A stretch of 64,000 nt of DNA from Variovorax paradoxus NBRC 15149 (GTDB taxonomy: Bacteria > Pseudomonadota > Gammaproteobacteria > Burkholderiales > Burkholderiaceae_C): positions 496,001-560,000 of the forward strand of contig NZ_BCUT01000001.1 in NCBI RefSeq assembly GCF_001591365.1, written 5' to 3'. How positions within the stretch are numbered: the first letter of the stretch is position 1; the number at the start of each line of letters is the position of its first letter. The position numbers and the translations under genes were made by a program. Positions 1-64,000 of the stretch are shown one piece after another. The notes under the pieces are model-generated. The model made no database searches. It had not been told where the DNA came from and saw only the letters and a program-made list of their open reading frames with translations.

Positions 1-236
1 TGCTGCCGCCCTACGTGGTGTACCGCACCGGCAAGGTCGATGCCGCGGCCTACGCGCGCATCACCGAAGAACTGGGCCGCCGGCTCGATACGCTCGCAAC
101 CACCGAGCCGATCCCGTTCCGCCCGCAGAACGCCGGCGACTACGAGATTCCCGCGCTCACACTGCGGGGCGACATCGCACCGGGCGAGGCGGGCTTCGCG
201 GTGCACGCCGCGCCGGCCGGCAGGAACTCGGGCTAA
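1..236 (+). CDS. NAD(P)H:quinone oxidoreductase-like protein, 3' end only
   Basis: Only the last 77 codons and the TAA are in the window; the frame enters at base 3. The visible part carries PIPFRPQN at codons 36-43 followed by GDYEIP, which I associate with the C-terminus of flavodoxin-fold NAD(P)H:quinone oxidoreductases of the KefF/YwrO type. The flavin-binding N-terminus is outside the window, so the assignment rests on resemblance of the tail alone. Its end overlaps the convergent minus-strand gene by four bases (233-236). Confidence 0.5.
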   Translation, partial: LPPYVVYRTGKVDAAAYARITEELGRRLDTLATTEPIPFRPQNAGDYEIPALTLRGDIAPGEAGFAVHAAPAGRNSG

Positions 237-2323
237 GGCAGCACCGGATTCGCCGCCGCGTTGGCAATGGCCGCATCCGCATCGGCGCGCAGCATGAAGC
301 GCCTGGCGACGAGGTCGTTGGCGGCGGCAGTCAGGGCCGCGAGGTAGCCGGCCTGGTCGGTGTAGCGCTCCTGCAGCGAGGGCCGCGGATCGCCGCTGCC
401 CGAACGCTCGACCGCCGTCTTCGCAAACGGAAAGTACGCGCCGAACAAGCCTGCCAGGTCGATGGTGCCCGGCTTGCTGGTGTAGTTCCAGCCGGTGTTG
501 GTGCCCACCGGCACCGCCACGTCGAGGCTGCGGATGCCCGCGATGTCGTTGCCGTCGGCATCCACCTGCGGCACGAGGATGGCGTAGTCGCGGCCGAGGT
601 ATGCAGGCGGCACCTGCGTGGCAATGCCGCTCTCGTCTTGCGGCCGGTAGTTCGGCCCCCAGTCGAGCAGCGAATAGGTGTTGACCAGGCCCGTGTAGTT
701 CGCGCCCGGAATGGCCGGAAACTTCAGCTGCTGCGGGCGCACCAGCGTGGCGTCGGCCAGCTTGGGCACCTGGCTGTCGGGCGGCGTGGCGCCCTTGACG
801 ACCCAGTCTTCCAGGTTCTGGTAGAGCGCGCGCACCACCGGCACCACGCCGGCGTTCGCATTGGTGGTATAGAGCGCCCCGGCGCTCGCGCCCGGCAGCG
901 AGGGCAGGCCCAGCAGGTGGTGCGTGCTCGCGTAGTAGTAGATGCGCGCGTTGTCCGGCTGCACGAGGTCGGCCGTGCCCCAGGCGTCGGTCAAAAGCGG
1001 CGAGCCCTGCAGCACATAGAACTCCGTGCCGCTGATGCCGATGAAGAGCTTGGGGCAGGTGCCGCTCGCCTCGCAGCGCGACAGGATGCCGCCGCGGCGC
1101 TGCGCCACGTCGTCCACGTAGTCCTTCGAGAGGCCGCGCGTGCCGGCCTGGCCGAAGGCCGTGTGGTCGGTGCGCACGCCTCCGCCGCCGCCCGGGATCG
1201 CGAAGCGCATGTTGATGTTGGTCTGCCGCGCCGCGATCTGCGCGAACACGCCGTCGAACACCTTGCGCCCCGCGAGGTCCTGGTTGAAGCCCAGGTGCAC
1301 GAAGGTCTTCATGAAGTTGCCGCACTGCGACACGCCCGAGGCAATGGTGTTCCTGATGGCGGCCGCCACCGGGTTGGCGGTGCCCGCGGCATCGCTCGCC
1401 TCGCGGTGGAAGAAGGCGATCATGTCGCGCACCGCGGCAAGGCCCAGGCCCATGACCTTCGGGTCCTTCGCGACGTAGACCAGCTCGTACATGTAGGCCG
1501 GATCCCATTTGTCGCGCAGGCACACGTTCGTCTCGTCGGGCGTGCCGGGGAACGGTGCGGCGGCGCTGCACTTGGCAAACTTCCAGTCGCTCGCGGGAAT
1601 GAGCTGGCGCGCATCGGCTTCGTTGATGCGCCGCGTGAGCACGTAGCCGGGTTGCGTGTTGTCCAGGCTCGCGGTCGCATAGGCCTGCATGGCCGCGTTG
1701 AACGGCCCGCCGGGCAGCGGCAGCGAATCGTTGCTTGCCGCCGTGGGCAGCAGCTCGGCGCGGTAGGTGCCGGTGATGCTGCTGCCGTCTGCATTGCGGG
1801 CCACGGGCACCTTGAGCGTGAGCTTGCCCGCCGCGGCCGGCACATCGCCCTGCCAGGCCGCCGTGAGGAACACGTAGCCGCGCGATGCAAAGTACGGATC
1901 GAGGTTGACGATGTTGCCGCGGTTCGGCGCGTCGTAGCGCAGCACGCCGCTGGCCTTGCCCATGTCCTTGGGCTTGAAGAGCACGAAGTCGGAGCTGTAC
2001 TCGACCTTGCCGTTGGCATTGAGCGGCGCGAGCGACAGGTCCTGGATGATGGCGTTGCGCGCATCCTTCGGATCGACCTCGCCCGTGAAGGTGCCGGTGA
2101 TCTTCTCGTAGGCGCCGACGCTGCCGAAGGTGCCGGCCACGTCCTCGGTCTTCGAGATCGCGAGCTTGAACTTGGGCGCTTCGGCAGTTGCCGGCGGCGG
2201 CGTGGTTGCGGCCGGCGGCGGCAGCACGAAGCCACCGCCCCCTCCACCGCCGCTTCCGCCGCATGCGCTCAGGAAAAGGGCGGCCGAAGCCACCGTGGCA
2301 GCCAACAGGCTCCAGCGTTTCAT
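233..2323 (-). CDS. lipoprotein alpha/beta hydrolase-domain protein
   Basis: A 696-residue secreted lipoprotein. The N-terminus is a signal peptide ending in the lipobox LSACGG (Cys21), followed by a glycine run and a Pro/Ala/Thr linker to about residue 45, so the enzyme is probably tethered to a membrane. The rest resembles the large alpha/beta hydrolase-domain family of unknown substrate (tannase/esterase-like size); a GVSQCG stretch near residue 330 could be the nucleophile elbow. The ATG at 2323 was chosen because it starts the signal peptide and follows GGAG; the frame stays open far upstream but there overlaps the neighbouring receptor gene. It lies 62 bp downstream of that receptor and may be the last gene of the same operon. 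Substrate unknown. Confidence 0.75.
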   Translation of the reverse strand: MKRWSLLAATVASAALFLSACGGSGGGGGGGFVLPPPAATTPPPATAEAPKFKLAISKTEDVAGTFGSVGAYEKITGTFTGEVDPKDARNAIIQDLSLAPLNANGKVEYSSDFVLFKPKDMGKASGVLRYDAPNRGNIVNLDPYFASRGYVFLTAAWQGDVPAAAGKLTLKVPVARNADGSSITGTYRAELLPTAASNDSLPLPGGPFNAAMQAYATASLDNTQPGYVLTRRINEADARQLIPASDWKFAKCSAAAPFPGTPDETNVCLRDKWDPAYMYELVYVAKDPKVMGLGLAAVRDMIAFFHREASDAAGTANPVAAAIRNTIASGVSQCGNFMKTFVHLGFNQDLAGRKVFDGVFAQIAARQTNINMRFAIPGGGGGVRTDHTAFGQAGTRGLSKDYVDDVAQRRGGILSRCEASGTCPKLFIGISGTEFYVLQGSPLLTDAWGTADLVQPDNARIYYYASTHHLLGLPSLPGASAGALYTTNANAGVVPVVRALYQNLEDWVVKGATPPDSQVPKLADATLVRPQQLKFPAIPGANYTGLVNTYSLLDWGPNYRPQDESGIATQVPPAYLGRDYAILVPQVDADGNDIAGIRSLDVAVPVGTNTGWNYTSKPGTIDLAGLFGAYFPFAKTAVERSGSGDPRPSLQERYTDQAGYLAALTAAANDLVARRFMLRADADAAIANAAANPVLP

Positions 2324-2385
2324 GGTTTGTCTCCTTCGTTGGGGTGTCTGCGCGGTGCCGATCTCCGCTGCGGCCGGTGCGCGCC

Positions 2386-3357
2386 CTACTCGGCTTCGAT
2401 GCCGGCGGCCTTCACGATGCGGCCCCACTTCTGCGACTCGGCCGTCTGGAACCTGGCGAGCTCTTCGGGCGAGGTGGTGAACACCTCGGTGCCGGTGGGC
2501 TCGTAGAAAGCCGTCTTCGCGGACGCGCTCTTCGCGGCCTTCACCAGCAGTTCGTTGAGCCGCTTGACCACGGCCGGCGGCGTCTTCGCGGGCGCGTAGG
2601 CCGCGAACCAGTAGCCCATCTCGTAGCCCTTCACGCCGGCTTCCGAGATGGTGGGCACGTCGGGTGCAAGCAGCGAACGCGCGGCGCTCGAAACGCCCAA
2701 TGCGCGCAGCTTGCCGGCCTTGACCTGCGGCAGGCCGGTGGCCGCGTCGGTGATCATCATGTGGATCTGGCCGCCCAGCAGGTCGGTGACGGCGAGCGTG
2801 TTGCTCTTGTAGGGCACGTGCAGCAGCTTGATGTCGGCCATCTGCTGCAGCAGCTCGCCCGCCATGCGGCTGGACGAACTGCCGCTGCCGAAGCTGTACT
2901 TGCCCGGCTCCTTCTTCGCGAGCGCCACGAACTCGGCCACGCTCTTGGCAGGGAACGATGGGTTCACCACCATGATCTGCCCGCCCTTGCCGAGCGCGGT
3001 GACGGGCGCGAAGTCTTTCACCGGGTCGTACGGCAGCTTCTTGAACAGGTGCTCGTTGGCGGCATGCGTGGTGTTGGTGGTGATCAGCACGGTGTAGCCA
3101 TCGGCCGCGGCCTTGGCCACCTGCTGCGAGGCGATGAAGCCGCTGGCGCCGGCCTTGTTGTCGATCACCACGGGCTGCTTCGTTTCGGCCGTGATGCTGT
3201 TGCCCAGCGCACGCGCGATCTGGTCGGTGGCGGTGCCGGCCGCAAAGGGCACGACGAAGGTGATGGGCTTTTCCGGGAAGGCCTGCTGCTGTGCGTGGCC
3301 CAGCAGCGGCACCAGGGCCAGCGCGGCGGCCGAAAGGGTGAGGGAACGTCGTTTCAT
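2386..3357 (-). CDS. Bug-family tripartite tricarboxylate transporter substrate-binding protein
   Basis: A 323-residue periplasmic binding protein of the Bug family (TctC-like), which captures a carboxylate for a TctAB-type permease. The signal peptide ends near residue 22 (LLGHAQ). Family landmarks are visible: PEKPITFVVPFAAGTATD at the mature N-terminus, the DPVKDFAPV stretch, and HVPYKSNTLAVTDLLGGQ in the second lobe. Start ATG is preceded by GGAGACAAAACA. No permease gene is in the window, so the protein probably works with a TctAB pair encoded elsewhere. It sits 47 bp after the AtuA-like pair, which suggests that its ligand feeds that pathway; the ligand itself cannot be read from the sequence. 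Confidence 0.9.
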   Translation of the reverse strand: MKRRSLTLSAAALALVPLLGHAQQQAFPEKPITFVVPFAAGTATDQIARALGNSITAETKQPVVIDNKAGASGFIASQQVAKAAADGYTVLITTNTTHAANEHLFKKLPYDPVKDFAPVTALGKGGQIMVVNPSFPAKSVAEFVALAKKEPGKYSFGSGSSSSRMAGELLQQMADIKLLHVPYKSNTLAVTDLLGGQIHMMITDAATGLPQVKAGKLRALGVSSAARSLLAPDVPTISEAGVKGYEMGYWFAAYAPAKTPPAVVKRLNELLVKAAKSASAKTAFYEPTGTEVFTTSPEELARFQTAESQKWGRIVKAAGIEAE

Positions 3358-3404
3358 TGTTTTGTCTCCGGATGGATGGCTGGTAAAAAAATGGATGGCT
3401 GCCG

Positions 3405-3773
3405 CTACGGCCCCGCCAGCAGCGGCACGAGCGCGCGCGGCACGCGGATGGGCATGTCGAGCAGCAGGAAAGACAGCGCCTTGCCGTGCGCATCGAGGTT
3501 CAGCGCATCGTTGACGCCGCCGTCGAGCACCGCGTCGAGCACGAAGTTCATCGCATGCAGCCGGGGCAGCAGGAAGCGCTGCACCCGCGCCGGTGCGCGG
3601 TGGCGGAACTGCATCGACACGCGCTCGGGCGTGAGCTGCTCGGCCAGCAAGGCATACAGATCGGGATGCCAGGCGATCACGCTGATGTTGGAGCGGTCGC
3701 CCTTGTCGCCGGTGCGGCCGTGGGCCGCGCGGTAGAGCGGCACTTCGATCATCTCGTCGGTCGGTGTGTTCAT
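3405..3773 (-). CDS. AtuA C-terminal ferredoxin-fold domain protein
   Basis: A 122-residue protein matching the small C-terminal domain of AtuA-type proteins (acyclic terpene utilisation family), with the motif HGRTGDKGDRSNIS near the N-terminus and RVQRFLLPRLHAMNFV in the middle. In many bacteria this domain is fused to the larger AtuA domain; here it is a separate gene whose ATG overlaps the stop of the larger domain by four bases (3770-3773, ATGA), so the two are almost certainly translationally coupled and work as one enzyme. The longer upstream frame was rejected because it lies inside the partner gene. The biochemical reaction of the family is not well established. Confidence 0.8.
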   Translation of the reverse strand: MNTPTDEMIEVPLYRAAHGRTGDKGDRSNISVIAWHPDLYALLAEQLTPERVSMQFRHRAPARVQRFLLPRLHAMNFVLDAVLDGGVNDALNLDAHGKALSFLLLDMPIRVPRALVPLLAGP

Positions 3774-5161
3774 GCCAGGGCCTCCGCGCCGAGCAGTTCG
3801 AAGCGCACCGGCACCGCTTCGCGCGGCAGCAGGCACGACAGGGTGTTGAGCCGCGGCGTGAGCGCGGTGCGCACGCCGCCGCCGCCCGCGGGTCCGCAGG
3901 TGTAGAGCGCCATGACCTCGCGCGCCAGGCGCTCGGCCTGCGCGCGCTCCGCATGCGTGGCCGCCACGCGCAGGCGCACGTCGCGCAGGCCCGTGTCGGG
4001 CGTGTCCGCGAGCATGCGGCCGGCGTCGTCGCCCAGGATGCTCAGCGCGCCGATCAGGTCCACGCGCAGCGCCAGCCCGTCGAGCCGCTTGCGCAGCACC
4101 TCGGCCGCGAGCCGGGCGCGCGCCTCGGCACGCGGCCCCGCGTAGGAAATTTCGCCCTCGGCGAGCCAGCCGCCTTCATGGCAGACATTGACCTTGTAAT
4201 GGCTCGGCCGCGCGTGGCCGCGCACGCCGGAGAGTTCGACGCGGTCCTCGCCGGGCAGCGCGCGCACTTCGGCTTCTGCGATGTCGGCCACCACGTCGGG
4301 CGTGAGGTAGGCGCTCGGGTCGTGCACTTCGTAGAGCAGCTGTTCCTTCACGGTGGCTTCGCTCACGAGGCCGCCGGTGCCGTCAGCCTTGCCGATGGTG
4401 CATTGGCCGTCGGCATCGATCTCCGCAATCGGGAAACCCACGTTGTCGAGCCCCGGCACGTCCTTGTAGCCCGGGTCGGCGAAATAGCCGCCGCACACCT
4501 GCGCGCCGCATTCGAGCAGGTGGCCTGCCATGGTGGCGCGGCCCAGCCGGTGCCAGTCGTCGGCGCGCCAGCCGAAGTGCGACATGGCGGGGCCAACCGC
4601 AAGCGAAGGGTCGGCCACGCGGCCGCACACCACGATCTGCGCGCCGGCGTCGAGCGCGGCGGCAATCGGCTCGGCGCCGATGTAGGCATTGGCGCTGACG
4701 ATGCGCAGGCCCTCCATCTGCGCGCCCAGCGTTTCATGCAAGAGCGCGCGGTGCGAAGGGCCCGAAAGATCGTCGCCTTCCACCACCGCGATGCGCGGCG
4801 CATCGGCGCCCAGTTCGCGCGCCATGCGGGCGATGTGGCGGGCCGCGGCGCGGGGGTTGGCCGCGCCGAAGTTGCTCACGATGCGGATGCCGTGCGCGAG
4901 GCTGCGCGCCAGCACGGGCCGCAGCATGGCGTCGAGCAAGGGCTCGTAGCCGGCGTCGGGGTTGTCGCGGCGGCGCAGTTGGGCGAGCGCGAGCGTGCGT
5001 TCGGCCAGCGTCTCGAAGATCAGGAAGGCACGCTGGCCGGCCGGGCCGCCGGCGAGCCGCGCGATCAGCGTGTCGACCACCTGCCCCGCCGCATCGGTGC
5101 GGTCGCCGGAAAAGCCGGCCGCGCAGCCGATCAGCAGTGGGGGCGGTGCATTGGCATTCAT
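3770..5161 (-). CDS. AtuA/DUF1446 family acyclic terpene utilisation-like protein
   Basis: A 463-residue cytoplasmic protein of the DUF1446 (AtuA large domain) family, recognised by LLIGCAAGFSGDRTDAA at the N-terminus, VSNFGAANPRAAARHI, VVCGRVADPSLAVGP and VCGGYFADPGYK. AtuA is required for growth on citronellol/geraniol in pseudomonads, but many homologues occur in other carboxylic-acid clusters, and no other terpene gene is present here. The start at 5161 was chosen because the homologous core begins directly after it; an in-frame ATG at 5191 would add ten residues, and neither has a strong ribosome-binding site. Coupled to the small AtuA domain downstream and flanked by two Bug receptors, suggesting uptake and breakdown of an organic acid. 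Confidence 0.8.
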   Translation of the reverse strand: MNANAPPPLLIGCAAGFSGDRTDAAGQVVDTLIARLAGGPAGQRAFLIFETLAERTLALAQLRRRDNPDAGYEPLLDAMLRPVLARSLAHGIRIVSNFGAANPRAAARHIARMARELGADAPRIAVVEGDDLSGPSHRALLHETLGAQMEGLRIVSANAYIGAEPIAAALDAGAQIVVCGRVADPSLAVGPAMSHFGWRADDWHRLGRATMAGHLLECGAQVCGGYFADPGYKDVPGLDNVGFPIAEIDADGQCTIGKADGTGGLVSEATVKEQLLYEVHDPSAYLTPDVVADIAEAEVRALPGEDRVELSGVRGHARPSHYKVNVCHEGGWLAEGEISYAGPRAEARARLAAEVLRKRLDGLALRVDLIGALSILGDDAGRMLADTPDTGLRDVRLRVAATHAERAQAERLAREVMALYTCGPAGGGGVRTALTPRLNTLSCLLPREAVPVRFELLGAEALA

Positions 5162-5205
5162 CGAGGCGGACTTTAGGCAGCCCGCCGTCATCCGTAAAAT
5201 CGAAA

Positions 5206-5227
5206 ATTCGGATCAATTGATCTGAAT
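5206..5227. promoter_or_regulatory. 22-bp imperfect palindrome, possible operator
   Basis: A perfect 12-bp dyad GATCAATTGATC (5211-5222) is flanked by ATTC on the left and GAAT on the right, one base out on each side. It is markedly A+T-rich for this genome and lies in the 86-bp gap between the upstream Bug gene and the AtuA-like gene. Its size and symmetry fit a dimeric repressor site (GntR or IclR-like), but no regulator gene adjoins it and it has no U-tract that would make it a terminator. Confidence 0.35.
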
Positions 5228-5247
5228 TCCAGATCGCCCGAAAAATC

Positions 5248-6216
5248 TCACTGGTCGAGCCGGATGCCACGCCTGGCGATGATCGCGCCCCATTTGCGGC
5301 CCTCGCTGTCGATGAACGAGCCGAACTCCTCGGCGGAGCCGCCGCCCGCCACCAGGCCCTGGTTGGCCAGCAGTTCACGCACGGCGGGCTCCTGCAGCAC
5401 CGTGTTCACATCGGCATTGATGCGGCGAACCACCTCGGGCGGCGTGCCGCTCGCGGTGAAGAGGCCGTTCCACGCCAGCGACTCGAAGCCCGGATAGCCC
5501 GACTCCGCCACGGTGGGCAGGTCCTTCATGAGCTCGGAGCGCTTCGCGCTCGTGACCGCGAGCAGCTTGATGCGCTTGCCCTGCACGAGCGGCAGCAGCG
5601 CCGGTGCCACGGTGAACAGCGCCTGCGTGTCGCCGGCCGCCACCGAAAGGCCCGCCGGCGGCGATCCGGCATAGGGCACGTGCACCGCCTCGATGCCGGC
5701 CACGCTGCGAAACAGCTCCATCGTCAGGTGCGATGAACTCCCCGCGCCCACCGACGCATAGCTGAACGGGTGGCCCTGCTTCTTCGCCCACGCGACGAAT
5801 TCCGGCAGCGTGTTGGCAGGGTTGCCGGCCTGCACCGCCAGCACGTTGGGCTGCGAGGTGGTGAGCACGATCGGCACCAGGTCGCGTGCGGGCGCATACG
5901 GCATGCGGCTGTACATGTAGGGGCCGAAGGCGATCGGCCCGTTGAAGCCGATGCCCAGCGTATGGCCATCGCCCGGCGCCTTGGCCACGGCGTCCATGCC
6001 GATCAGGCCGCCCGCACCGGCCTTGGTCTCGATCACGATGGGCTGCTTCCACAGGGGGCGTAGCCGGTCGGCCAGCGTGCGCGCGATCAGGTCGAGCGAA
6101 CTGCCGGCGGGCGCGGGAACGATCAGGCGTACGGGCTTGGTCGGCCACTCCTGGGCGGAGGCGGCCATTGCCGATGCGCAGGCAAGGAGGAATGCGGCGA
6201 GCTTGCTCTTGTTCAT
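5248..6216 (-). CDS. Bug-family tripartite tricarboxylate transporter substrate-binding protein
   Basis: A 322-residue periplasmic receptor with a signal peptide cleaved near ASAQ-EW (residue 22). The mature start EWPTKPVRLIVPAPAGSSLD, the VIETKAGAGGLIGMD loop and the HVPYAGSPPAGLSV segment are typical of the Bug/TctC family. It is the first gene of the minus-strand group that continues with the AtuA-like pair and a second Bug protein; the two receptors are clearly different sequences, so they may take different ligands. No membrane subunit is nearby. Confidence 0.9.
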   Translation of the reverse strand: MNKSKLAAFLLACASAMAASAQEWPTKPVRLIVPAPAGSSLDLIARTLADRLRPLWKQPIVIETKAGAGGLIGMDAVAKAPGDGHTLGIGFNGPIAFGPYMYSRMPYAPARDLVPIVLTTSQPNVLAVQAGNPANTLPEFVAWAKKQGHPFSYASVGAGSSSHLTMELFRSVAGIEAVHVPYAGSPPAGLSVAAGDTQALFTVAPALLPLVQGKRIKLLAVTSAKRSELMKDLPTVAESGYPGFESLAWNGLFTASGTPPEVVRRINADVNTVLQEPAVRELLANQGLVAGGGSAEEFGSFIDSEGRKWGAIIARRGIRLDQ

Positions 6217-6282
6217 TTCGAATCTCTGCTTGGGCCCGCCACCTTACATCGGCCAGGTGCGGCGCCGGCCGGCGCTCCACGC

Positions 6283-6314
6283 AAAAAAGCCGGGCCCGCT
6301 TTCGCAGGCCCGGC
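6283..6314 (-). terminator. Rho-independent terminator after the small secreted protein gene
   Basis: An 8-bp G+C stem (GCCGGGCC at 6289-6296 with GGCCCGGC at 6307-6314) with a 10-nt loop is followed on the minus strand by a run of six T (6283-6288). It lies 19 bp beyond the stop of the minus-strand gene at 6333 and separates it from the downstream Bug operon. Confidence 0.85.
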
Positions 6315-6332
6315 CTTCTTGCCTTTCTGCAA

Positions 6333-6719
6333 CTACAGCGGCAGCGCATTGCCGCGTGCGGCGGCATAGGCTTCGGCCCGCACCGTTGCGCGGTCCACCG
6401 CACCGGCGACGATCGGCGTGGTGCCCGAGGAGGCCGCTTCGGCGTACGGGTCCGGTGCGCGTGCGGCGGCCACCGCTTCGGCACGCACGGTGTCGCGGTT
6501 GTTCATGGCGACCGGCGGATGCATCGGGCCGGCATCGACACCCGTGGCATAGGGATTGCCAATGCGTGCGGCCACCACGGCCCCGGCAGCCACGTTGGCG
6601 CGGCTCTCGGCGGTGGTCAGGGGATGGACGCCTTCATAGGTTTCGGCATGGGCGGCGCCGGCGGCGGCAGCGAGGGCCAGTGCGATGGCAGAAAGACGCT
6701 TGGCGTTGGAGATGGTCAT
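6333..6719 (-). CDS. small secreted protein with repeated TVRAEA-type motifs (DUF4148-like)
   Basis: A 128-residue protein with a clear signal peptide (cleavage near AHAE, about residue 25). The mature part consists of three related segments: SRANVAAGAVVAARIGNPYA, DTVRAEAVAAARAPDPYAEA and ATVRAEAYAAARGNALPL. This pattern resembles the DUF4148 family of small periplasmic proteins common in Burkholderiales; their function is unknown. Start ATG is preceded by AAGGAAATCCGA. It is a single-gene unit closed by a good terminator. Confidence 0.75.
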   Translation of the reverse strand: MTISNAKRLSAIALALAAAAGAAHAETYEGVHPLTTAESRANVAAGAVVAARIGNPYATGVDAGPMHPPVAMNNRDTVRAEAVAAARAPDPYAEAASSGTTPIVAGAVDRATVRAEAYAAARGNALPL

Positions 6720-7199
6720 TCGGATTTCCTTCGATTCAATGATTGGATGGAGGGAGGCTGCGAACCGTTCTTGCTTTTTGGGCTGGTCCGTGAAATCGAT
6801 TTTGCGATGGCATCCAGGTACAACCTCATGGCGCACGCAATCCCGGCAATCGCGACGTGGAAACAGCCGGCCGCCCTTTGAAGCGATGCGCGAAAGCTGA
6901 TAGCGATCGGGTCGCGCAGAGGCGCCCATGCCACGCGGCACTTCACAGGCCGCGGCAAGGCCGCTACATTCGACGCCTCGACAAACAACCCGGATCGGAG
7001 GTGCGCGATGGAAGACACAGCTATTCATTGCTCCACGATCGGCCGGTTTGTCGGTTCTTCGAAGAGTTGCTGATACAGCCAATTCGACCCTTGCGGCGCT
7101 TCCTGGCCGCAACCGCAAACCGCCCGAGATTCAAACGCCGCCGCCGGCAAGCAGTTGCCGGCCGCGATCTGTCCGTTTCCAGAATCCTCAAGGCTCACC
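6720..7199. other. 480-bp gap between divergent genes
   Basis: Separates the small secreted protein (minus) from the GNAT gene (plus) and should hold both promoters. Several short frames are open on both strands, but none has a ribosome-binding site, a recognisable protein or a coherent composition. No hairpin or repeat of note was seen. Confidence 0.5.
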
Positions 7200-8294
7200 A
7201 TGCTTGAAACCCGCGCCGCGCATCCGCGGCCGTTTTCGATATCCGTTTTCGATCCCCATCAGGCGTCCACCGAAAGCTGGGAGAAGTTCCATCGCTATTG
7301 GCAGCTTCGCACCGAGGAAGACCACCCCGGCGAGCGCCGCATCCCCAGCGCCGACACCGAGCGCGCGCTGCGTGAGCACCTGCCGCTGCTGGCCTTCCAC
7401 CGGGTCCTCGCGAGTTGCGAAGGCGAGTTCATCGGCAGCCTCACGCTGAGCTTTCGCCGCGAAGGCTCGCCGGACCATGCCGCCTTCGCGCCCTATCTCG
7501 ATGCCTGGGGCGGTGTACTGCGGCCGCACCGGCGGCGCGGCGTGGCCAGCGCACTGCTGCGCGTGCTGCTCGGCTTCATGGAAGCGCAAGGCAAGACCAC
7601 GGCCAGCATCAAGGCCCACTTGCCCGAAGGGCATGCGTTTCTCGCAGCCATCGGCGCGATCGAGAAGCACCGCGCCGTCGAGAACCGGGCCGCCTTCGAT
7701 GCACTGCCGTGGGACGAACTCGCCCGCTGGCAATCGCAGGCATTCGCCGCCGGCGGGGGCTTGCGCGCCGAAATCCACGCCGGCCGCGTGCCCTTCGAGC
7801 GCCTGGCCAGCCTGATCGCGCCCTTCTCGGCGCTCATCAACGACGCGCCCACCAATGCGCTGGACATGCCGCGCATGCGCTACGAGCTCGAGAACTACCG
7901 CACCTGGTATGCCGACATGTCGCAGCGCGGCGGAGAGCACTTTCTGGTGCTGCTGCTCGACGGCGACGAGGTGGCCGCCATGTGCGACGCCAGCTGGGAC
8001 CAGCGCTTTCCGGACCGCATGTACCAGCAGCTGACGGCCGTGGCGCCGCGCTGGCGCGGCAAGGGCCTGGCCAAGGGCGTGAAGGCCTCCATGCTGGCGC
8101 TGGTACGCGAGCGCCACCCGGAGGTCGCCACCGTCATCACCAGCAACGCCGAGGTCAACGCGCCGATGCTCTCCATCAACCACCGGTTGGGCTTCGCGCC
8201 GCACAGGCATGATGCGGTCTACCAGATCGGCCCGGAAAGCCTGAGGGCCTTCCTCTCGACCCGCCCGCTGGATCCGATGGAGCGGTACCAATGA
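7200..8294 (+). CDS. tandem-GNAT family N-acetyltransferase
   Basis: A 364-residue protein made of two GNAT acetyltransferase repeats. The acetyl-CoA binding motif A appears twice: RPHRRRGVASALLRVLL around residue 117 and RWRGKGLAKGVKASML around residue 284, the second being the better match to Q/R-x-x-G-x-G/A. Substrate unknown. The ATG at 7200 was chosen over upstream in-frame codons because homology-like sequence starts there. Its stop overlaps the start of the RIO-like kinase by four bases (8291-8294, ATGA), so the two are translationally coupled. Confidence 0.8.
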   Translation: MLETRAAHPRPFSISVFDPHQASTESWEKFHRYWQLRTEEDHPGERRIPSADTERALREHLPLLAFHRVLASCEGEFIGSLTLSFRREGSPDHAAFAPYLDAWGGVLRPHRRRGVASALLRVLLGFMEAQGKTTASIKAHLPEGHAFLAAIGAIEKHRAVENRAAFDALPWDELARWQSQAFAAGGGLRAEIHAGRVPFERLASLIAPFSALINDAPTNALDMPRMRYELENYRTWYADMSQRGGEHFLVLLLDGDEVAAMCDASWDQRFPDRMYQQLTAVAPRWRGKGLAKGVKASMLALVRERHPEVATVITSNAEVNAPMLSINHRLGFAPHRHDAVYQIGPESLRAFLSTRPLDPMERYQ

Positions 8295-9142
8295 AAGCAC
8301 CACCACGACTGCAGTCGCTGGTCGACGAAGGCCTGATCGACACGGTGGTCCGCCAGCTGATGAGCGGCAAGGAAGCCATGGTCTACGTGGTGCGCTGCGG
8401 CGAGGAGACGCGCTGCGCCAAGGTCTACAAGGAAGCCGACAAGCGCAGCTTCCGCCAGGCCGTCGACTACACCGAGAACCGCCGCGTGCGCAATTCGCGC
8501 GAAACGCGCGCCATGGCCAAGGGCACGCGCTTCGGCCGCCAGGTGACCGAGGCCATCTGGCAAAGCGCCGAGGTCGATGCGCTCTACCGCCTGGCGGCGG
8601 CCGGCGTGCGCGTGCCCGTTCCCTACAACTTCCTGGAAGGCGTGCTGCTGATGGAGCTGGTGACCGATGCCAACGGCGATGCGGCCCCGCGCCTGAACGA
8701 CGTGGCCTTCACGCGCGAGGAAGCCGTGCAGCACCACGCCAGCCTGCTGAAGGAGGTGGTGCGCATGCTGTGCGCGGGCGTGGTGCACGGCGACCTGTCG
8801 GAATTCAACGTGCTGCTCGCGGCCGACGGCCCGGTGGTGATCGACCTGCCGCAGGCGGTGGATGCGGCGGGCAACAACCACGCGAAGCGCATGCTGCTGC
8901 GCGACGTGGAGAACCTGCGCAACTTCTTCGGCCAGTTCGCGCCGGAGCTCCTGGGCACGCACTACGGCGACGAGATCTGGCACCTGTACGAGCGCGGCCT
9001 GCTGCGCGTCGAGTCGGTGCTGAGCGGCACGCATGCGCGCGACACCGGCCCCGTCGACCTGGGCAACGTGCTGCGCGAGGTGGACGACGCGCGCCAGGAA
9101 GAAGCGGCGCGGCGCCTGCGCATGCAGCTGCCCAGGCTCTGA
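8291..9142 (+). CDS. RIO1-like serine protein kinase
   Basis: A 283-residue cytoplasmic kinase of the RIO family. Visible landmarks are a nucleotide-binding loop SGKEAMVYVV (about residues 25-34), CAKVYK with the ATP-anchoring lysine near residue 45, the catalytic loop HGDLSEFN at residues 165-172, and the metal-binding VIDLPQAVD about ten residues later, in which DLPQ replaces the DFG of classical kinases as expected for RIO. Bacterial RIO kinases have poorly known substrates. Coupling to a GNAT acetyltransferase suggests they act on a shared target. Confidence 0.85.
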   Translation: MKAPPRLQSLVDEGLIDTVVRQLMSGKEAMVYVVRCGEETRCAKVYKEADKRSFRQAVDYTENRRVRNSRETRAMAKGTRFGRQVTEAIWQSAEVDALYRLAAAGVRVPVPYNFLEGVLLMELVTDANGDAAPRLNDVAFTREEAVQHHASLLKEVVRMLCAGVVHGDLSEFNVLLAADGPVVIDLPQAVDAAGNNHAKRMLLRDVENLRNFFGQFAPELLGTHYGDEIWHLYERGLLRVESVLSGTHARDTGPVDLGNVLREVDDARQEEAARRLRMQLPRL

Positions 9143-9160
9143 CGCGGACCGGCGCGGCCG

Positions 9161-9493
9161 TCAGGGCCGTTCGTTCTTGAGCTCGCGCAGCTGCGCCTCG
9201 GCATGTTCGAGCTCGGCCCGCAGCGCGCGGACGTCGTGCTCCAGCTTGTCGATGCGCGCCGCGCGGCTTTGCGGCGGCTCCGATGCCCGGCAGCGCGCCC
9301 GCAGCGCGTCCAGGTTCTCGGCGAGCTGCCGGCGGCGCAGCATCTGGCCCCTGGAGCGGGCCAGGTCCATGTCGTGCTCCAGCGCGGCCTCTTCCGCTTC
9401 GCAGGATGAAGCGGCGCCCTCCGCCGGCTCCGCGGCCTGGGCGAATGCGGGTGCGGCCAGCGCCAGCGCCATGCCCAGGAACCAGCGCTCCAT
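9161..9493 (-). CDS. DUF1090-type small periplasmic protein
   Basis: A 110-residue protein with a signal peptide (FLGMALALAAPAFAQA) and a charged helical body. Two cysteines (CEAEEAALE... and ARCRASEP) and the C-terminal RIDKLEHDVRALRAELEHAE match the DUF1090 (YqjC-like) pattern of short coiled-coil periplasmic proteins of unknown function. The start is uncertain: 9493 begins the signal peptide, and an in-frame ATG at 9511 adds six residues; neither has a strong ribosome-binding site. Confidence 0.7.
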   Translation of the reverse strand: MERWFLGMALALAAPAFAQAAEPAEGAASSCEAEEAALEHDMDLARSRGQMLRRRQLAENLDALRARCRASEPPQSRAARIDKLEHDVRALRAELEHAEAQLRELKNERP

Positions 9494-9600
9494 GCGCAGT
9501 TCGCGCCGCATCCATCGAAGAAGGCCACCATGCCAGGCGAAATCCATTGCACCCACTCCGTTCCATCGGCCTGCCAATGCATGCCGTGGCGCATTCTGTC

Positions 9601-10959
9601 TCAGGCCAGCGCCTCCACGCACAGCGCCGTGACCTTTCCTGCGACCGAGGGATGCGCCTGAAGCGCATGCAGCGCCAGGTCCATCGTGCCCTGCCGCACC
9701 GGCTGCGTGAGCACCAGCAGCTGTGCGCCCATGCCGGGCTGCGCAGCCGCCAGCGCCACCTGCTGCACCGGCACCTGCTGCCCCGCCAGCCAGCCCGACA
9801 CCGCCTCGATCTGGCTGGCGGCTTGCACGGGGATGCGCAGGTAGTGCGCGCCGCATGCCTCGGCGCGGGGCAGCGCCGGCAACGCGCTCATCGCGTGCGC
9901 ATGAAAGCCCAGGTGCGGCACGCGCTGTGCGGCATGGGTGCCGTCCAGCCGCGCCACATCGACCAGGTCGGCAATCACCGCCGATGCGGTCTGTTCGGAG
10001 CCGGCGCCCGCGCCGTAGTACATCGTCACGCCGGACGCATCGCCCTTGACCATCACGGCATTCATCGACCCGCTCACATGCGCCATCAGGTGCGATGCGG
10101 GCACCAGCGCGGGCTGCACGCGCAGCTCCACGCCCTCCTCCCGGCGCCGCGCCACACCCAGCAGCTTGATGCGGTAGCCCAGCTGCTCGGCAGAGGCCAC
10201 GTCCACCCGCTCGAGTGCCGTGATGCCTTGCACCTGCACATCGGCAAGCCGCACGGTGGTGCCGAAGGCATTGGCGGCCAGCAGCGTGAGCTTGTGCGCG
10301 GCGTCGATGCCTTCGATGTCGAAGGCCGGATCGGCCTCCGCATAGCCGAGCGCCTGGGCCTGCGCGAGCGCGGCTGCGAAGTCCAGGCCTTCATCCCTCA
10401 TCTTGCTCAGGATGAAGTTGGTGGTGCCGTTGATGATGCCCGCCACCCACTCGATGCGGTTGGCCGCGAGGCCCTCGCGCAGCGCCTTGACAATGGGAAT
10501 GCTCACCGCCACCGCGCCCTCGTAGGCCACGGCCACCCCATGCCGCCGGGCCGCGGCAAAGATCTCGGCGCCATGCACCGCCAGCAGGGCCTTGTTGGCC
10601 GTGACCACGTGCTTGCCGTGCGCGATGGCGGCCAGCACCCATTCGCGCGCCGGGCCGGTGCCGCCGGCCACTTCCACCACCACGTCGACATCGGGATGGG
10701 TGGCCACGCGCAGCGGGTCGTCCGTGAGCGGAACATCCGCGCCCACGATGGCGGCGGCGCGCACCAGGTTGCGCGCGGCCACCATCACCAGCTCGATGGG
10801 CCGGCCCGCCCGGCCCGCGATCTCGGCCTGGTTGCGCGCCAGCACCCGGAATGTGCCCGAGCCGACGGTGCCGATGCCGATCATCCCCACGCGCAGCGCA
10901 CGGATGGCCGCGGGGCGGCTGGGCAGGGGTTCGAGGGACTGGACTGGATCGCGGTACAT
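9601..10959 (-). CDS. hom: homoserine dehydrogenase
   Basis: Catalyses NAD(P)H-dependent reduction of aspartate semialdehyde to homoserine, the branch point to threonine, isoleucine and methionine. 452 residues: dinucleotide-binding GIGTVGSG at residues 28-35, the family signature region GIINGTTNFILSKM, catalytic EADPAFDIEGIDAAHK, and a C-terminal ACT-like regulatory domain (from about residue 370, HYLRIPVQAASQIEAV) expected to bind threonine. The ATG at 10959 is preferred to the one at 10965 because GGAG is six bases before it and abuts the other. Unlike many relatives it has no threonine synthase gene behind it; the next gene is an unrelated secreted protein. Expression is probably controlled by the leader and terminator described just upstream. 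Confidence 0.93.
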   Translation of the reverse strand: MYRDPVQSLEPLPSRPAAIRALRVGMIGIGTVGSGTFRVLARNQAEIAGRAGRPIELVMVAARNLVRAAAIVGADVPLTDDPLRVATHPDVDVVVEVAGGTGPAREWVLAAIAHGKHVVTANKALLAVHGAEIFAAARRHGVAVAYEGAVAVSIPIVKALREGLAANRIEWVAGIINGTTNFILSKMRDEGLDFAAALAQAQALGYAEADPAFDIEGIDAAHKLTLLAANAFGTTVRLADVQVQGITALERVDVASAEQLGYRIKLLGVARRREEGVELRVQPALVPASHLMAHVSGSMNAVMVKGDASGVTMYYGAGAGSEQTASAVIADLVDVARLDGTHAAQRVPHLGFHAHAMSALPALPRAEACGAHYLRIPVQAASQIEAVSGWLAGQQVPVQQVALAAAQPGMGAQLLVLTQPVRQGTMDLALHALQAHPSVAGKVTALCVEALA

Positions 10960-10975
10960 GGACATCTCCGGATGA

Positions 10976-11008
10976 AAAACAAGAAACCCAGCTGCCAGAG
11001 CTGGGTTT
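10976..11008 (-). terminator. attenuator-type terminator in the hom leader
   Basis: A perfect 10-bp stem (AAACCCAGCT at 10984-10993 with AGCTGGGTTT at 10999-11008, 5-nt loop) followed on the minus strand by TTTCTTGTTTTT. It lies between the leader peptide and the hom start codon, only 17 bp before the latter, so unless read through it would prevent hom expression. This placement is diagnostic of attenuation rather than of ending an upstream gene. Confidence 0.85.
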
Positions 11009-11036
11009 CATTCATTCGGGGAAGAAGAGCGATACA

Positions 11037-11080
11037 CCAGGTGGCTGCCGAAACGGCCACCTGCGCGTGCTCAGGTGGCC
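11037..11080 (-). promoter_or_regulatory. mutually exclusive hairpin arms in the hom leader
   Basis: Three segments can pair alternatively in the RNA: arm 1 GGCCACCTG (11080-11072, containing the last Thr codon and part of the leader stop codon), arm 2 CAGGTGGCC (11063-11055) and arm 3 GCCACCTGG (11045-11037). Arm 2 complements both arm 1 (nine bases) and arm 3 (eight bases), so ribosome position on the leader peptide would decide which pair forms. How arm 3 connects to the terminator was not worked out and needs folding. Confidence 0.6.
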
Positions 11081-11103
11081 GCGGTGGTAATGGTGGTAAT
11101 CAT
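11071..11103 (-). CDS. Thr/Ile-rich leader peptide of hom
   Basis: A ten-codon frame encoding MITTITTAAT followed by TGA: five Thr and two Ile codons, the end products of the pathway that starts with hom. This is the composition expected of a ribosome-stalling attenuator peptide such as ThrL of enteric bacteria, although the sequence is much shorter. A strong GGAGG (11125-11121) lies 17 bases before the ATG but only five before an in-frame TTG at 11115; use of that TTG would give a 14-residue version beginning MVAR. Too short for automatic gene finding. The stop codon lies inside the first hairpin arm. Confidence 0.8.
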   Translation of the reverse strand: MITTITTAAT

Positions 11104-11351
11104 TCGTGCAACCAATGACCCCTCCGCCCGCGCGAAGGCAGGCGGCATCATGCGGGCCATGGAGGCTGCGCAGACGGTGGAGGGGAAGGATTGGCACGGC
11201 ATGAAGCCGCCAGTGTACAGGAGCGGGCCGGACCCGCTTCGACGGCTGGCGCGCCCAGCCTGCGGAATTTCGGGGAGCAGGCCTACAGCAGGCGTGCGGC
11301 CGCAGGCCTAGTGTGCTGGGCAAAGAACTGCATCATCCAGGAGGCAGCATC

Positions 11352-11756
11352 ATGAAGAATTTCGTTCTGGAGCCCCGCATGCGCTCGAGCATCGGCGGCG
11401 CTTTCTACCCCACAGGCTACTCGATGGTGATGTTCCCGAGCACGGAGGACGCCAACCGCATCGGCCACAAGCTGATCGAGAACGGCGTGAGCGGCGACGA
11501 GATCTACCTGCTTCCCGCGGCCACGATCCTGGAGGAGATCTCGCCCACCGTGAGGGAAGCCGACGAGCCGCTGCCGTCGGCCGGCACCGACGCGGCCACC
11601 GTGCGTGCCTACACCAAGCTGGCGCGCGAAGGCCATGCCGGCCTCCTGGTCAGAACGAAGCACGAAGAGGACGCCAACCGCCTGATGGAACTGGTGCGCA
11701 CCGTGCCCTATTCGATCGCGCAGCGCTATCGCACGCTGGTCATCGAAGACCTTTGA
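11352..11756 (+). CDS. conserved hypothetical protein
   Basis: A 134-residue soluble protein without signal peptide or membrane segment. The core YSMVMFPSTEDANRIGHKLIENG...GDEIYLLPA looks like a small alpha/beta domain in which a strand and a helix are followed by a short turn; it is faintly similar in shape to the general stress protein 17M/YflT type, but I cannot assign it. Strong ribosome-binding site AGGAGG seven bases before the ATG. It is convergent with the antiporter gene, 34 bp apart. Confidence 0.7.
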   Translation: MKNFVLEPRMRSSIGGAFYPTGYSMVMFPSTEDANRIGHKLIENGVSGDEIYLLPAATILEEISPTVREADEPLPSAGTDAATVRAYTKLAREGHAGLLVRTKHEEDANRLMELVRTVPYSIAQRYRTLVIEDL

Positions 11757-11790
11757 CCCAAACCCTCTGCTCGATCGATCCGCCGGCGGC

Positions 11791-13488
11791 TCAGGCGGCC
11801 GCCGCTGCGCGCCGCACCACGTCGCGCGCCATGGCCTGCGCGAGTTCCTGTTCGCCCAGGAAGACCGTGGCGGCCATCTCGCGCGTCAGCAGCCCGGCTT
11901 CTTCCTCGTTGTGGCTGCGGATCACGGTTTCGATGGCCGGATTGAGGGTGCGGGCGGTTTCCATCATCTGCCGCACGTTCATGGCGTCCGGGATGGCCAC
12001 CACCAGCACGCGGGCACGCGCGATGTGCGCCTGGATCAGCACGGCCGGATCGGCCGCGTCGCCCCAGACGGCCGCCACGCCGGCCTCGCGCAGCTTCTCC
12101 ACCAGCTCGCGGTTCTGCTCCGCCACCACGTAGGGAATGTCGTGCGCCTCCAGTTCGGACGCGATGCGGCGCCCGACGCGGCCATAGCCCACCAGCACCA
12201 CCTGCCTGGACAGGTAACGGGCTTCGGTGGTGGTCGGCAGTTCGGCCAGCGGATGGTCGTGCGATTCGAGGCTGCGCGCCGCCGGGAAGCGGCCGTGCAG
12301 CCATTTCTCGATCGGTGCGACCAGGCTGAACCACAGCGGATTGGTGGCAATGGAAATCAGTGCGCCGGCCAGGATCAGGCTCTGCCCCTCCACCGGCAGC
12401 AGGCCGAGCGAGACGCCGAGCCCCGCAAGAATGAACGAGAACTCCCCGATCTGCGCAAGGCTCGCGCTCACGGTGAGCGCCGTGCCCAGCGGATAGCGGA
12501 ACGCCAGCACCAGCGCGCAGGCGGCCAGCGACTTGCCCAGCACGATCACGCCCACCACCGCCAGCACCTGCAGCGGCCGCTCGACGAGCACCGAGGGATC
12601 GAAGAGCATGCCCACCGACACGAAGAACAGCACCGCGAAGGCATCGCGCAGCGGCAGCGACTCCTGCGCCGCGCGGTGGCTGAATTCGGATTCGCGCATC
12701 ACCATGCCCGCGAAGAAAGCGCCCAGCGCAAACGACACGCCGAACAGCGCCGCCGACGCAAAGGCGATGCTGACCGCCGCCGCGATCACGCACAGCGTGA
12801 ACAGCTCGCGCGAGCCGGTGCGCGTGACCTGCCAGAGAATCCAAGGAAACGCGCGCCGCCCCACCACCAGCATCAGCGCCACGAACCCGCCCACCTGCAG
12901 CAGCGTGACGCCGAGCGTCTGCCACAGCGGATCGGCGTTGGCCGAATCGCCCGCCTGGCCGCCCAGCGCCCCCGCGAGCGGCGGCATCAGCACCAGGACC
13001 AGCACCATGGCGAGGTCCTCGACCACCAGCCAGCCGACCGCGATGCGCCCGGTGAACGAATCGAGAATGCCCAGGCTCTCGAGCGCGCGCAGCAGCACGA
13101 CCGTGCTTGCCACCGACAGCGCCAGGCCGAAGACCAGCGCCTCGCCCCACGACCAGTCCCAGCAGAGCGCCAGTGCACCGCCCAGCACCGTGGCCACCGC
13201 GATCTGCGCGAGTGCGCCCGGCAGCGCGATCTTGCGCACCGCCAGCAGGTCGTCGAGCGAAAAATGCAGGCCCACGCCGAACATCAGCAGCATCACGCCG
13301 ATCTCGGCCAGCTGCGCCGCAATGCCCGCATCGGCCACGAAGCCCGGCGTGAACGGCCCGATGATCACGCCCGCGAGCAGGTAGCCCACCAGCGCCGGCA
13401 GCCGCAGCCGCAGCGCCAGGAAACCCAGCACGAGCGCCAGCCCCAGGCCGGCGGCAATCGTGTTGATCAGGGAAACGCTGTGGGGCAT
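11791..13488 (-). CDS. ybaL: YbaL-type monovalent cation:proton antiporter (CPA2 family)
   Basis: A 565-residue inner-membrane antiporter of the CPA2 family. The first 390 residues form about 12 hydrophobic segments, with the conserved GYLLAGVIIGP, LLMFGVGLHFS and VGWLVVEDLAM motifs (the Glu-Asp pair in TM5/6 carries ions). After the cytoplasmic loop comes a TrkA-N/RCK domain beginning with VVLVGYGRVGRRIASEL near residue 425, which binds NAD(H) or NADP(H) and gates transport. Domain order and length match E. coli YbaL, a putative K+ exporter. Probably monocistronic. Confidence 0.88.
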   Translation of the reverse strand: MPHSVSLINTIAAGLGLALVLGFLALRLRLPALVGYLLAGVIIGPFTPGFVADAGIAAQLAEIGVMLLMFGVGLHFSLDDLLAVRKIALPGALAQIAVATVLGGALALCWDWSWGEALVFGLALSVASTVVLLRALESLGILDSFTGRIAVGWLVVEDLAMVLVLVLMPPLAGALGGQAGDSANADPLWQTLGVTLLQVGGFVALMLVVGRRAFPWILWQVTRTGSRELFTLCVIAAAVSIAFASAALFGVSFALGAFFAGMVMRESEFSHRAAQESLPLRDAFAVLFFVSVGMLFDPSVLVERPLQVLAVVGVIVLGKSLAACALVLAFRYPLGTALTVSASLAQIGEFSFILAGLGVSLGLLPVEGQSLILAGALISIATNPLWFSLVAPIEKWLHGRFPAARSLESHDHPLAELPTTTEARYLSRQVVLVGYGRVGRRIASELEAHDIPYVVAEQNRELVEKLREAGVAAVWGDAADPAVLIQAHIARARVLVVAIPDAMNVRQMMETARTLNPAIETVIRSHNEEEAGLLTREMAATVFLGEQELAQAMARDVVRRAAAAA

Positions 13489-13535
13489 TGCTCCATTTTG
13501 CAGGAACGATGCGCCCCTCTGGCTTCACACGGGCA

Positions 13536-14879
13536 TCAATCGGCCATCTTTGCGATGCGTGCGCCTTCGAGCACTTCGGGCTCCTGCGACTCGACCCAGC
13601 TCTCGTTGTTGAGCCCGGCGTGCAGCCGCTCGGTGTCGAGCTCGTTGGTCCACTTGGCCACCACGATGGTGGCCACGCCGTTGCCGATCAGGTTGGTCAG
13701 CGCACGCGCCTCCGACATGAAGCGGTCGATGCCCAGGATCAGCGCCAGGCCCGCCACCGGCACATGGCCCACGGCCGACAGCGTGGCCGCCAGCACGATG
13801 AAGCCGCTGCCCGTGACGCCCGCCGCGCCCTTGGAGGTGAGCAGCAGCACGGCCAGCAGCGTGATCTCCTGCATCAGCGTCATCGGCGTGTTGGTGGCCT
13901 GCGCAATGAACACGGCCGCCATCGTGAGGTAGATGGAGGTGCCGTCGAGGTTGAAGGAGTAGCCAGTGGGAATCACCAGGCCCACGCAGGTCTTGTTGGC
14001 GCCCAGGTTTTCCATCTTCTCCATCATGCGCGGCAGCACCGACTCGGAGGACGAGGTGCCCAGCACGATCAGCAGCTCTTCCTTGATGTACTTGATGAAC
14101 TTCCAGATGCTGAAGCCGTGGAAGCGCGCAATGAGCCCGAGCACCACGAAGATGAACAAGAGGCAGGTCAGGTAGAAGGTGCCCATCAGCTTGCCGAGCG
14201 AGAACAGGCTGCCCAGGCCGTACTTGCCGATGGTGAAGGCCATCGCGCCGAAGGCGCCGATGGGCGCCAGCTTCATGATGTAGCCCACGATCACGAAGAG
14301 CACGTGCGAGCCCTTCTCGATCACGTCGAACACCAGCGTGCCGCGCCCGCCGAAGCGGTGCAGCGCAAAGCCGAACAGCACCGCGATCAGCAGCACCTGC
14401 AGGATCTCGCCCTTGGCGAAGGCGTCGACCAGCGTGCTGGGAATGACGTTGAGCAGGAAGTCGACCGTGCCCGTCATCTTGCCCGGGCCGGTATAGGACG
14501 CGAGCGCCTTGGTGTCGAGCGTGGACGGGTCGATGTTCATGCCCGCGCCGGGCTTGAGCAGGTTGACCAGCACGAGGCCCACCACCAGTGCGATGGAGCT
14601 CACGATTTCGAAGTACAGGAGCGCCAGCCCGCCGGTCTTGCCGACCTTCTTCATGTCTTCCATGCCCGCGATGCCCACCACCACGGTGCAGAAGATGATC
14701 GGCGCGATGATCATCTTGATGAGCTTGATGAAGCCATCGCCCAGCGGCTTCATGGCCTCGCCCAGCGCCGGCTGGAAGTGGCCGAGCAGCACGCCGATGA
14801 TCACCGCCGTGATCACCTGCACGTAGAGCGAACGATAGAGCGGGAGCTTTCTGGTGGGTGTGATTGTTGTGTCTGCCAT
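13536..14879 (-). CDS. dctA: C4-dicarboxylate transporter DctA
   Basis: A 447-residue sodium- or proton-coupled dicarboxylate symporter of the DAACS family, importing succinate, fumarate and malate. It shows about eight membrane segments and two re-entrant loops, the serine-rich [14 protein letters not shown] loop and the substrate-binding [13 protein letters not shown] motif, and ends in the usual hydrophilic tail. Start ATG at 14879 is preceded by GGAGG with good spacing; the in-frame upstream extension is not coding-like. It stands alone; no dctBD two-component genes are in the window. Confidence 0.93.
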
Positions 14880-14957
14880 GTTGCCTCCGGAGGGGTTGGA
14901 AACTGTAGAACCGAATCGACCGCTTCTCTGATACGTAGAAGCCACATCGCAGAAATG

Positions 14958-14978
14958 AAAAAACCCGCCTCGGCGGGT
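14958..14978 (-). terminator. Rho-independent terminator after phaB
   Basis: Stem ACCCGCC/GGCGGGT (14963-14969 with 14972-14978) followed on the minus strand by six T. The plus-strand side also has CTTTT, so it may work in both directions. It lies 28 bp beyond the phaB stop. Confidence 0.85.
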
Positions 14979-15006
14979 CTTTTCGATCAGCTTCTCGTCA
15001 GCATGA

Positions 15007-15744
15007 TCAGTGCATGTGCAGGCCGCCGTTGACCGAGAAGTCGGCGCCCGTGCTGTAGCCGCCCTCGTCGGTGGCAAGCCACGCGATGATGGAAGCAATT
15101 TCGCTCGGCTCGCCCAGGCGCTTGACCGGAATGGTGGCCACGATCTTGTCGAGCACTTCCTGGCGGATGGCCTTGACCATGTCGGTGCCGATGTAGCCCG
15201 GGCTCACGGTGTTGACCGTGACGCCCTTGCTCGCCAGCTCCTGCGCCAGCGCCATCGTGAAGCCGTGCATGCCGGCCTTGGCCGCCGAATAGTTGGTCTG
15301 CCCCGCCTGGCCCTTGGCGCCATTGACCGAGCTGATGTTGATGATGCGGCCCCAGCCCTTCTCGACCATGTCGCCCACCACCTGCTTGGTGACGTTGAAC
15401 ATGCTGTTGAGGTTGGTCTCGATGACCGCGCTCCAGTCCTCGGGCGTCATTTTCAGGAACATGCGGTCCCGCGTGATGCCGGCGTTGTTGACCAGCACGT
15501 CGATGGGACCGTGCGCTGCCTTGGCGGCCGAAAAGGCCTCGACGGTGGACTGCCAGTCGCCGACATTGCCGACCGACGCATGGAACTCGAAGCCCAAGGC
15601 CTTCTGCTCGGCCAGCCATTTGGCATGATCGCGCGTGGGGCCGCAGCCTGCGACGACAGTGAAGCCGTCCTTGTGAAGGCGTTGGCAGATGGCTGTTCCG
15701 ATGCCACCCATGCCCCCGGTGACATATGCAACTTTCTTGCTCAT
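15007..15744 (-). CDS. phaB: acetoacetyl-CoA reductase
   Basis: Reduces acetoacetyl-CoA to (R)-3-hydroxybutyryl-CoA with NADPH, the second step of polyhydroxybutyrate synthesis. The 245 residues form one short-chain dehydrogenase domain: cofactor loop GGMGGIG at residues 10-16, the NNAG motif, and the catalytic Tyr152/Lys156 in YSAAK, preceded by NISSVNG with the catalytic Ser. Length and sequence match PhaB of Cupriavidus. The gene is 7 kb away from phaCA rather than in one operon and is closed by its own terminator. Confidence 0.93.
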
Positions 15745-15967
15745 GATTTTTTCCTTGATGTGTGCGAAAAGCCTGAACGGCCGCCTTCACTCTAGCGAGT
15801 TTCAAGCCGTCGAACTCTGAGGAAAACACTGAGCCGAGCTTGCAACCAGCTGTCACGGCGCGGCCGCATGTGCAACCATATTGCATAAGTCCGCCGCCGT
15901 CCCGCACACCCCTTTGCTTCCAAGGAGTTCGAAAGTATGAATTTCGAAAACGCCGGGCAACGCCCCC

Positions 15968-16492
15968 ATGCCTGACATCGCCGGCCTCGAGCCGCTTTCC
16001 ATCCTCGCCGGCCGTGTCGGCGCCATCCTGCGCGAGCGGCGCCAGACCGTGGCGGTGGCCGAATCCTCGGCCGGCGGCCTGGTGTCAGCCGCCCTGCTCG
16101 CCATTCCGGGTGCCTCGGCTTTCTTCCTCGGCGGCGCGGTCGTCTACTCGCGCCGGGCCGGAAAAGCGCTGCTAGGGCTGACGGCCGAAGACATGGCCGG
16201 CATGCGCGCGGAAACCGAACCCTATGCCAGCTTCATTGCAGGCAGGATCCGGGGCAGCCACCGCGCCACCTGGGGCATTGCCGAAAGCGGCGCGGCCGGC
16301 CCGTCCGGCAGTCCGTATGGCGACGCGCCGGGGCATGTGTGCGTGGCCGTCGCCGGAGAGGCTGCGGCCAGCCGGACGATCGAAACCGCCGATGCGGACC
16401 GCGCGTCGAACATGGATGTCTTTGCGCGGCAACTGCTCCTGCTGTTCCACCAGACGCTGCTGGCGCAGGATCGCCGAGCGCCAGGCTCCTAG
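15968..16492 (+). CDS. pncC: CinA C-terminal domain / nicotinamide-nucleotide amidohydrolase-like protein
   Basis: A 174-residue stand-alone CinA C-terminal domain. The family hydrolyses nicotinamide mononucleotide to nicotinate mononucleotide in NAD recycling. Visible signatures: VAVAESSAGGLVSAALL (residues 30-46), FFLGGAVVYSRRAGKALLG and GIAESGAAGPSGSPYG, with the catalytic Ser in ESSAGG. The loop after YSRRAGK differs from the usual YSNxxKxxxLGV but keeps the LG. It is divergent from phaB and its stop codon overlaps the stop of the convergent Bug gene. Confidence 0.8.
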   Translation: MPDIAGLEPLSILAGRVGAILRERRQTVAVAESSAGGLVSAALLAIPGASAFFLGGAVVYSRRAGKALLGLTAEDMAGMRAETEPYASFIAGRIRGSHRATWGIAESGAAGPSGSPYGDAPGHVCVAVAGEAAASRTIETADADRASNMDVFARQLLLLFHQTLLAQDRRAPGS

Positions 16493-17493
16493 TCCGCCTG
16501 CACCCCCGCCGCCTTGATCACCTTCCCCCACTTCTCGGTCTCGGCCGCCAGGTGGGTGCGCAGTGCTTCGGGCGTCACCTTGTCCATCGGCACGGCCTCG
16601 GTGCTCAGCTCGGCGAAGCGGTGCTTGACCATGTCGTCCTGCAGCGCGGCGCGCAGGGCCGTGTTGAGCTTTTCCATCACGGCCGGCGGCGTGCCCTTGG
16701 GCGCGTAGATGCCGTGCCACACCTTCACGTCGAAACCCTTGAGGCCCTGCTCGTCGAGCGTGGGAATGCTGGGCATGCTGGACAGGCGCTTCGGCGTGGT
16801 CACGCCGAACACCTTGACGCGGTTGCCGTCCTTGATGACCGGCGCGGTCTGCGTGGTCTGGTCGCACAGCAGGTCGACCTGTCCGCCCATCAGGTCGTTG
16901 AGCGCCGGGCCGGCGCCCTTGTAGGGCACGGTGGTGAGCTGCACCCCGATCTGGTGCGCCAGCAGCATGCCGCACAGCTGCGAGACCGCGCCGATGCCGG
17001 CGTTGGCAAGCGTGACCTTGTCCTTGTGGGTCTTCACGTAGGCCAGCAGTTCCTGGAAGTTGCTGGCCGGAAAGTCCTTGCGCGAGAGCAGGGTCATGGG
17101 CACGTCCATCACCTGGCCCACGTATTCGAAATCCTTCAGCGGGTCGTAGTTGAGCTTCTTGTAGAGCGCGGGCGCGGTGGCCATGCCCATGTGGTGGATC
17201 AGGATGGTGTAGCCGTTGGGCGCCGCCTTGGCCACGCGCGCGGGCGCGATGGTGCCGCCCGCGCCCACGGTGTTCTCGACGATCACGGTCTGCCCGAGCG
17301 ACTTGCCCATGGGAATCGCGAGCATGCGCGCGACCACGTCGGTGGGGCCGCCGGCCGAGTACGGCACGACCATGGTGATGGGCTTCTCGGGCCAGGGCGC
17401 CTGCGCGGCGGCCGGCGCTTGCGCGGCCAGCAGGCCTGCGCCCCATGCCGCGGCCAGCAGGGTGCGGCCCTTCCAGTTCTTCTTCAGATTCAC
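16489..17493 (-). CDS. Bug-family tripartite tricarboxylate transporter substrate-binding protein
   Basis: A 334-residue periplasmic receptor; signal peptide to about residue 30 (AQAPAAAQ), then WPEKPITMVVPYSAGGPTDV, VIVENTVGAGGTIAPARVA and TVPYKGAGPALNDLMGGQ, all Bug-family landmarks. The start is a GTG at 17493, supported by AAGGAGA seven bases upstream and by a GTGA overlap with the stop of the CoA-lyase gene (17490-17493). As the last gene of the five-gene acyl-CoA operon it probably delivers the acid that the operon degrades. Confidence 0.9.
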   Translation of the reverse strand: MNLKKNWKGRTLLAAAWGAGLLAAQAPAAAQAPWPEKPITMVVPYSAGGPTDVVARMLAIPMGKSLGQTVIVENTVGAGGTIAPARVAKAAPNGYTILIHHMGMATAPALYKKLNYDPLKDFEYVGQVMDVPMTLLSRKDFPASNFQELLAYVKTHKDKVTLANAGIGAVSQLCGMLLAHQIGVQLTTVPYKGAGPALNDLMGGQVDLLCDQTTQTAPVIKDGNRVKVFGVTTPKRLSSMPSIPTLDEQGLKGFDVKVWHGIYAPKGTPPAVMEKLNTALRAALQDDMVKHRFAELSTEAVPMDKVTPEALRTHLAAETEKWGKVIKAAGVQAD

Positions 17494-18377
17494 TTGCTTG
17501 TCTCCTTGGTTGTTGGATGCCTGTCTTGTTCCGCAGCGAGCGCCTGCAGCCGTTCGGCCAGGCGAACCACCGGCGCGTCGACCATGCGGCCGTCGAGGCT
17601 GGCGACGCCGCCGCCAGCCGACCGCACGGCCTCGATCACGCGGCGCGCCCATGCGAGCTCGCCGTCGCTCGGGCCGAGCGCGGCCTGCACCGGCGCGACC
17701 TGGTCGGGGTGGATGCACAGCTTGGCGCCGAAGCCGCCGCGCCGCGCGCGTGCGGTGTCGGCGGCCAGGCGCTGCGCATCGCGCCAGTCGGCCGTCACGC
17801 CGTCGATCGGCGCGGGCAGCCCGGTGCGGCGCGAGGCCAGCAGCAGCGCCAGGCGCACCGGCACCAGCTCGGCTTCGTCCGCATCGCAGGCCAGCCCGAC
17901 ATCGGCCTGGAAATCGAGGTTGCCGAAGGCGAGCCGCAGCACCTGTGGCGCCGCCGCGAGCTCGTCGACCGCCGCGAGGCCGGCCGCCGATTCGACGAGC
18001 GGCACGAGCACCCCTCGAGGACCGATGGCTTCGGCCAGCAGCCGCAGGTCGCCGGCCCGCTCCGCCTTGGGCAGCACCACGCCCGCAATCAGCCCCTGCA
18101 AGACCAGCCCGGCCACGGCCACGCAGTCGTCCTCGTGCCAGGGCGTGCCTGCGGCATTGATGCGCACCAGCAGGCGCTGCCGGCCGGCCGCGGGCAGCGC
18201 GGCGAACGACGCCGCGAGGCCTTCGCGCGCCGCGGCCTTGCGCTCGGGTGCCACCGCATCCTCCAGGTCGACGATCACCGCGCCCGCGCCGGTGGCCAGC
18301 GCGCGCGCGTGGCGCTCGGGCCGGTCGGCCGGCACGAAGAGAAAGGCGCGCGCCAGCGCGAGCGCTGCCGTGCTCAC
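17490..18377 (-). CDS. HpcH/HpaI aldolase family CoA ester lyase (CitE-like)
   Basis: A 295-residue CitE-like lyase. Family landmarks are FLFVPADRPERHARAL at the N-terminus, IVDLEDAVAPERK, VLPKAE, PLVESAAGL with a metal-binding Glu, and FGNLDFQADVG with a metal-binding Asp. Relatives cleave malyl-CoA or citramalyl-CoA; with the CoA-transferase and dehydratase next door, citramalyl-CoA cleavage to acetyl-CoA and pyruvate is the most economical reading. Start GTG at 18377 overlaps the stop of the CoA-transferase gene (GTGA), and the stop overlaps the next GTG, so the three are tightly coupled. Confidence 0.85.
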   Translation of the reverse strand: MSTAALALARAFLFVPADRPERHARALATGAGAVIVDLEDAVAPERKAAAREGLAASFAALPAAGRQRLLVRINAAGTPWHEDDCVAVAGLVLQGLIAGVVLPKAERAGDLRLLAEAIGPRGVLVPLVESAAGLAAVDELAAAPQVLRLAFGNLDFQADVGLACDADEAELVPVRLALLLASRRTGLPAPIDGVTADWRDAQRLAADTARARRGGFGAKLCIHPDQVAPVQAALGPSDGELAWARRVIEAVRSAGGGVASLDGRMVDAPVVRLAERLQALAAEQDRHPTTKETSK

Positions 18378-19579
18378 ACCGCCCCCGCCTCGCGCAGCGC
18401 CGCGATGTCCGCCTCGCTGCGGCCCAGGCTGCGCAGGATGGCGTCGGTGTGCTGGCCCACGGCCGGTATCGCGTCCATGCGGTAGTCGAAGGCGCTCTGG
18501 CGGCCGGCCGGCAGCAGCGCCGGAATGTCGCCGGCCGGCGAGCCCACCTGCCGCCAGCGCTCGCGCGCCTGCAATTGCGGATGCGCCCACAGCCCGGCCA
18601 TGTCGTTCATGCGCGCATTGGCGATCTGCGCCGCATCGAGGCGCTCGACCACCTGCGCGGTGCCGAGCGCGGCGAAGGTCTCGACGATGATCGCGCGCAG
18701 CGCGTCGCGGTTCTCGTTGCGCCGCGCATTGCTGTCGAAGCGCGCGTCGGTGGCAAGCCCCGCCTGCAGCAGCACCTTCTCGCAGAACACACGCCATTCG
18801 CGCTCGTTCTGCAGGCCCAGCATCACCGTGCCGCCGTCGCCCGCGGGAAAGGGACCGTAGGGATAGATGGTGGCGTGCGAGGCCGCGCTGCGCGGCGGCG
18901 GCGGCGCGCCTTCGTAGGCGTAGTACATCGGGTAGCCCATCCACTCGGCGAGCGATTCGAGCATCGACACGTCGATGTGCGAGCCCTTGCCGGTCTTGCC
19001 GCGCTGCAGCAGCGCCGCGAGGATGCCGGTGTAGGCATACATGCCCGCCGCGATGTCGGCGATGGAATTGCCCGACTTGCAGGGATCGTCCGGCGTGCCG
19101 GTGACCGAGAGAAAACCCGCCTCGCTCTGGATCAGCAGGTCGTAGGCCTTCTTGTCGCGGTACGGGCCGTCGTCGCCATAGCCCGAGATGTCGCAGACGA
19201 TGAGCCGCGGATGCAGGGCCTGCAGCGCCTCGGCGCCCAGGCCCATGCGCGCGGCCGCGCCGGGCGCGAGGTTCTGCACCAGCACGTCGGCCTCGGCCAC
19301 CAGCGCCTGCAGCACCGCGAGCGCGGCAGGCTGCTTGAGGTCGAGCGTGAGGCTTTCCTTGGAGCGGTTCACCCACACGAAGTGCGAGGCCTCGCCGCCC
19401 ACGCGTGCGTCGTAGGCGCGCGCGAAGTCGCCGGCGCCGGGGCGCTCCACCTTGATGACGCGGGCGCCGAGGTCGGCCAGCTGCCGGGTGCAGAAAGGCG
19501 CGGCGATCGCGTGCTCGAGCGAAACCACGGTGATGCCGTCGAGAGGTCTTGTCATGGACGTGTTTTCCATTTTTTTCAT
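18374..19579 (-). CDS. CaiB/BaiF family CoA-transferase
   Basis: A 401-residue class III CoA-transferase, which moves CoA between carboxylic acids through aspartyl-CoA. N-terminal GITVVSLEHAIAAPFCTRQL, LGARVIKVERPGAGDFAR and the catalytic region KKAYDLLIQSEAGFLSVTG are typical, with the conserved Asp in AYDLLIQ. In this operon it would activate the incoming acid, probably with succinyl-CoA. The first of three possible starts (19579, 19570, 19555) is preferred because it overlaps the stop of the dehydratase gene by four bases. Confidence 0.88.
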   Translation of the reverse strand: MKKMENTSMTRPLDGITVVSLEHAIAAPFCTRQLADLGARVIKVERPGAGDFARAYDARVGGEASHFVWVNRSKESLTLDLKQPAALAVLQALVAEADVLVQNLAPGAAARMGLGAEALQALHPRLIVCDISGYGDDGPYRDKKAYDLLIQSEAGFLSVTGTPDDPCKSGNSIADIAAGMYAYTGILAALLQRGKTGKGSHIDVSMLESLAEWMGYPMYYAYEGAPPPPRSAASHATIYPYGPFPAGDGGTVMLGLQNEREWRVFCEKVLLQAGLATDARFDSNARRNENRDALRAIIVETFAALGTAQVVERLDAAQIANARMNDMAGLWAHPQLQARERWRQVGSPAGDIPALLPAGRQSAFDYRMDAIPAVGQHTDAILRSLGRSEADIAALREAGAV

Positions 19580-20484
19580 GCGAGCACGGCCGTGGCCTGC
19601 ATCGTGAGCCAGCCATCGGCGTCTTCGCCCCAGAGGCTGAAGGTCTTGCCGTCCGTGCTGCCTTCGGCCGGCCTGCCGTGCACGCGGAACGGCGCAATGT
19701 CGAAGGTCGGCCGCACGGCGCGGAACTCGAAGCGCGCGAGCTGCGCGCCCGGCACATGGCGGCGCAGCAGGTCCACCAGCAGCGTCGCGATCAGCGGGCC
19801 GTGCACGATCAGGCCCGGATAACCCTCGACCTGCGTCACGTAGCGGCGGTCGTAGTGGATGCGGTGGCCGTTGAAGGTGAGCGCCGAATAGCGGAACAGC
19901 AGCACGTCGTCGGGCACGATCTCGCGGCTGAAGGCGGCGTCCTTCGGCGCCGGCGTGGGCGGCGGCGCCTTCTCGCCGGGCGCGGCCGCGGCGCGGTAGA
20001 CGATGTCGTGCTCCTCGGTCAGCGCAAGGCCGCGTTCGTTGCGCACTTCATGGCGCACCAGCACGAACATCAGCTCGCCCGTGCGGCCGACCTTGTGGGT
20101 GACCGAGGCGATGGTCGAGGTGCGCTCGGCCCTGTCACCCACCTGCAGCGGGTTGCCCGGCTCCCACGCCAGCCGCCCGCCGGCCCACATGCGGCGCGGC
20201 AGCGGCACGGGCGGCAGGAAGCCGCCGCGCTTCGCATGGCCGTCCTCGCCGATCTCGGACTGGCGATGGTGCGGCAGGAAGTAGAGCCAATGCCAGAGTT
20301 CGGGCAGGCGCGTGCCGGCGGCGGGCGGTGCGTCGTCGCGGTCGAGCGTGGCCGAGAGCGCACGCACGGGAGCGGCGGTGATGTCGTCGGCCAGCGTTTC
20401 GCTGCGGCCTTGCCAGGCCTGGAGCTTCGCGAGCGTGCCGGCGTCGATCGCGCCGGGGGACTTTTCTTGGACGGAATTGATCAT
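19576..20484 (-). CDS. FAS1-like/MaoC-type acyl-CoA dehydratase (hydratase)
   Basis: A 302-residue protein with two hot-dog halves, the arrangement of FAS1-like dehydratase-domain proteins and mesaconyl-C4-CoA hydratases. The first half holds LWHWLYFLPHHRQSEIG and PLPRRMWAGGRL; the second ends in the MaoC-like YSALTFNGHRIHYDRRYV, followed by YPGLIVHGPLIA. The His in FNGHRIHYD and the VHGPL loop are the likely active-site elements. The ATG at 20484 was chosen because AAGGAA precedes it and the upstream extension overlaps the receptor gene. With the CoA-transferase and CitE-like lyase it fits hydration of itaconyl- or mesaconyl-CoA to citramalyl-CoA. Confidence 0.82.
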   Translation of the reverse strand: MINSVQEKSPGAIDAGTLAKLQAWQGRSETLADDITAAPVRALSATLDRDDAPPAAGTRLPELWHWLYFLPHHRQSEIGEDGHAKRGGFLPPVPLPRRMWAGGRLAWEPGNPLQVGDRAERTSTIASVTHKVGRTGELMFVLVRHEVRNERGLALTEEHDIVYRAAAAPGEKAPPPTPAPKDAAFSREIVPDDVLLFRYSALTFNGHRIHYDRRYVTQVEGYPGLIVHGPLIATLLVDLLRRHVPGAQLARFEFRAVRPTFDIAPFRVHGRPAEGSTDGKTFSLWGEDADGWLTMQATAVLA

Positions 20485-20492
20485 GGGTTCCT

Positions 20493-21467
20493 TCAGTCGA
20501 CCGCTGCGCCGGAGGCCTTGACGATGCGTGCCCACTTGGCGAGGTCGTCCTGCAGCAGTTTCGAGAATTGATCGGGCGTGGTGGGCGGCGCGATCTCCAC
20601 GCCCTGCTGTTCGAGCTTGTCGCGCAGGTCCTTCGCGGCCAGCGCCTTGCGCGTCGCGTCCTGCAGCGTGGCGAGCACCTCGGGCGGCACGCCCGCTGGC
20701 GCGAACAGGCCGATCCAGAGCGTGCCGTTGTAGCCCGGCACGGCCTCGGCGATGGCGGGCACATGGGGCAGCACCGGCGAGCGCTTGTCGCCGCTCACGG
20801 CCAGCGCGCGCAGCTTGCCGGCCTTGATGTGCGAGAGCGCCGAAGGCAGGCTCGCGAACACGATCGGCAGCTGCCCGCCGAGCACGTCGTTGAGCGCGGG
20901 CGCCACGCCCTTGTACGGCACGTGCTGCAGCGAGATGCCGGCCATGCTGTTGAGCATTTCGCCCAGCAGGTGGTTGAGCGTGCCGTTGCCGGCCGAGGCG
21001 TACTGGTAGTTGGCGCCCTTCTGCCGCGCGAGCTTCAGGAACTCGTTGAAATCCTTCGCGGGAAACGAGGGGTTGACCAGCAGCACGTTGGGCACCGCGC
21101 CGATCAGGCCCACGGGCTTGAAATCCTTCACCGGATCGAAGCCCGGGTTCCTGTAGAGCGCCGGGTTGATGGCCTGGCTGCTGCTGATGGTCATGAGCAG
21201 CATGTAGCCGTCCTTCGGGCCCTTGGCGACCAGTTGCGTGCCGATGTTGCCGCCCGCGCCCGGCCGGTTGTCGACCACCACGCTCGCGTTCATCAGCTCG
21301 CCGATCTTCTGGCCCACGAGGCGGCCCACGATGTCGTTGGTGCCGCCCGCAGCCTGCGGCACGACGAGCGTGACGGGGCGCGAGGGGTAGGGCTGCGCGG
21401 CAGCCGGAACCGCAGTGCAGAGCGCTGCCGCGGCAAGGGAAAGAAGCGCCAGTGCGCGGAATGTCAT
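20493..21467 (-). CDS. Bug-family tripartite tricarboxylate transporter substrate-binding protein
   Basis: A 324-residue periplasmic receptor. Signal peptide ends near PAAAQ (residue 24), followed by YPSRPVTLVVPQAAGGTND, VVVDNRPGAGGNIGTQLVA and HVPYKGVAPALNDVLGGQ. The ATG at 21467 has GGAGA eight bases before it; an in-frame ATG at 21482 overlaps that site and is less likely. First gene of the operon divergent from the LysR regulator, with eight bases to the dehydratase gene, so probably induced by the substrate it binds. Confidence 0.9.
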   Translation of the reverse strand: MTFRALALLSLAAAALCTAVPAAAQPYPSRPVTLVVPQAAGGTNDIVGRLVGQKIGELMNASVVVDNRPGAGGNIGTQLVAKGPKDGYMLLMTISSSQAINPALYRNPGFDPVKDFKPVGLIGAVPNVLLVNPSFPAKDFNEFLKLARQKGANYQYASAGNGTLNHLLGEMLNSMAGISLQHVPYKGVAPALNDVLGGQLPIVFASLPSALSHIKAGKLRALAVSGDKRSPVLPHVPAIAEAVPGYNGTLWIGLFAPAGVPPEVLATLQDATRKALAAKDLRDKLEQQGVEIAPPTTPDQFSKLLQDDLAKWARIVKASGAAVD

Positions 21468-21538
21468 TGTCTTTGTCTCCATGGCCGCATGGTGTTCTGC
21501 CGTGGCAGCGTGCGCAATCTGCGATTTCGAAACCCAGG

Positions 21539-21555
21539 CTTCTGAAATACCGAAG
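21539..21555. promoter_or_regulatory. LysR-type operator (T-N11-A dyad)
   Basis: The dyad CTTC-N9-GAAG contains the T-N11-A signature of LysR-type activator sites. It lies in the 110-bp gap between the divergent LysR gene and the CoA operon, 22 bp before the regulator start, as expected for autoregulation together with activation of the operon. Nearby TTTCGAAA (21525-21532) is a second small palindrome. Confidence 0.5.
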
Positions 21556-21577
21556 GCTCGGGCTTTACGATGGCGCC

Positions 21578-22489
21578 ATGCTTTTCGACCTGACCGACCT
21601 GCGCCTCTTCGTTGCCACGGCCGAGCTCGGCAATCTCACGCGCGCGGCCGAGCGGCAGCACCTGTCGCTTGCGGCGGCCAGCGCGCGCATCAAGGCGCTC
21701 GAAAACCAGGCCGGGCTGCAGCTGCTGCAGCGCGAAGCGCGCGGCGTGCGCCTGCTGCCGCCGGGGGAAGCCTTCCTGCACCACGCGCGCCTCGTGCTGC
21801 ACCAGACCGAGCAGCTGCGCGCCGACCTGCTCGAATACGGCGGCGGCCTGCGCGGCCACCTGCGCGTGTTCGCCAACACCACGGCGGTGACCGATTTCCT
21901 GCCTGAAATCTTGCCGGGCTTTCTTGCGCGCAATCCGCGCATCAACGTCGACCTTCAGGAAAAACCGAATGCTCAGATCCCGCGCGGCGTGCTCGACGGC
22001 CGCGCCGACATCGGCATCGTGGCGGGCCGCGTCGACACGCTGGGCCTCGAAGCGATCCACTTCAGCACCGATCGGCTGGTGCTCGCCACCTCGCGCAAGC
22101 ACCGCTTCGCGAAGCGCCGCAGGATTTCATTCGCGGAAACGCTGGATGAAGACGCAATCGGCATGCAGCAAGGCAGCACCTTGCAGACCTTTCTGGCGCA
22201 GATCACCGACAACCTCGGCAAGCGGCAGAAGCTGCGCATCCAGCTCGGCAGCTTCGACGCCATGTGCCGGATGATCGGCAGCGGCGTGGGCATTGGCGTG
22301 GTGCCGGAGTCGGCGGCGCGGCGCAATCAGGAAAGCATGCAGCTCGCGCTGATCGATCTCAGCGACGCATGGTGCGTGCGGGAGCGCTACCTGCTGGTGC
22401 GCGACCGGGCGGCACTGCCGATCTATGCGCAGGCGCTGGTCGAGACGCTGTGCCAGCACTACGCCGTGGAGCAGGCCGCTGCCGGCTGA
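21578..22489 (+). CDS. LysR-family transcriptional regulator
   Basis: A 303-residue regulator. The N-terminal winged helix-turn-helix (residues 1-60: LRLFVATAELGNLTRAAERQ, then ASARIKALENQAGLQLLQR) is followed by a type 2 periplasmic-binding-like effector domain, including GSGVGIGVVPESAARR near residue 240. Start ATG at 21578 fits the usual spacing before the helix-turn-helix; the longer upstream frame runs over the operator. Divergent position makes it the probable regulator of the Bug, dehydratase, CoA-transferase and lyase operon. Confidence 0.88.
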   Translation: MLFDLTDLRLFVATAELGNLTRAAERQHLSLAAASARIKALENQAGLQLLQREARGVRLLPPGEAFLHHARLVLHQTEQLRADLLEYGGGLRGHLRVFANTTAVTDFLPEILPGFLARNPRINVDLQEKPNAQIPRGVLDGRADIGIVAGRVDTLGLEAIHFSTDRLVLATSRKHRFAKRRRISFAETLDEDAIGMQQGSTLQTFLAQITDNLGKRQKLRIQLGSFDAMCRMIGSGVGIGVVPESAARRNQESMQLALIDLSDAWCVRERYLLVRDRAALPIYAQALVETLCQHYAVEQAAAG

Positions 22490-22581
22490 GTGCCACAAAT
22501 CAAGGACTTGCGGGCGAATTCTGAAGAAGCCGATGCCATCCCCATTTTCCGTGGACAACTTTGGGGATAACTGATGTTCTT

Positions 22582-22617
22582 CCTTGTAAAGGCGATCTAA
22601 CTTGTTGTTTTACAAGG
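22582..22617. repeat. 9-bp inverted repeat with 18-nt loop
   Basis: CCTTGTAAA (22582-22590) and TTTACAAGG (22609-22617) in an A+T-rich patch after the LysR gene. There is no T-run, so it is not a standard terminator; it could be a regulator site or an RNA hairpin. Confidence 0.45.
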
Positions 22618-22729
22618 GGAATAATCAGTTTGCTCAAAAATTGGGCGGTGAACAAAGTGATCTGCGGCCTGCCGGGTCCGGCAGTGAGCTGTTGCTGTTG
22701 TCGTGTTCGGGGCGCGTGCACAGGCCACC

Positions 22730-22945
22730 GGGTACTCCCCTCCGCGAATGTCCCCCGGGGGCTGCGCCCCCTCCTCCTTGATTTCGCTGCGGGGAGCACC
22801 CGATGCCCTGTGCACCTGGGCACGCTCTGCGAACACAGCCGATCAACGGCCGCTCTGTCCAACGCTCCCGCTGATGGGGTGCCTTGCGCAGCGAAATCAA
22901 GGGGGAGGCCGAAGGCCGGAGGACATTCGCGGAGCAAGGTACCCC
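22730..22945. repeat. long imperfect inverted repeat, GC-rich intergenic element
   Basis: A left arm (22730-22801) and a right arm (22876-22945) are inverted copies with blocks of near identity: CTCCGCGAATGTCC against GGACATTCGCGGAG, CCTTGATTTCGCTGCG against CGCAGCGAAATCAAGG, and GGGTAC against GTACCC. The 74-bp centre is itself partly self-complementary to sequence just outside the left arm (GTGCACAGG at 22717 and CCTGTGCAC at 22807). It fills the gap between the LysR and phaA genes, with no gene in it. It resembles dispersed intergenic repeats of Comamonadaceae; whether it recurs in this genome cannot be seen from one window. Confidence 0.7.
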
Positions 22946-23014
22946 GTCGGCGGGAGCGCGCCCTGAATGGCCGCGCCCCCGAAAGAGAGGTGCGCGACCC
23001 GGGAGCGCAAAGAC

Positions 23015-24193
23015 CTATCGCTCGATCGTCAGCGCCACGCCCATGCCGCCGCCGATGCACAGCGACGCAATGCCCTTCTTCGCGTTCTGGCGCTGCATCT
23101 CGTGCAGCAGCGTCACCAGGATGCGGCAGCCCGACGCGCCGATCGGGTGGCCGATGGCAATGGCGCCGCCGTTCACGTTGACCTTGTTCACGTCCCAGCC
23201 CATTTCCCTGTTCACCGCGCAGGCCTGCGCCGCGAAAGCCTCGTTGATCTCGAGCAGATCAAGGTCGGCAGCCTTCCAGCCGGCGCGCTGCAGCGCCTTG
23301 GTCGACGCGGGCACCGGGCCCATGCCCATGATCGCCGGGTCGAGGCCGGCCGTGGCGTAGCTTGCGATGCGGCCCAGCGGCTTGAGGCCGAGCGCGGCCG
23401 CCTTCTTGGCCGTCATCACCATCACGGCGGCAGCGCCGTCGTTCAGGCCCGAGGCATTGCCCGCGGTCACGCCGCCAGCCTTGTCGAACGCGGGGCGCAG
23501 GCCCGCCAGGCCTTCGGCGCTGGTCTTGCGGTTGATGAACTCGTCCTTGTCGAAGACGATCGGATCGCCCTTCTTCTGCGCAATGCTCACGGGCACGATC
23601 TCGTCCTTGAACTTGCCGGCGTCCTGCGCGGCCGCGGCCTTGGTCTGGCTGCCGAGCGCGAGCTCGTCCTGCGCGGAGCGGTCGATGCCGTACTTCTTGG
23701 CCACGTTCTCGGCCGTGATGCCCATGTGGTACTGGTTGTAGACGTCCCACAGGCCGTCCACGATCATGGTGTCGACCAGCTTCCAGTCGCCCATGCGCTG
23801 GCCGTTGCGCGAATTGGGCAGCACGTGCGGCGCGGCGCTCATGTTCTCCTGGCCGCCGGCAATCACGATCTCGCTGTCGCCCGTGGCCACGGCCTGCGCC
23901 GCGAGCATCACGGCCTTCAGGCCCGAACCGCACACGGCGTTGATGGTGAGCGCCGGCGTTTCCTTGGCGCCGCCGCTCTTGAGCCATGCCTGGCGCGCGG
24001 GGTTCTGGCCCGCACCGGCGGCCAGCACCTGGCCCATGATGGCTTCGCCGACCTGGTCGGCCGTGAGATTGGCGCGCGCGATCACTTCCTTGATCACGAG
24101 GGCGCCCAGCTCGGTGGCTGCAATGCCGGCAAGCGAGCCGCCGAACTTGCCGACCGCCGTGCGTGCGGCCGAAACGATGACGATGTCTTCCAT
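23015..24193 (-). CDS. phaA: acetyl-CoA acetyltransferase (beta-ketothiolase)
   Basis: Condenses two acetyl-CoA to acetoacetyl-CoA, the first step of polyhydroxybutyrate synthesis. 392 residues, the standard thiolase length, with the acyl-accepting Cys88 in NAVCGSG, His349 in GGAIAIGHPIGASG, and Cys379 in CIGGGMG. The downstream neighbour of phaC with 65 bp between them, the classical order phaC-phaA; phaB is missing here and lies at 15 kb. Confidence 0.93.
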   Translation of the reverse strand: MEDIVIVSAARTAVGKFGGSLAGIAATELGALVIKEVIARANLTADQVGEAIMGQVLAAGAGQNPARQAWLKSGGAKETPALTINAVCGSGLKAVMLAAQAVATGDSEIVIAGGQENMSAAPHVLPNSRNGQRMGDWKLVDTMIVDGLWDVYNQYHMGITAENVAKKYGIDRSAQDELALGSQTKAAAAQDAGKFKDEIVPVSIAQKKGDPIVFDKDEFINRKTSAEGLAGLRPAFDKAGGVTAGNASGLNDGAAAVMVMTAKKAAALGLKPLGRIASYATAGLDPAIMGMGPVPASTKALQRAGWKAADLDLLEINEAFAAQACAVNREMGWDVNKVNVNGGAIAIGHPIGASGCRILVTLLHEMQRQNAKKGIASLCIGGGMGVALTIER

Positions 24194-24258
24194 GAGGTTC
24201 TCCGTTGAAGTGATTTGAATTGAAGCGGTGCGGGTAACTCGTGCGTGTGTGTCCGGGA

Positions 24259-26010
24259 TCAGGCCCTGGCCTTGACGTAGCGTCCCGGCGCCGGCTCGAT
24301 GGCCTTGTAGGCCTTGCCGTTGCCGTAGGCCTTGGGTGCCGGGACCTGCTTGCCCGCATGGTCCTTGAGCCATTGGGCCCAGTCGGTCCACCAGCTGCCG
24401 GGATGCTCGGTGGCGCCGGCCAGCCATTCGGCCTGGGTCTTGGGGAACTTGCCGTCCTCGCGCGTCCAGTGGCTGCGCTTTTTCTTGGCGGGCGGATTGA
24501 TCACGCCCGCGATGTGGCCCGAGGCGCCCATGACGAAGCGCTTCTTGCCGGGCAGCAGCTGCGTGGACGCATAGGCGCCGCCGATCGGCACGATGTGGTC
24601 TTCGCGCGAGCCGTAGATATAGGCCGGGATGTCGATCCTGCCGAGGTCGATCTTCTCGCCGCAGACCGTGAGCGCATTGGGCTTGGCGAGCTTGTTCTCG
24701 TGGTACGTGTTGCGCAGGTACCAGGTGTAGAACGGGCCCGGCAGGTTGGTGGCGTCGCTGTTCCAGTAGAGCAGGTCGAAGGGCGGCGGGGTCTCGCCCT
24801 TCAGGTAGTTGCCGACCACGTAGTTCCAGACCAGGTCGTTGGGCCGCAGGAAGCTGAAGGTCGAGGCCAGGTCCATGCCCGGCAGCAGGCCGCCCTTGCC
24901 CAGCTGCATTTCGCGGTACGCCACCATCGCCTCGTCCACGAAGATGTCGAGGATGCCGGTGTCGCTGAAGTCGAGAAAGGTGGTGAGCAGCGTGACCGAG
25001 GCGGCCGGCTTTTCGCCGCGCGCCGCGAGCACGGCCAGCGCTGTGCTCAGGATGGTGCCGCCCACGCAGAAGCCCAGCGCGTTGATCTGCTTGCTCCCGC
25101 CGATCTCCTGCACGAGGTGGATCGCCTTGATGGCGGCATTCTCGATGTAGTCGTCCCAGGTGGCGTGGGCCAGCGACTCGTCGGGGTTGCGCCAGCTCAC
25201 CACGAACACGCGGTGGCCCTGCTCGTTGGCATAGCGGATCAGGGAGTTCTCGGGCTGCAGGTCGAGGATGTAGAACTTGTTGATGCACGGCGGCACCAGC
25301 AGGAACGGCCGCTCATAGACCTTGGCCGTGAGCGGTTTGTATTCGAGCAGTTGGAAATACTCGTTCTCGAACACCACGGCGCCCTCGGTGGTGGCCACGT
25401 TGCGCCCCACTTCGAAGGCGCTTTCGTCGGTCATGCTGAGGTGGCCCTGCTTCACGTCGTGCAGCAGGTTCTGGATGCCCTTGGCAATGCTCTCGCCCTG
25501 CGTGTCGATGGCTTTCTTCTGCGCCTCTGCGTTGAAGGCGAGCGAGTTGCTGGGCGATGCGGCCGCCATCCATTGCTCGACCGCAAAGCGCATGCGCGCC
25601 TTGGTCTTTTCGTCGGCGTCGATGGCCTCGGCCATGCTGAGCAGGGTGCGGCCATTGAGCAGGTAGACCGCCGCCGAGAAGGCCGCGAGCGGGTTGCTGC
25701 CCCAGGCTTCGCCGGCAAAGCGCCTGTCGCCCTCGGGCCTGGCGTCGAAGCCGCGGCGCCAGAGTTCGGTGGCCTCGGCCATGTATTGCTGCTGGATCGA
25801 TTGCAGCTTCTCGGGCGCGATGGAGACTTTCGGCAATTCAGGCAGCGTTGCCCCCGGAGGCAATTGCCACAGCGGCGTGCCGCCGCCGTTGAAGGCCGAG
25901 GCCCCCTGTACGGCGGACTGCTGGAGCGATTCCAGCGCCTTGGTCCATCCCTCCGAAAGAGCCTGCTGGAAGGGCGCGAACGCGTCGGCCCCCGTTGCTT
26001 GTTGCTTCAT
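24259..26010 (-). CDS. phaC: class I poly(3-hydroxyalkanoate) synthase
   Basis: Polymerises (R)-3-hydroxybutyryl-CoA on the surface of storage granules. 583 residues, the length of class I PhaC. The lipase-like box GFCVGG carries the nucleophile Cys315; TFLDFSDTGILDIF holds the catalytic Asp and GASGHIAGVINPP the catalytic His. The N-terminal 200 residues are the less conserved domain needed for dimerisation. Start: two consecutive ATG codons at 26013 and 26010; AGGAG spacing favours 26010. Transcribed with phaA. Confidence 0.93.
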   Translation of the reverse strand: MKQQATGADAFAPFQQALSEGWTKALESLQQSAVQGASAFNGGGTPLWQLPPGATLPELPKVSIAPEKLQSIQQQYMAEATELWRRGFDARPEGDRRFAGEAWGSNPLAAFSAAVYLLNGRTLLSMAEAIDADEKTKARMRFAVEQWMAAASPSNSLAFNAEAQKKAIDTQGESIAKGIQNLLHDVKQGHLSMTDESAFEVGRNVATTEGAVVFENEYFQLLEYKPLTAKVYERPFLLVPPCINKFYILDLQPENSLIRYANEQGHRVFVVSWRNPDESLAHATWDDYIENAAIKAIHLVQEIGGSKQINALGFCVGGTILSTALAVLAARGEKPAASVTLLTTFLDFSDTGILDIFVDEAMVAYREMQLGKGGLLPGMDLASTFSFLRPNDLVWNYVVGNYLKGETPPPFDLLYWNSDATNLPGPFYTWYLRNTYHENKLAKPNALTVCGEKIDLGRIDIPAYIYGSREDHIVPIGGAYASTQLLPGKKRFVMGASGHIAGVINPPAKKKRSHWTREDGKFPKTQAEWLAGATEHPGSWWTDWAQWLKDHAGKQVPAPKAYGNGKAYKAIEPAPGRYVKARA

Positions 26011-26123
26011 CATGTCTCCTGGTCCTCACCTGAATCGATACGGATGGCTTGCGTATTTTGAGTATCCTGCATTTCGCAAGGCGCCCACAACGCTCCCCGC
26101 TCACTTACCGACTGAAACTTCTT

Positions 26124-26447
26124 GTGTTCATCCACCTGATCGTGATTGGCTGGCTCTACGTCGCCCTGATGATGGCCGTGGCCGAAGCCACCAACACCAC
26201 CGGCACCGTGCTGGGTGCCATCTTCACATTTCTTTTGTACGGATTGGCGCCTGTCGCACTGGTGGTTTACCTGATGGGGACGCCGGGGCGGCGCCGCGCG
26301 ATCAGGGAGCGCGAGGAAAAGGCACAGGAAGAAGCGCGCCGCGCCGCGAGCGAGGCGGCCGCAGCGGCAGGCGCGGACTCAGGCCTTCCAGACCAGCGCG
26401 GCGAAACGCCCGCTGACGCCGTCCCGCCGGTGCGAAAAGAACCGTGA
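26124..26447 (+). CDS. small two-helix inner-membrane protein
   Basis: A 107-residue membrane protein: two hydrophobic helices (VFIHLIVIGWLYVALMMAVA and FTFLLYGLAPVALVVYLMG) followed by a charged tail RRRAIREREEKAQEEARR. Such proteins are common next to phaC in Comamonadaceae; function unknown. The GTG at 26124 was chosen because the family-like sequence begins there; a TTG at 26049 would add 25 residues. Its last 69 bases overlap the convergent pgeF gene, so the C-terminus could in fact be shorter or be shared coding sequence. Confidence 0.6.
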   Translation: MFIHLIVIGWLYVALMMAVAEATNTTGTVLGAIFTFLLYGLAPVALVVYLMGTPGRRRAIREREEKAQEEARRAASEAAAAAGADSGLPDQRGETPADAVPPVRKEP

Positions 26448-27146
26448 CGGGTTGGCGACGGTGCACCACGCGTCGCTGCCGTCGTTGCCATGCACCGATT
26501 CCACGCCGGCTGCACAGAGGCGCTGGCGCGCGAGCGCGGGCAGGTCGGCCAGCCACTTGCCGGGCGCCGCCGCGGGCAGGAAGCAGCGCGCAGCCTCGGG
26601 CGCATGCGCCTCGAACGCAGCCTTGACCTCGGGCCCGACCTCAAAGGCACGGGGCCCGATGCACGGGCCGAGCCAGGCCATGACCCTGCCGCCGCCCTGC
26701 GCGGGCTCGAAGCACCGGGCCGCCGCCTCGAGCACGCCGCCGGCCAGGCCGCGCCAGCCGGCATGCGCGGCCGCCACCCGCTGGCCCGATTCGTCGGTGA
26801 AGAGCACGGGCAGGCAGTCGGCCACCATGATGGTGCAGGCCACGCCGGTGGCCGTGGCGGTGCAGGCATCGGCCGGCGTGCCGTCGCCCGCCCCGCCCGC
26901 CTCGGCATCGAGCGCCACCAAGCCGGTGCCGTGCACCTGCTGAAGAAAGACCGGCCGCGCGCCGCCGATGGCCTGCGCCAGGCGATGGCGGTTTTCGGCG
27001 ACGTGGGCGGCCAGGTCGCCCACGTGGTCGCCCAGGTTGAGGCTCTGGTAGCGGCCCTGCGAGACACCGCCCTCGCGCGTGGTGCACACGGCCCGCACGT
27101 TGGGCGGCGCCGGCCAGTCGGGCACGAGCCAGTGCGCGTCGTCCAT
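26379..27146 (-). CDS. pgeF: peptidoglycan editing factor / YfiH-type purine nucleoside phosphorylase
   Basis: A 255-residue YfiH/PgeF protein, known as a Zn-dependent purine nucleoside phosphorylase with laccase-like side activity; in E. coli it removes mis-incorporated serine from peptidoglycan precursors. Zn-binding His and Cys residues lie in FLQQVHGTG, VADCLPVLF and AAHAGWRGLAGG. Start ATG at 27146 fits the family; the much longer open frame upstream is another gene's antisense. Confidence 0.88.
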   Translation of the reverse strand: MDDAHWLVPDWPAPPNVRAVCTTREGGVSQGRYQSLNLGDHVGDLAAHVAENRHRLAQAIGGARPVFLQQVHGTGLVALDAEAGGAGDGTPADACTATATGVACTIMVADCLPVLFTDESGQRVAAAHAGWRGLAGGVLEAAARCFEPAQGGGRVMAWLGPCIGPRAFEVGPEVKAAFEAHAPEAARCFLPAAAPGKWLADLPALARQRLCAAGVESVHGNDGSDAWCTVANPSRFFSHRRDGVSGRFAALVWKA

Positions 27147-27160
27147 GGCGGCGGGCGCGT

Positions 27161-27802
27161 TCAGGCTTCCGCGTCGGGGCACTGCGAAGGCTGGGCGCGC
27201 TGGAAGGCGTCGAGCTCCATGCAGGCCTCGAAGGCGGCCATGGTGCGCGGCAATCCGCTGAAGTCGCAGTCGAAGCGGCGGCCGTTGAAGATCTGCGGCA
27301 CCAGGCAGCAGTCGGCCAGCGTGGGCGTGTCGCCATAGCAGAACCGGCCGCCCGGATGCTGCGCGAGCTGGCGCTCGAAGGCCAGCATGCCGTCGCGCAC
27401 CCAATGGCGGTACCAGGCGTTCTTGGCCTCGTCGTCGAGCTTGAGCTCCTTCACCAGGTACTTGAGCACGCGCAGGTTGTTGAGCGGATGGATCTCGCAG
27501 GCGATGGATTCCGCCAGCGCGCGCACATGGGCGCGGCCCACCGGATCGTGCGGCAGCAGCGCCGGCTCGGGGTGGGTTTCGTCCAGGTATTCGATGATGG
27601 CCATCGATTGCGAAAAGCGCTCGCCCTCGTCCTCGAGCAGCGGCACCAGCATGTCGGCCGAAATGGCCGAGAACGGCCCCGTGCGGTGCTCGCCGCGGGC
27701 GATGTGCACCGGGATGTAGTCGAACTCCAGGCCCTTCAGGTGGAGCGCGATGCGCACGCGGAACGACGAGGACGATCGGAAGTAGTTGTGCAGCTTCATC
27801 AT
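27161..27802 (-). CDS. zeta-class glutathione S-transferase, maleylacetoacetate/maleylpyruvate isomerase
   Basis: A 213-residue GST-fold isomerase. The N-terminal YFRSSSSFRVRIALHLKGL matches the glutathione-binding helix of zeta-class enzymes, and the C-terminal half contains SIACEIHPLNNLRVLKYL, also zeta-like. These enzymes isomerise maleylacetoacetate (tyrosine breakdown) or maleylpyruvate (gentisate breakdown). The divergent FAH-family gene fits the second step of either route, with a lean to gentisate because of its fumarylpyruvate hydrolase-like length. Two adjacent ATG codons are possible starts (27802, 27799). Confidence 0.82.
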   Translation of the reverse strand: MMKLHNYFRSSSSFRVRIALHLKGLEFDYIPVHIARGEHRTGPFSAISADMLVPLLEDEGERFSQSMAIIEYLDETHPEPALLPHDPVGRAHVRALAESIACEIHPLNNLRVLKYLVKELKLDDEAKNAWYRHWVRDGMLAFERQLAQHPGGRFCYGDTPTLADCCLVPQIFNGRRFDCDFSGLPRTMAAFEACMELDAFQRAQPSQCPDAEA

Positions 27803-27890
27803 CCCGCAAGCATAGCGCCGCACCGGCAGCCCGTGCCTGCCTCTGGCACACTGCCGTTTTTTCTCCGTTCCGCTGAAAAGGACAGACGCA

Positions 27891-28592
27891 ATGGCTTCCG
27901 AGTTTGTTTTCGCCCCGCCCGCGACCGTTTCGATCCCCGTGGTCGGCCAGCCGGCCCGTTTTCCGGTGCACCGCATCTACTGCGTGGGCCGCAACTACGA
28001 GGACCACGCCAAGGAAATGGGTTTCACCGGGCGCGAGCCGCCCTTCTTCTTCATGAAGCCGGCCGACGCGCTGGTGGTGGTCGATGCGGGCCAGACCGGC
28101 ACCATGGCCTACCCCACGCTCACGAAGAACCTGCACCACGAGATCGAGCTCGTGGTGGCGATCGGCACCGGCGGCAAGAACATTGCGGCGGCCGATGCGC
28201 ACAAGCACATCTACGGCTATGCCGTGGGCCTGGACATGACGCGGCGCGACCTGCAGAACGACATGAAGAAGCAGGGCCGCCCCTGGGACATCGGCAAGGG
28301 CTTCGAGCAGAGCGCGCCCATCGGCCCGATCGTGCCGGTGGCCGAGGCCGGCGATGCCGAGAACGCCGAGATCTCGCTGCAGGTCAACGGCACCGACCGC
28401 CAGCGCAGCACCGTGAGCAAGCTGATCTGGAACGTGGCCGAAACCATCGAGCACCTGTCGGCCGCGTGGGAGCTGCAGCCCGGCGACCTGATCTACAGCG
28501 GCACGCCCGAAGGCGTGGCGGCGGTGGTGGCGGGCGACACGCTGGTGGGCGAAGTAGCCGGCTTGCCCAAGTTGGCGGTCAAGATCGTCTGA
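27891..28592 (+). CDS. fumarylacetoacetate hydrolase-family protein, fumarylpyruvate hydrolase-like
   Basis: A 233-residue FAH-fold hydrolase acting on C-C bonds of ring-cleavage products. CVGRNYEDHAKEMG at the N-terminus, the metal ligands in HHEIELVVAIG and the YAVGLDMTRRDLQ segment are typical, and the short length corresponds to the YcgM/NagK group (fumarylpyruvate hydrolase) rather than to the 420-residue tyrosine-pathway enzyme. Ribosome-binding site AAAAGG upstream of the ATG. Divergent from the zeta GST by 88 bp, so the pair probably shares a control region. Confidence 0.85.
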   Translation: MASEFVFAPPATVSIPVVGQPARFPVHRIYCVGRNYEDHAKEMGFTGREPPFFFMKPADALVVVDAGQTGTMAYPTLTKNLHHEIELVVAIGTGGKNIAAADAHKHIYGYAVGLDMTRRDLQNDMKKQGRPWDIGKGFEQSAPIGPIVPVAEAGDAENAEISLQVNGTDRQRSTVSKLIWNVAETIEHLSAAWELQPGDLIYSGTPEGVAAVVAGDTLVGEVAGLPKLAVKIV

Positions 28593-28611
28593 CGCCGCGG
28601 CTCCCCGCTCC

Positions 28612-29163
28612 ATGATCCTGCGCGTACCCATCAAGCACTGCAAGAACTGCGGCACCGCCGTGGTCTACCGCGTCCCCGACGACGGCGACACCAAGGAGCG
28701 CGCGGTCTGCCCGGCCTGCAGCACCGTCCACTACGAGAACCCGCTGAACGTGGTGGGCACCATTCCCGTGCTCGGCGACAAGGTGCTGCTGTGCAAGCGC
28801 AACATCGAGCCGCGCTGGGGCAAGTGGACGCTGCCGGCGGGCTTCATGGAGCTGGGCGAAACCGCGGCCCAGGGCGCGGCCCGCGAGACCGACGAAGAGG
28901 CCGGCGCCCATTACGAGATGCAGGGCCTGTTCGCGGTGATCAGCGTGGTGCGCGTGGGCCAGGTGCACCTGTTCTACCGCGCCCGCCTGCTCGACGACCG
29001 CTTCGACCCGGGCCACGAGACCATCGAGGCCCGGCTCTTCACCGAGGAAGAAATTCCCTGGGAAGAGATCGCCTTTCGCACCGTGCGCGAGGCGCTCGAA
29101 CACTTCTTCGAAGACCGGCGGCGCGGCAGCTTCGACCGCGTGCACGAACTCAGCATCGTTTGA
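28612..29163 (+). CDS. Nudix hydrolase with N-terminal zinc ribbon
   Basis: A 183-residue Nudix protein. A CKNCG...CPAC zinc ribbon (residues 10-36) precedes the Nudix domain; the Nudix box reads GFMELGETAAQGAARETDEE around residues 79-98, followed by AGA, and matches G-x5-E-x7-R-E-x2-E-E-x-G. It would hydrolyse a nucleoside diphosphate linked to some moiety, NADH-type substrates being likely given the zinc ribbon. Lies 20 bp after the FAH gene on the same strand. Confidence 0.85.
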   Translation: MILRVPIKHCKNCGTAVVYRVPDDGDTKERAVCPACSTVHYENPLNVVGTIPVLGDKVLLCKRNIEPRWGKWTLPAGFMELGETAAQGAARETDEEAGAHYEMQGLFAVISVVRVGQVHLFYRARLLDDRFDPGHETIEARLFTEEEIPWEEIAFRTVREALEHFFEDRRRGSFDRVHELSIV

Positions 29164-29174
29164 AACACCACCCC

Positions 29175-29681
29175 ATGACCCAGGCCTCCCGCGCTCCCCT
29201 CCTCCTTCGCGGCGCCTTCGCATGCGGCCTGGCGCTGGCGGGCCTGGCGCTGGCCTTCGCCGCGCATGCGGAAACGGTGGGCGACGTGGACACCGCCTTC
29301 AAGCTCATCGGCCCCGATCACAAGATCGTGGTGGAGGCCTACGACGACCCCAAGGTGAACGGCGTGACCTGCTATGTCTCGCGCGCCAAGACCGGCGGGC
29401 TGGCGGGCGCCTTCGGCGTGGCGGAGGACAAGTCGGAAGCCTCCATTGCCTGCCGCCAGGTCGGGCCGGTCAGCATCGTGCAGCCGCTTCCAAAGCGCGA
29501 AGAGGTCTACAGCGAGCGGCTGTCGATCCTGTTCAAGCGGCTGCGCGTGGTGCGCATGGTCGACGCCAGGCGCAACACGCTGGTCTATCTCACCTACTCC
29601 GACCTGCTGATCGAAGGCTCGCCGAAGAACAGCGTGACGGCGGTGCCGATCGACCGCGGCACGCCCATTCCGCTCAAGTAG
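29175..29681 (+). CDS. creA: CreA family protein
   Basis: A 168-residue secreted protein of the CreA family: signal peptide ending near AHAE (residue 33), then VGDVDTAFKLIGPDHKIVVE, NGVTCYVSRAKTGG and the C-terminal TYSDLLIEGSPKNSVTAVP. CreA is the first gene of the creABCD locus in enterics but its function is unknown; here no creBCD follows. Start ATG 11 bp after the Nudix stop. Confidence 0.88.
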   Translation: MTQASRAPLLLRGAFACGLALAGLALAFAAHAETVGDVDTAFKLIGPDHKIVVEAYDDPKVNGVTCYVSRAKTGGLAGAFGVAEDKSEASIACRQVGPVSIVQPLPKREEVYSERLSILFKRLRVVRMVDARRNTLVYLTYSDLLIEGSPKNSVTAVPIDRGTPIPLK

Positions 29682-29777
29682 ACCCGGCCCCGGCGGAGTT
29701 TGCTAGCATGGACGAGGTGGCTCGCCCGGCGCGCCGACCGCGGGAACCCTCAGCAACGAATTCGTTCCAACAGAGCC

Positions 29778-30281
29778 ATGCACCTTCAGACTTTTGCCCT
29801 TCGTACCGGCGCCGCGCTCCTGGTGGCTGCCGGCCTGGCCGCCTGCACCACGCCGCAGCCGCCCGCGCGGCCCGGCGTCGTCATTCCGCCGCCCGTGCAG
29901 CAGCCCCTGGCCATGTTCATCCGGCCCGCCGCCGGCACCACCATTGCCCGCTTCGACGGCGTGCGCAACAAGGGGCTCGACATTGCAGGCAACCTGGGCG
30001 ATCCCATCGTGGCCTCGGCCGATGGCCGCGTGGTGTACGTGGGCGGCGAGCTGCGCAGCTACGGCAACATGGTCATCATCAAGCACAACGAGACCTTTCT
30101 CACCGCCTACGCCCATGCGCAGACCATCCTCGTGAAGGAAAACGCGGTGGTGCGGCAAGGCCAGAAGATCGCCGAAATGGGCAAGAGCGAAACCGACCGC
30201 GTGAAGCTGCATTTCGAGATCCGCAAGAACGGCACCGCCGTCGATCCCGAGCCCTACCTGAACGGCCGCCTGCAGCAGTAG
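29778..30281 (+). CDS. NlpD-like lipoprotein with degenerate LytM (M23) domain
   Basis: A 167-residue lipoprotein (lipobox LAACT, Cys23) carrying a LytM domain. The NKGLDIAGNLGDPIVASADG stretch lacks the zinc His of active M23 peptidases (Asn-Lys in place of His-x), while HFEIRKNG keeps the second site, as in NlpD and EnvC, which activate amidases instead of cutting peptidoglycan. Unlike NlpD it lacks a LysM domain, so it is a short version. Start ATG at 29778 gives the signal peptide. Confidence 0.8.
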   Translation: MHLQTFALRTGAALLVAAGLAACTTPQPPARPGVVIPPPVQQPLAMFIRPAAGTTIARFDGVRNKGLDIAGNLGDPIVASADGRVVYVGGELRSYGNMVIIKHNETFLTAYAHAQTILVKENAVVRQGQKIAEMGKSETDRVKLHFEIRKNGTAVDPEPYLNGRLQQ

Positions 30282-30297
30282 CACCTGCCGGCCCGCG

Positions 30298-31953
30298 CTA
30301 CAGCAGGCTCTCGGGCACCAGCGGGGCGAACAGCTCCAGCTTCCAGCGCGCCCAGAAATCCGTTTCCGGCTCCACGTGCAGGATGGTGTCGGCGCCATCG
30401 CCCGAGGCCGGGCTCACCCACTCGATGCCGCCGCGCGGCCCCAGCTGCAGCTGGTAGGCGCCGTCCAGCCGGATGAAACCGATCAGGCTGGTGAGCTGCT
30501 GGGCAATCTGCGGGCTGAAGATGAACAGGCCGATCTCGGTGTTGTGCAGCATCGAGCGCGGATCGAAGTTCATCGAGCCGATGAACACCATGCTGCGGTC
30601 GACCACGGCCGACTTGCCGTGCAGCCGGCCACTGGCCGAACCGTAGATGCCGAAGCGCTTGGTCTGCTCCACGCGCTTGGGGCTCAGCTCGTAGAGCTCC
30701 ACGCCCAGGGCGAGCATTTCGGGCCGGTAGTGGCGATAGCCGATGTGCACCAGCGATTCGTCCGTGGCGGCCAGCGAATTGGTCACGATGGTGTAGCTCA
30801 CGCCGCGCTGCCGCACGAGGCGGATCGTCTCCATGCCGCCGCGCCCCGGAATCAGGTAGGGCGTGGTCTGCAGGATCTCCTGCTGGGCTCCGCGCAGGTA
30901 GCGCCGCACGTTGTAGAGCACGCTGTCGGTCGATTCGTCGGCCGGCAGTCCGCGGGCTTCGGGCGGCCCGAGTGCCTTGGCGGGCGCATCGGCATAGGCT
31001 TCGGCGCGCGCCCAGACCAGCGACAGCGCACCCTCGCCCAGGTCCTTGGCGAGCGCGTTGTTGCCCAGCAGGTCGGTGGAAGTCAGCGGCTCGGGATGCA
31101 GCGTGTCCGGCCCGGCAGTCATCTGCTCGAAGCGTTCGCGCAGCTGCTGCGGCGTGGCCCCGCCATTGGAGACCAGCGACTCGATCGGGTAGACGTACGG
31201 GCTGTTCCAGTACATGTCGAACAGCGACGACAGCCGCGGCACGACCGTGCCGGCCACCAGCGTGTCGATGTCGATGAAGTTGGAGCCGCCATCGCGCAGG
31301 AAGTATTCGTTGGCGATGTTGCGCCCGCCCATGACCGCCATCGTGTTGTCCACCACGAACAGCTTGTTGTGCATGCGCCGGTGCACCCGGTCGAAGTCGA
31401 GCAGCGACGCCGCCCAGCGCGTGCCCAGCAGGCCGCGGCCGGCCGGGAAGGGATTGAAGAAGCGCACCTCCACGTTCGGATGCGCCGCGAAGCCCGCGAA
31501 CAGCGGATCGGCGCCCGCGGTGTAGAGATCGTCCACCAGCAGGCGCACGCGCACGCCGCGGTCGGCCGCGTCGCGCAGCGTGCGCAGCAGGTAGCGGCCG
31601 GTTTCGTCGTTCTGCACCAGGTAGTACTGCACGTCGATCGAGCGCTGGGCGCGGCGCGCGAGCTCGATGCGCGCATGCAGCGAATACTGCGGCATCGGCA
31701 GCAGCCGGAAGCCGCTCAGCCCCTGCCCCGGCGGCGAGGCCGCTGCCACCAGGCGCCCCAGCATGGTGTCGGCGCCATCGGTGATGGCCACCGAAGGCTT
31801 GCGCTCCACCCCAGCCGGCAGCCCCGCGCAGCCGCCCAGGAGCAGCAGGGCCAAGCCGAGCAGCAACAGCCAGGGCGCGCGCGCCAGGCGCAGGCCAAGC
31901 CAGCCGGTTGGCGGGGCGGAACGTCGTGGATTGAAGGGGAAGTCTTCGGCCAT
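30298..31953 (-). CDS. phospholipase D-family protein, cardiolipin synthase-like
   Basis: A 551-residue lipoprotein-type protein with an N-terminal hydrophobic segment ending in LLGGCAG and two phospholipase D (HKD) motifs: RRMHNKLFVVDNTMAVMGGR in the first half and RLHGKSAVVDRSMVFIGSMN in the second. Enzymes of this layout make cardiolipin or transfer phosphatidyl groups, but the substrate is not fixed by sequence. Start ATG at 31953; a longer in-frame start (32001) would place the membrane segment too deep. Confidence 0.85.
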   Translation of the reverse strand: MAEDFPFNPRRSAPPTGWLGLRLARAPWLLLLGLALLLLGGCAGLPAGVERKPSVAITDGADTMLGRLVAAASPPGQGLSGFRLLPMPQYSLHARIELARRAQRSIDVQYYLVQNDETGRYLLRTLRDAADRGVRVRLLVDDLYTAGADPLFAGFAAHPNVEVRFFNPFPAGRGLLGTRWAASLLDFDRVHRRMHNKLFVVDNTMAVMGGRNIANEYFLRDGGSNFIDIDTLVAGTVVPRLSSLFDMYWNSPYVYPIESLVSNGGATPQQLRERFEQMTAGPDTLHPEPLTSTDLLGNNALAKDLGEGALSLVWARAEAYADAPAKALGPPEARGLPADESTDSVLYNVRRYLRGAQQEILQTTPYLIPGRGGMETIRLVRQRGVSYTIVTNSLAATDESLVHIGYRHYRPEMLALGVELYELSPKRVEQTKRFGIYGSASGRLHGKSAVVDRSMVFIGSMNFDPRSMLHNTEIGLFIFSPQIAQQLTSLIGFIRLDGAYQLQLGPRGGIEWVSPASGDGADTILHVEPETDFWARWKLELFAPLVPESLL

Positions 31954-32149
31954 CGGTGGGGTGCCATGCGCAACGTGCGCATGGTGGCCGGTTTCTACCA
32001 TGGCCGCGGGCGGAGCATGCGCTCATGGAGTCCTCCTACACCATCGGCAAAGGCAAGCTGACGCATTCGCCGGCCGGCGCGTTCCACATTCGTTCGAGGA
32101 AACGAAGGACAAGGCCGGCCGGTCCGGCGCCACTCAGCGAGGTGATGGG

Positions 32150-33574
32150 ATGACGAAGAAGAACGAAGCGCTGGCTCGCCTGGACGGCAAGCTCACGATG
32201 ATCGGCTTCGGCTCCATCGGCCAGGCGCTGCTGCCTTTGCTGTTGCGCCATTTCGGACTCAAGGCGGCGGACATCAGGATCGTGAAGCCGGGCGAAGACC
32301 GCAGCGGCCTGGCAAAGCAGCTGGGCGTGGAGGTCATTCCGGTGCGGCTCGAGGAAGGCAACTTTGCCGCCGTGCTGGAGCCGCTGGTGGACAAGGGCGA
32401 CTTCCTGGTCAACCTCTCGGTCGACGTGTCGAGCCTGGCGCTCATCAAGCTCTGCCGCGAACGCGGCGCGCTCTACCTGGACACCTGCAACGAGCCCTGG
32501 GGCGGCCGCTACGACGATCCCGCGCTTCCGCCTTCGCGCCGCTCGAACTACAGCCTGCGCGAAGAGGTGCTGGCCTGGCGCCTGGACAAGCGCAGCGGGC
32601 CCACGGCAGTGATCACGCAGGGCGCGAACCCGGGGCTGGTCTCGGCGCTGCTCAAGCAGGCACTGCTGAACATCGCGGCCGACACGCATGCCGAGCTCGA
32701 AGCCATGCCGTCGAGCTACGAGGACTGGGCAGCGCTCGCGCAGCAGCTGGGCATCAAGGTGGTGCACATCGCCGAGCGCGACACCCAGGTTGCGAAGGAG
32801 CGCAAGCAGCGCGGCGAGTTCGTCAACACCTGGTCGGTGCAGGGCTTCGCCGACGAGGGCCTGCAGCCCGCCGAGCTGGGCTGGGGAACGCACGAGCGGC
32901 ACTGGCCGGCCGATGCCGCGCGGCACGGCTTCGGCAGCGATGCGGCCATCTACCTGAAACGCCCCGGCATCGGCACGCGGGTGCGCAGCTGGACGCCGCT
33001 GGAAGGCCCCTACCACGGCTTCCTGGTGACGCATGCCGAATCGATTTCCATTGCCGACCACCTGACGCTGCGCAAGGACGGCCAGGTGGTGTACCGCCCC
33101 ACGGTGCACTACGCCTATCACCCGTGCGACGACGCCGTGCTCTCGCTGCACGAGATGGCGGGAAAGAACTGGCAGCTGCAGCACCGCCAGCGGATCGTGC
33201 GCGACGAGATCGCCGAAGGCATGGACGAGCTAGGCGTGCTGCTGATGGGCAACCCCAAGGGGGCCTACTGGTACGGCTCGCGGCTCACCATCGAGCAGGC
33301 GCGCGAACTGGCGCCCGCCAACAGCGCCACCAGCCTGCAGGTGGTGGCCGGCATCCTGGGCGGCATGTCGTGGGCGCTGCGCCATCCCGACGCGGGCCTT
33401 GTGGAGCCGGACGACCTGGACCACCGCGTGGTGCTGGAAGCCGCCATGCCCTACCTCGGAGAAGTGGCGGGCGTGTATGGCGACTGGACGCCGCTGAAGG
33501 AACGCAGCCCGCTCTTCGACGAGGAGAAGGACGAAGACGACCCCTGGCAGTTCATCAACTTCCGGGTGGCCTGA
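32150..33574 (+). CDS. hss: homospermidine synthase
   Basis: A 474-residue Rossmann-fold enzyme of the saccharopine dehydrogenase-like family. It joins two putrescine, or putrescine and spermidine, to homospermidine with NAD. Landmarks: MIGFGSIGQALLPLLLRH near residue 17, YLDTCNEPWGGRYDD, TQGANPGLVSALLKQAL and EFVNTWSVQGFADEG. Length equals characterised bacterial Hss (about 477). ATG preceded by GAGG at nine bases. The following gene, an FAD amine oxidase-like protein, starts right at the stop. Confidence 0.9.
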   Translation: MTKKNEALARLDGKLTMIGFGSIGQALLPLLLRHFGLKAADIRIVKPGEDRSGLAKQLGVEVIPVRLEEGNFAAVLEPLVDKGDFLVNLSVDVSSLALIKLCRERGALYLDTCNEPWGGRYDDPALPPSRRSNYSLREEVLAWRLDKRSGPTAVITQGANPGLVSALLKQALLNIAADTHAELEAMPSSYEDWAALAQQLGIKVVHIAERDTQVAKERKQRGEFVNTWSVQGFADEGLQPAELGWGTHERHWPADAARHGFGSDAAIYLKRPGIGTRVRSWTPLEGPYHGFLVTHAESISIADHLTLRKDGQVVYRPTVHYAYHPCDDAVLSLHEMAGKNWQLQHRQRIVRDEIAEGMDELGVLLMGNPKGAYWYGSRLTIEQARELAPANSATSLQVVAGILGGMSWALRHPDAGLVEPDDLDHRVVLEAAMPYLGEVAGVYGDWTPLKERSPLFDEEKDEDDPWQFINFRVA

Positions 33575-34888
33575 TTGCTGCTGCGCAAAGAACTCGGCGT
33601 CGTCGAGAACTCCTACTACGAAGCCAGCGTGCAACGGGCGGCGCGCTTCGAACCCGCGCGCCCGCTCGAAGGCATTGCCACCGCCGACGTCTGCGTGGTG
33701 GGCGGCGGGCTCGCGGGGCTGTCGGCCGCGCTCGAGCTTGCCATGCGCGGCTACGCGGTGGTGCTGCTGGAGGCGCAGCGCGTGGGCTGGGGTGCCTCGG
33801 GCCGCAACGGCGGCCAGGTGATCGTGGGCTTCGGCGCCGACGGCGAAGAGGCCATCGAAAAGCAGTTCACGCCCGAGGATGCGCGGCGCGCCTGGGACAT
33901 ATCGGTCGAGGGCCTGGATCTGCTGCAGGACCGCATCGCGAGCCATGCGATCGACTGCGACTGGCAGGCCGGCTACCTGAACCTGTCGGTCAAGCCCGCG
34001 AAGTCGCGCGCGCTGCGTGAATGGATGGACCACGTGGGCCGCGTCCACGGCTATCCGCTCCAATGGCTCGGGCCCGGCGAGGTCGCGCAGTGCGTGGACA
34101 GCAAGCGCTTCGACGGCGGCACCTTCGATGTGCGCTCGGGCCATCTGCATCCGCTGAAGTATTCGCTGGGCCTGGCGTCCGCGGCGCGCGCGGCCGGCGC
34201 GCAGCTGCACGAGAACTCGGCCGCGCAGGTGATCGAGCGCGGCGCGCGGCCCGTCGTCAAGACCGCGCAGGGCGAGGTGCGCTGCAGCTTCGTGGTGCTG
34301 GCGGGCAACGTCTACCTGGCCGAGTACGGCGACGACGTGGCGCCCGAGGTCTCGTCGCGCATCATGCCGGTGGGCACCTACATGATCGCGACCGAGCCGA
34401 TGGAGCCGGCGCGCGCCGATGCGCTCATGCGCGGCAGGCCGGCCGCGTCGGACACCAACTTCGTGCTCGACTACTTCCGGCTGAGCGCCGACCATCGCCT
34501 GCTGTTCGGCTCGGGCGACAGCTACAGTGCGCGGACGCCGCGCAACCTCATCGAGAAGATCCGCAAGAGCATGCTCGCGGTGTTTCCGCAGCTGGCGGAC
34601 CTGGGCATCGACCACGCATGGGGCGGCTTCGTCGACATCACGATGAACAAGGCGCCCGACTTCGGGCGCATCGGCACCAACATCTACTACCTGCAGGGCT
34701 TCTCGGGCCACGGCCTGGCGCTCACGGGCATGGCGGGCAAGCTGGCGGCCGAGGCCATCGCGGGCCAGGCGGAGCGCTTCGACCTGTTCGCGCGCATCGG
34801 GCACCACGCCTTTCCGGGCGGCACCCTGCTGCGCACGCCAGCGCTGGTGCTGGGGATGATGTACTACCGGCTGCGGGACTTTCTCTAG
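33575..34888 (+). CDS. FAD-dependent oxidoreductase, gamma-glutamylputrescine oxidase-like
   Basis: A 437-residue DAO-family flavoprotein. VCVVGGGLAGLSAALELAMR (residues 39-58) is the FAD-binding motif and GWGASGRNGGQVIVG the PuuB-like flavin loop. C-terminal GFSGHGLALTGMAGKLAAEA is typical of amine oxidases. Probably oxidises putrescine, a gamma-glutamylated polyamine, or a related amine; the neighbouring homospermidine synthase supports polyamine metabolism. No ATG is available before the core: translation apparently starts at a TTG one base after the hss stop, implying coupling. Confidence 0.82.
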   Translation: MLLRKELGVVENSYYEASVQRAARFEPARPLEGIATADVCVVGGGLAGLSAALELAMRGYAVVLLEAQRVGWGASGRNGGQVIVGFGADGEEAIEKQFTPEDARRAWDISVEGLDLLQDRIASHAIDCDWQAGYLNLSVKPAKSRALREWMDHVGRVHGYPLQWLGPGEVAQCVDSKRFDGGTFDVRSGHLHPLKYSLGLASAARAAGAQLHENSAAQVIERGARPVVKTAQGEVRCSFVVLAGNVYLAEYGDDVAPEVSSRIMPVGTYMIATEPMEPARADALMRGRPAASDTNFVLDYFRLSADHRLLFGSGDSYSARTPRNLIEKIRKSMLAVFPQLADLGIDHAWGGFVDITMNKAPDFGRIGTNIYYLQGFSGHGLALTGMAGKLAAEAIAGQAERFDLFARIGHHAFPGGTLLRTPALVLGMMYYRLRDFL

Positions 34889-37311
34889 CCGGCGTCCACC
34901 ACCAGCGCCCCGATCTCGCGCGCCGGATGCCGGTGCCTGGCGAGAGCCGCGACGAAGGCCTCGATGGTGGATTCGAAATTCTCCGCCGTGCCGCGCAGCA
35001 CGCCCGGGTCCGCGTCGCCCGACGGCAGGGTCTCCGGAATCTTCGCCTCGGCCAGCAGCGTGGCCGAGGCTCCGAGCGCGAGAATGGTCTTGCCGTGCTG
35101 GTACTGGTCCTTGATGAACTGCTCGGTATAGGCATGGGCGGAGAGAAGCTCCACGCCTTCGGCGCCATCGGGCAGCACCAGCGCATCGAACAGGAAGCCG
35201 GGTTCGTTTTCCATCGAAGCGTCGGCTTCCATCGTCTCGCCCTCGGCCGTGCGGAACGGTCCGATACGCGGTCCCACCAGGCGGCCGACGGCGCCTTCGG
35301 CCAGCAGCGCCGCCTGGATGGCGGCGATCTGCTCGCCCTGCACGCCGTCCGCCACCAGCAGCGCCACCTTGCGCGTGCGCACGGACCCATCGCCGGGCCG
35401 CGCCGTGAGCGACAGTGCGTGCGAATGCGTGACCTCCGGATTTACAGGCTGCGCAAGTGCGCGAGGCAGCGCAGGCGGCACCGGAATGCCGAGCCCGTCG
35501 GCCACCTGCTGCGCGAGCAGCGGCGATGCATTGACGAGGCTCGCCACCATGCGCTCGCGCACGGCAGGCACGGTGCACTTGGAGAGCTCGAAGCGGAACG
35601 CCGCCGCGATGTGGGCCTGCTCGGTGGGCGTCTGGCTTTCGAAGAAGAGCGTGGCCTGCGTGTAGTGGTCGGCAAACTTCTCGGGCTTGCCGCGCACCTT
35701 GTCCTGCTCCGCGCGCTGCGGAAAAGTCATGAAGCCGGCCGAAGCCCCGGCCTGGAACGGACAGCCGCCGCCCAGCGAGTTGGGCTCGTAGGCCGCACGG
35801 CCGCGGTGGATGGCCTGGCGGTGCATGCCGTCGCGCTGGTTGTTGTGCACCTGCGCCATCGGCGCGTTGATCGGCAGCTCATGGAAGTTCGGCCCGCCCA
35901 GGCGCGTGATCTGCGTGTCGACGTAGGAGTGGATGCGCCCGGCCAGCAGCGGGTCGTTGGTGAAGTCGATGCCCGGCACCACGTGCGCGGCGCAGAAGGC
36001 CACCTGCTCGGTCTCGGCAAAAAAATTGTCGGGATTGCGGTTGAGCACCAGGCGCCCCACGGGCGTGAGCGGCACCAGTTCCTCGGGCACGATCTTGGTG
36101 GCGTCGAGCACGTCGAAGCTGAAGGCCTCGGCCTCTTCCTCGGTGAAGATCTGCAGGCCGAGTTCCCATTCCGGAAACTCCCCGGCCTCGATGGCTTCCC
36201 ACAGGTCGCGGCGGTGGAAGTCGGGGTCGGCGCCCGAGATCTTCACGGCCTCGTCCCACATCAGTGAATGCGTTCCGAGCACCGGCGACCAGTGGAACTT
36301 GCAGAACACCGAATCGCCGGCCTCGTTCACGAGCCGGAAGGTGTGCACGCCAAAGCCCTGCATCATGCGGTAGCTGCGCGGAATGGCGCGATCGGACATG
36401 TGCCACATCAGCATGTGGGTCGACTCGGGCATGAGCGAGACGAAGTCCCAGAAGGTGTCGTGCGCGCTCGCGGCCTGCGGCATCTGGTGATGCGGCTCCG
36501 GCTTCACGGCGTGGACCAGGTCGGGAAACTTCATGGCGTCCTGGATGAAGAACACGGGCATGTTGTTGCCCACCAGGTCCCAGTTGCCTTCGTCCGTGTA
36601 GAACTTGACGGCAAAGCCGCGCACGTCGCGCGCCGTGTCCTTGGAGCCGCGCTCGCCGGCCACGGTGGAAAAGCGCACGAACACCGGCGTGATCTTTCCG
36701 CCTTCGCGCAGCGGCGCCGCCTTGGTGAACTGCGGGATGCCTTCGTAGCATTCGAAGTAGCCGTGGGCGCCCGAACCGCGCGCATGCACGATGCGCTCGG
36801 GAATGCGCTCGTGGTCGAAGTGGGTGATCTTCTCGCGCAGGATGAAGTCTTCGAGCAGCGCGGGGCCGCGCAGGCCGGCCTTGAGCGAATTCTGGTTGTC
36901 CGCGATGGGCACGCCCTGGTTGGTGGTGAGCCGCTGGCCGCCAGAGTCGACGCGCACCCGGTCCAGCGATTCGATGGTGGCATTCAGGCCCGGCATGGCC
37001 ATGCCGCCGGCCTTCTCCGAGTTGATCTCTTCGGACAAGGTGCTGGCCGTTGCCGCGGACGACAGCGGCTGCACGGTCTGGCCGGCGGGCGGGCGCAGCG
37101 CGTTGTCCATGCCGTGCTCCAACGGCTTGTTCGCATTGAAAGGCATGCCTGCGGCCAGCGCCTGCGCATGCGCGGCTTTTTGCGAGGGCGGATCGGGCGG
37201 CGGCCCCCCCGGCAGGTGCGCGGCGCCGCTGTCGGTGTTGCGGGCGGCCGCCGCTGCGCTGGTGGCGGCGCTGCCGGATTCGGGAGGAGAAGGTGTTCTG
37301 GAAGGCGGCAT
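34885..37311 (-). CDS. katE: large-subunit catalase (HPII type)
   Basis: An 808-residue monofunctional catalase of the large-subunit clade. The heme core starts near residue 125; [15 protein letters not shown] contains the active-site His, [17 protein letters not shown] the distal Asn, and [14 protein letters not shown] the heme-ligating Tyr. The last 140 residues (from [18 protein letters not shown]) form the DJ-1/PfpI-like C-terminal domain of HPII. The N-terminal 60 residues are a Pro/Ser/Ala-rich extension. ATG at 37311 has GGAG five bases upstream. Its gene order with a hemerythrin-like gene and a small protein suggests a peroxide or oxygen stress operon. Confidence 0.93.
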
Positions 37312-37345
37312 TGAAACTCCGTTCGATGGGATGGCGGGGCAGGGT

Positions 37346-37537
37346 TCAGCGGGGCGCGCGCTCGCGCGGCACCTTGCCCTCGGCCGCGAGCTGCAGCACG
37401 CCCTCGGCAAACTTCATGAGTTCGTCCGAGAGCGGCGCGCCCGGCGCGAGAACGCCCACGCGCTCGGCCAGGGCCTGGAATGCGGCGCGCGGTGACTCGG
37501 GCGCGGCAGGCACGGGAATGTTGCTGTCTTCGGGCAT
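37346..37537 (-). CDS. small hypothetical protein
   Basis: A 63-residue acidic, probably helical protein (RAAFQALAERVGVL, then DELMKFAEGVLQLAAEGK) without signal peptide or membrane segment. AGAGG precedes the ATG by seven bases. It lies between the hemerythrin-like gene and katE in the same direction, with 21 and 34 bp spacing. Function unknown. Confidence 0.6.
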   Translation of the reverse strand: MPEDSNIPVPAAPESPRAAFQALAERVGVLAPGAPLSDELMKFAEGVLQLAAEGKVPRERAPR

Positions 37538-37558
37538 GGGACGGCCTCTGCTGGTGCC

Positions 37559-38167
37559 TCAGGTGCGCGCGTGGTGCGCGTGGGGCCAGCGCAGATGGCC
37601 GGAACGCCGCGCGAGCAGCAGCCCGGCCGCAGCCAGCCCGACCATCGCAATGGCGGCCGTGTTGCCGGATGCCGCACGGCCCATGTCGAGCGCGATCTCG
37701 CCGGTGCGCGGCCCGGCAAGCTGCAGCCGGCGCTTGGTCATCTGCGCGCCCAGCTCGCCGAGCCGGTCGGGCAGCAGCTTCTCGGCGGTCGGCAGCAGGA
37801 TGGTTTCCTCGTCGGCCACGTGGTGCATCACGTCGCGCATCAGCGCCGAGAGGGTTTCGTCATAGTCGCGCGCTTCGGGCTCCATGGCGCGAAGCAGGCC
37901 GATGAGGCGGCGCATCTCGGAATGCTCCTCGAGCGCCTTGGTGATGCGTTCGTCGTCCTCGCAGACCTTGCGCATCTCGGGATAGAAGATTTCTTCCTCG
38001 AGCTGCGCATGGATCTCGAGCGCGGTGCAGATGGTGTTGACCAGCCCTTTCTTCACCCGTTCCGGCGCGCCGGCCTTGTACTGGTGGAAGGTGGAGAGCA
38101 CGTGCGTGTGGTCCAGGCGAATCATGTTGGTCGCCGTGGGAAAGAGCCGGGAGACGATGTTGGTCAT
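37559..38167 (-). CDS. hemerythrin-domain protein with C-terminal membrane segment
   Basis: A 202-residue protein with the HHE cation-binding pattern: LDHTHVLSTFHQYK, HAQLEEEIFYPEM, LEEHSEMRRLIG and MHHVADEETILLP give the His/Glu ligands of a di-iron centre. A C-terminal hydrophobic stretch (TAAIAMVGLAAAGLLLA) probably anchors it to the membrane. Such proteins handle oxygen, NO or iron. ATG with GGAG seven bases upstream. First gene of the apparent operon with the small protein and katE. Confidence 0.83.
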   Translation of the reverse strand: MTNIVSRLFPTATNMIRLDHTHVLSTFHQYKAGAPERVKKGLVNTICTALEIHAQLEEEIFYPEMRKVCEDDERITKALEEHSEMRRLIGLLRAMEPEARDYDETLSALMRDVMHHVADEETILLPTAEKLLPDRLGELGAQMTKRRLQLAGPRTGEIALDMGRAASGNTAAIAMVGLAAAGLLLARRSGHLRWPHAHHART

Positions 38168-38182
38168 GTGGAACTCCAGGGT

Positions 38183-38265
38183 AGGACGCCCCCCGAAGCG
38201 CCTGCGGCGCCTCCCCCCACTGGGGGACGCACCCGGTGGCCCGGCGGAGCCGGTTCCACGGGTGC
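38183..38265. repeat. GC-rich intergenic hairpin element
   Basis: Between the two hemerythrin-like genes lies a block of nested G+C inverted repeats: GCGCCTGCGGCGC, CCCCCCACTGGGGG, and CCCGGTGGCCCGG followed by a degenerate GCACCC/GGGTGC pair. Its composition is like dispersed intergenic elements of Comamonadaceae. It has no T-run. Confidence 0.5.
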
Positions 38266-38303
38266 GCTGGACTGGGTCGTCGGGTGTTGTGTGCGGCGCC
38301 CGG

Positions 38304-38798
38304 TCAGGCGGCGGCGGTGAGCTCTTCCATGAGCTCTTCCTTGCGCGCGGCGAGCTGCTCGCGCATGGCCACCAGGTCGAGCCCCCTGGCGGCGCGTGCC
38401 TTGACGAAGATCTCGTTGCGCTCTTCCTTCACGTGGTGGTCGATGTATTCGCCGAGCACGATGACCTTGGCATCGAACTTGTCGTCCACCTCGGTCGCGG
38501 CTTCGATCTGCGCGATCAGCTCCTTGGCGCTGGTGTGCTCGACCTCGGCTTCGTCCAGAAGATCGGTTTCGCTGATCGCCTCGCGCACGGCCGGGTAGAA
38601 GATCTCTTCCTCGATCTGGGCATGGACGGTCAGCTCGGTGCAGATCTGGTTGGCGAGTTCGCGCTTCTTCTGCTGCACGTCGGCGGCGCGCGAATGGGTC
38701 AGTTCCTCGTACGCCTTGAACATCTTCTTGACGTTGCGGTGGTCGGTATCGAGAAGGCTGCATGCATCGGGTGCTGCGCGCTTGGTGGAGTTGGGCAT
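38304..38798 (-). CDS. hemerythrin-domain protein
   Basis: A 164-residue soluble HHE-type protein: LLDTDHRNVKKMFKAYEE, HAQIEEEIFYPAV, VEHTSAKELIAQ and YIDHHVKEERNEIF provide a His/Glu set for a di-iron or similar centre. It is related to the hemerythrin-like gene downstream but lacks its membrane tail. Start ATG at 38798; the longer frame is not coding-like. Function probably oxygen or iron handling under stress. Confidence 0.82.
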   Translation of the reverse strand: MPNSTKRAAPDACSLLDTDHRNVKKMFKAYEELTHSRAADVQQKKRELANQICTELTVHAQIEEEIFYPAVREAISETDLLDEAEVEHTSAKELIAQIEAATEVDDKFDAKVIVLGEYIDHHVKEERNEIFVKARAARGLDLVAMREQLAARKEELMEELTAAA

Positions 38799-38875
38799 CG
38801 TGGGCTCCGGTTGGGTTGATGGAAGCCGAACGATGAAAGGGCTGCCGGCGCCGCGGCGTAGGAAAGCTCCCTGAG

Positions 38876-38930
38876 TGCGCGTAGCAAGGCGCACTACTCG
38901 TGCTGCGCGTAGCAAGGCGCACTACTCGTG
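38876..38930. repeat. two tandem 27-bp direct repeats
   Basis: Two identical 27-bp units (38876-38902 and 38904-38930, one base apart), each beginning TGCGCGTAGCAAGGCGCACT. The second copy covers the stop codon and last codons of the membrane-protein gene, the first lies directly behind it. Each unit has an internal palindrome, GCGC-GTAGCAAG-GCGC. Confidence 0.85.
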
Positions 38931-39425
38931 CGCGTTGCCGCGCTGGGCCAGCAGGCAGCCGGCCGCCAGCCCCAGGGCAAAGAGGCCGTAGACCGCCCCC
39001 AGGGAGCGCTTCGAAAGGTGGTGCTCGAAGCCCGGCCTGAGCCGGTGCGGCGTGATCGTGTAGTCCACCGCGCAGGCCAGCGCGGTGGCGGCGCCGGCGC
39101 TCGCGAGCGCCGCGGGAGCCGACTGCGCGGGATGCCGGCTGGCATGCAGCCAGCCATAGATCAGCGCCCAGAAGATGGCGCTCGCATGGTGCGTGGCATA
39201 GCCGAGCGCGGTGTGCTTCAGCGTGGGGCCGCGCACATCGAAGGCCCGGTCGCCCCAGAGCCAGTGGCTGGTGGCATTGGTCGGCGCCACCAGGCTGCCG
39301 GCCTCGCGGCGGCCGCACAGCATCAGCGCGGCGGTGGAGGCGAAGCTTGCAAGGGTTCCCGCGACGAGGCCGGTCCGCAGCGTCGAGCGTTGCCTTTCGC
39401 TCAGGGTCAGGGCGGGGGTTTGCAT
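38922..39425 (-). CDS. integral membrane protein, hypothetical
   Basis: A 167-residue protein with about four hydrophobic segments (LVAGTLASFASTAALMLCG, SAIFWALIYGWLHA, ALASAGAATALACAVDYTI and LGAVYGLFALGLAAGCLLA). A pattern HHAS...YGWLH and PHRLRPGFEHHLSKRS is conserved-looking but not known to me. Function unknown. The stop codon lies inside a tandem 27-bp repeat, so the C-terminal end may have been altered by the duplication. Confidence 0.65.
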   Translation of the reverse strand: MQTPALTLSERQRSTLRTGLVAGTLASFASTAALMLCGRREAGSLVAPTNATSHWLWGDRAFDVRGPTLKHTALGYATHHASAIFWALIYGWLHASRHPAQSAPAALASAGAATALACAVDYTITPHRLRPGFEHHLSKRSLGAVYGLFALGLAAGCLLAQRGNAHE

Positions 39426-39440
39426 AGGAAACCTGTCTTT

Positions 39441-40220
39441 CTATGCGGGACTCGCGGAGACGGGCCGCGTCATGGTGCCGGTCGCCCGGGCGCCCAGCGT
39501 CATCTCCGTCATCCAGGAGACGAGGAGTTGTCCATAGGCTTGGCGGTGCGCCTGCTTCGACAGCGCATGGTCGGCCCCCGAAATGACGCGGTAGGTCGCG
39601 GAGCGCACGCGCTTGAAGGCACCCAGGTAGTTCTCGATGACCGGGTGCGGCACGATCTGGTCGTGCTCCGATTCCACGATCAGCACGTCGCCCGTGAAGG
39701 CCTCGCAGGCCGCGAGCGCCCGGTTGTCGCGCGGGCCCACCAGGGTGCGGCGGTAGGCCACGAGGTCGGGCCGGCTCAGCTGGCCCTTGGGCGCGAGCCA
39801 CTCGCGGTCGCGGTAGAGCGCCGGCGCCCGCAGCGCGAGCCAGCGCACCGGCCGCATGGTGCTGACCAGCGCCGCCAGGTAGCCGCCGTAGCTGCTGCCG
39901 ACGATGGCAATGGCCTGCGGGTCGACGGTGGGGTGGCTGATGAGCGTGTCGTAGGCCGCGAGCACGTCGCGCAGGTTGTCCTCGCGCGTGACCTCCTGGC
40001 GCAGCGAGGCATGGCGCGCATGGCCGCGCAGGTCGAAGGTGAGGCAGACGCAGCCGAGCGCGGCAATCTCGTGCGCGCGCGCGATGTACTGCTCCTGGCT
40101 GCCATCCCAGCCATGGACCAGGAGAACGCCGGGCACCATCGTGGAGGCGGCAACCAGCGTTCCGGCAATGTGCTGGCCGTCTACGGATATGTCTATGAAG
40201 TTATGTCGTGTCGCTGTCAT
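39441..40220 (-). CDS. alpha/beta hydrolase
   Basis: A 259-residue serine hydrolase: oxyanion region VLLVHGWDGSQEQY, nucleophile elbow IVGSSYGGYLAAL, Asp in VIVESEHDQIVPH-type loop (LIVESEHDQIVPHPV) and His in ISGADHALSKQAH. Probably a prolyl oligopeptidase- or dienelactone hydrolase-like esterase. The ATG at 40220 lies 20 bp inside the end of the DUF3182 gene, so the two overlap and are co-transcribed. Confidence 0.85.
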   Translation of the reverse strand: MTATRHNFIDISVDGQHIAGTLVAASTMVPGVLLVHGWDGSQEQYIARAHEIAALGCVCLTFDLRGHARHASLRQEVTREDNLRDVLAAYDTLISHPTVDPQAIAIVGSSYGGYLAALVSTMRPVRWLALRAPALYRDREWLAPKGQLSRPDLVAYRRTLVGPRDNRALAACEAFTGDVLIVESEHDQIVPHPVIENYLGAFKRVRSATYRVISGADHALSKQAHRQAYGQLLVSWMTEMTLGARATGTMTRPVSASPA

Positions 40221-41373
40221 ATGGCTGGAACAATGCGTATTTGGCGAGCGGCCCGATCTGCGAGTCGACGCCGCGGTAGTGCACCGTTGCGCCCGCCGGG
40301 ATCGCCGGCGCCTCACCATACGCCTCGAAGCAGGAGATGCGCACGCGCTCGAGCGCCGGGTCGCGCCAGAAGCATTCGAGCGCGACCATTTCGGCCCCGG
40401 TGGCGCCGCCCACGCGCCACGACTGCTCGAGCACGCCCGAGCGCCAGGCGCCGTCCGCGCCCAGGCCCTGCGCCACGTCGTAGTTCACGCGCGACGCAAA
40501 GAAGCCCGGGTAGCACTCGATCACCGCATGGTGGTAGCGCCGCGCCTGCTCGATCGCCAGGCAAAGCGCCGGCGGCGGGCTGGTGATGGCCAGCAGCGCA
40601 TCGAAGTTGCCGCGCACGAGCGTCAGGTCGGAGCCGCCGTAGACGTTCTGGCCGGTGTTGTCGAGCGTCATCCGCTGGCGGCCGAAGTAGCTCACGATCA
40701 TCTGGTCGACCAGCACCTGCCCGACGCTGTAGGTTTCCGGCTTGGCGAGGTTCTCTTCGAGCACCACGCCGTGCAGCGCGATCTCGCTCTCGTCCATGGC
40801 CGCGAGGCAGCGGTCCAGGGCTTCGGCATCGGCGGCCATCGCCTGGCCGCGCCCGCCGGTGGCGCACACCGGCTTGATGCGCACCGCGCCGCTTTCCAGC
40901 AGGTGGCGCCCGGCCCATCGCGCGTCCTCGACCGAGAACGCCGAAAAGCCGCCGAGCACCGCCTGCGACACGGCGGGGGCGAAGGCCGGCTCCCATCCCT
41001 CGGGACAGGCCGCCGCCCTGCCCACCAGCGGGTGCGTGATCGCCTTGGTGGCAACGAAGGGGTGCGGAACCACGCCGCCGAACAGGTCGTGCAGCGTCGA
41101 GATGCCGAGCGAGCGCGCAAGCTGCGTGCTGGCGATGGTGTCGCTCGGCACGAAGTACAGCGGCGTGCTCTCGTGGGCGCGCGAGGCGTCGTATTCGCCC
41201 GCGTAGCGGAACTGCTTCAGCGCTGCGAGCCGCTGCGCGAAATTGCTGCGCGTGGCCCGTTCGTGATCGCTGCCGTAGGCCTGCGGGTCCGCGCTCCAGA
41301 CCACGACGCTGCCGCCGGTGCTCTTGAGGACCGTGTCCACGAGGGCGACTCCGGAGCTGAAAAGGGTGTCCAT
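40201..41373 (-). CDS. DUF3182 family protein
   Basis: A 390-residue protein of the DUF3182 family, common in stress-type clusters of Burkholderiales and of unknown function. It resembles a distant ATP-grasp-like enzyme: IKPVCATGGRGQAMA looks like a nucleotide-binding loop, and GVVLEENLAKPETYSVGQV with VIECYPGFFASRVNYDVAQG may be catalytic. Followed and overlapped by the alpha/beta hydrolase gene. No ribosome-binding site is evident; the 29-residue frame just upstream could provide coupling. Confidence 0.75.
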   Translation of the reverse strand: MDTLFSSGVALVDTVLKSTGGSVVVWSADPQAYGSDHERATRSNFAQRLAALKQFRYAGEYDASRAHESTPLYFVPSDTIASTQLARSLGISTLHDLFGGVVPHPFVATKAITHPLVGRAAACPEGWEPAFAPAVSQAVLGGFSAFSVEDARWAGRHLLESGAVRIKPVCATGGRGQAMAADAEALDRCLAAMDESEIALHGVVLEENLAKPETYSVGQVLVDQMIVSYFGRQRMTLDNTGQNVYGGSDLTLVRGNFDALLAITSPPPALCLAIEQARRYHHAVIECYPGFFASRVNYDVAQGLGADGAWRSGVLEQSWRVGGATGAEMVALECFWRDPALERVRISCFEAYGEAPAIPAGATVHYRGVDSQIGPLAKYALFQPYDSDTT

Positions 41374-41388
41374 GGCATGGGCCCGGGC

Positions 41389-41478
41389 TTAGCGGTGCGC
41401 CTCCGGGCAGATGCCGGAGGAAGCGCCGGTGACAAGGGCAACAAGGGCAAGAGGCCGGGTGAAAGCGGATCTGTTCAT
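41389..41478 (-). pseudogene. short-chain dehydrogenase remnant (N-terminal 29 codons)
   Basis: A 29-codon frame with a good ribosome-binding site (AAGGAG) encodes TRPLALVALVTGASSGI, the start of a short-chain dehydrogenase (TGxxxGI nucleotide-binding turn), then breaks into unrelated residues and a stop. LVALV looks like a short internal duplication. The rest of the dehydrogenase is absent; DUF3182 begins 15 bp later. It may now serve only as a leader that couples translation to DUF3182. Confidence 0.5.
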
Positions 41479-41760
41479 CGGGAAAACTCCTTGTGAACGG
41501 TTGGCTGGGTGCATGGGGGCAATCCGTGCATCTCGATGAGGCCGGTTCCTACAGAAGGCTCTCCTGCACGGGCCTAGCTTGTGGCTTCTTTGCAGCAGGC
41601 CCAGGGCGGGCGTCGTCCTCGCGCCGATGGTCGGACAGGTTTCGGCCCGGCGGGGCGGGATAACGCGCGTCGTTGTGAAAGAGGCCTCCTACGCGGCCTC
41701 TGCCAAACCGCCCTTCTTTCCTCGGGCGCATACTCCCATTCGCCACAACCGAGGACGAAC

Positions 41761-41961
41761 ATGCCCGCTCCTTCCAACCCGGAGTCCCGTGCGCTTGCCA
41801 AGCTGGCCTGGGAGGCCGCCTGGGAACGGCTGGGCAATGCGCTGCAGCCGCCGGCCGGCTATCCGCCGGCCACGCCGGAGCAATTGGCCGAGTGCTTCGA
41901 GGTCGCGCAAGCACGGCTCGACGAAGTGCGCGCGGCGTTCGGCGTGCCGCAAGGCCGTTGA
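41761..41961 (+). CDS. small hypothetical protein
   Basis: A 66-residue helical protein (SRALAKLAWEAAWERLGNAL, then TPEQLAECFEVAQARLDEVR) with no signal peptide. GAGGACGAAC precedes the ATG, giving a fair ribosome-binding site. A TCCTAC motif lies 69 bp upstream. Function unknown. Confidence 0.6.
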   Translation: MPAPSNPESRALAKLAWEAAWERLGNALQPPAGYPPATPEQLAECFEVAQARLDEVRAAFGVPQGR

Positions 41962-42070
41962 GCGGCGGCGACCCCGGCCGGCCCTGACCGGCGCGCGTGG
42001 TGGCGACTTTCGCAGCCATGCGGGCCTTTCCTACGGCTGCGGCGCCGCCCATTTGGAATGGTGGGGCGCC

Positions 42071-42679
42071 ATGGCGCCTCCCCGCTCGCACTCGCAGCCC
42101 CCCGCCCTCGCACCGGCTCCCGCCGCGGGCCACACGGCCCTCCTGATCATCGACATGATCAGTTGCTGGGACTTTCCCGATGCCGAAAAGCTGTTGCCCG
42201 GCGCGCATTTCATTGCGGGGCGCATCGCAGCGCTGAAGGCGCGCTGCACGCGCGCCGGGGTGCCCGCCATCTACGTCAACGACAACCGCGGGCGCTGGCG
42301 CTCGGACTTTCCCAAGCTGGTGGAACTGTCGCTGGCCTCTGGAGGCGCCGGTGCCGAGATCACCTCGACGCTGCTGCCCGAGGAAACGGACTACTTCGTG
42401 CTCAAGCCCAAGCAGTCCGCTTTCTTCGCGACGCCGCTCGAGCTGCTGCTCGCCTATCTCAAGGCCACGCGGCTGATCGTGACCGGCGTGGCCAGCGACC
42501 AGTGCATCTGGGCCACCGTGGCCGACGCGGGCATGCGCGACCTCGAGGCCGTCGTTCCGCGCGATTGCGTCGCCTCGCAGACGAGCGCACGCAATGAGCG
42601 CTTCCTGCGCCAGGCGCAAGAGGCGCTGCGCGTCTCCACCACGCCCGGGGCGCGCATCCGCCTGCCTGCGAAGCGCTGA
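42071..42679 (+). CDS. isochorismatase-like cysteine hydrolase
   Basis: A 202-residue hydrolase of the isochorismatase/nicotinamidase fold. Catalytic triad residues are visible as Asp in LLIIDMISCW, Lys in YFVLKPKQSAFF and Cys in TGVASDQCIW (nucleophile). Metal or substrate residues follow in GMRDLEAVVPRDCVASQ. Substrate unknown, likely an amide or ring-strained compound. The ATG at 42071 begins a Pro-rich leader; a TCCTAC motif is 37 bp upstream. Confidence 0.83.
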   Translation: MAPPRSHSQPPALAPAPAAGHTALLIIDMISCWDFPDAEKLLPGAHFIAGRIAALKARCTRAGVPAIYVNDNRGRWRSDFPKLVELSLASGGAGAEITSTLLPEETDYFVLKPKQSAFFATPLELLLAYLKATRLIVTGVASDQCIWATVADAGMRDLEAVVPRDCVASQTSARNERFLRQAQEALRVSTTPGARIRLPAKR

Positions 42680-42730
42680 TGCGTGCACACGCCGTTGGCA
42701 GACAAACAGAGAACCCGCGCCGCGCCGGAC

Positions 42731-43204
42731 CTACGAGGAGCCCCCGCCGGTGGGTCCGCTGGCCGCGGACTGCCCCGAGCGGTCGGGCTCGGCCGGCTGG
42801 GAGATGATGTTGAGCGTGTCGCCGGCCTTGCCGATGTCGCCCTTGGCGGCGGTGTCGCCCAGCGACAGCATGCCCACCAGCCTGCGGCCGCGGTCCACCA
42901 CCGGCATGCGCCGCACCTGGTAGCCGGCCATCTCGTCCATCACGGTTTCGACGTTGTCGTTCTCGCTGCACCACTTGACGTCCTTCGACATCACCTCGGA
43001 CAGCGCGGTGTCCAGCGGGCGCGTCTGCGCGACCACGCGAAGCACGATGTCGCGGTCGGTCACCATGCCCAGCAGCCGCTGGCCGTCGCACACGGGAATG
43101 GCGCCGATGTCCAGCTCGTCCATGGCCTGGGCGGCCAGCGCCACCGTGTCGGACGGCGACAGGGTCCGCACGCCGCGGGTCATCAGTTCGGATACGCGTG
43201 TCAT
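42731..43204 (-). CDS. CBS domain-pair protein
   Basis: A 157-residue protein with two CBS motifs (residues 8-60: MTRGVRTLSPSDTVALAAQA and IGAIPVCDGQRLLGMVTDRD; residues 72-125: MSKDVKWCSENDNVETVM and RRMPVVDRGRRLVGMLSLGD). A CBS pair normally senses adenine nucleotides. The last 30 residues are disordered, Ser/Gly-rich. No catalytic domain is attached. Part of the stress-type cluster. Confidence 0.88.
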   Translation of the reverse strand: MTRVSELMTRGVRTLSPSDTVALAAQAMDELDIGAIPVCDGQRLLGMVTDRDIVLRVVAQTRPLDTALSEVMSKDVKWCSENDNVETVMDEMAGYQVRRMPVVDRGRRLVGMLSLGDTAAKGDIGKAGDTLNIISQPAEPDRSGQSAASGPTGGGSS

Positions 43205-43224
43205 TGCCTGCCTTCGTTCGGGGG

Positions 43225-43539
43225 TCAGCCGCTGCGCCGCTCGGCGTTGCGCTTGCGCGTGGCCGCAGCCTTCTTGGCCGAGGCCGAGCGTTCGGCGGCC
43301 GTACGGGACGCCGCCGCGGCGCCGCCCTTGTGGCCGCCGGTGCGCGAGGGCGCGTGGTTCTCCGCCTTGCCGCGGCCGCTGCCGCTCTTCTTGCCGCCGC
43401 CGGTCTCGGCATTGACGGTGGCCCAGGCACGCCTTTCGGCTTCGCCCTTGCCCACGCCGCGATGCTCGTAGCCTTCCTCGATGTGCTCGGCCTTGCGTTT
43501 CTGCTTGTCCGTATAGGACGACTTGTCACCTCTTGGCAT
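43225..43539 (-). CDS. plasmid stabilisation-like, basic low-complexity protein
   Basis: A 104-residue very basic protein starting MPRGDKSSYTDKQKRKAEHI, with GYEHRGVGKGEAERRAWATV and an Ala/Arg/Lys-rich tail (SAKKAAATRKRNAERRSG). This family is usually annotated as plasmid stabilisation protein, but it is chromosomal here and looks nucleic acid-binding. AGGAG is six bases before the ATG. It precedes the CBS gene by 20 bp and may share its transcript. Confidence 0.75.
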   Translation of the reverse strand: MPRGDKSSYTDKQKRKAEHIEEGYEHRGVGKGEAERRAWATVNAETGGGKKSGSGRGKAENHAPSRTGGHKGGAAAASRTAAERSASAKKAAATRKRNAERRSG

Positions 43540-43734
43540 TGAACTCTCCTGGAGGATGAAGAAGCCTTCATGCTGCGCCCCTGGTCTTCATTGCGGGTCG
43601 GAAGACGCAGGCCTTGCGCGTGGGAGCAGTCTGTCGGCGGCGCAGTGCACGCGGCCCTTGTGGGATTGCACCGACGGTGCCTGGGGCCGATTGCACGACA
43701 GCCCGCCGCGCGCGAGGCGCGGAGTATCCGTGCG

Positions 43735-45516
43735 ATGAAAAAGACAGTCAGCGATTTCGTGGTCCAGCGCCTGCACGACTGGGGCGTGCGGCGCGTCTAC
43801 GGCTACCCCGGCGACGGCATCAACGGCCTCATGGGCGCACTCGACCGGGCGGACGGCGCCATCGAGTTCATCCAGAGCCGCCATGAGGAACTGGCCGCCT
43901 TCATGGCCTGTGCGCATGCCAAGTTCTCGGGCGAGGTGGGCGTCTGCCTGGCCACCTCGGGACCGGGCGCGATCCACCTGCTGAACGGCCTGTACGACGC
44001 GAAGCTCGACCGCCAGCCGGTGGTCGCCATCGTCGGCCAGCAGCAGCGCAGCGCGCTCGGCGGCGACTACCAGCAGGAGGTGGATCTGGTTTCGCTGTTC
44101 AAGGACGTGGCGCACGAGTTCGTGCAGATGGCCACCAGCGCGGAGCAGGTTCGCCACCTGGTCGACCGCGCGATGCGCATCGCGCGCGACCGCCGCGCCG
44201 TCACCTGCGTGATCGTCCCCAACGACGTGCAGGAGCTGCCGGCGGTGCCGGTGCCGCCGCGCAAGCACGGCACCGTGCACAGCGGCATCGGCAGCACGGC
44301 CAGCGCCGCGGTGCCGAACGCCGCGGCGCTGGGGCAGGCGGCGGACATCATCAACGCGGGCAGCAAGGTGGCCATCCTGGCGGGCGCGGGCGCCCTGCAT
44401 GCCACCGATGAGCTGATCCATGCGGCCGAGCGGCTCGGCGCCGGCATTGCCAAGGCGCTGCTCGGCAAGGCGGCGGTGCCCGACGATCTGCCCTTCGTGA
44501 CCGGCGCCATCGGCGTGCTCGGCACGCGGCCCAGCTCGCGCATGATGGAAGACTGCGACACCTTGCTGATGGTGGGCTCGTCGTTCCCGTACGCGGAATT
44601 CCTGCCGCCCGAAGGGCAGGCCCGCTGCGTGCAGATCGACACCGACCCGCGCGCCATCGGGCTGCGCTACCCCACGGAGCTGGGCCTGGTCGGCGACAGC
44701 CGCGCCACGCTCGCGGCGCTGCTGCCGCTGCTCGACCACAAGGAACACGGTGCCTGGCGCCAAGGCATCGAGGCCGACGTGGCGCGCTGGTGGCGCGTGC
44801 TCGAGGCGCGCGCGCATGTGGAGGCCTCGCCGGTCAATCCGCAGCGCGTGTTCTGGGAGCTGTCGCCGCGCCTGCCCGAAGAAACGGTGCTCACCTGCGA
44901 CAGCGGCACCGCCGCCAACTGGTACGCGCGCGACGTCAAGCTGCGCCGCGGCATGAAGGCCAGCCTGTCCGGCGGCCTCGCCACCATGGGCCCGGCCCTC
45001 CCCTACGCGATTGCGGCCAAGCTGGTGCATCCCGACCGGCCCGTGGTCGCGATGCTGGGCGACGGCGCCATGCAGATGAACGGCCTCAATGCGCTCATCA
45101 CCCTGGCGCGCATGTGGCGCGACTGGGCCGATCCGCGCCTGGTCGTCATGGTGCTCAACAACCGCGACCTCAACCTCGTGAGCTGGGAGCAGCGCGTGCT
45201 CGGCGGAGATCCGAAGTTCAACGCTTCGCAGGAGCTGCCCGACTTTCCCTACGCGCGCTTCGCGCAGATGCTCGGCCTTGCGGCCCTGCGCGTCGATACG
45301 CCAGAAGCCATCGGCCCGGCATGGGACGCCGCCTTTGCGGCCGACCGCCCGATGCTGCTGGAAATGGTCACCGACTCCGCCGTGCCGCCGCTGCCGCCCG
45401 ATGTTTCGCTCGCCCAGGCCAAGGCCTACCTGCTGGCCCTCTGGCAGGGCGACCCCGAAGCCATGCGGACCATCAAGGCCACCATGCGGGAATACTGGGC
45501 CAGCGCGACGGCGTGA
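43735..45516 (+). CDS. thiamine pyrophosphate enzyme, pyruvate oxidase/decarboxylase-like
   Basis: A 593-residue TPP enzyme with the three usual domains. The N-terminal FIQSRHEELAAFMACAHAKF contains the TPP-activating Glu; GVCLATSGPGAIHLLNGLYD follows; the C-terminal domain holds the TPP/Mg motif GDGAMQMNG and VVMVLNNRDL. Overall it is closest in style to PoxB-like pyruvate dehydrogenase (quinone)/thiamine-requiring enzymes. The C-terminal membrane-binding helix of E. coli PoxB is not evident. ATG at 43735 with GGAG upstream. Substrate is an inference; acetolactate synthase-like activity is the main alternative. Confidence 0.82.
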   Translation: MKKTVSDFVVQRLHDWGVRRVYGYPGDGINGLMGALDRADGAIEFIQSRHEELAAFMACAHAKFSGEVGVCLATSGPGAIHLLNGLYDAKLDRQPVVAIVGQQQRSALGGDYQQEVDLVSLFKDVAHEFVQMATSAEQVRHLVDRAMRIARDRRAVTCVIVPNDVQELPAVPVPPRKHGTVHSGIGSTASAAVPNAAALGQAADIINAGSKVAILAGAGALHATDELIHAAERLGAGIAKALLGKAAVPDDLPFVTGAIGVLGTRPSSRMMEDCDTLLMVGSSFPYAEFLPPEGQARCVQIDTDPRAIGLRYPTELGLVGDSRATLAALLPLLDHKEHGAWRQGIEADVARWWRVLEARAHVEASPVNPQRVFWELSPRLPEETVLTCDSGTAANWYARDVKLRRGMKASLSGGLATMGPALPYAIAAKLVHPDRPVVAMLGDGAMQMNGLNALITLARMWRDWADPRLVVMVLNNRDLNLVSWEQRVLGGDPKFNASQELPDFPYARFAQMLGLAALRVDTPEAIGPAWDAAFAADRPMLLEMVTDSAVPPLPPDVSLAQAKAYLLALWQGDPEAMRTIKATMREYWASATA

Positions 45517-45534
45517 TGAGCCTTGTCTCTCCCG

Positions 45535-45969
45535 CTACTGCCCGGTCTTGATGTCCGCCCTGGCTTTTGATTCTTCCTCGCTCGCGCGCGACAGGCACGC
45601 GGCCCTGTCGCCGCCCTGCCGCTCGTTGCACTTCTCCCTGGCCACCTCGTAGTTCACCGCCACCCGCGTTTCAGCGAGCCTGCGGGCATTGGCGTCGCTG
45701 GGGCTACGCTGGTGGTCGAGCTCGGCCAGTGCAATCTTCTGGCGGCCCTGCGCTTCCTTGACGCAGACTGCCCTGGCGGGCTCGACCTGCTTTTCGCACT
45801 GTTCCAGCGCGGCCTTCAGGTTGGCGCCGATCCGTTCCCGCGCCGCGCCGTATTCGACGATGGCCGGGTCGATCTCCGCCGGATGCGGCGGCGAGGTTTG
45901 CGCACCCGCCGGAACGATCGCCCCCGCCCATAGCAGCGCGGCGGCGAACAACGCGTGTAGCTTTTGCAT
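45535..45969 (-). CDS. small periplasmic protein, paralogue of the gene at 46227
   Basis: A 144-residue protein with a signal peptide (cleavage near PAGAQ, residue 24). The mature body is a long charged helix with four Cys (EQCEKQVEP, AVCVKEAQGR, EKCNERQGG and AACLSRASEE), EIDPAIVEYGAARERIGANL at the start and DIKTGQ at the end. It is convincingly similar to the neighbouring protein at 46227 in length, Cys placement and motif order (EAQGRQKIALAELDHQRSPS aligns with EAKGKEKIAKAELEQKQKPS). Function unknown. Confidence 0.7.
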   Translation of the reverse strand: MQKLHALFAAALLWAGAIVPAGAQTSPPHPAEIDPAIVEYGAARERIGANLKAALEQCEKQVEPARAVCVKEAQGRQKIALAELDHQRSPSDANARRLAETRVAVNYEVAREKCNERQGGDRAACLSRASEEESKARADIKTGQ

Positions 45970-46226
45970 GGCGATCTCCTGTCAGTCGCTCTTGCCGCAG
46001 TGTGGGCGCCGCATCGTCCGCGCCGGTAGGACGTGCGCCCAAGCCGGCCGGGGGGCACCGCCGACGCCCCGCCGCCCATTCATGCCCCTTGCGCAGGAAG
46101 CGTCAGCATGTGCTTACGGCCGCTTCGCAAGGCGTCCTACCGCCCCGGCGCTGCCGACTTCTATATTGATTTCGGACGCCGGATCCTCCCCTGCAAGAAA
46201 AACCACCGGCGTCAAGGAGCTCAACC

Positions 46227-46658
46227 ATGAAGAAACTGTTATTGATGTGTGCCGCAGCCTCCTGCATGGCAGTGGGCCAGGTGCATGCGCAAGTGAACAC
46301 GCCTCCCGCGGCGGCCACCGATCCGGCCATGGCCGAATACAAGGCTGCGCGCGACAAGATCTCGGCCGACTACAAGGCCGACAAGGCGGCTTGCGATGCC
46401 ATGAAGGACAACGCCAAGGACGTCTGCATCGAAGAAGCCAAGGGCAAGGAAAAGATTGCCAAGGCCGAACTCGAGCAGAAGCAGAAGCCCAGCGACAGCA
46501 ACGCACGCAAGGTGGCCGAAGCCAAGGTGGAAGCGGCCTATGCGATCGCCAAGGAAAAGTGCGACGACCAGAAGGGCGACGCCAAGAGCGCTTGCGTGAA
46601 GGAAGCCAAGGCCACCGAGGCCAAGGGCAAGGCCGACATCAAGGCGATGAAGAAGTAG
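46227..46658 (+). CDS. small periplasmic Lys-rich protein, paralogue of the gene at 45535
   Basis: A 143-residue secreted protein (signal peptide cleaved near VHAQ, residue 22). The mature part is rich in Lys and Ala with regularly placed Cys pairs (KAACDAMKDN...KDVCIEEAKG, then KEKCDDQKG...KSACVKEAKA), predicted to be a helical bundle held by disulfides. It is divergent from its paralogue at 45535. AAGGAG seven bases before the ATG. Function unknown. Confidence 0.75.
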   Translation: MKKLLLMCAAASCMAVGQVHAQVNTPPAAATDPAMAEYKAARDKISADYKADKAACDAMKDNAKDVCIEEAKGKEKIAKAELEQKQKPSDSNARKVAEAKVEAAYAIAKEKCDDQKGDAKSACVKEAKATEAKGKADIKAMKK

Positions 46659-46697
46659 GCAGTGGCGCACAGCCCCCGCCACAGGACCCGAGAAGCG

Positions 46698-46961
46698 GTG
46701 AAGCCCTTGCAGACGCTCGCCATCTCCGAGGCCCTGCGCGCCCAGTTGTCGGCCGACAACCTCCTGGCCATCAATTCGCATGGCCAGGAGGTTCTTCACG
46801 GGCTCGACTTCGACGAGTCGCAGCTTCTCGTGGATTGCAGCGAGCAGCAGCCCACGGACCCTTCCATGCGGGAGCGGTGCGCGCAGCTCGTCATCAAGCA
46901 CGAGCGGGCCCGGCTGCGCATTGCCACGGTCGACGACGAACGCAACGCGGCCAAATTCTAG
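46698..46961 (+). CDS. small conserved hypothetical protein
   Basis: An 87-residue soluble protein starting at a GTG (VKPLQTLAISEALRAQ), with LLAINSHGQEVLHGLDFDE and CAQLVIKHERARLRIATVDD. It does not resemble a family I know. An upstream GTG (46662) four bases after the preceding stop would add 12 residues, possible by coupling. Convergent with the diheme cytochrome gene, nine bp apart. Confidence 0.55.
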   Translation: MKPLQTLAISEALRAQLSADNLLAINSHGQEVLHGLDFDESQLLVDCSEQQPTDPSMRERCAQLVIKHERARLRIATVDDERNAAKF

Positions 46962-46970
46962 AAAGGCTGG

Positions 46971-47852
46971 TCAGCGCAGCGCCGCCAGATAGGCGGCGAT
47001 ATCCCGCGCGTCCTGCTCGGACACGCTCATCTGCGGCATGGCCGTGAGCGGATCGACCTCGTGCGTGTGGCGCAGCCAGCGCACCATGTTGTCCGGCGTG
47101 TTGGCGAGCTTTCCCGCAATCAGCGAACGGCCGCCCATGCCCGCAAGCGGCGGCCCCACGTTGGGCGACGAGCTCGTGATGCCGGGGATCGTGTGGCAGG
47201 CGCTGCATGCGTACTGGGGCAGCGCCCGCGCGCCGCGCTGCGCATCGGCCGCCCGCAGCGGCGCGGCGCCATCTGCCGGCCCGCATGCCGGCCGCGCCGG
47301 TGCGCCCTGTGCGCCCTGTGCGCCGGTGGGCTCCACGCGCGTGGCTTCGGCATACTGCTGCGGCGTGAGCTCGGGCAGGCGCGCCATGAACGCCACCACC
47401 GACCACAGGTCTTCCTCGGACAACCTGAACTCCCAGGCCGGCATGCCGCTCATGCGGATGCCGTGCTTGGTCAGCCAGTACAGTTCGCGCGGCTTCCAGT
47501 GGTGCCGCGCATCCACCAGCGGCCCCGGCAGCGGCTGCATGCTCTTTCCGATGTCGCCCTGCGCGACGCCCGGCGCACCATGGCATTGCACGCACTTGTC
47601 GCGAAAGCAGGCCGCGCCGCGCATCACCAGCCGCTCGTCGTCGAGCCGCGGCGGCTCGATGTTGCGCGCGCGCATCTTCACCGACTGGCGCATGGCGGTT
47701 TCCAGCATCGAATAGACCGGCTGGAAATGCTGCTGCGTGGCCGCCACGTCGTAGAGGCCGCCATACACCACCAGCGCGCCCGCCGCCACGCCCGCGATGC
47801 CCAGCGCGGCGACGGTGAGTAGAGCGGTCTTGGGTGCACCCATCGGCAGCAT
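46971..47852 (-). CDS. diheme c-type cytochrome
   Basis: A 293-residue protein with an N-terminal membrane helix (LLTVAALGIAGVAAGALVVYGG) and two CxxCH heme c sites: CVQCH in the first half and CSACH near residue 215. Axial Met candidates are in RMSGMPAW and AMPQMSVSEQ. It faces the periplasm and is divergent from the caa3 oxidase operon, so probably donates electrons to it. Between the domains is a Pro/Ala/Gly-rich linker. Confidence 0.88.
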   Translation of the reverse strand: MLPMGAPKTALLTVAALGIAGVAAGALVVYGGLYDVAATQQHFQPVYSMLETAMRQSVKMRARNIEPPRLDDERLVMRGAACFRDKCVQCHGAPGVAQGDIGKSMQPLPGPLVDARHHWKPRELYWLTKHGIRMSGMPAWEFRLSEEDLWSVVAFMARLPELTPQQYAEATRVEPTGAQGAQGAPARPACGPADGAAPLRAADAQRGARALPQYACSACHTIPGITSSSPNVGPPLAGMGGRSLIAGKLANTPDNMVRWLRHTHEVDPLTAMPQMSVSEQDARDIAAYLAALR

Positions 47853-47930
47853 TCAATTGGCGGCATTGTCCGACGCGCACCGGCGCCGCCATGTCGGCGC
47901 AAGCCGCATTCCAATCCGCAGAATCGCGGC

Positions 47931-48329
47931 ATGGTGGCCGCCCCGTCATGCCCTGCCGTGTGCCCGCTCGCCCTGCTGGTGCTGGTGGCGCTCGCGGCCG
48001 GATGCACGCCGGGAGAGAGCAGCCCCATCTTCGAGCGCGCGCCGCCCGCGCAGCGCGAGCGCGGAAGGCAGCTGCTGGCGCAATACCAGTGCGGAAGCTG
48101 CCACACCATCCCCGACGTGCAGGCCGCGCGCGGCCGCACCGGCCCCACGCTCGCCGCCTTCGGCAAGCGCAGCTACATTGCCGGCCAGGTGCCGAACGGC
48201 CCCGACGCCCTGGTGCGCTGGATCGTGGCGCCGGCCGCCGTGGTGCCGGGCACCACCATGCCTGCAATGGGTGTGTCGCCCCAGGACGCGCGCGACATGG
48301 CGGCCTACCTGCTCGCGCTCGAGAAATGA
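47931..48329 (+). CDS. monoheme c-type cytochrome lipoprotein
   Basis: A 132-residue lipoprotein (lipobox VALAAGC, Cys25) with one heme site CGSCH near residue 54 and an axial Met candidate in TTMPAMGVSPQDARD. Its stop overlaps the start of the oxidase subunit II gene by four bases (48326-48329), so it belongs to the oxidase operon and is a likely electron donor or accessory subunit. Confidence 0.86.
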   Translation: MVAAPSCPAVCPLALLVLVALAAGCTPGESSPIFERAPPAQRERGRQLLAQYQCGSCHTIPDVQAARGRTGPTLAAFGKRSYIAGQVPNGPDALVRWIVAPAAVVPGTTMPAMGVSPQDARDMAAYLLALEK

Positions 48330-49270
48330 ACGCGGCGAGCGAGGGCGCACCCCAATCCGCCCTGCGGGCCGCCGGCCCCGTCGCGCAATCGCTGCTCGAA
48401 GTGAGCGGCGTGCTGGCGGTGGGCGGCGCGGTGATCTTCGCCGGCGTGATGCTGCTGCTCGCACTGGCCGTTCGCCACCGCGGTGGCGGCCGGGTGAACA
48501 CGCGCTGGTGGCTGCTCGGCGGCGGCCTTGCTTTTCCGACGGTGGTGCTCTCGGCGCTCTTCGCCCACAGCGAATTCCACCGGCCGCCGTGGCGGCCCAT
48601 TCCACCGCCCGGCGCGCTGATCGTCGGCGTCACGGGCCACATGTGGTGGTGGGAGGTGCGCTACCGCGACCCCGCCAGCGGCGCCGAGGTGGTCACGGCG
48701 AACGAGATCCGCATTCCGGTCGGCCGGCCGGTCTATTTCGGCCTTGGCAGCGCCGACGTGATCCACAGTTTCTGGGTGCCCTCGCTCGGCGGCAAGATGG
48801 ACATGCTGCCCGGCCGCGTGCAGCACCTGCTGCTGCAGGCCGGCCGGCCCGGCACCTGGCGCGGGCAGTGCGCCGAATACTGCGGCGAGCAGCATGCGCG
48901 CATGGCGCTGCACGTGGTGGCCGAAGAGCCCGCGGCTTTCGATGCATGGCTTGCGGGGCAGGCACGGCCGGCGGCCGCGGCTTCGCGCGAGCTCGAACGC
49001 GGCCGCGAGGCCTTCCTCGCGCACCGCTGCAACGCCTGCCACACCGTGCGCGGCGTCAGCGAGCAGAGCCGCCTCGGGCCCGACCTCACGCACGTGGGCA
49101 GCCGGCTGCACCTGGGCGCCGGCACCGCGCCCAACGATGCCGCGCAGCTCGCCGCCTGGGTGGCCCACACGCAGCAGCTGAAGCCGGGCGCGCGCATGCC
49201 CTCCTCCGGCGAGCGCATCGGCGAGGCCGACCTGCAATCCATCGCGGCCTGGCTCGCGCAACTGAAATGA
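48326..49270 (+). CDS. coxB: cytochrome c oxidase subunit II with fused cytochrome c domain (caa3-type)
   Basis: A 314-residue subunit: two membrane helices (LLEVSGVLAVGGAVIFAGVM and RWWLLGGGLAFPTVVLSALF), a cupredoxin domain with the CuA site CAEYCGEQHARM, then a C-terminal cytochrome c domain with CNACH near residue 237 and an axial Met in ARMPSSGERI. The aromatic GHMWWWEVRY is the electron-entry stretch. The covalent cytochrome is the hallmark of caa3 oxidases. Overlaps both neighbours by ATGA, so the three genes form one operon. Confidence 0.92.
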   Translation: MNAASEGAPQSALRAAGPVAQSLLEVSGVLAVGGAVIFAGVMLLLALAVRHRGGGRVNTRWWLLGGGLAFPTVVLSALFAHSEFHRPPWRPIPPPGALIVGVTGHMWWWEVRYRDPASGAEVVTANEIRIPVGRPVYFGLGSADVIHSFWVPSLGGKMDMLPGRVQHLLLQAGRPGTWRGQCAEYCGEQHARMALHVVAEEPAAFDAWLAGQARPAAAASRELERGREAFLAHRCNACHTVRGVSEQSRLGPDLTHVGSRLHLGAGTAPNDAAQLAAWVAHTQQLKPGARMPSSGERIGEADLQSIAAWLAQLK

Positions 49271-51801
49271 CGACGCAGGCTCCCAAGGAAGATCCTTCGA
49301 ATCTGCCGCCGCGCCCCGCAGGCGAGCGCGAGGCCCTCGAGCGCGCGTGGCGCCCGCCCACCGGCTGGCGGCTCTTCTCGGCGGTGAACAACACGCGCAT
49401 CGGCGTGTTCTACATCGCCACCGCCATGCTCTTCTTCGTGCTGGCCGGCATCCTGGCGCTGATGATGCGCACGCAGCTCGCGGTGCCGGACAACCACCTG
49501 ATCGACGCGGGCACCTACAACCAGCTCTTCACGATGCACGGCACCGTGATGATGTTCCTGTTTGCGGTGCCCATCGTCGAGGCCGTGGCCATCTACCTGC
49601 TGCCGGGCATGCTGGGCGCGCGCGACCTGCCCTTTCCGCTGCTCTCGGCCTATGCGTTCTGGGCCTATGCCATCGGCGGCATCGCCTTCTTCTGCACGCT
49701 GTTCTTCGGCGTGTCACCCGATGGCGGCTGGTTCATGTATCCGCCGCTCACCGGCAAGGAGTTCTCGCCCGGGCGCGGCGCCGACTGGTGGCTGCTGGGC
49801 ATCGGGTTCATCGAGATCTCGGCCATTGCGGGCGCCATCGAGCTGATCGTGGGCGTGCTGTTCACGCGCGCGCCCGGCATGACGCTGATGCGCATGCCGA
49901 TCTTCGCCTGGGCCATGCTGGTCACCGCGCTGATGATCGTCTTCGCGTTTCCCGCGGTGATCGCGGCGACCATGCTGCTGGAGCTGGAGCGCGCGCTCGA
50001 CTGGCCCTTCTTCATTCCCGCGCGCGGCGGCGATCCGCTGCTGTGGCAGCACCTGTTCTGGTTCTTCGGCCACCCGGAGGTCTACATCATCTTCCTGCCC
50101 GCGGCCGGCATGGTGTCGATGATGGTCGCCACGCTCGCGGGCACGCCGCTGGTGGGCCACCGGGCGGTGGTGCTGGCGCTCATCGGCGTGGGCGTGGTGA
50201 GCTTTGCGCTGTGGGTGCACCACATGTTCACCGCGGGCCTGGGCAATCTCTCGCTGCTGGTGGTGTCGGCCGCGAGCTTCATCGTCGCCATACCGAGCGG
50301 CGTGCAGGTGTTCGCGTGGATCGCCACCTTCTGGCGCGGCCGCGTCGCGCTCGATGCGCCCACGCTGTTCCTCCTGGGCTTTCACTTCATCTTCGTGCTG
50401 GGCGGCCTCACGGGCGTGATGGTGGCAGTGCTGCCCTTCGACTGGCAGGCGCACGACAGCTACTTCATCGTCGCGCACCTGCACTACGTGCTCATCGGCG
50501 GCATGGTGTTTCCGGTGTTCGCGGGCTTCTACTACTGGGCGCCGGTCTTCAACGGCCACCGGCTTTCCGAGCGCTGGGGCCGCTGGGTGTTCGGGCTCAT
50601 GTTCGGCGGCTTCAACCTCGCCTTCTTTCCGATGCACATCGCGGGCATGCTCGGCATGCCGCGGCGCGTGTACACCTACAGCGCCGACCTGGGCTGGAAC
50701 GCGCTCAACATGCTGTCCACCCTTGGCGCCTACACGCTGGCGGCCGGTGTGCTGCTCTTCACGGTGGACGCGGCGCGCACGCTGCGCCGGCCCGGGCAGG
50801 ACCATGGCAATCCCTGGCGCGCCGGCACGCTCGAATGGCTGCCGCCGCGCGAATACGGCGTGCGCAGCATTCCGCAGGTGGATTCGCGCTATCCGCTGTG
50901 GCGGCGGCTCGCGCTGCCGCAGGAGGTGGAGGCCGGTCGGCACTGGCTGCCGGGCACCGTCTTCGGCGGCCGCGAAACGCTGGTGACCAGCCCGCGCGAT
51001 GCGCGGCCGATGCACCTGCTGCGCCTGCCGACCGACAGCTGGTGGCCGCTGGCGGCAGCCGCCGGCACCGCGGGTTTCTTCCTGCTTCTCACGGTGTCGC
51101 AGACGCTGCCTGCGCTGGCCTGCGGCGTGATCGCGGTGGCATGCATCCTGCGCTGGCTGTGGGACTCCGACCGTCCGCCGCCGGTGGCCACGGTCGACGT
51201 CGGCCATGGCGTGCAGCTGCCGGTCGGCGCGCGGGGGCGGGCATCGCACTCGTGGTGGGCCATGGTCGTGCTGATTGCGGTGGACATGACGATCTTCGTG
51301 TCGCTGCTGTACACCCATGTGCACCTGTCGATGGCCAGCGACGTGTGCCCGCCGCCCGGTGCCGCGCTGCCGCCCCTGCGCTGGCCGCTGGGCGCGGCGC
51401 TGCTGCTCGCGGCCGGCTCGGCCGCGATGGCGCTGGCCGCGCGCAGGCTGCATGCAGCAGATCCGCGCCGCCAGCGCAGGCTGCGCATGCTTGCGGCACT
51501 GGCCATGGCCTGCGCGGCCGGTGCGGCGGCGCTCGACATCGGCGGCCACCAGCTCGCCGGGCTCGATCCGCGCGCCCAAGGCTGGAGCGCATCGGTTGGC
51601 ATGCTGCTGGGCTACCAGGCCTTCCACATCGCAGTGCTGATGCTGATGGGTGGCTATGTGCTCGTGCGTTCGTGGTCGGGCAGGCTGCAGCCCGCGGCCC
51701 GCGCGACCATCGACAACACCGCGCTGATGTGGCACTGCGTGACAGCGCAGGGAATCATCGGAGCGCTTGCGGTGCAGGGCGTGCCGCGGCTCCTGGGCTG
51801 A
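49267..51801 (+). CDS. ctaD: cytochrome c oxidase subunit I fused to subunit III
   Basis: An 844-residue membrane protein. Residues 1-560 are subunit I with about 12 helices: the heme a ligand in FTMHGTVMMF, GHPEVYIIFLP with the CuB His and cross-linked Tyr, HHMFTAGLGN with two more CuB His, and VAHLHYVLIGG with the heme His. The C-terminal portion from about residue 590 adds several helices of subunit III type (SWWAMVVLIAVDMTIFVSLL and later). HPEVY places it in the A family of heme-copper oxidases. The fusion and lack of a separate ctaE fit a compact caa3 operon; assembly genes (ctaG, ctaB) are not nearby. Confidence 0.92.
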   Translation: MTTQAPKEDPSNLPPRPAGEREALERAWRPPTGWRLFSAVNNTRIGVFYIATAMLFFVLAGILALMMRTQLAVPDNHLIDAGTYNQLFTMHGTVMMFLFAVPIVEAVAIYLLPGMLGARDLPFPLLSAYAFWAYAIGGIAFFCTLFFGVSPDGGWFMYPPLTGKEFSPGRGADWWLLGIGFIEISAIAGAIELIVGVLFTRAPGMTLMRMPIFAWAMLVTALMIVFAFPAVIAATMLLELERALDWPFFIPARGGDPLLWQHLFWFFGHPEVYIIFLPAAGMVSMMVATLAGTPLVGHRAVVLALIGVGVVSFALWVHHMFTAGLGNLSLLVVSAASFIVAIPSGVQVFAWIATFWRGRVALDAPTLFLLGFHFIFVLGGLTGVMVAVLPFDWQAHDSYFIVAHLHYVLIGGMVFPVFAGFYYWAPVFNGHRLSERWGRWVFGLMFGGFNLAFFPMHIAGMLGMPRRVYTYSADLGWNALNMLSTLGAYTLAAGVLLFTVDAARTLRRPGQDHGNPWRAGTLEWLPPREYGVRSIPQVDSRYPLWRRLALPQEVEAGRHWLPGTVFGGRETLVTSPRDARPMHLLRLPTDSWWPLAAAAGTAGFFLLLTVSQTLPALACGVIAVACILRWLWDSDRPPPVATVDVGHGVQLPVGARGRASHSWWAMVVLIAVDMTIFVSLLYTHVHLSMASDVCPPPGAALPPLRWPLGAALLLAAGSAAMALAARRLHAADPRRQRRLRMLAALAMACAAGAAALDIGGHQLAGLDPRAQGWSASVGMLLGYQAFHIAVLMLMGGYVLVRSWSGRLQPAARATIDNTALMWHCVTAQGIIGALAVQGVPRLLG

Positions 51802-51807
51802 GCGCCG

Positions 51808-52659
51808 CTACGCGGCCGGCGCCCGCGCGCCGATCGTCCAGCAGGCGGCGGTGAAGCGGACTTCGCTGCCGTGCACATAGGGCTCGAACGCCGCGCGCAT
51901 GCCCTCGGTGACCCGTGTGCGCGTTCGCTCGTCCGCATCCTGGAGAACGAGCCCGACGGGGCCGAGCCGCGTGAGATAGCCATGCAGCGCCTTCTCGGGC
52001 AATGTGCATTCCACATCGATCGGCCGGATGTCGATGCCGGCCCAGCCGCTCTCTTCCAGGATGGACACCACCCGATCGCGGTCCGCGAAGGAGAACTGTC
52101 CCGGCGCACCCGGCCTGCGCGCCGGCAGGTTCGGCAGCAGCGGCGCGGCGGCGCGCTCGGCCGTCGTCATGAATGGGTTCTCTGCGGCGCTGCGCCATGC
52201 GATGGCCCGAAGCGCGGCGCCATCCTTCGCGGCATGCCGCAGGTTCGCAAAGGCCTGCACCGGGCTGTCGAAGAACATCACGCCGAAGCGCGAAACGACC
52301 AGGTCGAAGCTCGCGGGCTCGAAGGCGTGCCGCTGCACGTCGCCGCAGATGAAGCTTGCCGGTATTCCCGCCCGTTCGGCGCGCACGCGGGCGGCGGCAA
52401 TCATCGGCTCGGAGATGTCGGCGCCGACGCAATGCCCCGCCGCGCCGAGCACCCCTGCGATGGCCAGCGTGGTGGCACCGGTGCCGCAGCCCACGTCGAG
52501 CACCCGCTGCGCGGAGGCGGCGCGCGCCTCGTCCACCAGCAAGTTCTCGAACGGCGCGAACAGCTGGTCGAGCGACTCCTGCGCATCGACCCAGGCGCGG
52601 CCGCCGCGGCCGTTCCAGAGGGCGGCTTGTTCGTTGTGTTGCTGGTCCGTGATGTCCAT
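51808..52659 (-). CDS. class I SAM-dependent methyltransferase
   Basis: A 283-residue methyltransferase: SAM-binding motif I VLDVGCGTGATTLAIAG near residue 54, acidic VGADISEPMI after strand 2, and FDLVVSRFGVMFFDSP as motif IV/V. The substrate is not indicated. It is divergent from the MerR-type gene, and the SoxR-like palindrome is positioned like a MerR-type promoter for this gene (TTGACC at 52729-52724 on its strand). Induction by the regulator's effector is likely. Confidence 0.85.
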   Translation of the reverse strand: MDITDQQHNEQAALWNGRGGRAWVDAQESLDQLFAPFENLLVDEARAASAQRVLDVGCGTGATTLAIAGVLGAAGHCVGADISEPMIAAARVRAERAGIPASFICGDVQRHAFEPASFDLVVSRFGVMFFDSPVQAFANLRHAAKDGAALRAIAWRSAAENPFMTTAERAAAPLLPNLPARRPGAPGQFSFADRDRVVSILEESGWAGIDIRPIDVECTLPEKALHGYLTRLGPVGLVLQDADERTRTRVTEGMRAAFEPYVHGSEVRFTAACWTIGARAPAA

Positions 52660-52707
52660 GATGGTTTGTCCTTGGCGTGTCTGTTTGGGCGAAAGCTAGA
52701 CTGTGCA

Positions 52708-52727
52708 ACTTCAAGTCGACTTGAGGT
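52708..52727. promoter_or_regulatory. SoxR-box-like palindrome, MerR-type operator
   Basis: ACTTCAAGTCGACTTGAGGT is a near-perfect 20-bp dyad (one mismatch), close to the SoxR box CCTCAAGTTAACTTGAGG. On the minus strand it directly follows TTGACC, the layout of MerR-family promoters where the operator occupies a 19-bp spacer; no good -10 is obvious. It lies between the divergent methyltransferase and MerR genes, seven bp before the latter's GTG. Confidence 0.65.
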
Positions 52728-52733
52728 CAAGAG

Positions 52734-53177
52734 GTGGCGGCACAACATCTGGACATCGCCCAAGTGGCACAGCAATCCGGCGTCCCCGCATCGACGCTGC
52801 GCTTCTACGAGGAAAAGGGGCTCATCGCCTCCACCGGCCGGCACGGCCTGCGCCGCCTGTTCGGTGCCGGCGTGCTGGAACGCCTCGCGCTCATCGCGGT
52901 GGGACGCGCCGCGGGCTTCTCGCTCGACGAGATCGCGCGCATGTTCGCGCCCGAGGGCGCACCGCGCATCGACCGGCAAATGCTCGCCGCCAAGGCCGAA
53001 GAGCTCGACCGCACCATCCGCAAACTGAGCGCCATGCGCGACGGCCTGCGGCACGCGGCGGCCTGCCCCGCGCCCAGCCACATGGAGTGCCCGACCTTCA
53101 GGCGCATCGTCCGCGCCGCGGCCTCCGGCGCCATTGGCGCACGCGAAAAAAAGAAGGCGCCGAAGTTGCCGAATTAG
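52734..53177 (+). CDS. MerR-family transcriptional regulator
   Basis: A 147-residue MerR protein: winged helix-turn-helix IAQVAQQSGVPASTLRFYEE and KGLIASTGRHGLRRLFG, then the coiled-coil dimerisation helix RQMLAAKAEELDRTIRKLSA. The effector tail has two Cys (AAACPAPSHMEC), not the four-Cys cluster of SoxR, so a redox iron-sulfur sensor is unlikely although the operator is SoxR-like. Start is a GTG. Binding of a thiol-reactive compound is possible but unproven. Confidence 0.82.
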   Translation: MAAQHLDIAQVAQQSGVPASTLRFYEEKGLIASTGRHGLRRLFGAGVLERLALIAVGRAAGFSLDEIARMFAPEGAPRIDRQMLAAKAEELDRTIRKLSAMRDGLRHAAACPAPSHMECPTFRRIVRAAASGAIGAREKKKAPKLPN

Positions 53178-53332
53178 GTGCTGCCTCGTGCTGCACCCGG
53201 CTGCCAGACAGCCTCCTACAACACGACGGTCTCTTGGCCGATGCGGCGCGGATTTTCTGGATCGAAAGTTGCAACCCTGGGCACTGCAATCTATGCCGTC
53301 ATCCCCCAGAAATGCCGGCCGGAGACTTTTCC

Positions 53333-53671
53333 ATGGTGAGCGCCAATCCAGTTATTTCGTCGGATCGTGTCGAGGGGACATCCGTCTACAACACGTCGGG
53401 AGACAAGCTCGGCAGCATCGATGAACTCATGATCGACAAGATCTCGGGCCAGGTCCGCTATGCCGTGTTGGAGTTCGGCGGCTTCCTGGGCATGGGCACG
53501 GACCGCTATCCGCTCCCCTGGTCCATGCTGAAGTACGACACCTCGCAGGACGGCTATGTGGTGCCGTTGACCAAGGCGCAGATCGAAGGTGCGCCCAAGT
53601 ATGCGAGCGACCGCGTGCCCGAGTACGACGATACGTACAGCGGGACGGTGGACAAGTACTACGGGCTTTGA
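53333..53671 (+). CDS. PRC-barrel domain protein
   Basis: A 112-residue soluble PRC-barrel protein: VYNTSGDKLGSIDELMIDKI, VRYAVLEFGGFLGMGTDRYP and SMLKYDTSQDGYVVPLTKAQ follow the pattern of stress-type PRC-barrel proteins. Its ATG has GGAG eight bases upstream. A TCCTAC motif is 114 bp upstream. Function unknown; often in the same regulon as CBS and hemerythrin proteins. Confidence 0.82.
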   Translation: MVSANPVISSDRVEGTSVYNTSGDKLGSIDELMIDKISGQVRYAVLEFGGFLGMGTDRYPLPWSMLKYDTSQDGYVVPLTKAQIEGAPKYASDRVPEYDDTYSGTVDKYYGL

Positions 53672-53735
53672 AAGCCCACGGCCGTCCGTAGCCTCACCGG
53701 ATACGGCGGCTGCTGCCATCGCCGCCGGGCGGCGG

Positions 53736-53855
53736 TCAGTCGCCGAACCAGAACACGAGCCAGGACGACAGCGCCGTCAAGGTGGTCATCAGGAGGAGCG
53801 TATCCTTCTGCCGCAACAGGCCGCGGCGGCACAGTTGGCTCAAGTTCGACAGCAT
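53736..53855 (-). CDS. 39-residue single-pass membrane protein
   Basis: A tiny protein: a basic N-terminal part (LSQLCRRGLLRQKD) and one hydrophobic helix (TLLLMTTLTALSSWLVFWFG). AGGAG lies six bases before the ATG at 53855, better than for the alternative start at 53918, which would give 60 residues. Below the usual length for automated calls, but the ribosome-binding site and helix make it credible. Confidence 0.6.
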   Translation of the reverse strand: MLSNLSQLCRRGLLRQKDTLLLMTTLTALSSWLVFWFGD

Positions 53856-54500
53856 CTTGGTCTCCTCGCGGGTTTGGCCCTTTCCGGGAGTGTCGATCGC
53901 TTGGTTGACATTCGTCAATTAGGGCGATAGTTCAAAGCAGGGATCAACACGCCGCGCGGACAGCCCCTTGATTGCCATCGAAGTGACCCAGTCAAAGTCG
54001 GCGGAATTCAACAGCCAAGGCCACCATCACGTAAGCAGGCAAGCACGCCTTTCCACGCGCGACTCCTCGATGTTCGGCATGCCGAACATCGAGGAGTGAA
54101 GGAGAAGAGCGATACCACGCGAATCGAGTCTGCGAACAATCCATCCTCGCTCGGGCGCGATAGCACCGGGCGAACGGACGCAGAGGCAACGGCAGCGAGC
54201 GCGAGCCAACACGCGGAATCCCTGACGAAAGGAACGGCCCCAAAAAGCCCCTCGACCCTCGAGAACCGCCGAGCCGGATGCATGTTCAAATCGACCAAGT
54301 GCTGGCCGTCGAGGTCTCGGTAACTGTCGTCGGAAGATGCCAAGGCCGCCCGGCCACGAGTCATCGCGAGCGGGAAGTGCATACGACCTACGGCCGGACA
54401 TCCCGAACACATCTTCACTTATTCCGCGCGAGAGCTCCTCGGGCTCTTGCACACAAGACACACCGAAGATCGCCCTCGGGAAGACTCGCCTGCTCCCTCC
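53856..54500. other. accessory gap with no recognised gene
   Basis: Contains the 36-bp palindrome at 54062-54097. Open frames of 136 and 144 codons occur on the minus strand over 54008-54461 but overlap each other in different frames, lack ribosome-binding sites and match nothing I know. The plus strand has only short frames. Composition is less G+C-rich than the flanks, which fits acquired or eroded DNA. Confidence 0.5.
54062..54097. repeat. perfect 36-bp palindrome
   Basis: Two 18-bp arms, the left being ACTCCTCGATGTTCGGCA, meet without a loop and match exactly. It has no following T-run, so it is not an ordinary terminator. It could be a dimer-of-dimers regulator site, a recombination site or the end of an eroded element. 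It lies alone in the gap at the left edge of the XRE-regulator stretch. Confidence 0.85.
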
Positions 54501-55172
54501 TCACTCGCGCAGTGTGAACACCACTGACAGGTAGGACACCGGCTGGACCTCTATCACCTCGATGCCGTGCAGCGCGGTCGCATCGAACAGCAGCGAGTCC
54601 CCCGCCCTCACCGCAGCTGTCTTGGCACCGTAGCGGTAGGTCACTTCCCCGGACAGGAAGTACAGGAACTTGAGGCCCGGGTGTTGGAAGGTCACGTAGG
54701 GATCGGCACCGGGCAACAGCGTGACCAGATAGGGCTCAACAAACAGGTTGCCCGAAAGGAGGTGCCCCAGCAGTTCGTAGCGGTAGTCCGCGACCGCGCC
54801 GACCCGATCGACAACAACGCCCTTCCCCGCACGCACATGAGAGAAGTCCGTGCGGCGCGCCTGATCTCCGAAGAAGCGCGACACCGGCACATGCAACCCC
54901 TGCGCAACGCGCTCCAAGGTCTCCACCGACGGTGACACCAGACCACGCTCGATGCGCGAAAGCATCGAAGCAGAGACCCCCGAGGCCTTTGCCAGCGAAC
55001 CAGCCGACATCTCAGCCGCCATGCGAAGCGCCCTCACCTGCGCGCCGATGCGCGCCGCAGACATGCTGCGCACGACCGGCGTTGACTGCCGCGGCAGAAA
55101 ATGCGTCACCGAGCGCGGAAGCCGCAACGGTCGTGCCGTTGGAAGAGGCGAGGCAAGCTGTCGACGCGTCAT
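54501..55172 (-). CDS. XRE-family regulator with cupin domain (copy 1)
   Basis: A 223-residue regulator: XRE helix-turn-helix (IGAQVRALRMAAEMSAGSLA, then GVSASMLSRIERGLVSPSVE) at residues 41-95, then a cupin domain (from about residue 140) ending in the beta-barrel GDSLLFDATALHGIEVIEVQ. The cupin is expected to bind a small effector. It has a close paralogue at 56537 in the opposite orientation (about 30 differences over 223 residues, counted by eye). Confidence 0.88.
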   Translation of the reverse strand: MTRRQLASPLPTARPLRLPRSVTHFLPRQSTPVVRSMSAARIGAQVRALRMAAEMSAGSLAKASGVSASMLSRIERGLVSPSVETLERVAQGLHVPVSRFFGDQARRTDFSHVRAGKGVVVDRVGAVADYRYELLGHLLSGNLFVEPYLVTLLPGADPYVTFQHPGLKFLYFLSGEVTYRYGAKTAAVRAGDSLLFDATALHGIEVIEVQPVSYLSVVFTLRE

Positions 55173-55233
55173 TGGAATTCGCTGGCAAGCCGCGATGCGG
55201 ATTGCAAACTAAGAGATCTGCACCAGAGAAGAA

Positions 55234-55252
55234 GTTATGAGTTAAAGATAAC
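55234..55252. promoter_or_regulatory. inverted repeat in the divergent XRE intergenic region
   Basis: GTTAT-N9-ATAAC in an A+T-rich stretch between the divergent regulator genes at 55172 and 55290; a candidate operator of one of them. Weak by length alone. Confidence 0.3.
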
Positions 55253-55289
55253 GTGGTTTTAATTGTCTCCAAATCCGAGCCTTCTGTCC

Positions 55290-55610
55290 ATGCAGAAGCA
55301 AGTCACGCGGAGAGGAAGGCCACTTGGGGCAACCACATTTGAGGTCGAGCCGGCCCTTGCATTTGGCGCCGTCGTGAGAGCGCTGCGAACGGCGGATGGT
55401 GTCGGACAGGAAGCATTGGCCCACCAAGCAGGCATCGAACGGTCGCACATGGGAAAAATCGAGCGCGGTGAACACATGCCAACACTCGCCATGATCCTGC
55501 GCATCGCGAACGCTCTCGGTCGTACTGCTGGCGAACTGCTGCTCGAAACCGAGTCCGTTTTGACCGAGCAGCAAAATGCCGGGCAGCAGTCGCAAGCAAC
55601 GGACGCTTAG
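55290..55610 (+). CDS. XRE-family helix-turn-helix protein
   Basis: A 106-residue regulator that is little more than one XRE domain: FGAVVRALRTADGVGQEALA, HQAGIERSHMGKIERGEHMP and LAMILRIANALGRTAGELL. The ATG at 55290 is the likely start; an in-frame TTG at 55263 adds nine residues. Without an effector domain it may be a phage- or element-type repressor or a part of a toxin-antitoxin-like switch, but no toxin gene adjoins. Confidence 0.75.
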   Translation: MQKQVTRRGRPLGATTFEVEPALAFGAVVRALRTADGVGQEALAHQAGIERSHMGKIERGEHMPTLAMILRIANALGRTAGELLLETESVLTEQQNAGQQSQATDA

Positions 55611-56067
55611 TCCGTGGGTCGAGTGGTCGAGTTACTCAGGGCCACCACCAACACCAAGAACGGTCGAAACCTAGCATCCATGCGGGTTTCGGCCTTTTTC
55701 CTTGTGGCAGAGCCATGCGACCGAGCGGTCGGAGCTGGAGGCCTTTTCGTTTAGGGAGGGCCCGTTCTCTTCGCGCCGCCCCTTGATTGTGCGCAGCTTC
55801 GGAAGCTGGTGCCGGATCTTGCGCCCCCAGTTGTAGACCGCGTGCGTTTGGTTGCGGCGCAACAATCAGGATGAGAAGAGCGCGTCAAACAAGATGAGAA
55901 GGATGGCATGGGCGGGAGGTCGGCGGGCATAGTCCGACGAACTCCCGCCCACGCCGGCGACGGGCTCCCTGCGGGGCACCTTGTCGAATAGATGCCTGCA
56001 CTGCCTGTCGATCGTCGGAGGATTACTCGGCTCGGCGACGTACTTTGCCTGAGTGTGACGGGGGCTG
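55611..56067. other. gap between XRE genes, no recognised gene
   Basis: 457 bp of lower coding quality. A 64-codon minus-strand frame (55671-55865) is open but shows no family or ribosome-binding site. Nothing else is evident. Confidence 0.45.
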
Positions 56068-56373
56068 TTAGCTGGCTCGGCGGCCACGCTTGACCACCCG
56101 CGCGGGCAGCGTTTCCACAAGTTGCGAGACCGAGACCTCCAGGCCGCCGGCCAGCCTCCAAATGTTGAAGAGCGACAAGTTGCGCTCGCCTCGTTCAACA
56201 GAACCAACGTAATTGGGGTGCAAGCCGGCCAACTCCGCAAGTTGCTCGATCGTGATGAGGCGGTCGTGCCGTAAGGCGCGCAGATGCTCGCCAAATGCTT
56301 GTTGCAGACGCTCCAGCTCTTTGCTGGACACAGAGTCCAGTGGCTGGGGCTTGTTTGCAACTACTCGGGGCAT
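56068..56373 (-). CDS. XRE-family helix-turn-helix protein
   Basis: A 101-residue regulator with a single XRE domain (FGEHLRALRHDRLITIEQLA, ELAGLHPNYVGSVERGERNL and LFNIWRLAGGLEVSVSQLVE). The tail ends in RVVKRGRRAS. It is unlike the helix-turn-helix gene at 55290 in detail. Divergent from the paralogous cupin regulator at 56537 with a palindrome between them. Confidence 0.78.
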   Translation of the reverse strand: MPRVVANKPQPLDSVSSKELERLQQAFGEHLRALRHDRLITIEQLAELAGLHPNYVGSVERGERNLSLFNIWRLAGGLEVSVSQLVETLPARVVKRGRRAS

Positions 56374-56409
56374 GCGCCCAAGTTTTCAATCTCCAACACT
56401 AAGAGTACA

Positions 56410-56424
56410 CAAACTATCAGTTTG
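56410..56424. promoter_or_regulatory. palindromic candidate operator between divergent XRE genes
   Basis: CAAACT-ATC-AGTTTG is a perfect 15-bp dyad with a 3-bp centre, in the A+T-rich space between genes at 56373 and 56537. It fits a site for one of the two flanking regulators. Confidence 0.45.
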
Positions 56425-56536
56425 GTTAGGAGGCGGATTCTGGCAAACTAGCTGAAAATAAAACGCAAAGTGTGTTTTGTTTCGATCAAGTTTCTTCCTT
56501 CGACAACTCAACTATCTGGAGCGGAGTGAGATTCAA

Positions 56537-57208
56537 ATGGCGCGTCGACAGCTCGCTTCGCCTCTGCCAACGGCTCACCCGTTGCGCTTGCCAGCGTCGG
56601 TGACGCGTGTCCGGCCACGGCAACCCGCACCTGTTGTGCGCAGCCTCTCCGCAGCCCGCATCGGCGCGCAGGTGCGGGCGCTGCGCATGGCGGCCGAGGT
56701 GTCTGGCGGCGAACTGGCCAAGACCTCGGGGATTTCTGCGTCGATGCTTTCTCGCATCGAGCGCGGGCTGGTCTCGCCTTCGGTGGAGACACTGGAGCGC
56801 CTGGCGCAGGGGCTGCACGTGCCGACCTCACGCTTCTTCAGTGACCAGGCGCGGCGCACTGACTTTTGCCATGTGCGTGCAGGACATGGTGTCTTGGTCG
56901 ATCGCATCGGCGCGGTGGCGGACTACCGCTACGAGCTGCTGGGCCACCTGCTGTCGGGTAACCTGTTCGTCGAGCCCTACCTGGTCACATTGCTGCCCGG
57001 CGCCGATCCCTACGTGACCTTCCAGCACCCCGGCTTGAAGTTCCTGTACTTCCTCTCCGGGGGGGTCACCTACCGCTATGGCGGCAAGTCAGTCGGGGTG
57101 AGGGCTGGGGACTCGCTGCTGTTCGAAGCGACCGCACTGCATGGGATCGAGGCCATTCACACTCAGCCGGTCTCTTACCTGTCCGTAGTGTTCACGCTGC
57201 GAGAGTAG
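56537..57208 (+). CDS. XRE-family regulator with cupin domain (copy 2)
   Basis: A 223-residue paralogue of the gene at 54501, with the same XRE (residues 41-95) and cupin layout; the central HLLSGNLFVEPYLVTLLPGA and the following PDPYVTF-type region are identical in both copies (ADPYVTFQHPGLKFLYFLSG). Differences concentrate in the N-terminal 30 residues and the last 50. Start ATG at 56537; a longer frame runs upstream but without a ribosome-binding site. The pair is in inverted orientation about 1.4 kb apart. Confidence 0.88.
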   Translation: MARRQLASPLPTAHPLRLPASVTRVRPRQPAPVVRSLSAARIGAQVRALRMAAEVSGGELAKTSGISASMLSRIERGLVSPSVETLERLAQGLHVPTSRFFSDQARRTDFCHVRAGHGVLVDRIGAVADYRYELLGHLLSGNLFVEPYLVTLLPGADPYVTFQHPGLKFLYFLSGGVTYRYGGKSVGVRAGDSLLFEATALHGIEAIHTQPVSYLSVVFTLRE

Positions 57209-57317
57209 GCTGTTCTGGCGGCACTGCCGCGCTGCGGGGCGACACGGATCCTCAATCGTCGGCGCCTTCGCAAGCCAAACTCCGGCGGCAACACTCAGCA
57301 GCACAAAGAATGAATAA

Positions 57318-57560
57318 GCTTCGGGGTGGGGGGCGGCGCCCGGAACAGCGCATGGCGGCAGCGGTTCCAGTCACAGCAAGCGGCCACGATGTTGGAAGCA
57401 ATGGTGCGCCCGCCATCGATCTTCGCGGGTCAGGTGCTCGGCCGTCAGCCGAACCATTCGCGCCCGGTCGGGCGAGATGCCATGCGCCACTGCGAACGCT
57501 TTCGCGTCTGCGCGCTACATCGGGTGCAGACAGCAAAAACAAAGGTGGCCTTGAGCCCAG
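57318..57560 (-). pseudogene. HNH endonuclease remnant, frameshifted
   Basis: On the minus strand, VCTRCSAQ, then AHGISPDRARMVRLTAEHL, then IDGGRTIASNIVAACCDWNR appear in three different frames over about 240 bp. Together they resemble a small HNH endonuclease (TAEHL, DGG, NIVAAC and the flanking Cys pairs). At least two frameshifts separate the blocks (one near 57425), so the gene is dead. Confidence 0.6.
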
Positions 57561-57942
57561 AAAGCGCTCTCGCGGAGCGCGCAGAGGTTGGTTCTGTGCG
57601 TCATAAGATTTCACGTTGAAGTGATCCCCCGTGGCGCTTGGCGCAACTCGGGCGCCGGCGGCTTGGCCGGCTGGCGGTGCACCGACGTTGCGTCGGCGCT
57701 GTCGAGATTCTCAGGTCCCGAACAGTTTGAAGTTTATTGCGGCGCCAACATCATGAGTGCCGATCATTTCCGACGACGTCCAACACACCTCTGCTTCGGC
57801 GTCCCGCTGCTCAACCATGAGTCGACTTCGCTCAAGTAGTTCTCGACCTCGCTCAGCCAAGTCTCCGACAGCGGCGGATCTCTGAACTACGTCCAGTCGG
57901 CCGCACTCCGCTACTCTGCAAACGATTCGATGAATCAAGCTC
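57561..57942. other. gap before the MalQ-TreY gene, no recognised gene
   Basis: 382 bp downstream of the HNH remnant and of the treY stop. A 90-codon minus-strand frame (57711-57983) overlaps the treY end, lacks a ribosome-binding site and matches nothing known to me. No clear terminator for treY was seen. Confidence 0.45.
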
Positions 57943-60900
57943 CTATTTTTGGAAGATAGCCCAAGGCATGCGGCAGAACGCATCTTTCAGCGAGACGACG
58001 CGATCCTCGGCAGCCAGCGATTCGCCGGTGAGCACGTTCACCAGCGTTGCGCCTCCGAGATCCTCAGGCAACACCACCCTCGTCCCCCTCCACGCCTCCG
58101 CATCGGGAAGCACCGGCACACCATCCGCCCCGGCGCACGCAATCCCCGCAAACAACCGCCCCGCCATCACCACCAGCGTCCGCCCTTCGTGCCTGCGCGC
58201 AAAGGCCACCACATGCCGCGCCAGCGGCCCTTCGACCGCGAGCCCTTCGTAGCTGCCTTCGCGGAATAGTTCCGCATGCGAGCGCCGCATCGACAGCAGC
58301 CGCCAGATGAACCAGAGCTTCGCGCGGCCATCGTGCGGCGACCCGGCCAGCGCCTGCACGCGCGCAGCAAGGTCGTGCCCGCCTGCCATCGCCTGGAGCT
58401 CATCGAGCCGACGGCTGCGCAGTTCATAGTCCACCGGCCGCCGGTTGTCGGGATCGACCAGGCTCAGGTCGATCAGCTCGCTTCCTTGATAGAGATCCGG
58501 CACGCCCGGCGAGCCGTACTTCAGCAGCGTGAGCGTCAAGCCGTTCCACGCACCGAACCATGACAAGCGATCGGCCAGGCGCTGGATGTCCGCAAGGCAG
58601 CCGTCCTTCGACAGGTCCGAGAGGATCCGCTGCACCAGGCCTTCGAGCGCCGCTTCGTACGGTGCATCGGGCTGGGTCCAGCGCGTGTGGAGCTTGGCTT
58701 CGCGCGCGGCCTTCTGCATGTACTGCCACACACGCGCGGCATAGGCCGGCACGTCGGCAGCATCGAGGCCGCCGAAGGGCAAGGTGCCGAGCAGGGTCTG
58801 GTAGAGCAGGTATTCGTCGGCGCGCGAAGGCGCTGCCTCCGCCTGCTCGCCGCCGCGGCACAGCGCGTGCCAGCGCGCGAGCGCGTCGCGCCACTCGCTG
58901 GGCATTTCGGAGAGCACGTCGATGCGGTTGCGCACCTCTTCCGATCGCTTGTTGTCGTGCGTGGAGGTCGCGAGCATGGTGTGCGGCCAGTGCCGCGCGC
59001 GGTCGGCGCTCAATGCATGGAACTCGGGCACGTCGAAACCGAACTGGTCCGGCTCGCCGCCGACCTCATTGAGCGAACTGAGCGGAAAGTAGCGGTAGAA
59101 CGAGGTGTCCTCCACGCCCTTGGCCGCGACCGGCGCGCTGAACTGCTGGAAGCGCATCGCGAACCGGCGCACGCGCCCGGCCAGCGCCGGTGGCGCATGC
59201 GCGGCCGCGGCCTCGCCGCGCAGCGAGCGGCGCACGAAGGCGAAGACGGAGCGGTCGGCATCGACACTCTGGCGCTCGGCCGCCTCGGTGGCGGCGTCGA
59301 TGAAATGCGCGTCCTGCGCGGAGGGTGCGTCGACGATGTAGGTGCGGTAGACCGGCATGCAGGCCGCCACTTCGGCGAGCGCGCGGCGCAGCGCGTTGAG
59401 CGTGTAGTCGCGTGTGCCGCGGTCGGCCCGCGCAATCCTGAGCAGTTCGGAGGAGAGCACGTTGAGCTCCGACGACAGCGCGCTGCGCATGACCTCGCGC
59501 TTGCCGGCCCTTGCGACCGAGCCGAAGTCCTGCGCCTCGCCCGTGAAGCCATGCCAGGCCTGCCGCAGGGCGTCGGCCGCGGCGGTGTCCACGAGCACGC
59601 CGTTGGCCACGTTGGCAAAGCGGTAGCCGGTGGTGCCGTGCACATGCCATTCGGCGGGCACCTCTTCTTCCGAGGCGGCGATCTTCTCGGCCACCACGTA
59701 CAGCGGGCGCGCCGGCCGTCCATCGGGGCCGGTAGCCGGCAGCACGATGCCCGCGCGGCGCGCATAGCCTTCCTGCAGCTGCCGGAAGTAGCGCGCAGGG
59801 TCGTACAGGCCATCGGGATGGTCGATGCGCAGGCCGTCCACCACGCCGGCCGCGGCAAGGTCGAGCGCGAAGGACTGGGTGGCCTCGAACACCTCGTCGC
59901 GTTCCATGCGCACCGCCGCCAGGTCGTTGATGTCGAAGAAGCGCCGGTAGTTGATTTCGTCGGCCGCCACGCGCCAGTAGGCGAGCCGGAAGGCCTGCAG
60001 GTCGATGAGCCGGTGCAGCTGGTCGCGCGCCTCTTCCGACGCCAGGTTGAACTCCGCCACCGCGGCCAGCACGGCGCGCGCGAGCGACGGATGCGCCTCT
60101 GCCAGATGCGCGAGGCGGGCCTTGAACAGTTCCTTGTCGCGCACGCGCTCGGTGCATTCGGCGGGCGTCTGCGCACGGCGGCTGGGCAGGTGGCCGAAGG
60201 CGGCCGAGAGGCTGGCGAGCTGCGCTGCGAGCATCGGGTCCTTCAGGTGCGGCAATGCGCATGCAAGAACCACGGGATAGCTTTCGGGCGCCAGCGGAAA
60301 CCGGTGGTCGAAGTAGCGCAGCGCGAAGCTGCCGTGCGCCGCTTCGAAGTGCAGCGCCAGCTCCCCGCTCGCGAGCACCTCGCCATAGTGCCCGCCAAGC
60401 ACCGGCAGCAGCACCTTGCCGGCCAGCTCCTTGTTGAGCGGCTGCCAGTCGATGTCGAAGTGATGCGCGAAGAGCGAGGCCGGGCCGTTCTCCAGCACGT
60501 CCATCCACCAGGCGTTGTCGGCGCCGAGCACGCCCATGTGGTTGGGCACCATGTCGAGCAGCTGCCCGAGGCCGTGCGCCTGCAGCGCCGCGACGAAGCG
60601 CGCAAAGCCCTCGGCGCCGCCGAGCTCGGGATTGACCTCGGCATGGGCCACCACGTCGTAGCCGTGCGTGCTGCCCGCGCGGGCGCGCTGGATGGGCGAG
60701 CAATACACATGGCTCACGCCGAGCTGCGCGAGATAGGGCAGCACGCGGATCGCATCGTCGAAGCCGAAGCCCTGGTGGAACTGCAGGCGGTAGGTGGCCC
60801 TCGGCACGCGCGCCTGCAGCAGCGTGGACGGCGCCGCTTCCGCGCGCAGGCTGCGGCGCGGGCGAATCGCGCGCAGGTGTTCCGTGAGCCCCTGCATCGC

Positions 60901-62994
60901 ATCGCCCGCCGCCAGCTCCTGCACGCTGGGCAGCAGCTTGCGCCGCCAGTTGGGATGGGTGTCGGTGGTGCCGGGCATGTTGGCCTGCTCCACCTCGCCG
61001 GCCACGTCCTCGAGCTGGAACACCATCAGCGCCGACGGCGCCGCGGCCAGGAACGCGTGGACCGCCTGCATGATGCGCGGCGAAGGCACTGCGAGCGACA
61101 GCGCCTGCGCCGCCTCGTCGGCGGACAGCAGGCCCGCCTCGCGCACGGCCAGCGTCAGCCGGATGCGTTCCTGCGCGCGGTCCAGCAGCTGCGCATCGAA
61201 CAGCCGCGGATCGGGAAAAAGCCCGAGCGCCAACCGCAGCCGCAGGTCGTGGCCCGACCACCAACCCGCGAGCGTGGCGAGGTCGTGCGTGCTGATGGCC
61301 ACCAGCGCGGCTGCCGGGTAGGCCGCAGGCAGCGTGAAGCCGCCGCCCTGCTGCTTCTCGAAGTAGAGCAGCCGGTAGGAGAGCACATCGGCGCGCGCGA
61401 GCGCTTCGCGCATCGCGTCTTCCACCGTGCCCAGGTCTTCGCCCACCACCATGCAGCCATGCCGATGGCTTTCGACCGCCACGATGGCCAGCATCTCCTC
61501 GACCGCGTAGCGCACGTAGGCGCCGTCGTGCGGCGAGCGGCCCGGCGGAATCCAGAACAGACGCATCAGCCCCATCACATGGTCGATGCGCAGCGCGCCG
61601 GCATGCCGCATGTTGGCGCGCAGCATCTGCACGAAGGGCTGGTAGTGGTGCGTGCGCAGGTGGTCGGGGCGCAGCGGCGGCAGGCCCCAGTTCTGCCCGG
61701 CCGGGTTGAACTCGTCGGGCGGCGCACCGATGCTCGCGCCGACCGCGAAGCAGTGGCGCGCGGCCCAGGCGTCGGAGCCGCCGCGGTCCACCGACACGGC
61801 CAGGTCCAGGTAGAGCCCGATGCCCATGCCCAGCGCCTTGCAGCGTTCGCCCGCGCGCGCAAGCTGGTGCTCGGCCACCCATTGCAGGTACTGGTGGTAT
61901 TGCAGCCGCTCGGCATGCTCGGCCGCAAAGGCCTGCACCTCGGGCGAATCCGCCTCCCGATAGGCTTCGGGCCAGGCGAGCCAGCCCCAGCACTGCGGAT
62001 CGGCCGCGGCAAAGTGGGCCTGCAGCGCCTCGAACAAGGCGTGCTGGCGCAGCGGCTCGCCCTGCGCCGAGACAAAGGCCAGGAAGGCCTCGCCGCGTGC
62101 ATCGGGAGCGCCGGCCGGCGAAAGATGCCGCGCGCGAAAGTGCTCGAACAGCAGCTCCAGCACTTCGAACTTGGCGGTGGCCACGCCGGCATGGTCGACC
62201 AGCGGCGCGGCCCGCAGCGCCGCGAGCCGGCCCTGGAACCCCGGCGATTCGACGTGCCGGCGCGCGGCCTCGCAGGCGGCGAAGTCGTCGACCGCCTCGA
62301 CGTCGATGTACAGCACGTTGATCCATTGCCGCGACGACGGGCTGTAGGGGCTGGCGCGCGGCGGATCGGTCGGGAACAGCGCATGCAGCGGGTTCAGGCC
62401 GATCAGGTCGGTGCCCTGCCCGGCCATGCGGTCGACGAGCGCTTCGAGGTCGCCGAAATCGCCGATGCCCCAGTTGCGCGCCGAACGCAGCGCATACAGC
62501 TGCAGCGCCGGCCCCCAGACGCGGCCACCGTCCTGCACGGCGGGCGGGCGGTAGCAGCGGCCGGGCGAAGCGACGAGCAGGGTCTCGCCGGCCAGGCCGT
62601 CGATCTGCAGCCAGTGATAGCCGGGCGCGAGCGGCTCGGCCAGCTGCAGCGTGCAGCTGCCATGCGGCCAGGGCTGCGCGTCGGCTTCGCCCTCGCGCAC
62701 GAGCCCCTGCTCGTCGCGCAGCCGCCAGCGCAGGCTGCCTGAGCGCTGCGGCAGCTGCAGCGACCAGTGCGGTGCATGCGCCTGCACCACCTGCACCGGT
62801 GGCATGGCGGGCGCATCGGCCTCTGCGCCAGTTGCGGCACCCGCCTGCACGCCGAACTCGGCCAGCAGCGCGGCCAGGTTCTCGGGCGATGCATGGCGCA
62901 GCGTTCCGAAGGCGTCGTGGTAGGCCGGCGAGATGCCGTAGTGCCGGCACAGGCGCTCCAGCACATCGTCGCTCCAATGACCCGGATCAGCCAC
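57943..62994 (-). CDS. treY: 4-alpha-glucanotransferase fused to maltooligosyltrehalose synthase
   Basis: A 1683-residue fusion of two GH13/GH77-class enzymes. Residues 1 to about 715 are a bacterial MalQ-type 4-alpha-glucanotransferase: GLNPLHALFPTDPPRASPYS, nucleophile Asp in ALRIDHVMGLMR (about 467), acid Glu in VVGEDLGTVED (about 518) and STHDLATLAGWW (about 566). From about residue 725 is TreY, which converts the reducing end of a maltodextrin to a trehalose unit: TYRLQFHQGFGFDDAIRVLP, MVPNHMG (about 815), GLRIDHPDGLYDP (about 1052), VVAEKI (about 1099) and STHDNKRSEEV (about 1342). The GTG at 62994 is chosen: GGAGG lies nine bases upstream and it overlaps the treZ stop; an ATG at 63018 adds eight residues. 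Confidence 0.88.
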   Translation of the reverse strand: MADPGHWSDDVLERLCRHYGISPAYHDAFGTLRHASPENLAALLAEFGVQAGAATGAEADAPAMPPVQVVQAHAPHWSLQLPQRSGSLRWRLRDEQGLVREGEADAQPWPHGSCTLQLAEPLAPGYHWLQIDGLAGETLLVASPGRCYRPPAVQDGGRVWGPALQLYALRSARNWGIGDFGDLEALVDRMAGQGTDLIGLNPLHALFPTDPPRASPYSPSSRQWINVLYIDVEAVDDFAACEAARRHVESPGFQGRLAALRAAPLVDHAGVATAKFEVLELLFEHFRARHLSPAGAPDARGEAFLAFVSAQGEPLRQHALFEALQAHFAAADPQCWGWLAWPEAYREADSPEVQAFAAEHAERLQYHQYLQWVAEHQLARAGERCKALGMGIGLYLDLAVSVDRGGSDAWAARHCFAVGASIGAPPDEFNPAGQNWGLPPLRPDHLRTHHYQPFVQMLRANMRHAGALRIDHVMGLMRLFWIPPGRSPHDGAYVRYAVEEMLAIVAVESHRHGCMVVGEDLGTVEDAMREALARADVLSYRLLYFEKQQGGGFTLPAAYPAAALVAISTHDLATLAGWWSGHDLRLRLALGLFPDPRLFDAQLLDRAQERIRLTLAVREAGLLSADEAAQALSLAVPSPRIMQAVHAFLAAAPSALMVFQLEDVAGEVEQANMPGTTDTHPNWRRKLLPSVQELAAGDAMQGLTEHLRAIRPRRSLRAEAAPSTLLQARVPRATYRLQFHQGFGFDDAIRVLPYLAQLGVSHVYCSPIQRARAGSTHGYDVVAHAEVNPELGGAEGFARFVAALQAHGLGQLLDMVPNHMGVLGADNAWWMDVLENGPASLFAHHFDIDWQPLNKELAGKVLLPVLGGHYGEVLASGELALHFEAAHGSFALRYFDHRFPLAPESYPVVLACALPHLKDPMLAAQLASLSAAFGHLPSRRAQTPAECTERVRDKELFKARLAHLAEAHPSLARAVLAAVAEFNLASEEARDQLHRLIDLQAFRLAYWRVAADEINYRRFFDINDLAAVRMERDEVFEATQSFALDLAAAGVVDGLRIDHPDGLYDPARYFRQLQEGYARRAGIVLPATGPDGRPARPLYVVAEKIAASEEEVPAEWHVHGTTGYRFANVANGVLVDTAAADALRQAWHGFTGEAQDFGSVARAGKREVMRSALSSELNVLSSELLRIARADRGTRDYTLNALRRALAEVAACMPVYRTYIVDAPSAQDAHFIDAATEAAERQSVDADRSVFAFVRRSLRGEAAAAHAPPALAGRVRRFAMRFQQFSAPVAAKGVEDTSFYRYFPLSSLNEVGGEPDQFGFDVPEFHALSADRARHWPHTMLATSTHDNKRSEEVRNRIDVLSEMPSEWRDALARWHALCRGGEQAEAAPSRADEYLLYQTLLGTLPFGGLDAADVPAYAARVWQYMQKAAREAKLHTRWTQPDAPYEAALEGLVQRILSDLSKDGCLADIQRLADRLSWFGAWNGLTLTLLKYGSPGVPDLYQGSELIDLSLVDPDNRRPVDYELRSRRLDELQAMAGGHDLAARVQALAGSPHDGRAKLWFIWRLLSMRRSHAELFREGSYEGLAVEGPLARHVVAFARRHEGRTLVVMAGRLFAGIACAGADGVPVLPDAEAWRGTRVVLPEDLGGATLVNVLTGESLAAEDRVVSLKDAFCRMPWAIFQK

Positions 62995-64000
62995 CGGCGA
63001 TGTCCTCCAGCGTCGCATGCACGGCGCCCCGCTCGAGCTGCAGGCCCGCCGCCGCGGCCACGGCGCCCCTGCTGTAGAGCACCGTGCCCGCAGGCGCGGC
63101 TGCTTCCACCGCAGGCTGCGCACCAAGATTCGCAAGCAGATGAAGGCGCTTGTCCGAGAGCTTCCACTGAACCCGGATCATCCCGTCTTCGCAGCCATGG
63201 CTTCCCGCGCCGCGCACGCCGGCCAGGTGCGGCACCAGCAGCCGATGGCGCGCGTCGAGCAATTGCTGCACCTCGCACAGCTGCGCGAAATGCGCCCGCG
63301 TGCCGCGCTCGCGCCAGCGCAGCTTCGAGGCTTGGAAGGTCTGGTCCGCATTGGGATCGGGAATGCGCGCACGCGCGGCTTCGTCGGCAAAGGCGGCGAA
63401 GCGGCCGAACTCTGCGCGGCGCCCTTCGGCCACGGCCGAGGCCAGTTCGGGGCCGAAGTCGCAGAAGTACAGGAACGGCGAGGAAGCCGCGAACTCGTCG
63501 CCCATGAAGAACATGGGCACGTGTGGCGACAGCAGCACGCAGGCCAGCGCGGCGCGCACCAGCACCGGATCGCCGAGCGCATGGATGCGCTCGCCGAACG
63601 CGCGGTTGCCGACCTGGTCGTGGGTCTGCAGGTAGGACACGAAAGCGGTCGGCGGCAGCTGCGTGCTGGGTTCGCCGCGCGGCTCCCCGCCGCGAAAGGC
63701 CGAGGGCTGCCCCTGGTAGATGAAGCCTTCGGCCAGCGCACGCGCAAAGCGGGCCGCGGCGTCGTCGGCATAGTCGGCGTAGTAGCCGTCGCGCTCGCCG
63801 GTGGCCAGCACATGGGCGGCGTGGTGCAGGTCGTCGTTCCATTGCGCGGTGCCCGCCACCGGCAGGCCGTTGCCGTCGCGCGCCAGCAGCGAGGCCTGGT
63901 TGGCGTCGTTCTCCAGCACCAGGTGCACCTGCCGCTCGCGCGCCGGCCCGGCGTTCAGCGCCTCGCGGATCTCCTGCACGATGTGCCTGGGCGAGGCATC
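62987..64000 (-). CDS. treZ: malto-oligosyltrehalose trehalohydrolase, 3' part
   Basis: The C-terminal 337 codons of TreZ; the gene runs out of the window. It releases trehalose from the maltooligosyltrehalose made by TreY. Visible landmarks are LQTHDQVGNRAFGERIH, ACVLLSPHVPMFFMGDEFAA and FLYFCDFGPELASAV, all TreZ-like GH13 elements. The stop overlaps the start of the MalQ-TreY gene by eight bases, so the operon is treZ-malQ/treY in transcription order. Confidence 0.9.
   Translation of the reverse strand, partial: DASPRHIVQEIREALNAGPARERQVHLVLENDANQASLLARDGNGLPVAGTAQWNDDLHHAAHVLATGERDGYYADYADDAAARFARALAEGFIYQGQPSAFRGGEPRGEPSTQLPPTAFVSYLQTHDQVGNRAFGERIHALGDPVLVRAALACVLLSPHVPMFFMGDEFAASSPFLYFCDFGPELASAVAEGRRAEFGRFAAFADEAARARIPDPNADQTFQASKLRWRERGTRAHFAQLCEVQQLLDARHRLLVPHLAGVRGAGSHGCEDGMIRVQWKLSDKRLHLLANLGAQPAVEAAAPAGTVLYSRGAVAAAAGLQLERGAVHATLEDIAGG

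Follow-up and report, generated by a model that had tools for sequence, protein, structure and literature searches.

A candidate ribosome-dependent attenuator family upstream of a second homoserine dehydrogenase gene in Variovorax and its relatives

The window analyzed here, a stretch of 64,000 nucleotides from Variovorax paradoxus NBRC 15149 (contig NZ_BCUT01000001.1, positions 496,001 to 560,000), carries on its minus strand a gene whose product matches the homoserine dehydrogenase models PF00742, PF03447 and NF004976. The gene, hereafter hom2, stands alone; the next gene encodes a DUF1090 protein. A second copy, hom1, is found elsewhere on the same contig: it is 57% identical to hom2 and occupies the canonical arrangement aminotransferase–hom1–thrC (threonine synthase). 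An initial annotation of this DNA had proposed a threonine/isoleucine attenuator at the homoserine dehydrogenase gene of a Comamonadaceae-type organism. The attenuator is supported, but the gene that it precedes is the paralogue and not the canonical hom. The start of the gene also required correction: the conserved start codon is the ATG at 10959 (ATGTAC..) rather than the one at 10965.

In a tree of 79 proteins a single branch (100/100) splits the 41 leader-bearing Hom2 proteins from 38 others – hom1-like betaproteobacterial proteins, a sample of those retrieved – although some hom2 rows are long-branched and their placement is unsure. The Hom1 of the window genome groups with that of Variovorax sp. 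DXTD-1. No Thr/Ile-rich mini-ORF was seen upstream of the 38 hom1-like genes. The Pfam ACT domain scores at the C-terminus of Hom1 and no longer does so in Hom2; it is possible, judging from the protein sequence, that feedback inhibition of Hom2 has been lost, in which case control of expression may have taken its place. Elsewhere in the genome there is a third, partial homoserine dehydrogenase match, covering the NAD-binding half at 36% identity (G000:C7:63612-64043; L003, L153).

Read along the minus strand from 11217 to 10957, a −10 box is followed by an ATG and a 43-codon frame, next by two hairpin arms that overlap and another copy of the arm, and then by a stretch rich in pyrimidines, a perfect hairpin of 11 bp with its U-run and the start of hom (Table 1). 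The 43-codon frame ends ...ARMITTITTAAT-TGA (11071), and its last codons, ATG ATT ACC ACC ATT ACC ACC GCG GCC ACC TGA (11103-11071), include five for Thr and two for Ile. All of the minus-strand elements named in the initial annotation are present, beginning with this MITTITTAAT frame. Its end overlaps arm 1, and the partner of that arm, arm 2, is able to pair with arm 3 instead. The stem and U-tract placed 17 bp before an ATG at 10965 are likewise both there, with a stem of 11 bp and not 10 bp. What had gone unnoticed is that the terminator pairs almost wholly with segment 3, and that a helix enclosing the terminator hides the Shine-Dalgarno sequence of hom2.

Table 1. Features of the hom2 leader in window coordinates; the last two rows give remnant ORFs at other loci.
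Feature	Position	Strand	Basis or remark
Leader promoter −10 box TACACT	11212..11217	−	sequence; 9 nt upstream of leader ATG
Leader peptide ORF, 43 aa, MPCQSFPSTVCAASMARMMPPAFARAEGSLVARMITTITTAAT	11071..11202	−	translation from leaderless mRNA probable
Control codons ATG ATT ACC ACC ATT ACC (M I T T I T)	11086..11103	−	codons −10 to −5 from stop
Arm 1	11072..11082	−	overlaps end of leader ORF and stop codon
Arm 2	11053..11063	−	partner of arm 1 or arm 3
Arm 3	11037..11051	−	11045-11038 pairs with arm 2; 11051-11037 pairs with region 4
Region 4	10988..11004	−	complementary to arm 3; most of terminator hairpin including loop
Terminator hairpin T	10983..11009	−	perfect 11-bp hairpin, −17.1 kcal/mol
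U-tract UUGUUUUU	10975..10982	−	sequence; directly 3′ of terminator hairpin
Anti-Shine-Dalgarno strand of helix S (S encloses T)	11011..11022	−	swap test
Second strand of helix S, with hom2 Shine-Dalgarno GGAG (10969-10966)	10965..10976	−	
hom2, second homoserine dehydrogenase, 452 aa	9601..10959	−	start ATGTAC, conserved
Remnant ORF of L191, 119 aa	2162-2521	−	
Remnant ORF of L195, 114 aa	1182-1526	+	

Six-frame translation of the 64-kb window gives 1279 stop-ended stretches, of which MITTITTAAT alone has at least seven Thr or Ile residues in its last ten codons; 40 simulated windows searched by the same criterion yielded none. The 161-nt leader folds better than 200 of 200 dinucleotide shuffles (z −4.2). 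An open frame of 611 codons lies opposite hom2 and the leader (9283-11118, plus strand); it is probably an artefact of high G+C content and not a gene.

The ten-codon peptide of the initial annotation is in fact the tail of the 43-codon frame that opens at ATG 11202, and the equivalent frames of relatives encode 31–50 aa. The leader ORF has about twice the length of thrL. Support for the upstream start comes from a choice made blind to frame: the first ATG downstream of the −10 box leads into the control codons in frame and without an intervening stop in 67 of 67 leaders (62 from the genus itself, four from named genomes and one plasmid copy). When the 42 leaders from a family-wide search are added, an in-frame ATG is found 6–12 nt downstream of a −10-like hexamer (mode 9 nt) in 109 of 109, a selected count in that the script took any −10-like hexamer plus ATG and retained those in frame. 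The leaders share ancestry, so that neither count equals a number of independent trials. A start at 11103, giving the ten-codon peptide, was rejected on the strength of the 67 frame-blind cases, and also because the inner ATG is replaced by ATA in L113, by CCC in L187 and by AGC in L188.

Across the 109 leaders the peptides come in 18 different lengths, all in register, which implies that insertions and deletions have preserved the reading frame. No such preservation is seen in the spacing between the leader stop and hom2 (30, 30 and 49 leaders by remainder). Within the leader body there is no excess of substitutions at third positions (2928, 2358 and 2363 at positions 1, 2 and 3); with no bias by codon position, it is the frame that appears to have been kept and not the sequence of the peptide, on which no sign of selection is seen. 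Folding of the body is unremarkable (mean z −0.76, 40 leaders), and a pause hairpin that had seemed convincing to the eye there was dropped from consideration. No convincing −35 box was found at the window leader; some relatives (L034, L035, L164) have, by eye, a TTGAC ∼19 nt upstream. The short gap between the −10 box and the ATG would put the start of transcription on the AUG or only a few bases from it, and the leader mRNA is thus probably leaderless.

In a set of 44 non-redundant leaders (near-identical leaders reduced to 41, plus three added by hand) codons −10 to −5 encode Met, Ile or Thr in 249 of 264 cells (T 116, I 70, M 63, S 12, others 3), and substitutions there mostly stay within the three; at −6, for example, 17 of the 44 have ATG in place of ATT. 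The clustering of Thr and Ile stressed in the initial annotation is therefore borne out, with Met to be added to the list. The conserved Met at −10 need not serve as a start, since the frame begins some 20–40 codons before it. Homoserine gives rise to three amino acids, Met, Ile and Thr, and it is possible that the leader is a three-way sensor; an ATG codon is one base from ATT, however, which leaves selection for Met codons unproved.

Arm 2 can pair with arm 1 (helix 1:2) or with arm 3 (2:3), and arm 3 can instead pair with region 4 (3:4); T is the terminator hairpin and S the helix around it. Helix 3:4 dismantles most of T and places the anti-Shine-Dalgarno strand in a loop, while 2:3 spares T. 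The helices thus fall into two sets: 1:2 with 3:4, and 2:3 with T and S. Comparison of the leader sequences indicates that S, 3:4 and T co-vary, that 1:2 does so more weakly, and that 2:3 does not.

The statistics behind this statement were computed on alignment A2 of the 44 leaders. Helix 3:4 is paired in 88.1% of cells and has double changes in 13 cells (0 of 500 shuffles had as many), spread over three pairs (51 of 500); at column pair 80-146 Variovorax has an A.A mismatch, where 8 of the 44 leaders have U-A and 13 have G-C, the position being unpaired in 23. T is 90.7% paired, with four double-change pairs (as many in 1 of 500 shuffles). For 1:2, 92.6% of cells are paired and the covariation score was reached by none of 500 shuffles; its two double-change pairs were reached in 232 of 500. 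Helix 2:3 is paired in 93.4% of cells, with zero double changes, and across the 44 leaders it rises above the shuffles on no measure. In controls in which columns were slid, the true register is clearly ahead in the percentage of cells paired. Its covariation is at times surpassed by chance: register +3 on 2:3 and register +1 on T both score higher than the true one, and T slid by one column likewise has four double-change pairs. An RNAalifold consensus of 21 leaders consists of 1:2 and 3:4.

A further comparison set each native duplex against duplexes with partners exchanged between species, a test in which kinship is still contained in the data. Helix S gave the strongest result (z −6.9, 40 leaders), followed by 1:2 (z −5.9), 2:3 (z −4.3) and 3:4 (z −4.2). 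The control pairs 2:T and 1:T gave z −1.4 and −0.2; the control pair 1:3 also reached z −3.6, so that the swap test is imperfectly specific. In L178 and L182 the Shine-Dalgarno region reads GGAAUG and its S partner CAUUCC. The window copy of S is weak, at −9.6 kcal/mol against a mean of −16.2. Pairing of arm 3 with a segment 0 that precedes the control codons fits the ribosome-free window RNA; across the family this pairing is unsupported (z −1.8), and it is mentioned here as a possibility.

The conservation in relatives on which the initial annotation had staked its case is found for the control codons and for the terminator hairpin, and the hairpin with its adjoining U-rich run is retained in most of the 44 leaders. 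The exception is a sub-clade (L113, L187, L188, L189) that lacks the U-tract; in L180 the tract is weak. Helix S is kept in all five, and these lineages have probably shifted, as far as their sequences tell, from transcriptional to translational attenuation.

The influence of a ribosome on these helices was modeled by removing the part of the RNA that it covers, assumed to reach 12 nt from the A-site codon. Four leaders in which the automatic rule misplaced the terminator (L190, L191, L195, L199) are outside the folding averages and the S test; L188 is for that reason also absent from the ribosome-footprint foldings (39 leaders), but is present in the S test and the ribosome-free folding (40 leaders). 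With RNA reaching to the end of the U-tract and a ribosome stalled at codons −10 to −7, the mean P(3:4) is 0.55–0.65 and 3:4 exceeds T in 54–67% of leaders. A ribosome standing anywhere from −5 to the stop gives P(2:3) of 0.88–0.96 and P(T) of 0.84–0.94, and a stall at −6 gives an intermediate folding. A ribosome standing on the stop codon itself is an ambiguous case: before the 3′ arm of T has emerged, P(3:4) exceeds 0.5 in 33 of 39 leaders, although T wins later. Ribosome-free RNA favors T in 26–29 of 40 leaders, and RNA that escapes translation would thus mostly be OFF.

The window RNA illustrates the dependence on length. During a stall at −8 or −7, 3:4 stands at 0.98 or above until nearly all of T has emerged, whereupon T overtakes it; for RNA ending at the U-tract the equilibrium under an early stall favors T (0.94), and a stall at −4 brings T to 1.00. 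Folding with and without a leader ribosome was the check put forward in the initial annotation. At full length it does not separate the states: in RNA extending to hom2, T dominates the equilibrium structure wherever the ribosome stands (mean P(T) 0.91–0.94; P(3:4) at most 0.04), and accessibility of the Shine-Dalgarno sequence is constant across states at 0.25–0.27. Given that the full-length equilibrium is always T, the switch must be kinetic and rest on the order of folding.

The locus combines clustered end-product codons in a short ORF, a terminator and a hidden ribosome site before the gene, and mutually exclusive helices, features expected of an attenuator. We regard it as reasonably probable, on the basis of the conserved frame and codons, the comparison of the helices and the modeled foldings, that the leader is a ribosome-dependent attenuator of hom2 in which starvation leads to 3:4 and the ON state and plenty leads to 2:3 with T and the OFF state. 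Transcription would begin on the AUG of the 43-codon ORF or a few bases away, and a ribosome translating the leaderless message would reach the control codons M-I-T-T-I-T near its end. Scarcity of charged tRNA for Thr or Ile, and perhaps Met, would stall it on the early control codons. Arm 1 would then be free to pair with arm 2, and arm 3 could capture the emerging terminator region; with 3:4 in place neither the terminator nor the helix hiding the Shine-Dalgarno sequence would form, and hom2 would be made. When the amino acids are plentiful, the ribosome would proceed to the last codons and the stop, covering arm 1. Arm 2 would pair with arm 3, T would fold inside helix S, and hom2 would be shut both by termination and by hidden ribosome binding. 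In the sub-clade devoid of a U-tract, hiding of the ribosome site alone would remain.

The direction of this switch is probably opposite to the textbook one. A ribosome is likeliest to stall at the first scarce codon that it reaches, which would make shortage ON and plenty OFF; and it is 3:4, not 2:3, that overlaps the terminator. For the same reason the ThrL-like logic assumed in the initial annotation is doubtful. A fuller version of this reading – a clade-specific attenuator in which one leaderless peptide senses Met, Ile and Thr together, 1:2 meaning ON and 2:3 OFF, with one structure able to stop both transcription and translation and the U-less lineages purely translational – can be put forward tentatively.

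The strongest competitor keeps the parity of ThrL and TrpL. Here a ribosome starved on the last Thr codons would mask arm 1, so that 2:3 would mean ON and 1:2 would lead to OFF. The parts do follow one another as in the trp and thr attenuators, codons −5, −4 and −1 are frequently Thr (39, 31 and 27 of 44), and the preference of ribosome-free RNA for T recalls classical super-attenuation. Yet 2:3 shares no bases with the terminator and so is unable by itself to block termination. The conserved helix incompatible with the terminator is 3:4, for which arm 3 must be free, and folding couples 2:3 to T. Thr is also kept less strictly at −4 and −1, the positions at which stalling would mask arm 1. 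We consider the classical assignment unlikely.

More improbable again is a mainly translational device, in which T and S together would hide the ribosome site of hom2 and termination would be secondary or absent. It would account well for the lead of S in the swap test and for the retention of S in the four leaders that have lost the U-tract. It accords poorly with the U-rich run directly 3′ of the hairpin in most of the 44 leaders, with the weakness of S in the window copy, and with a Shine-Dalgarno accessibility that at equilibrium is independent of ribosome position. That the leader instead binds an amino acid or a protein in the manner of a riboswitch, its Thr/Ile codons being incidental, is very improbable: the strong sequence conservation of segments 2-3 and the hairpin loop and the lack of codon-position bias in the peptide body would suit it, but the frame is in register in 67 of 67 leaders and over 18 lengths, the six codons are mostly confined to three amino acids, the conserved loop is accounted for by 3:4 pairing, and no Rfam family matches.

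Most descriptions of amino-acid attenuators concern gammaproteobacteria, and there are further examples in alphaproteobacteria and Gram-positive bacteria. Among the closest known systems is the thr operon attenuator of enterobacteria (thrL, which we take to be the Rfam family Thr_leader, RF00506), composed of a Thr/Ile-rich leader ORF, alternative hairpins and an intrinsic terminator. The hom2 leader has the same components before a gene of the homoserine pathway. It differs in serving a single hom2 instead of a thrABC operon, in an ORF that is probably leaderless and has Met in its control block, and in the extra 3:4 and S helices, with the predicted parity reversed. A search of the window against Rfam found no family at its gathering score; Thr_leader is not among the 11 matches at E ≤10, none of which is an amino-acid leader. 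In the his operon attenuator hairpins A:B, C:D and E:F compete with B:C and D:E, so that termination depends on a series of more than four segments whose pairings exclude one another, as it would in the hom2 leader. The chain of the hom2 leader is one step shorter, which would reverse the leader hairpin that accompanies termination; its codons are different and the hiding of a Shine-Dalgarno sequence is added.

Two further systems offer partial parallels. A report on Sinorhizobium meliloti trpL (rnTrpL) describes an RNA whose 5′ end is the ATG of the leader ORF and which is released as an attenuator RNA (PMC7298713). The leaderless peptide is the likeness, inferred for the hom2 leader; the trpL peptide described there is a 14-aa Trp peptide before trpE(G) of an alphaproteobacterium, and belongs to another pathway (PMC7298713). 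For the translational ileS T-boxes of Actinobacteria, another account describes a terminator-type switch re-used to hide the Shine-Dalgarno sequence (PMC1262725), and the U-less hom2 sub-clade would be similar in this respect. Unlike the hom2 leader, the T-box is, on that account, a tRNA-binding riboswitch with no leader peptide (PMC1262725). A hom attenuator of Comamonadaceae was not found in the open-access papers searched, a scope outside which subscription journals largely lie. This kind of attenuator is known; the family and its wiring appear to be new.

A match to hom was obtained in 99 of 101 genomes of the genus, and the leader is present at 62 of 62 of the genus's hom2 loci (identity to hom2 of at least 70%) among the matches listed. 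It represents a well-supported family in betaproteobacteria. Should the proposed reading hold, the same kind of control has here been wired with the opposite hairpin assignment, a 5′-terminal start codon and a built-in translational lock, and a spare homoserine dehydrogenase gains a role that can be tested.

Searches beyond the genus used covariance model R1, which together with Infernal's strict filters may miss divergent members. At the level of the family, leaders were found in 46 of 399 genomes and 17 of 141 genera sampled, the genus itself included; an order-wide sample gave 3 of 399 genomes, all from the same family, and a class-wide sample 1 of 274, the window's own. The extra plasmid copy (L113) is on pTEGF4 of Limnohabitans sp. 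TEGF004, where hom2 and its leader sit between a DUF5666 gene and a gene for an ATP-binding protein, near toxin-antitoxin genes. Seven plasmid hom matches were obtained, of which three were examined; the other two of these, from Microbacterium and Paracoccus ferrooxidans (L114, L115), have no Thr/Ile-rich mini-ORF upstream.

Of the 42 family leaders outside the genus, 39 precede hom2 and three precede a remnant of it. The remnants belong to one genus (L191, L195, L199), in which the leader with its terminator is followed by an ORF of ∼115 aa from which the catalytic domain is absent. This ORF joins the N-terminal stretch of hom2 to an ACT-like C-terminal part, the likeness, judged by eye, being to L190, a relative of the three that carries a full hom2 gene.
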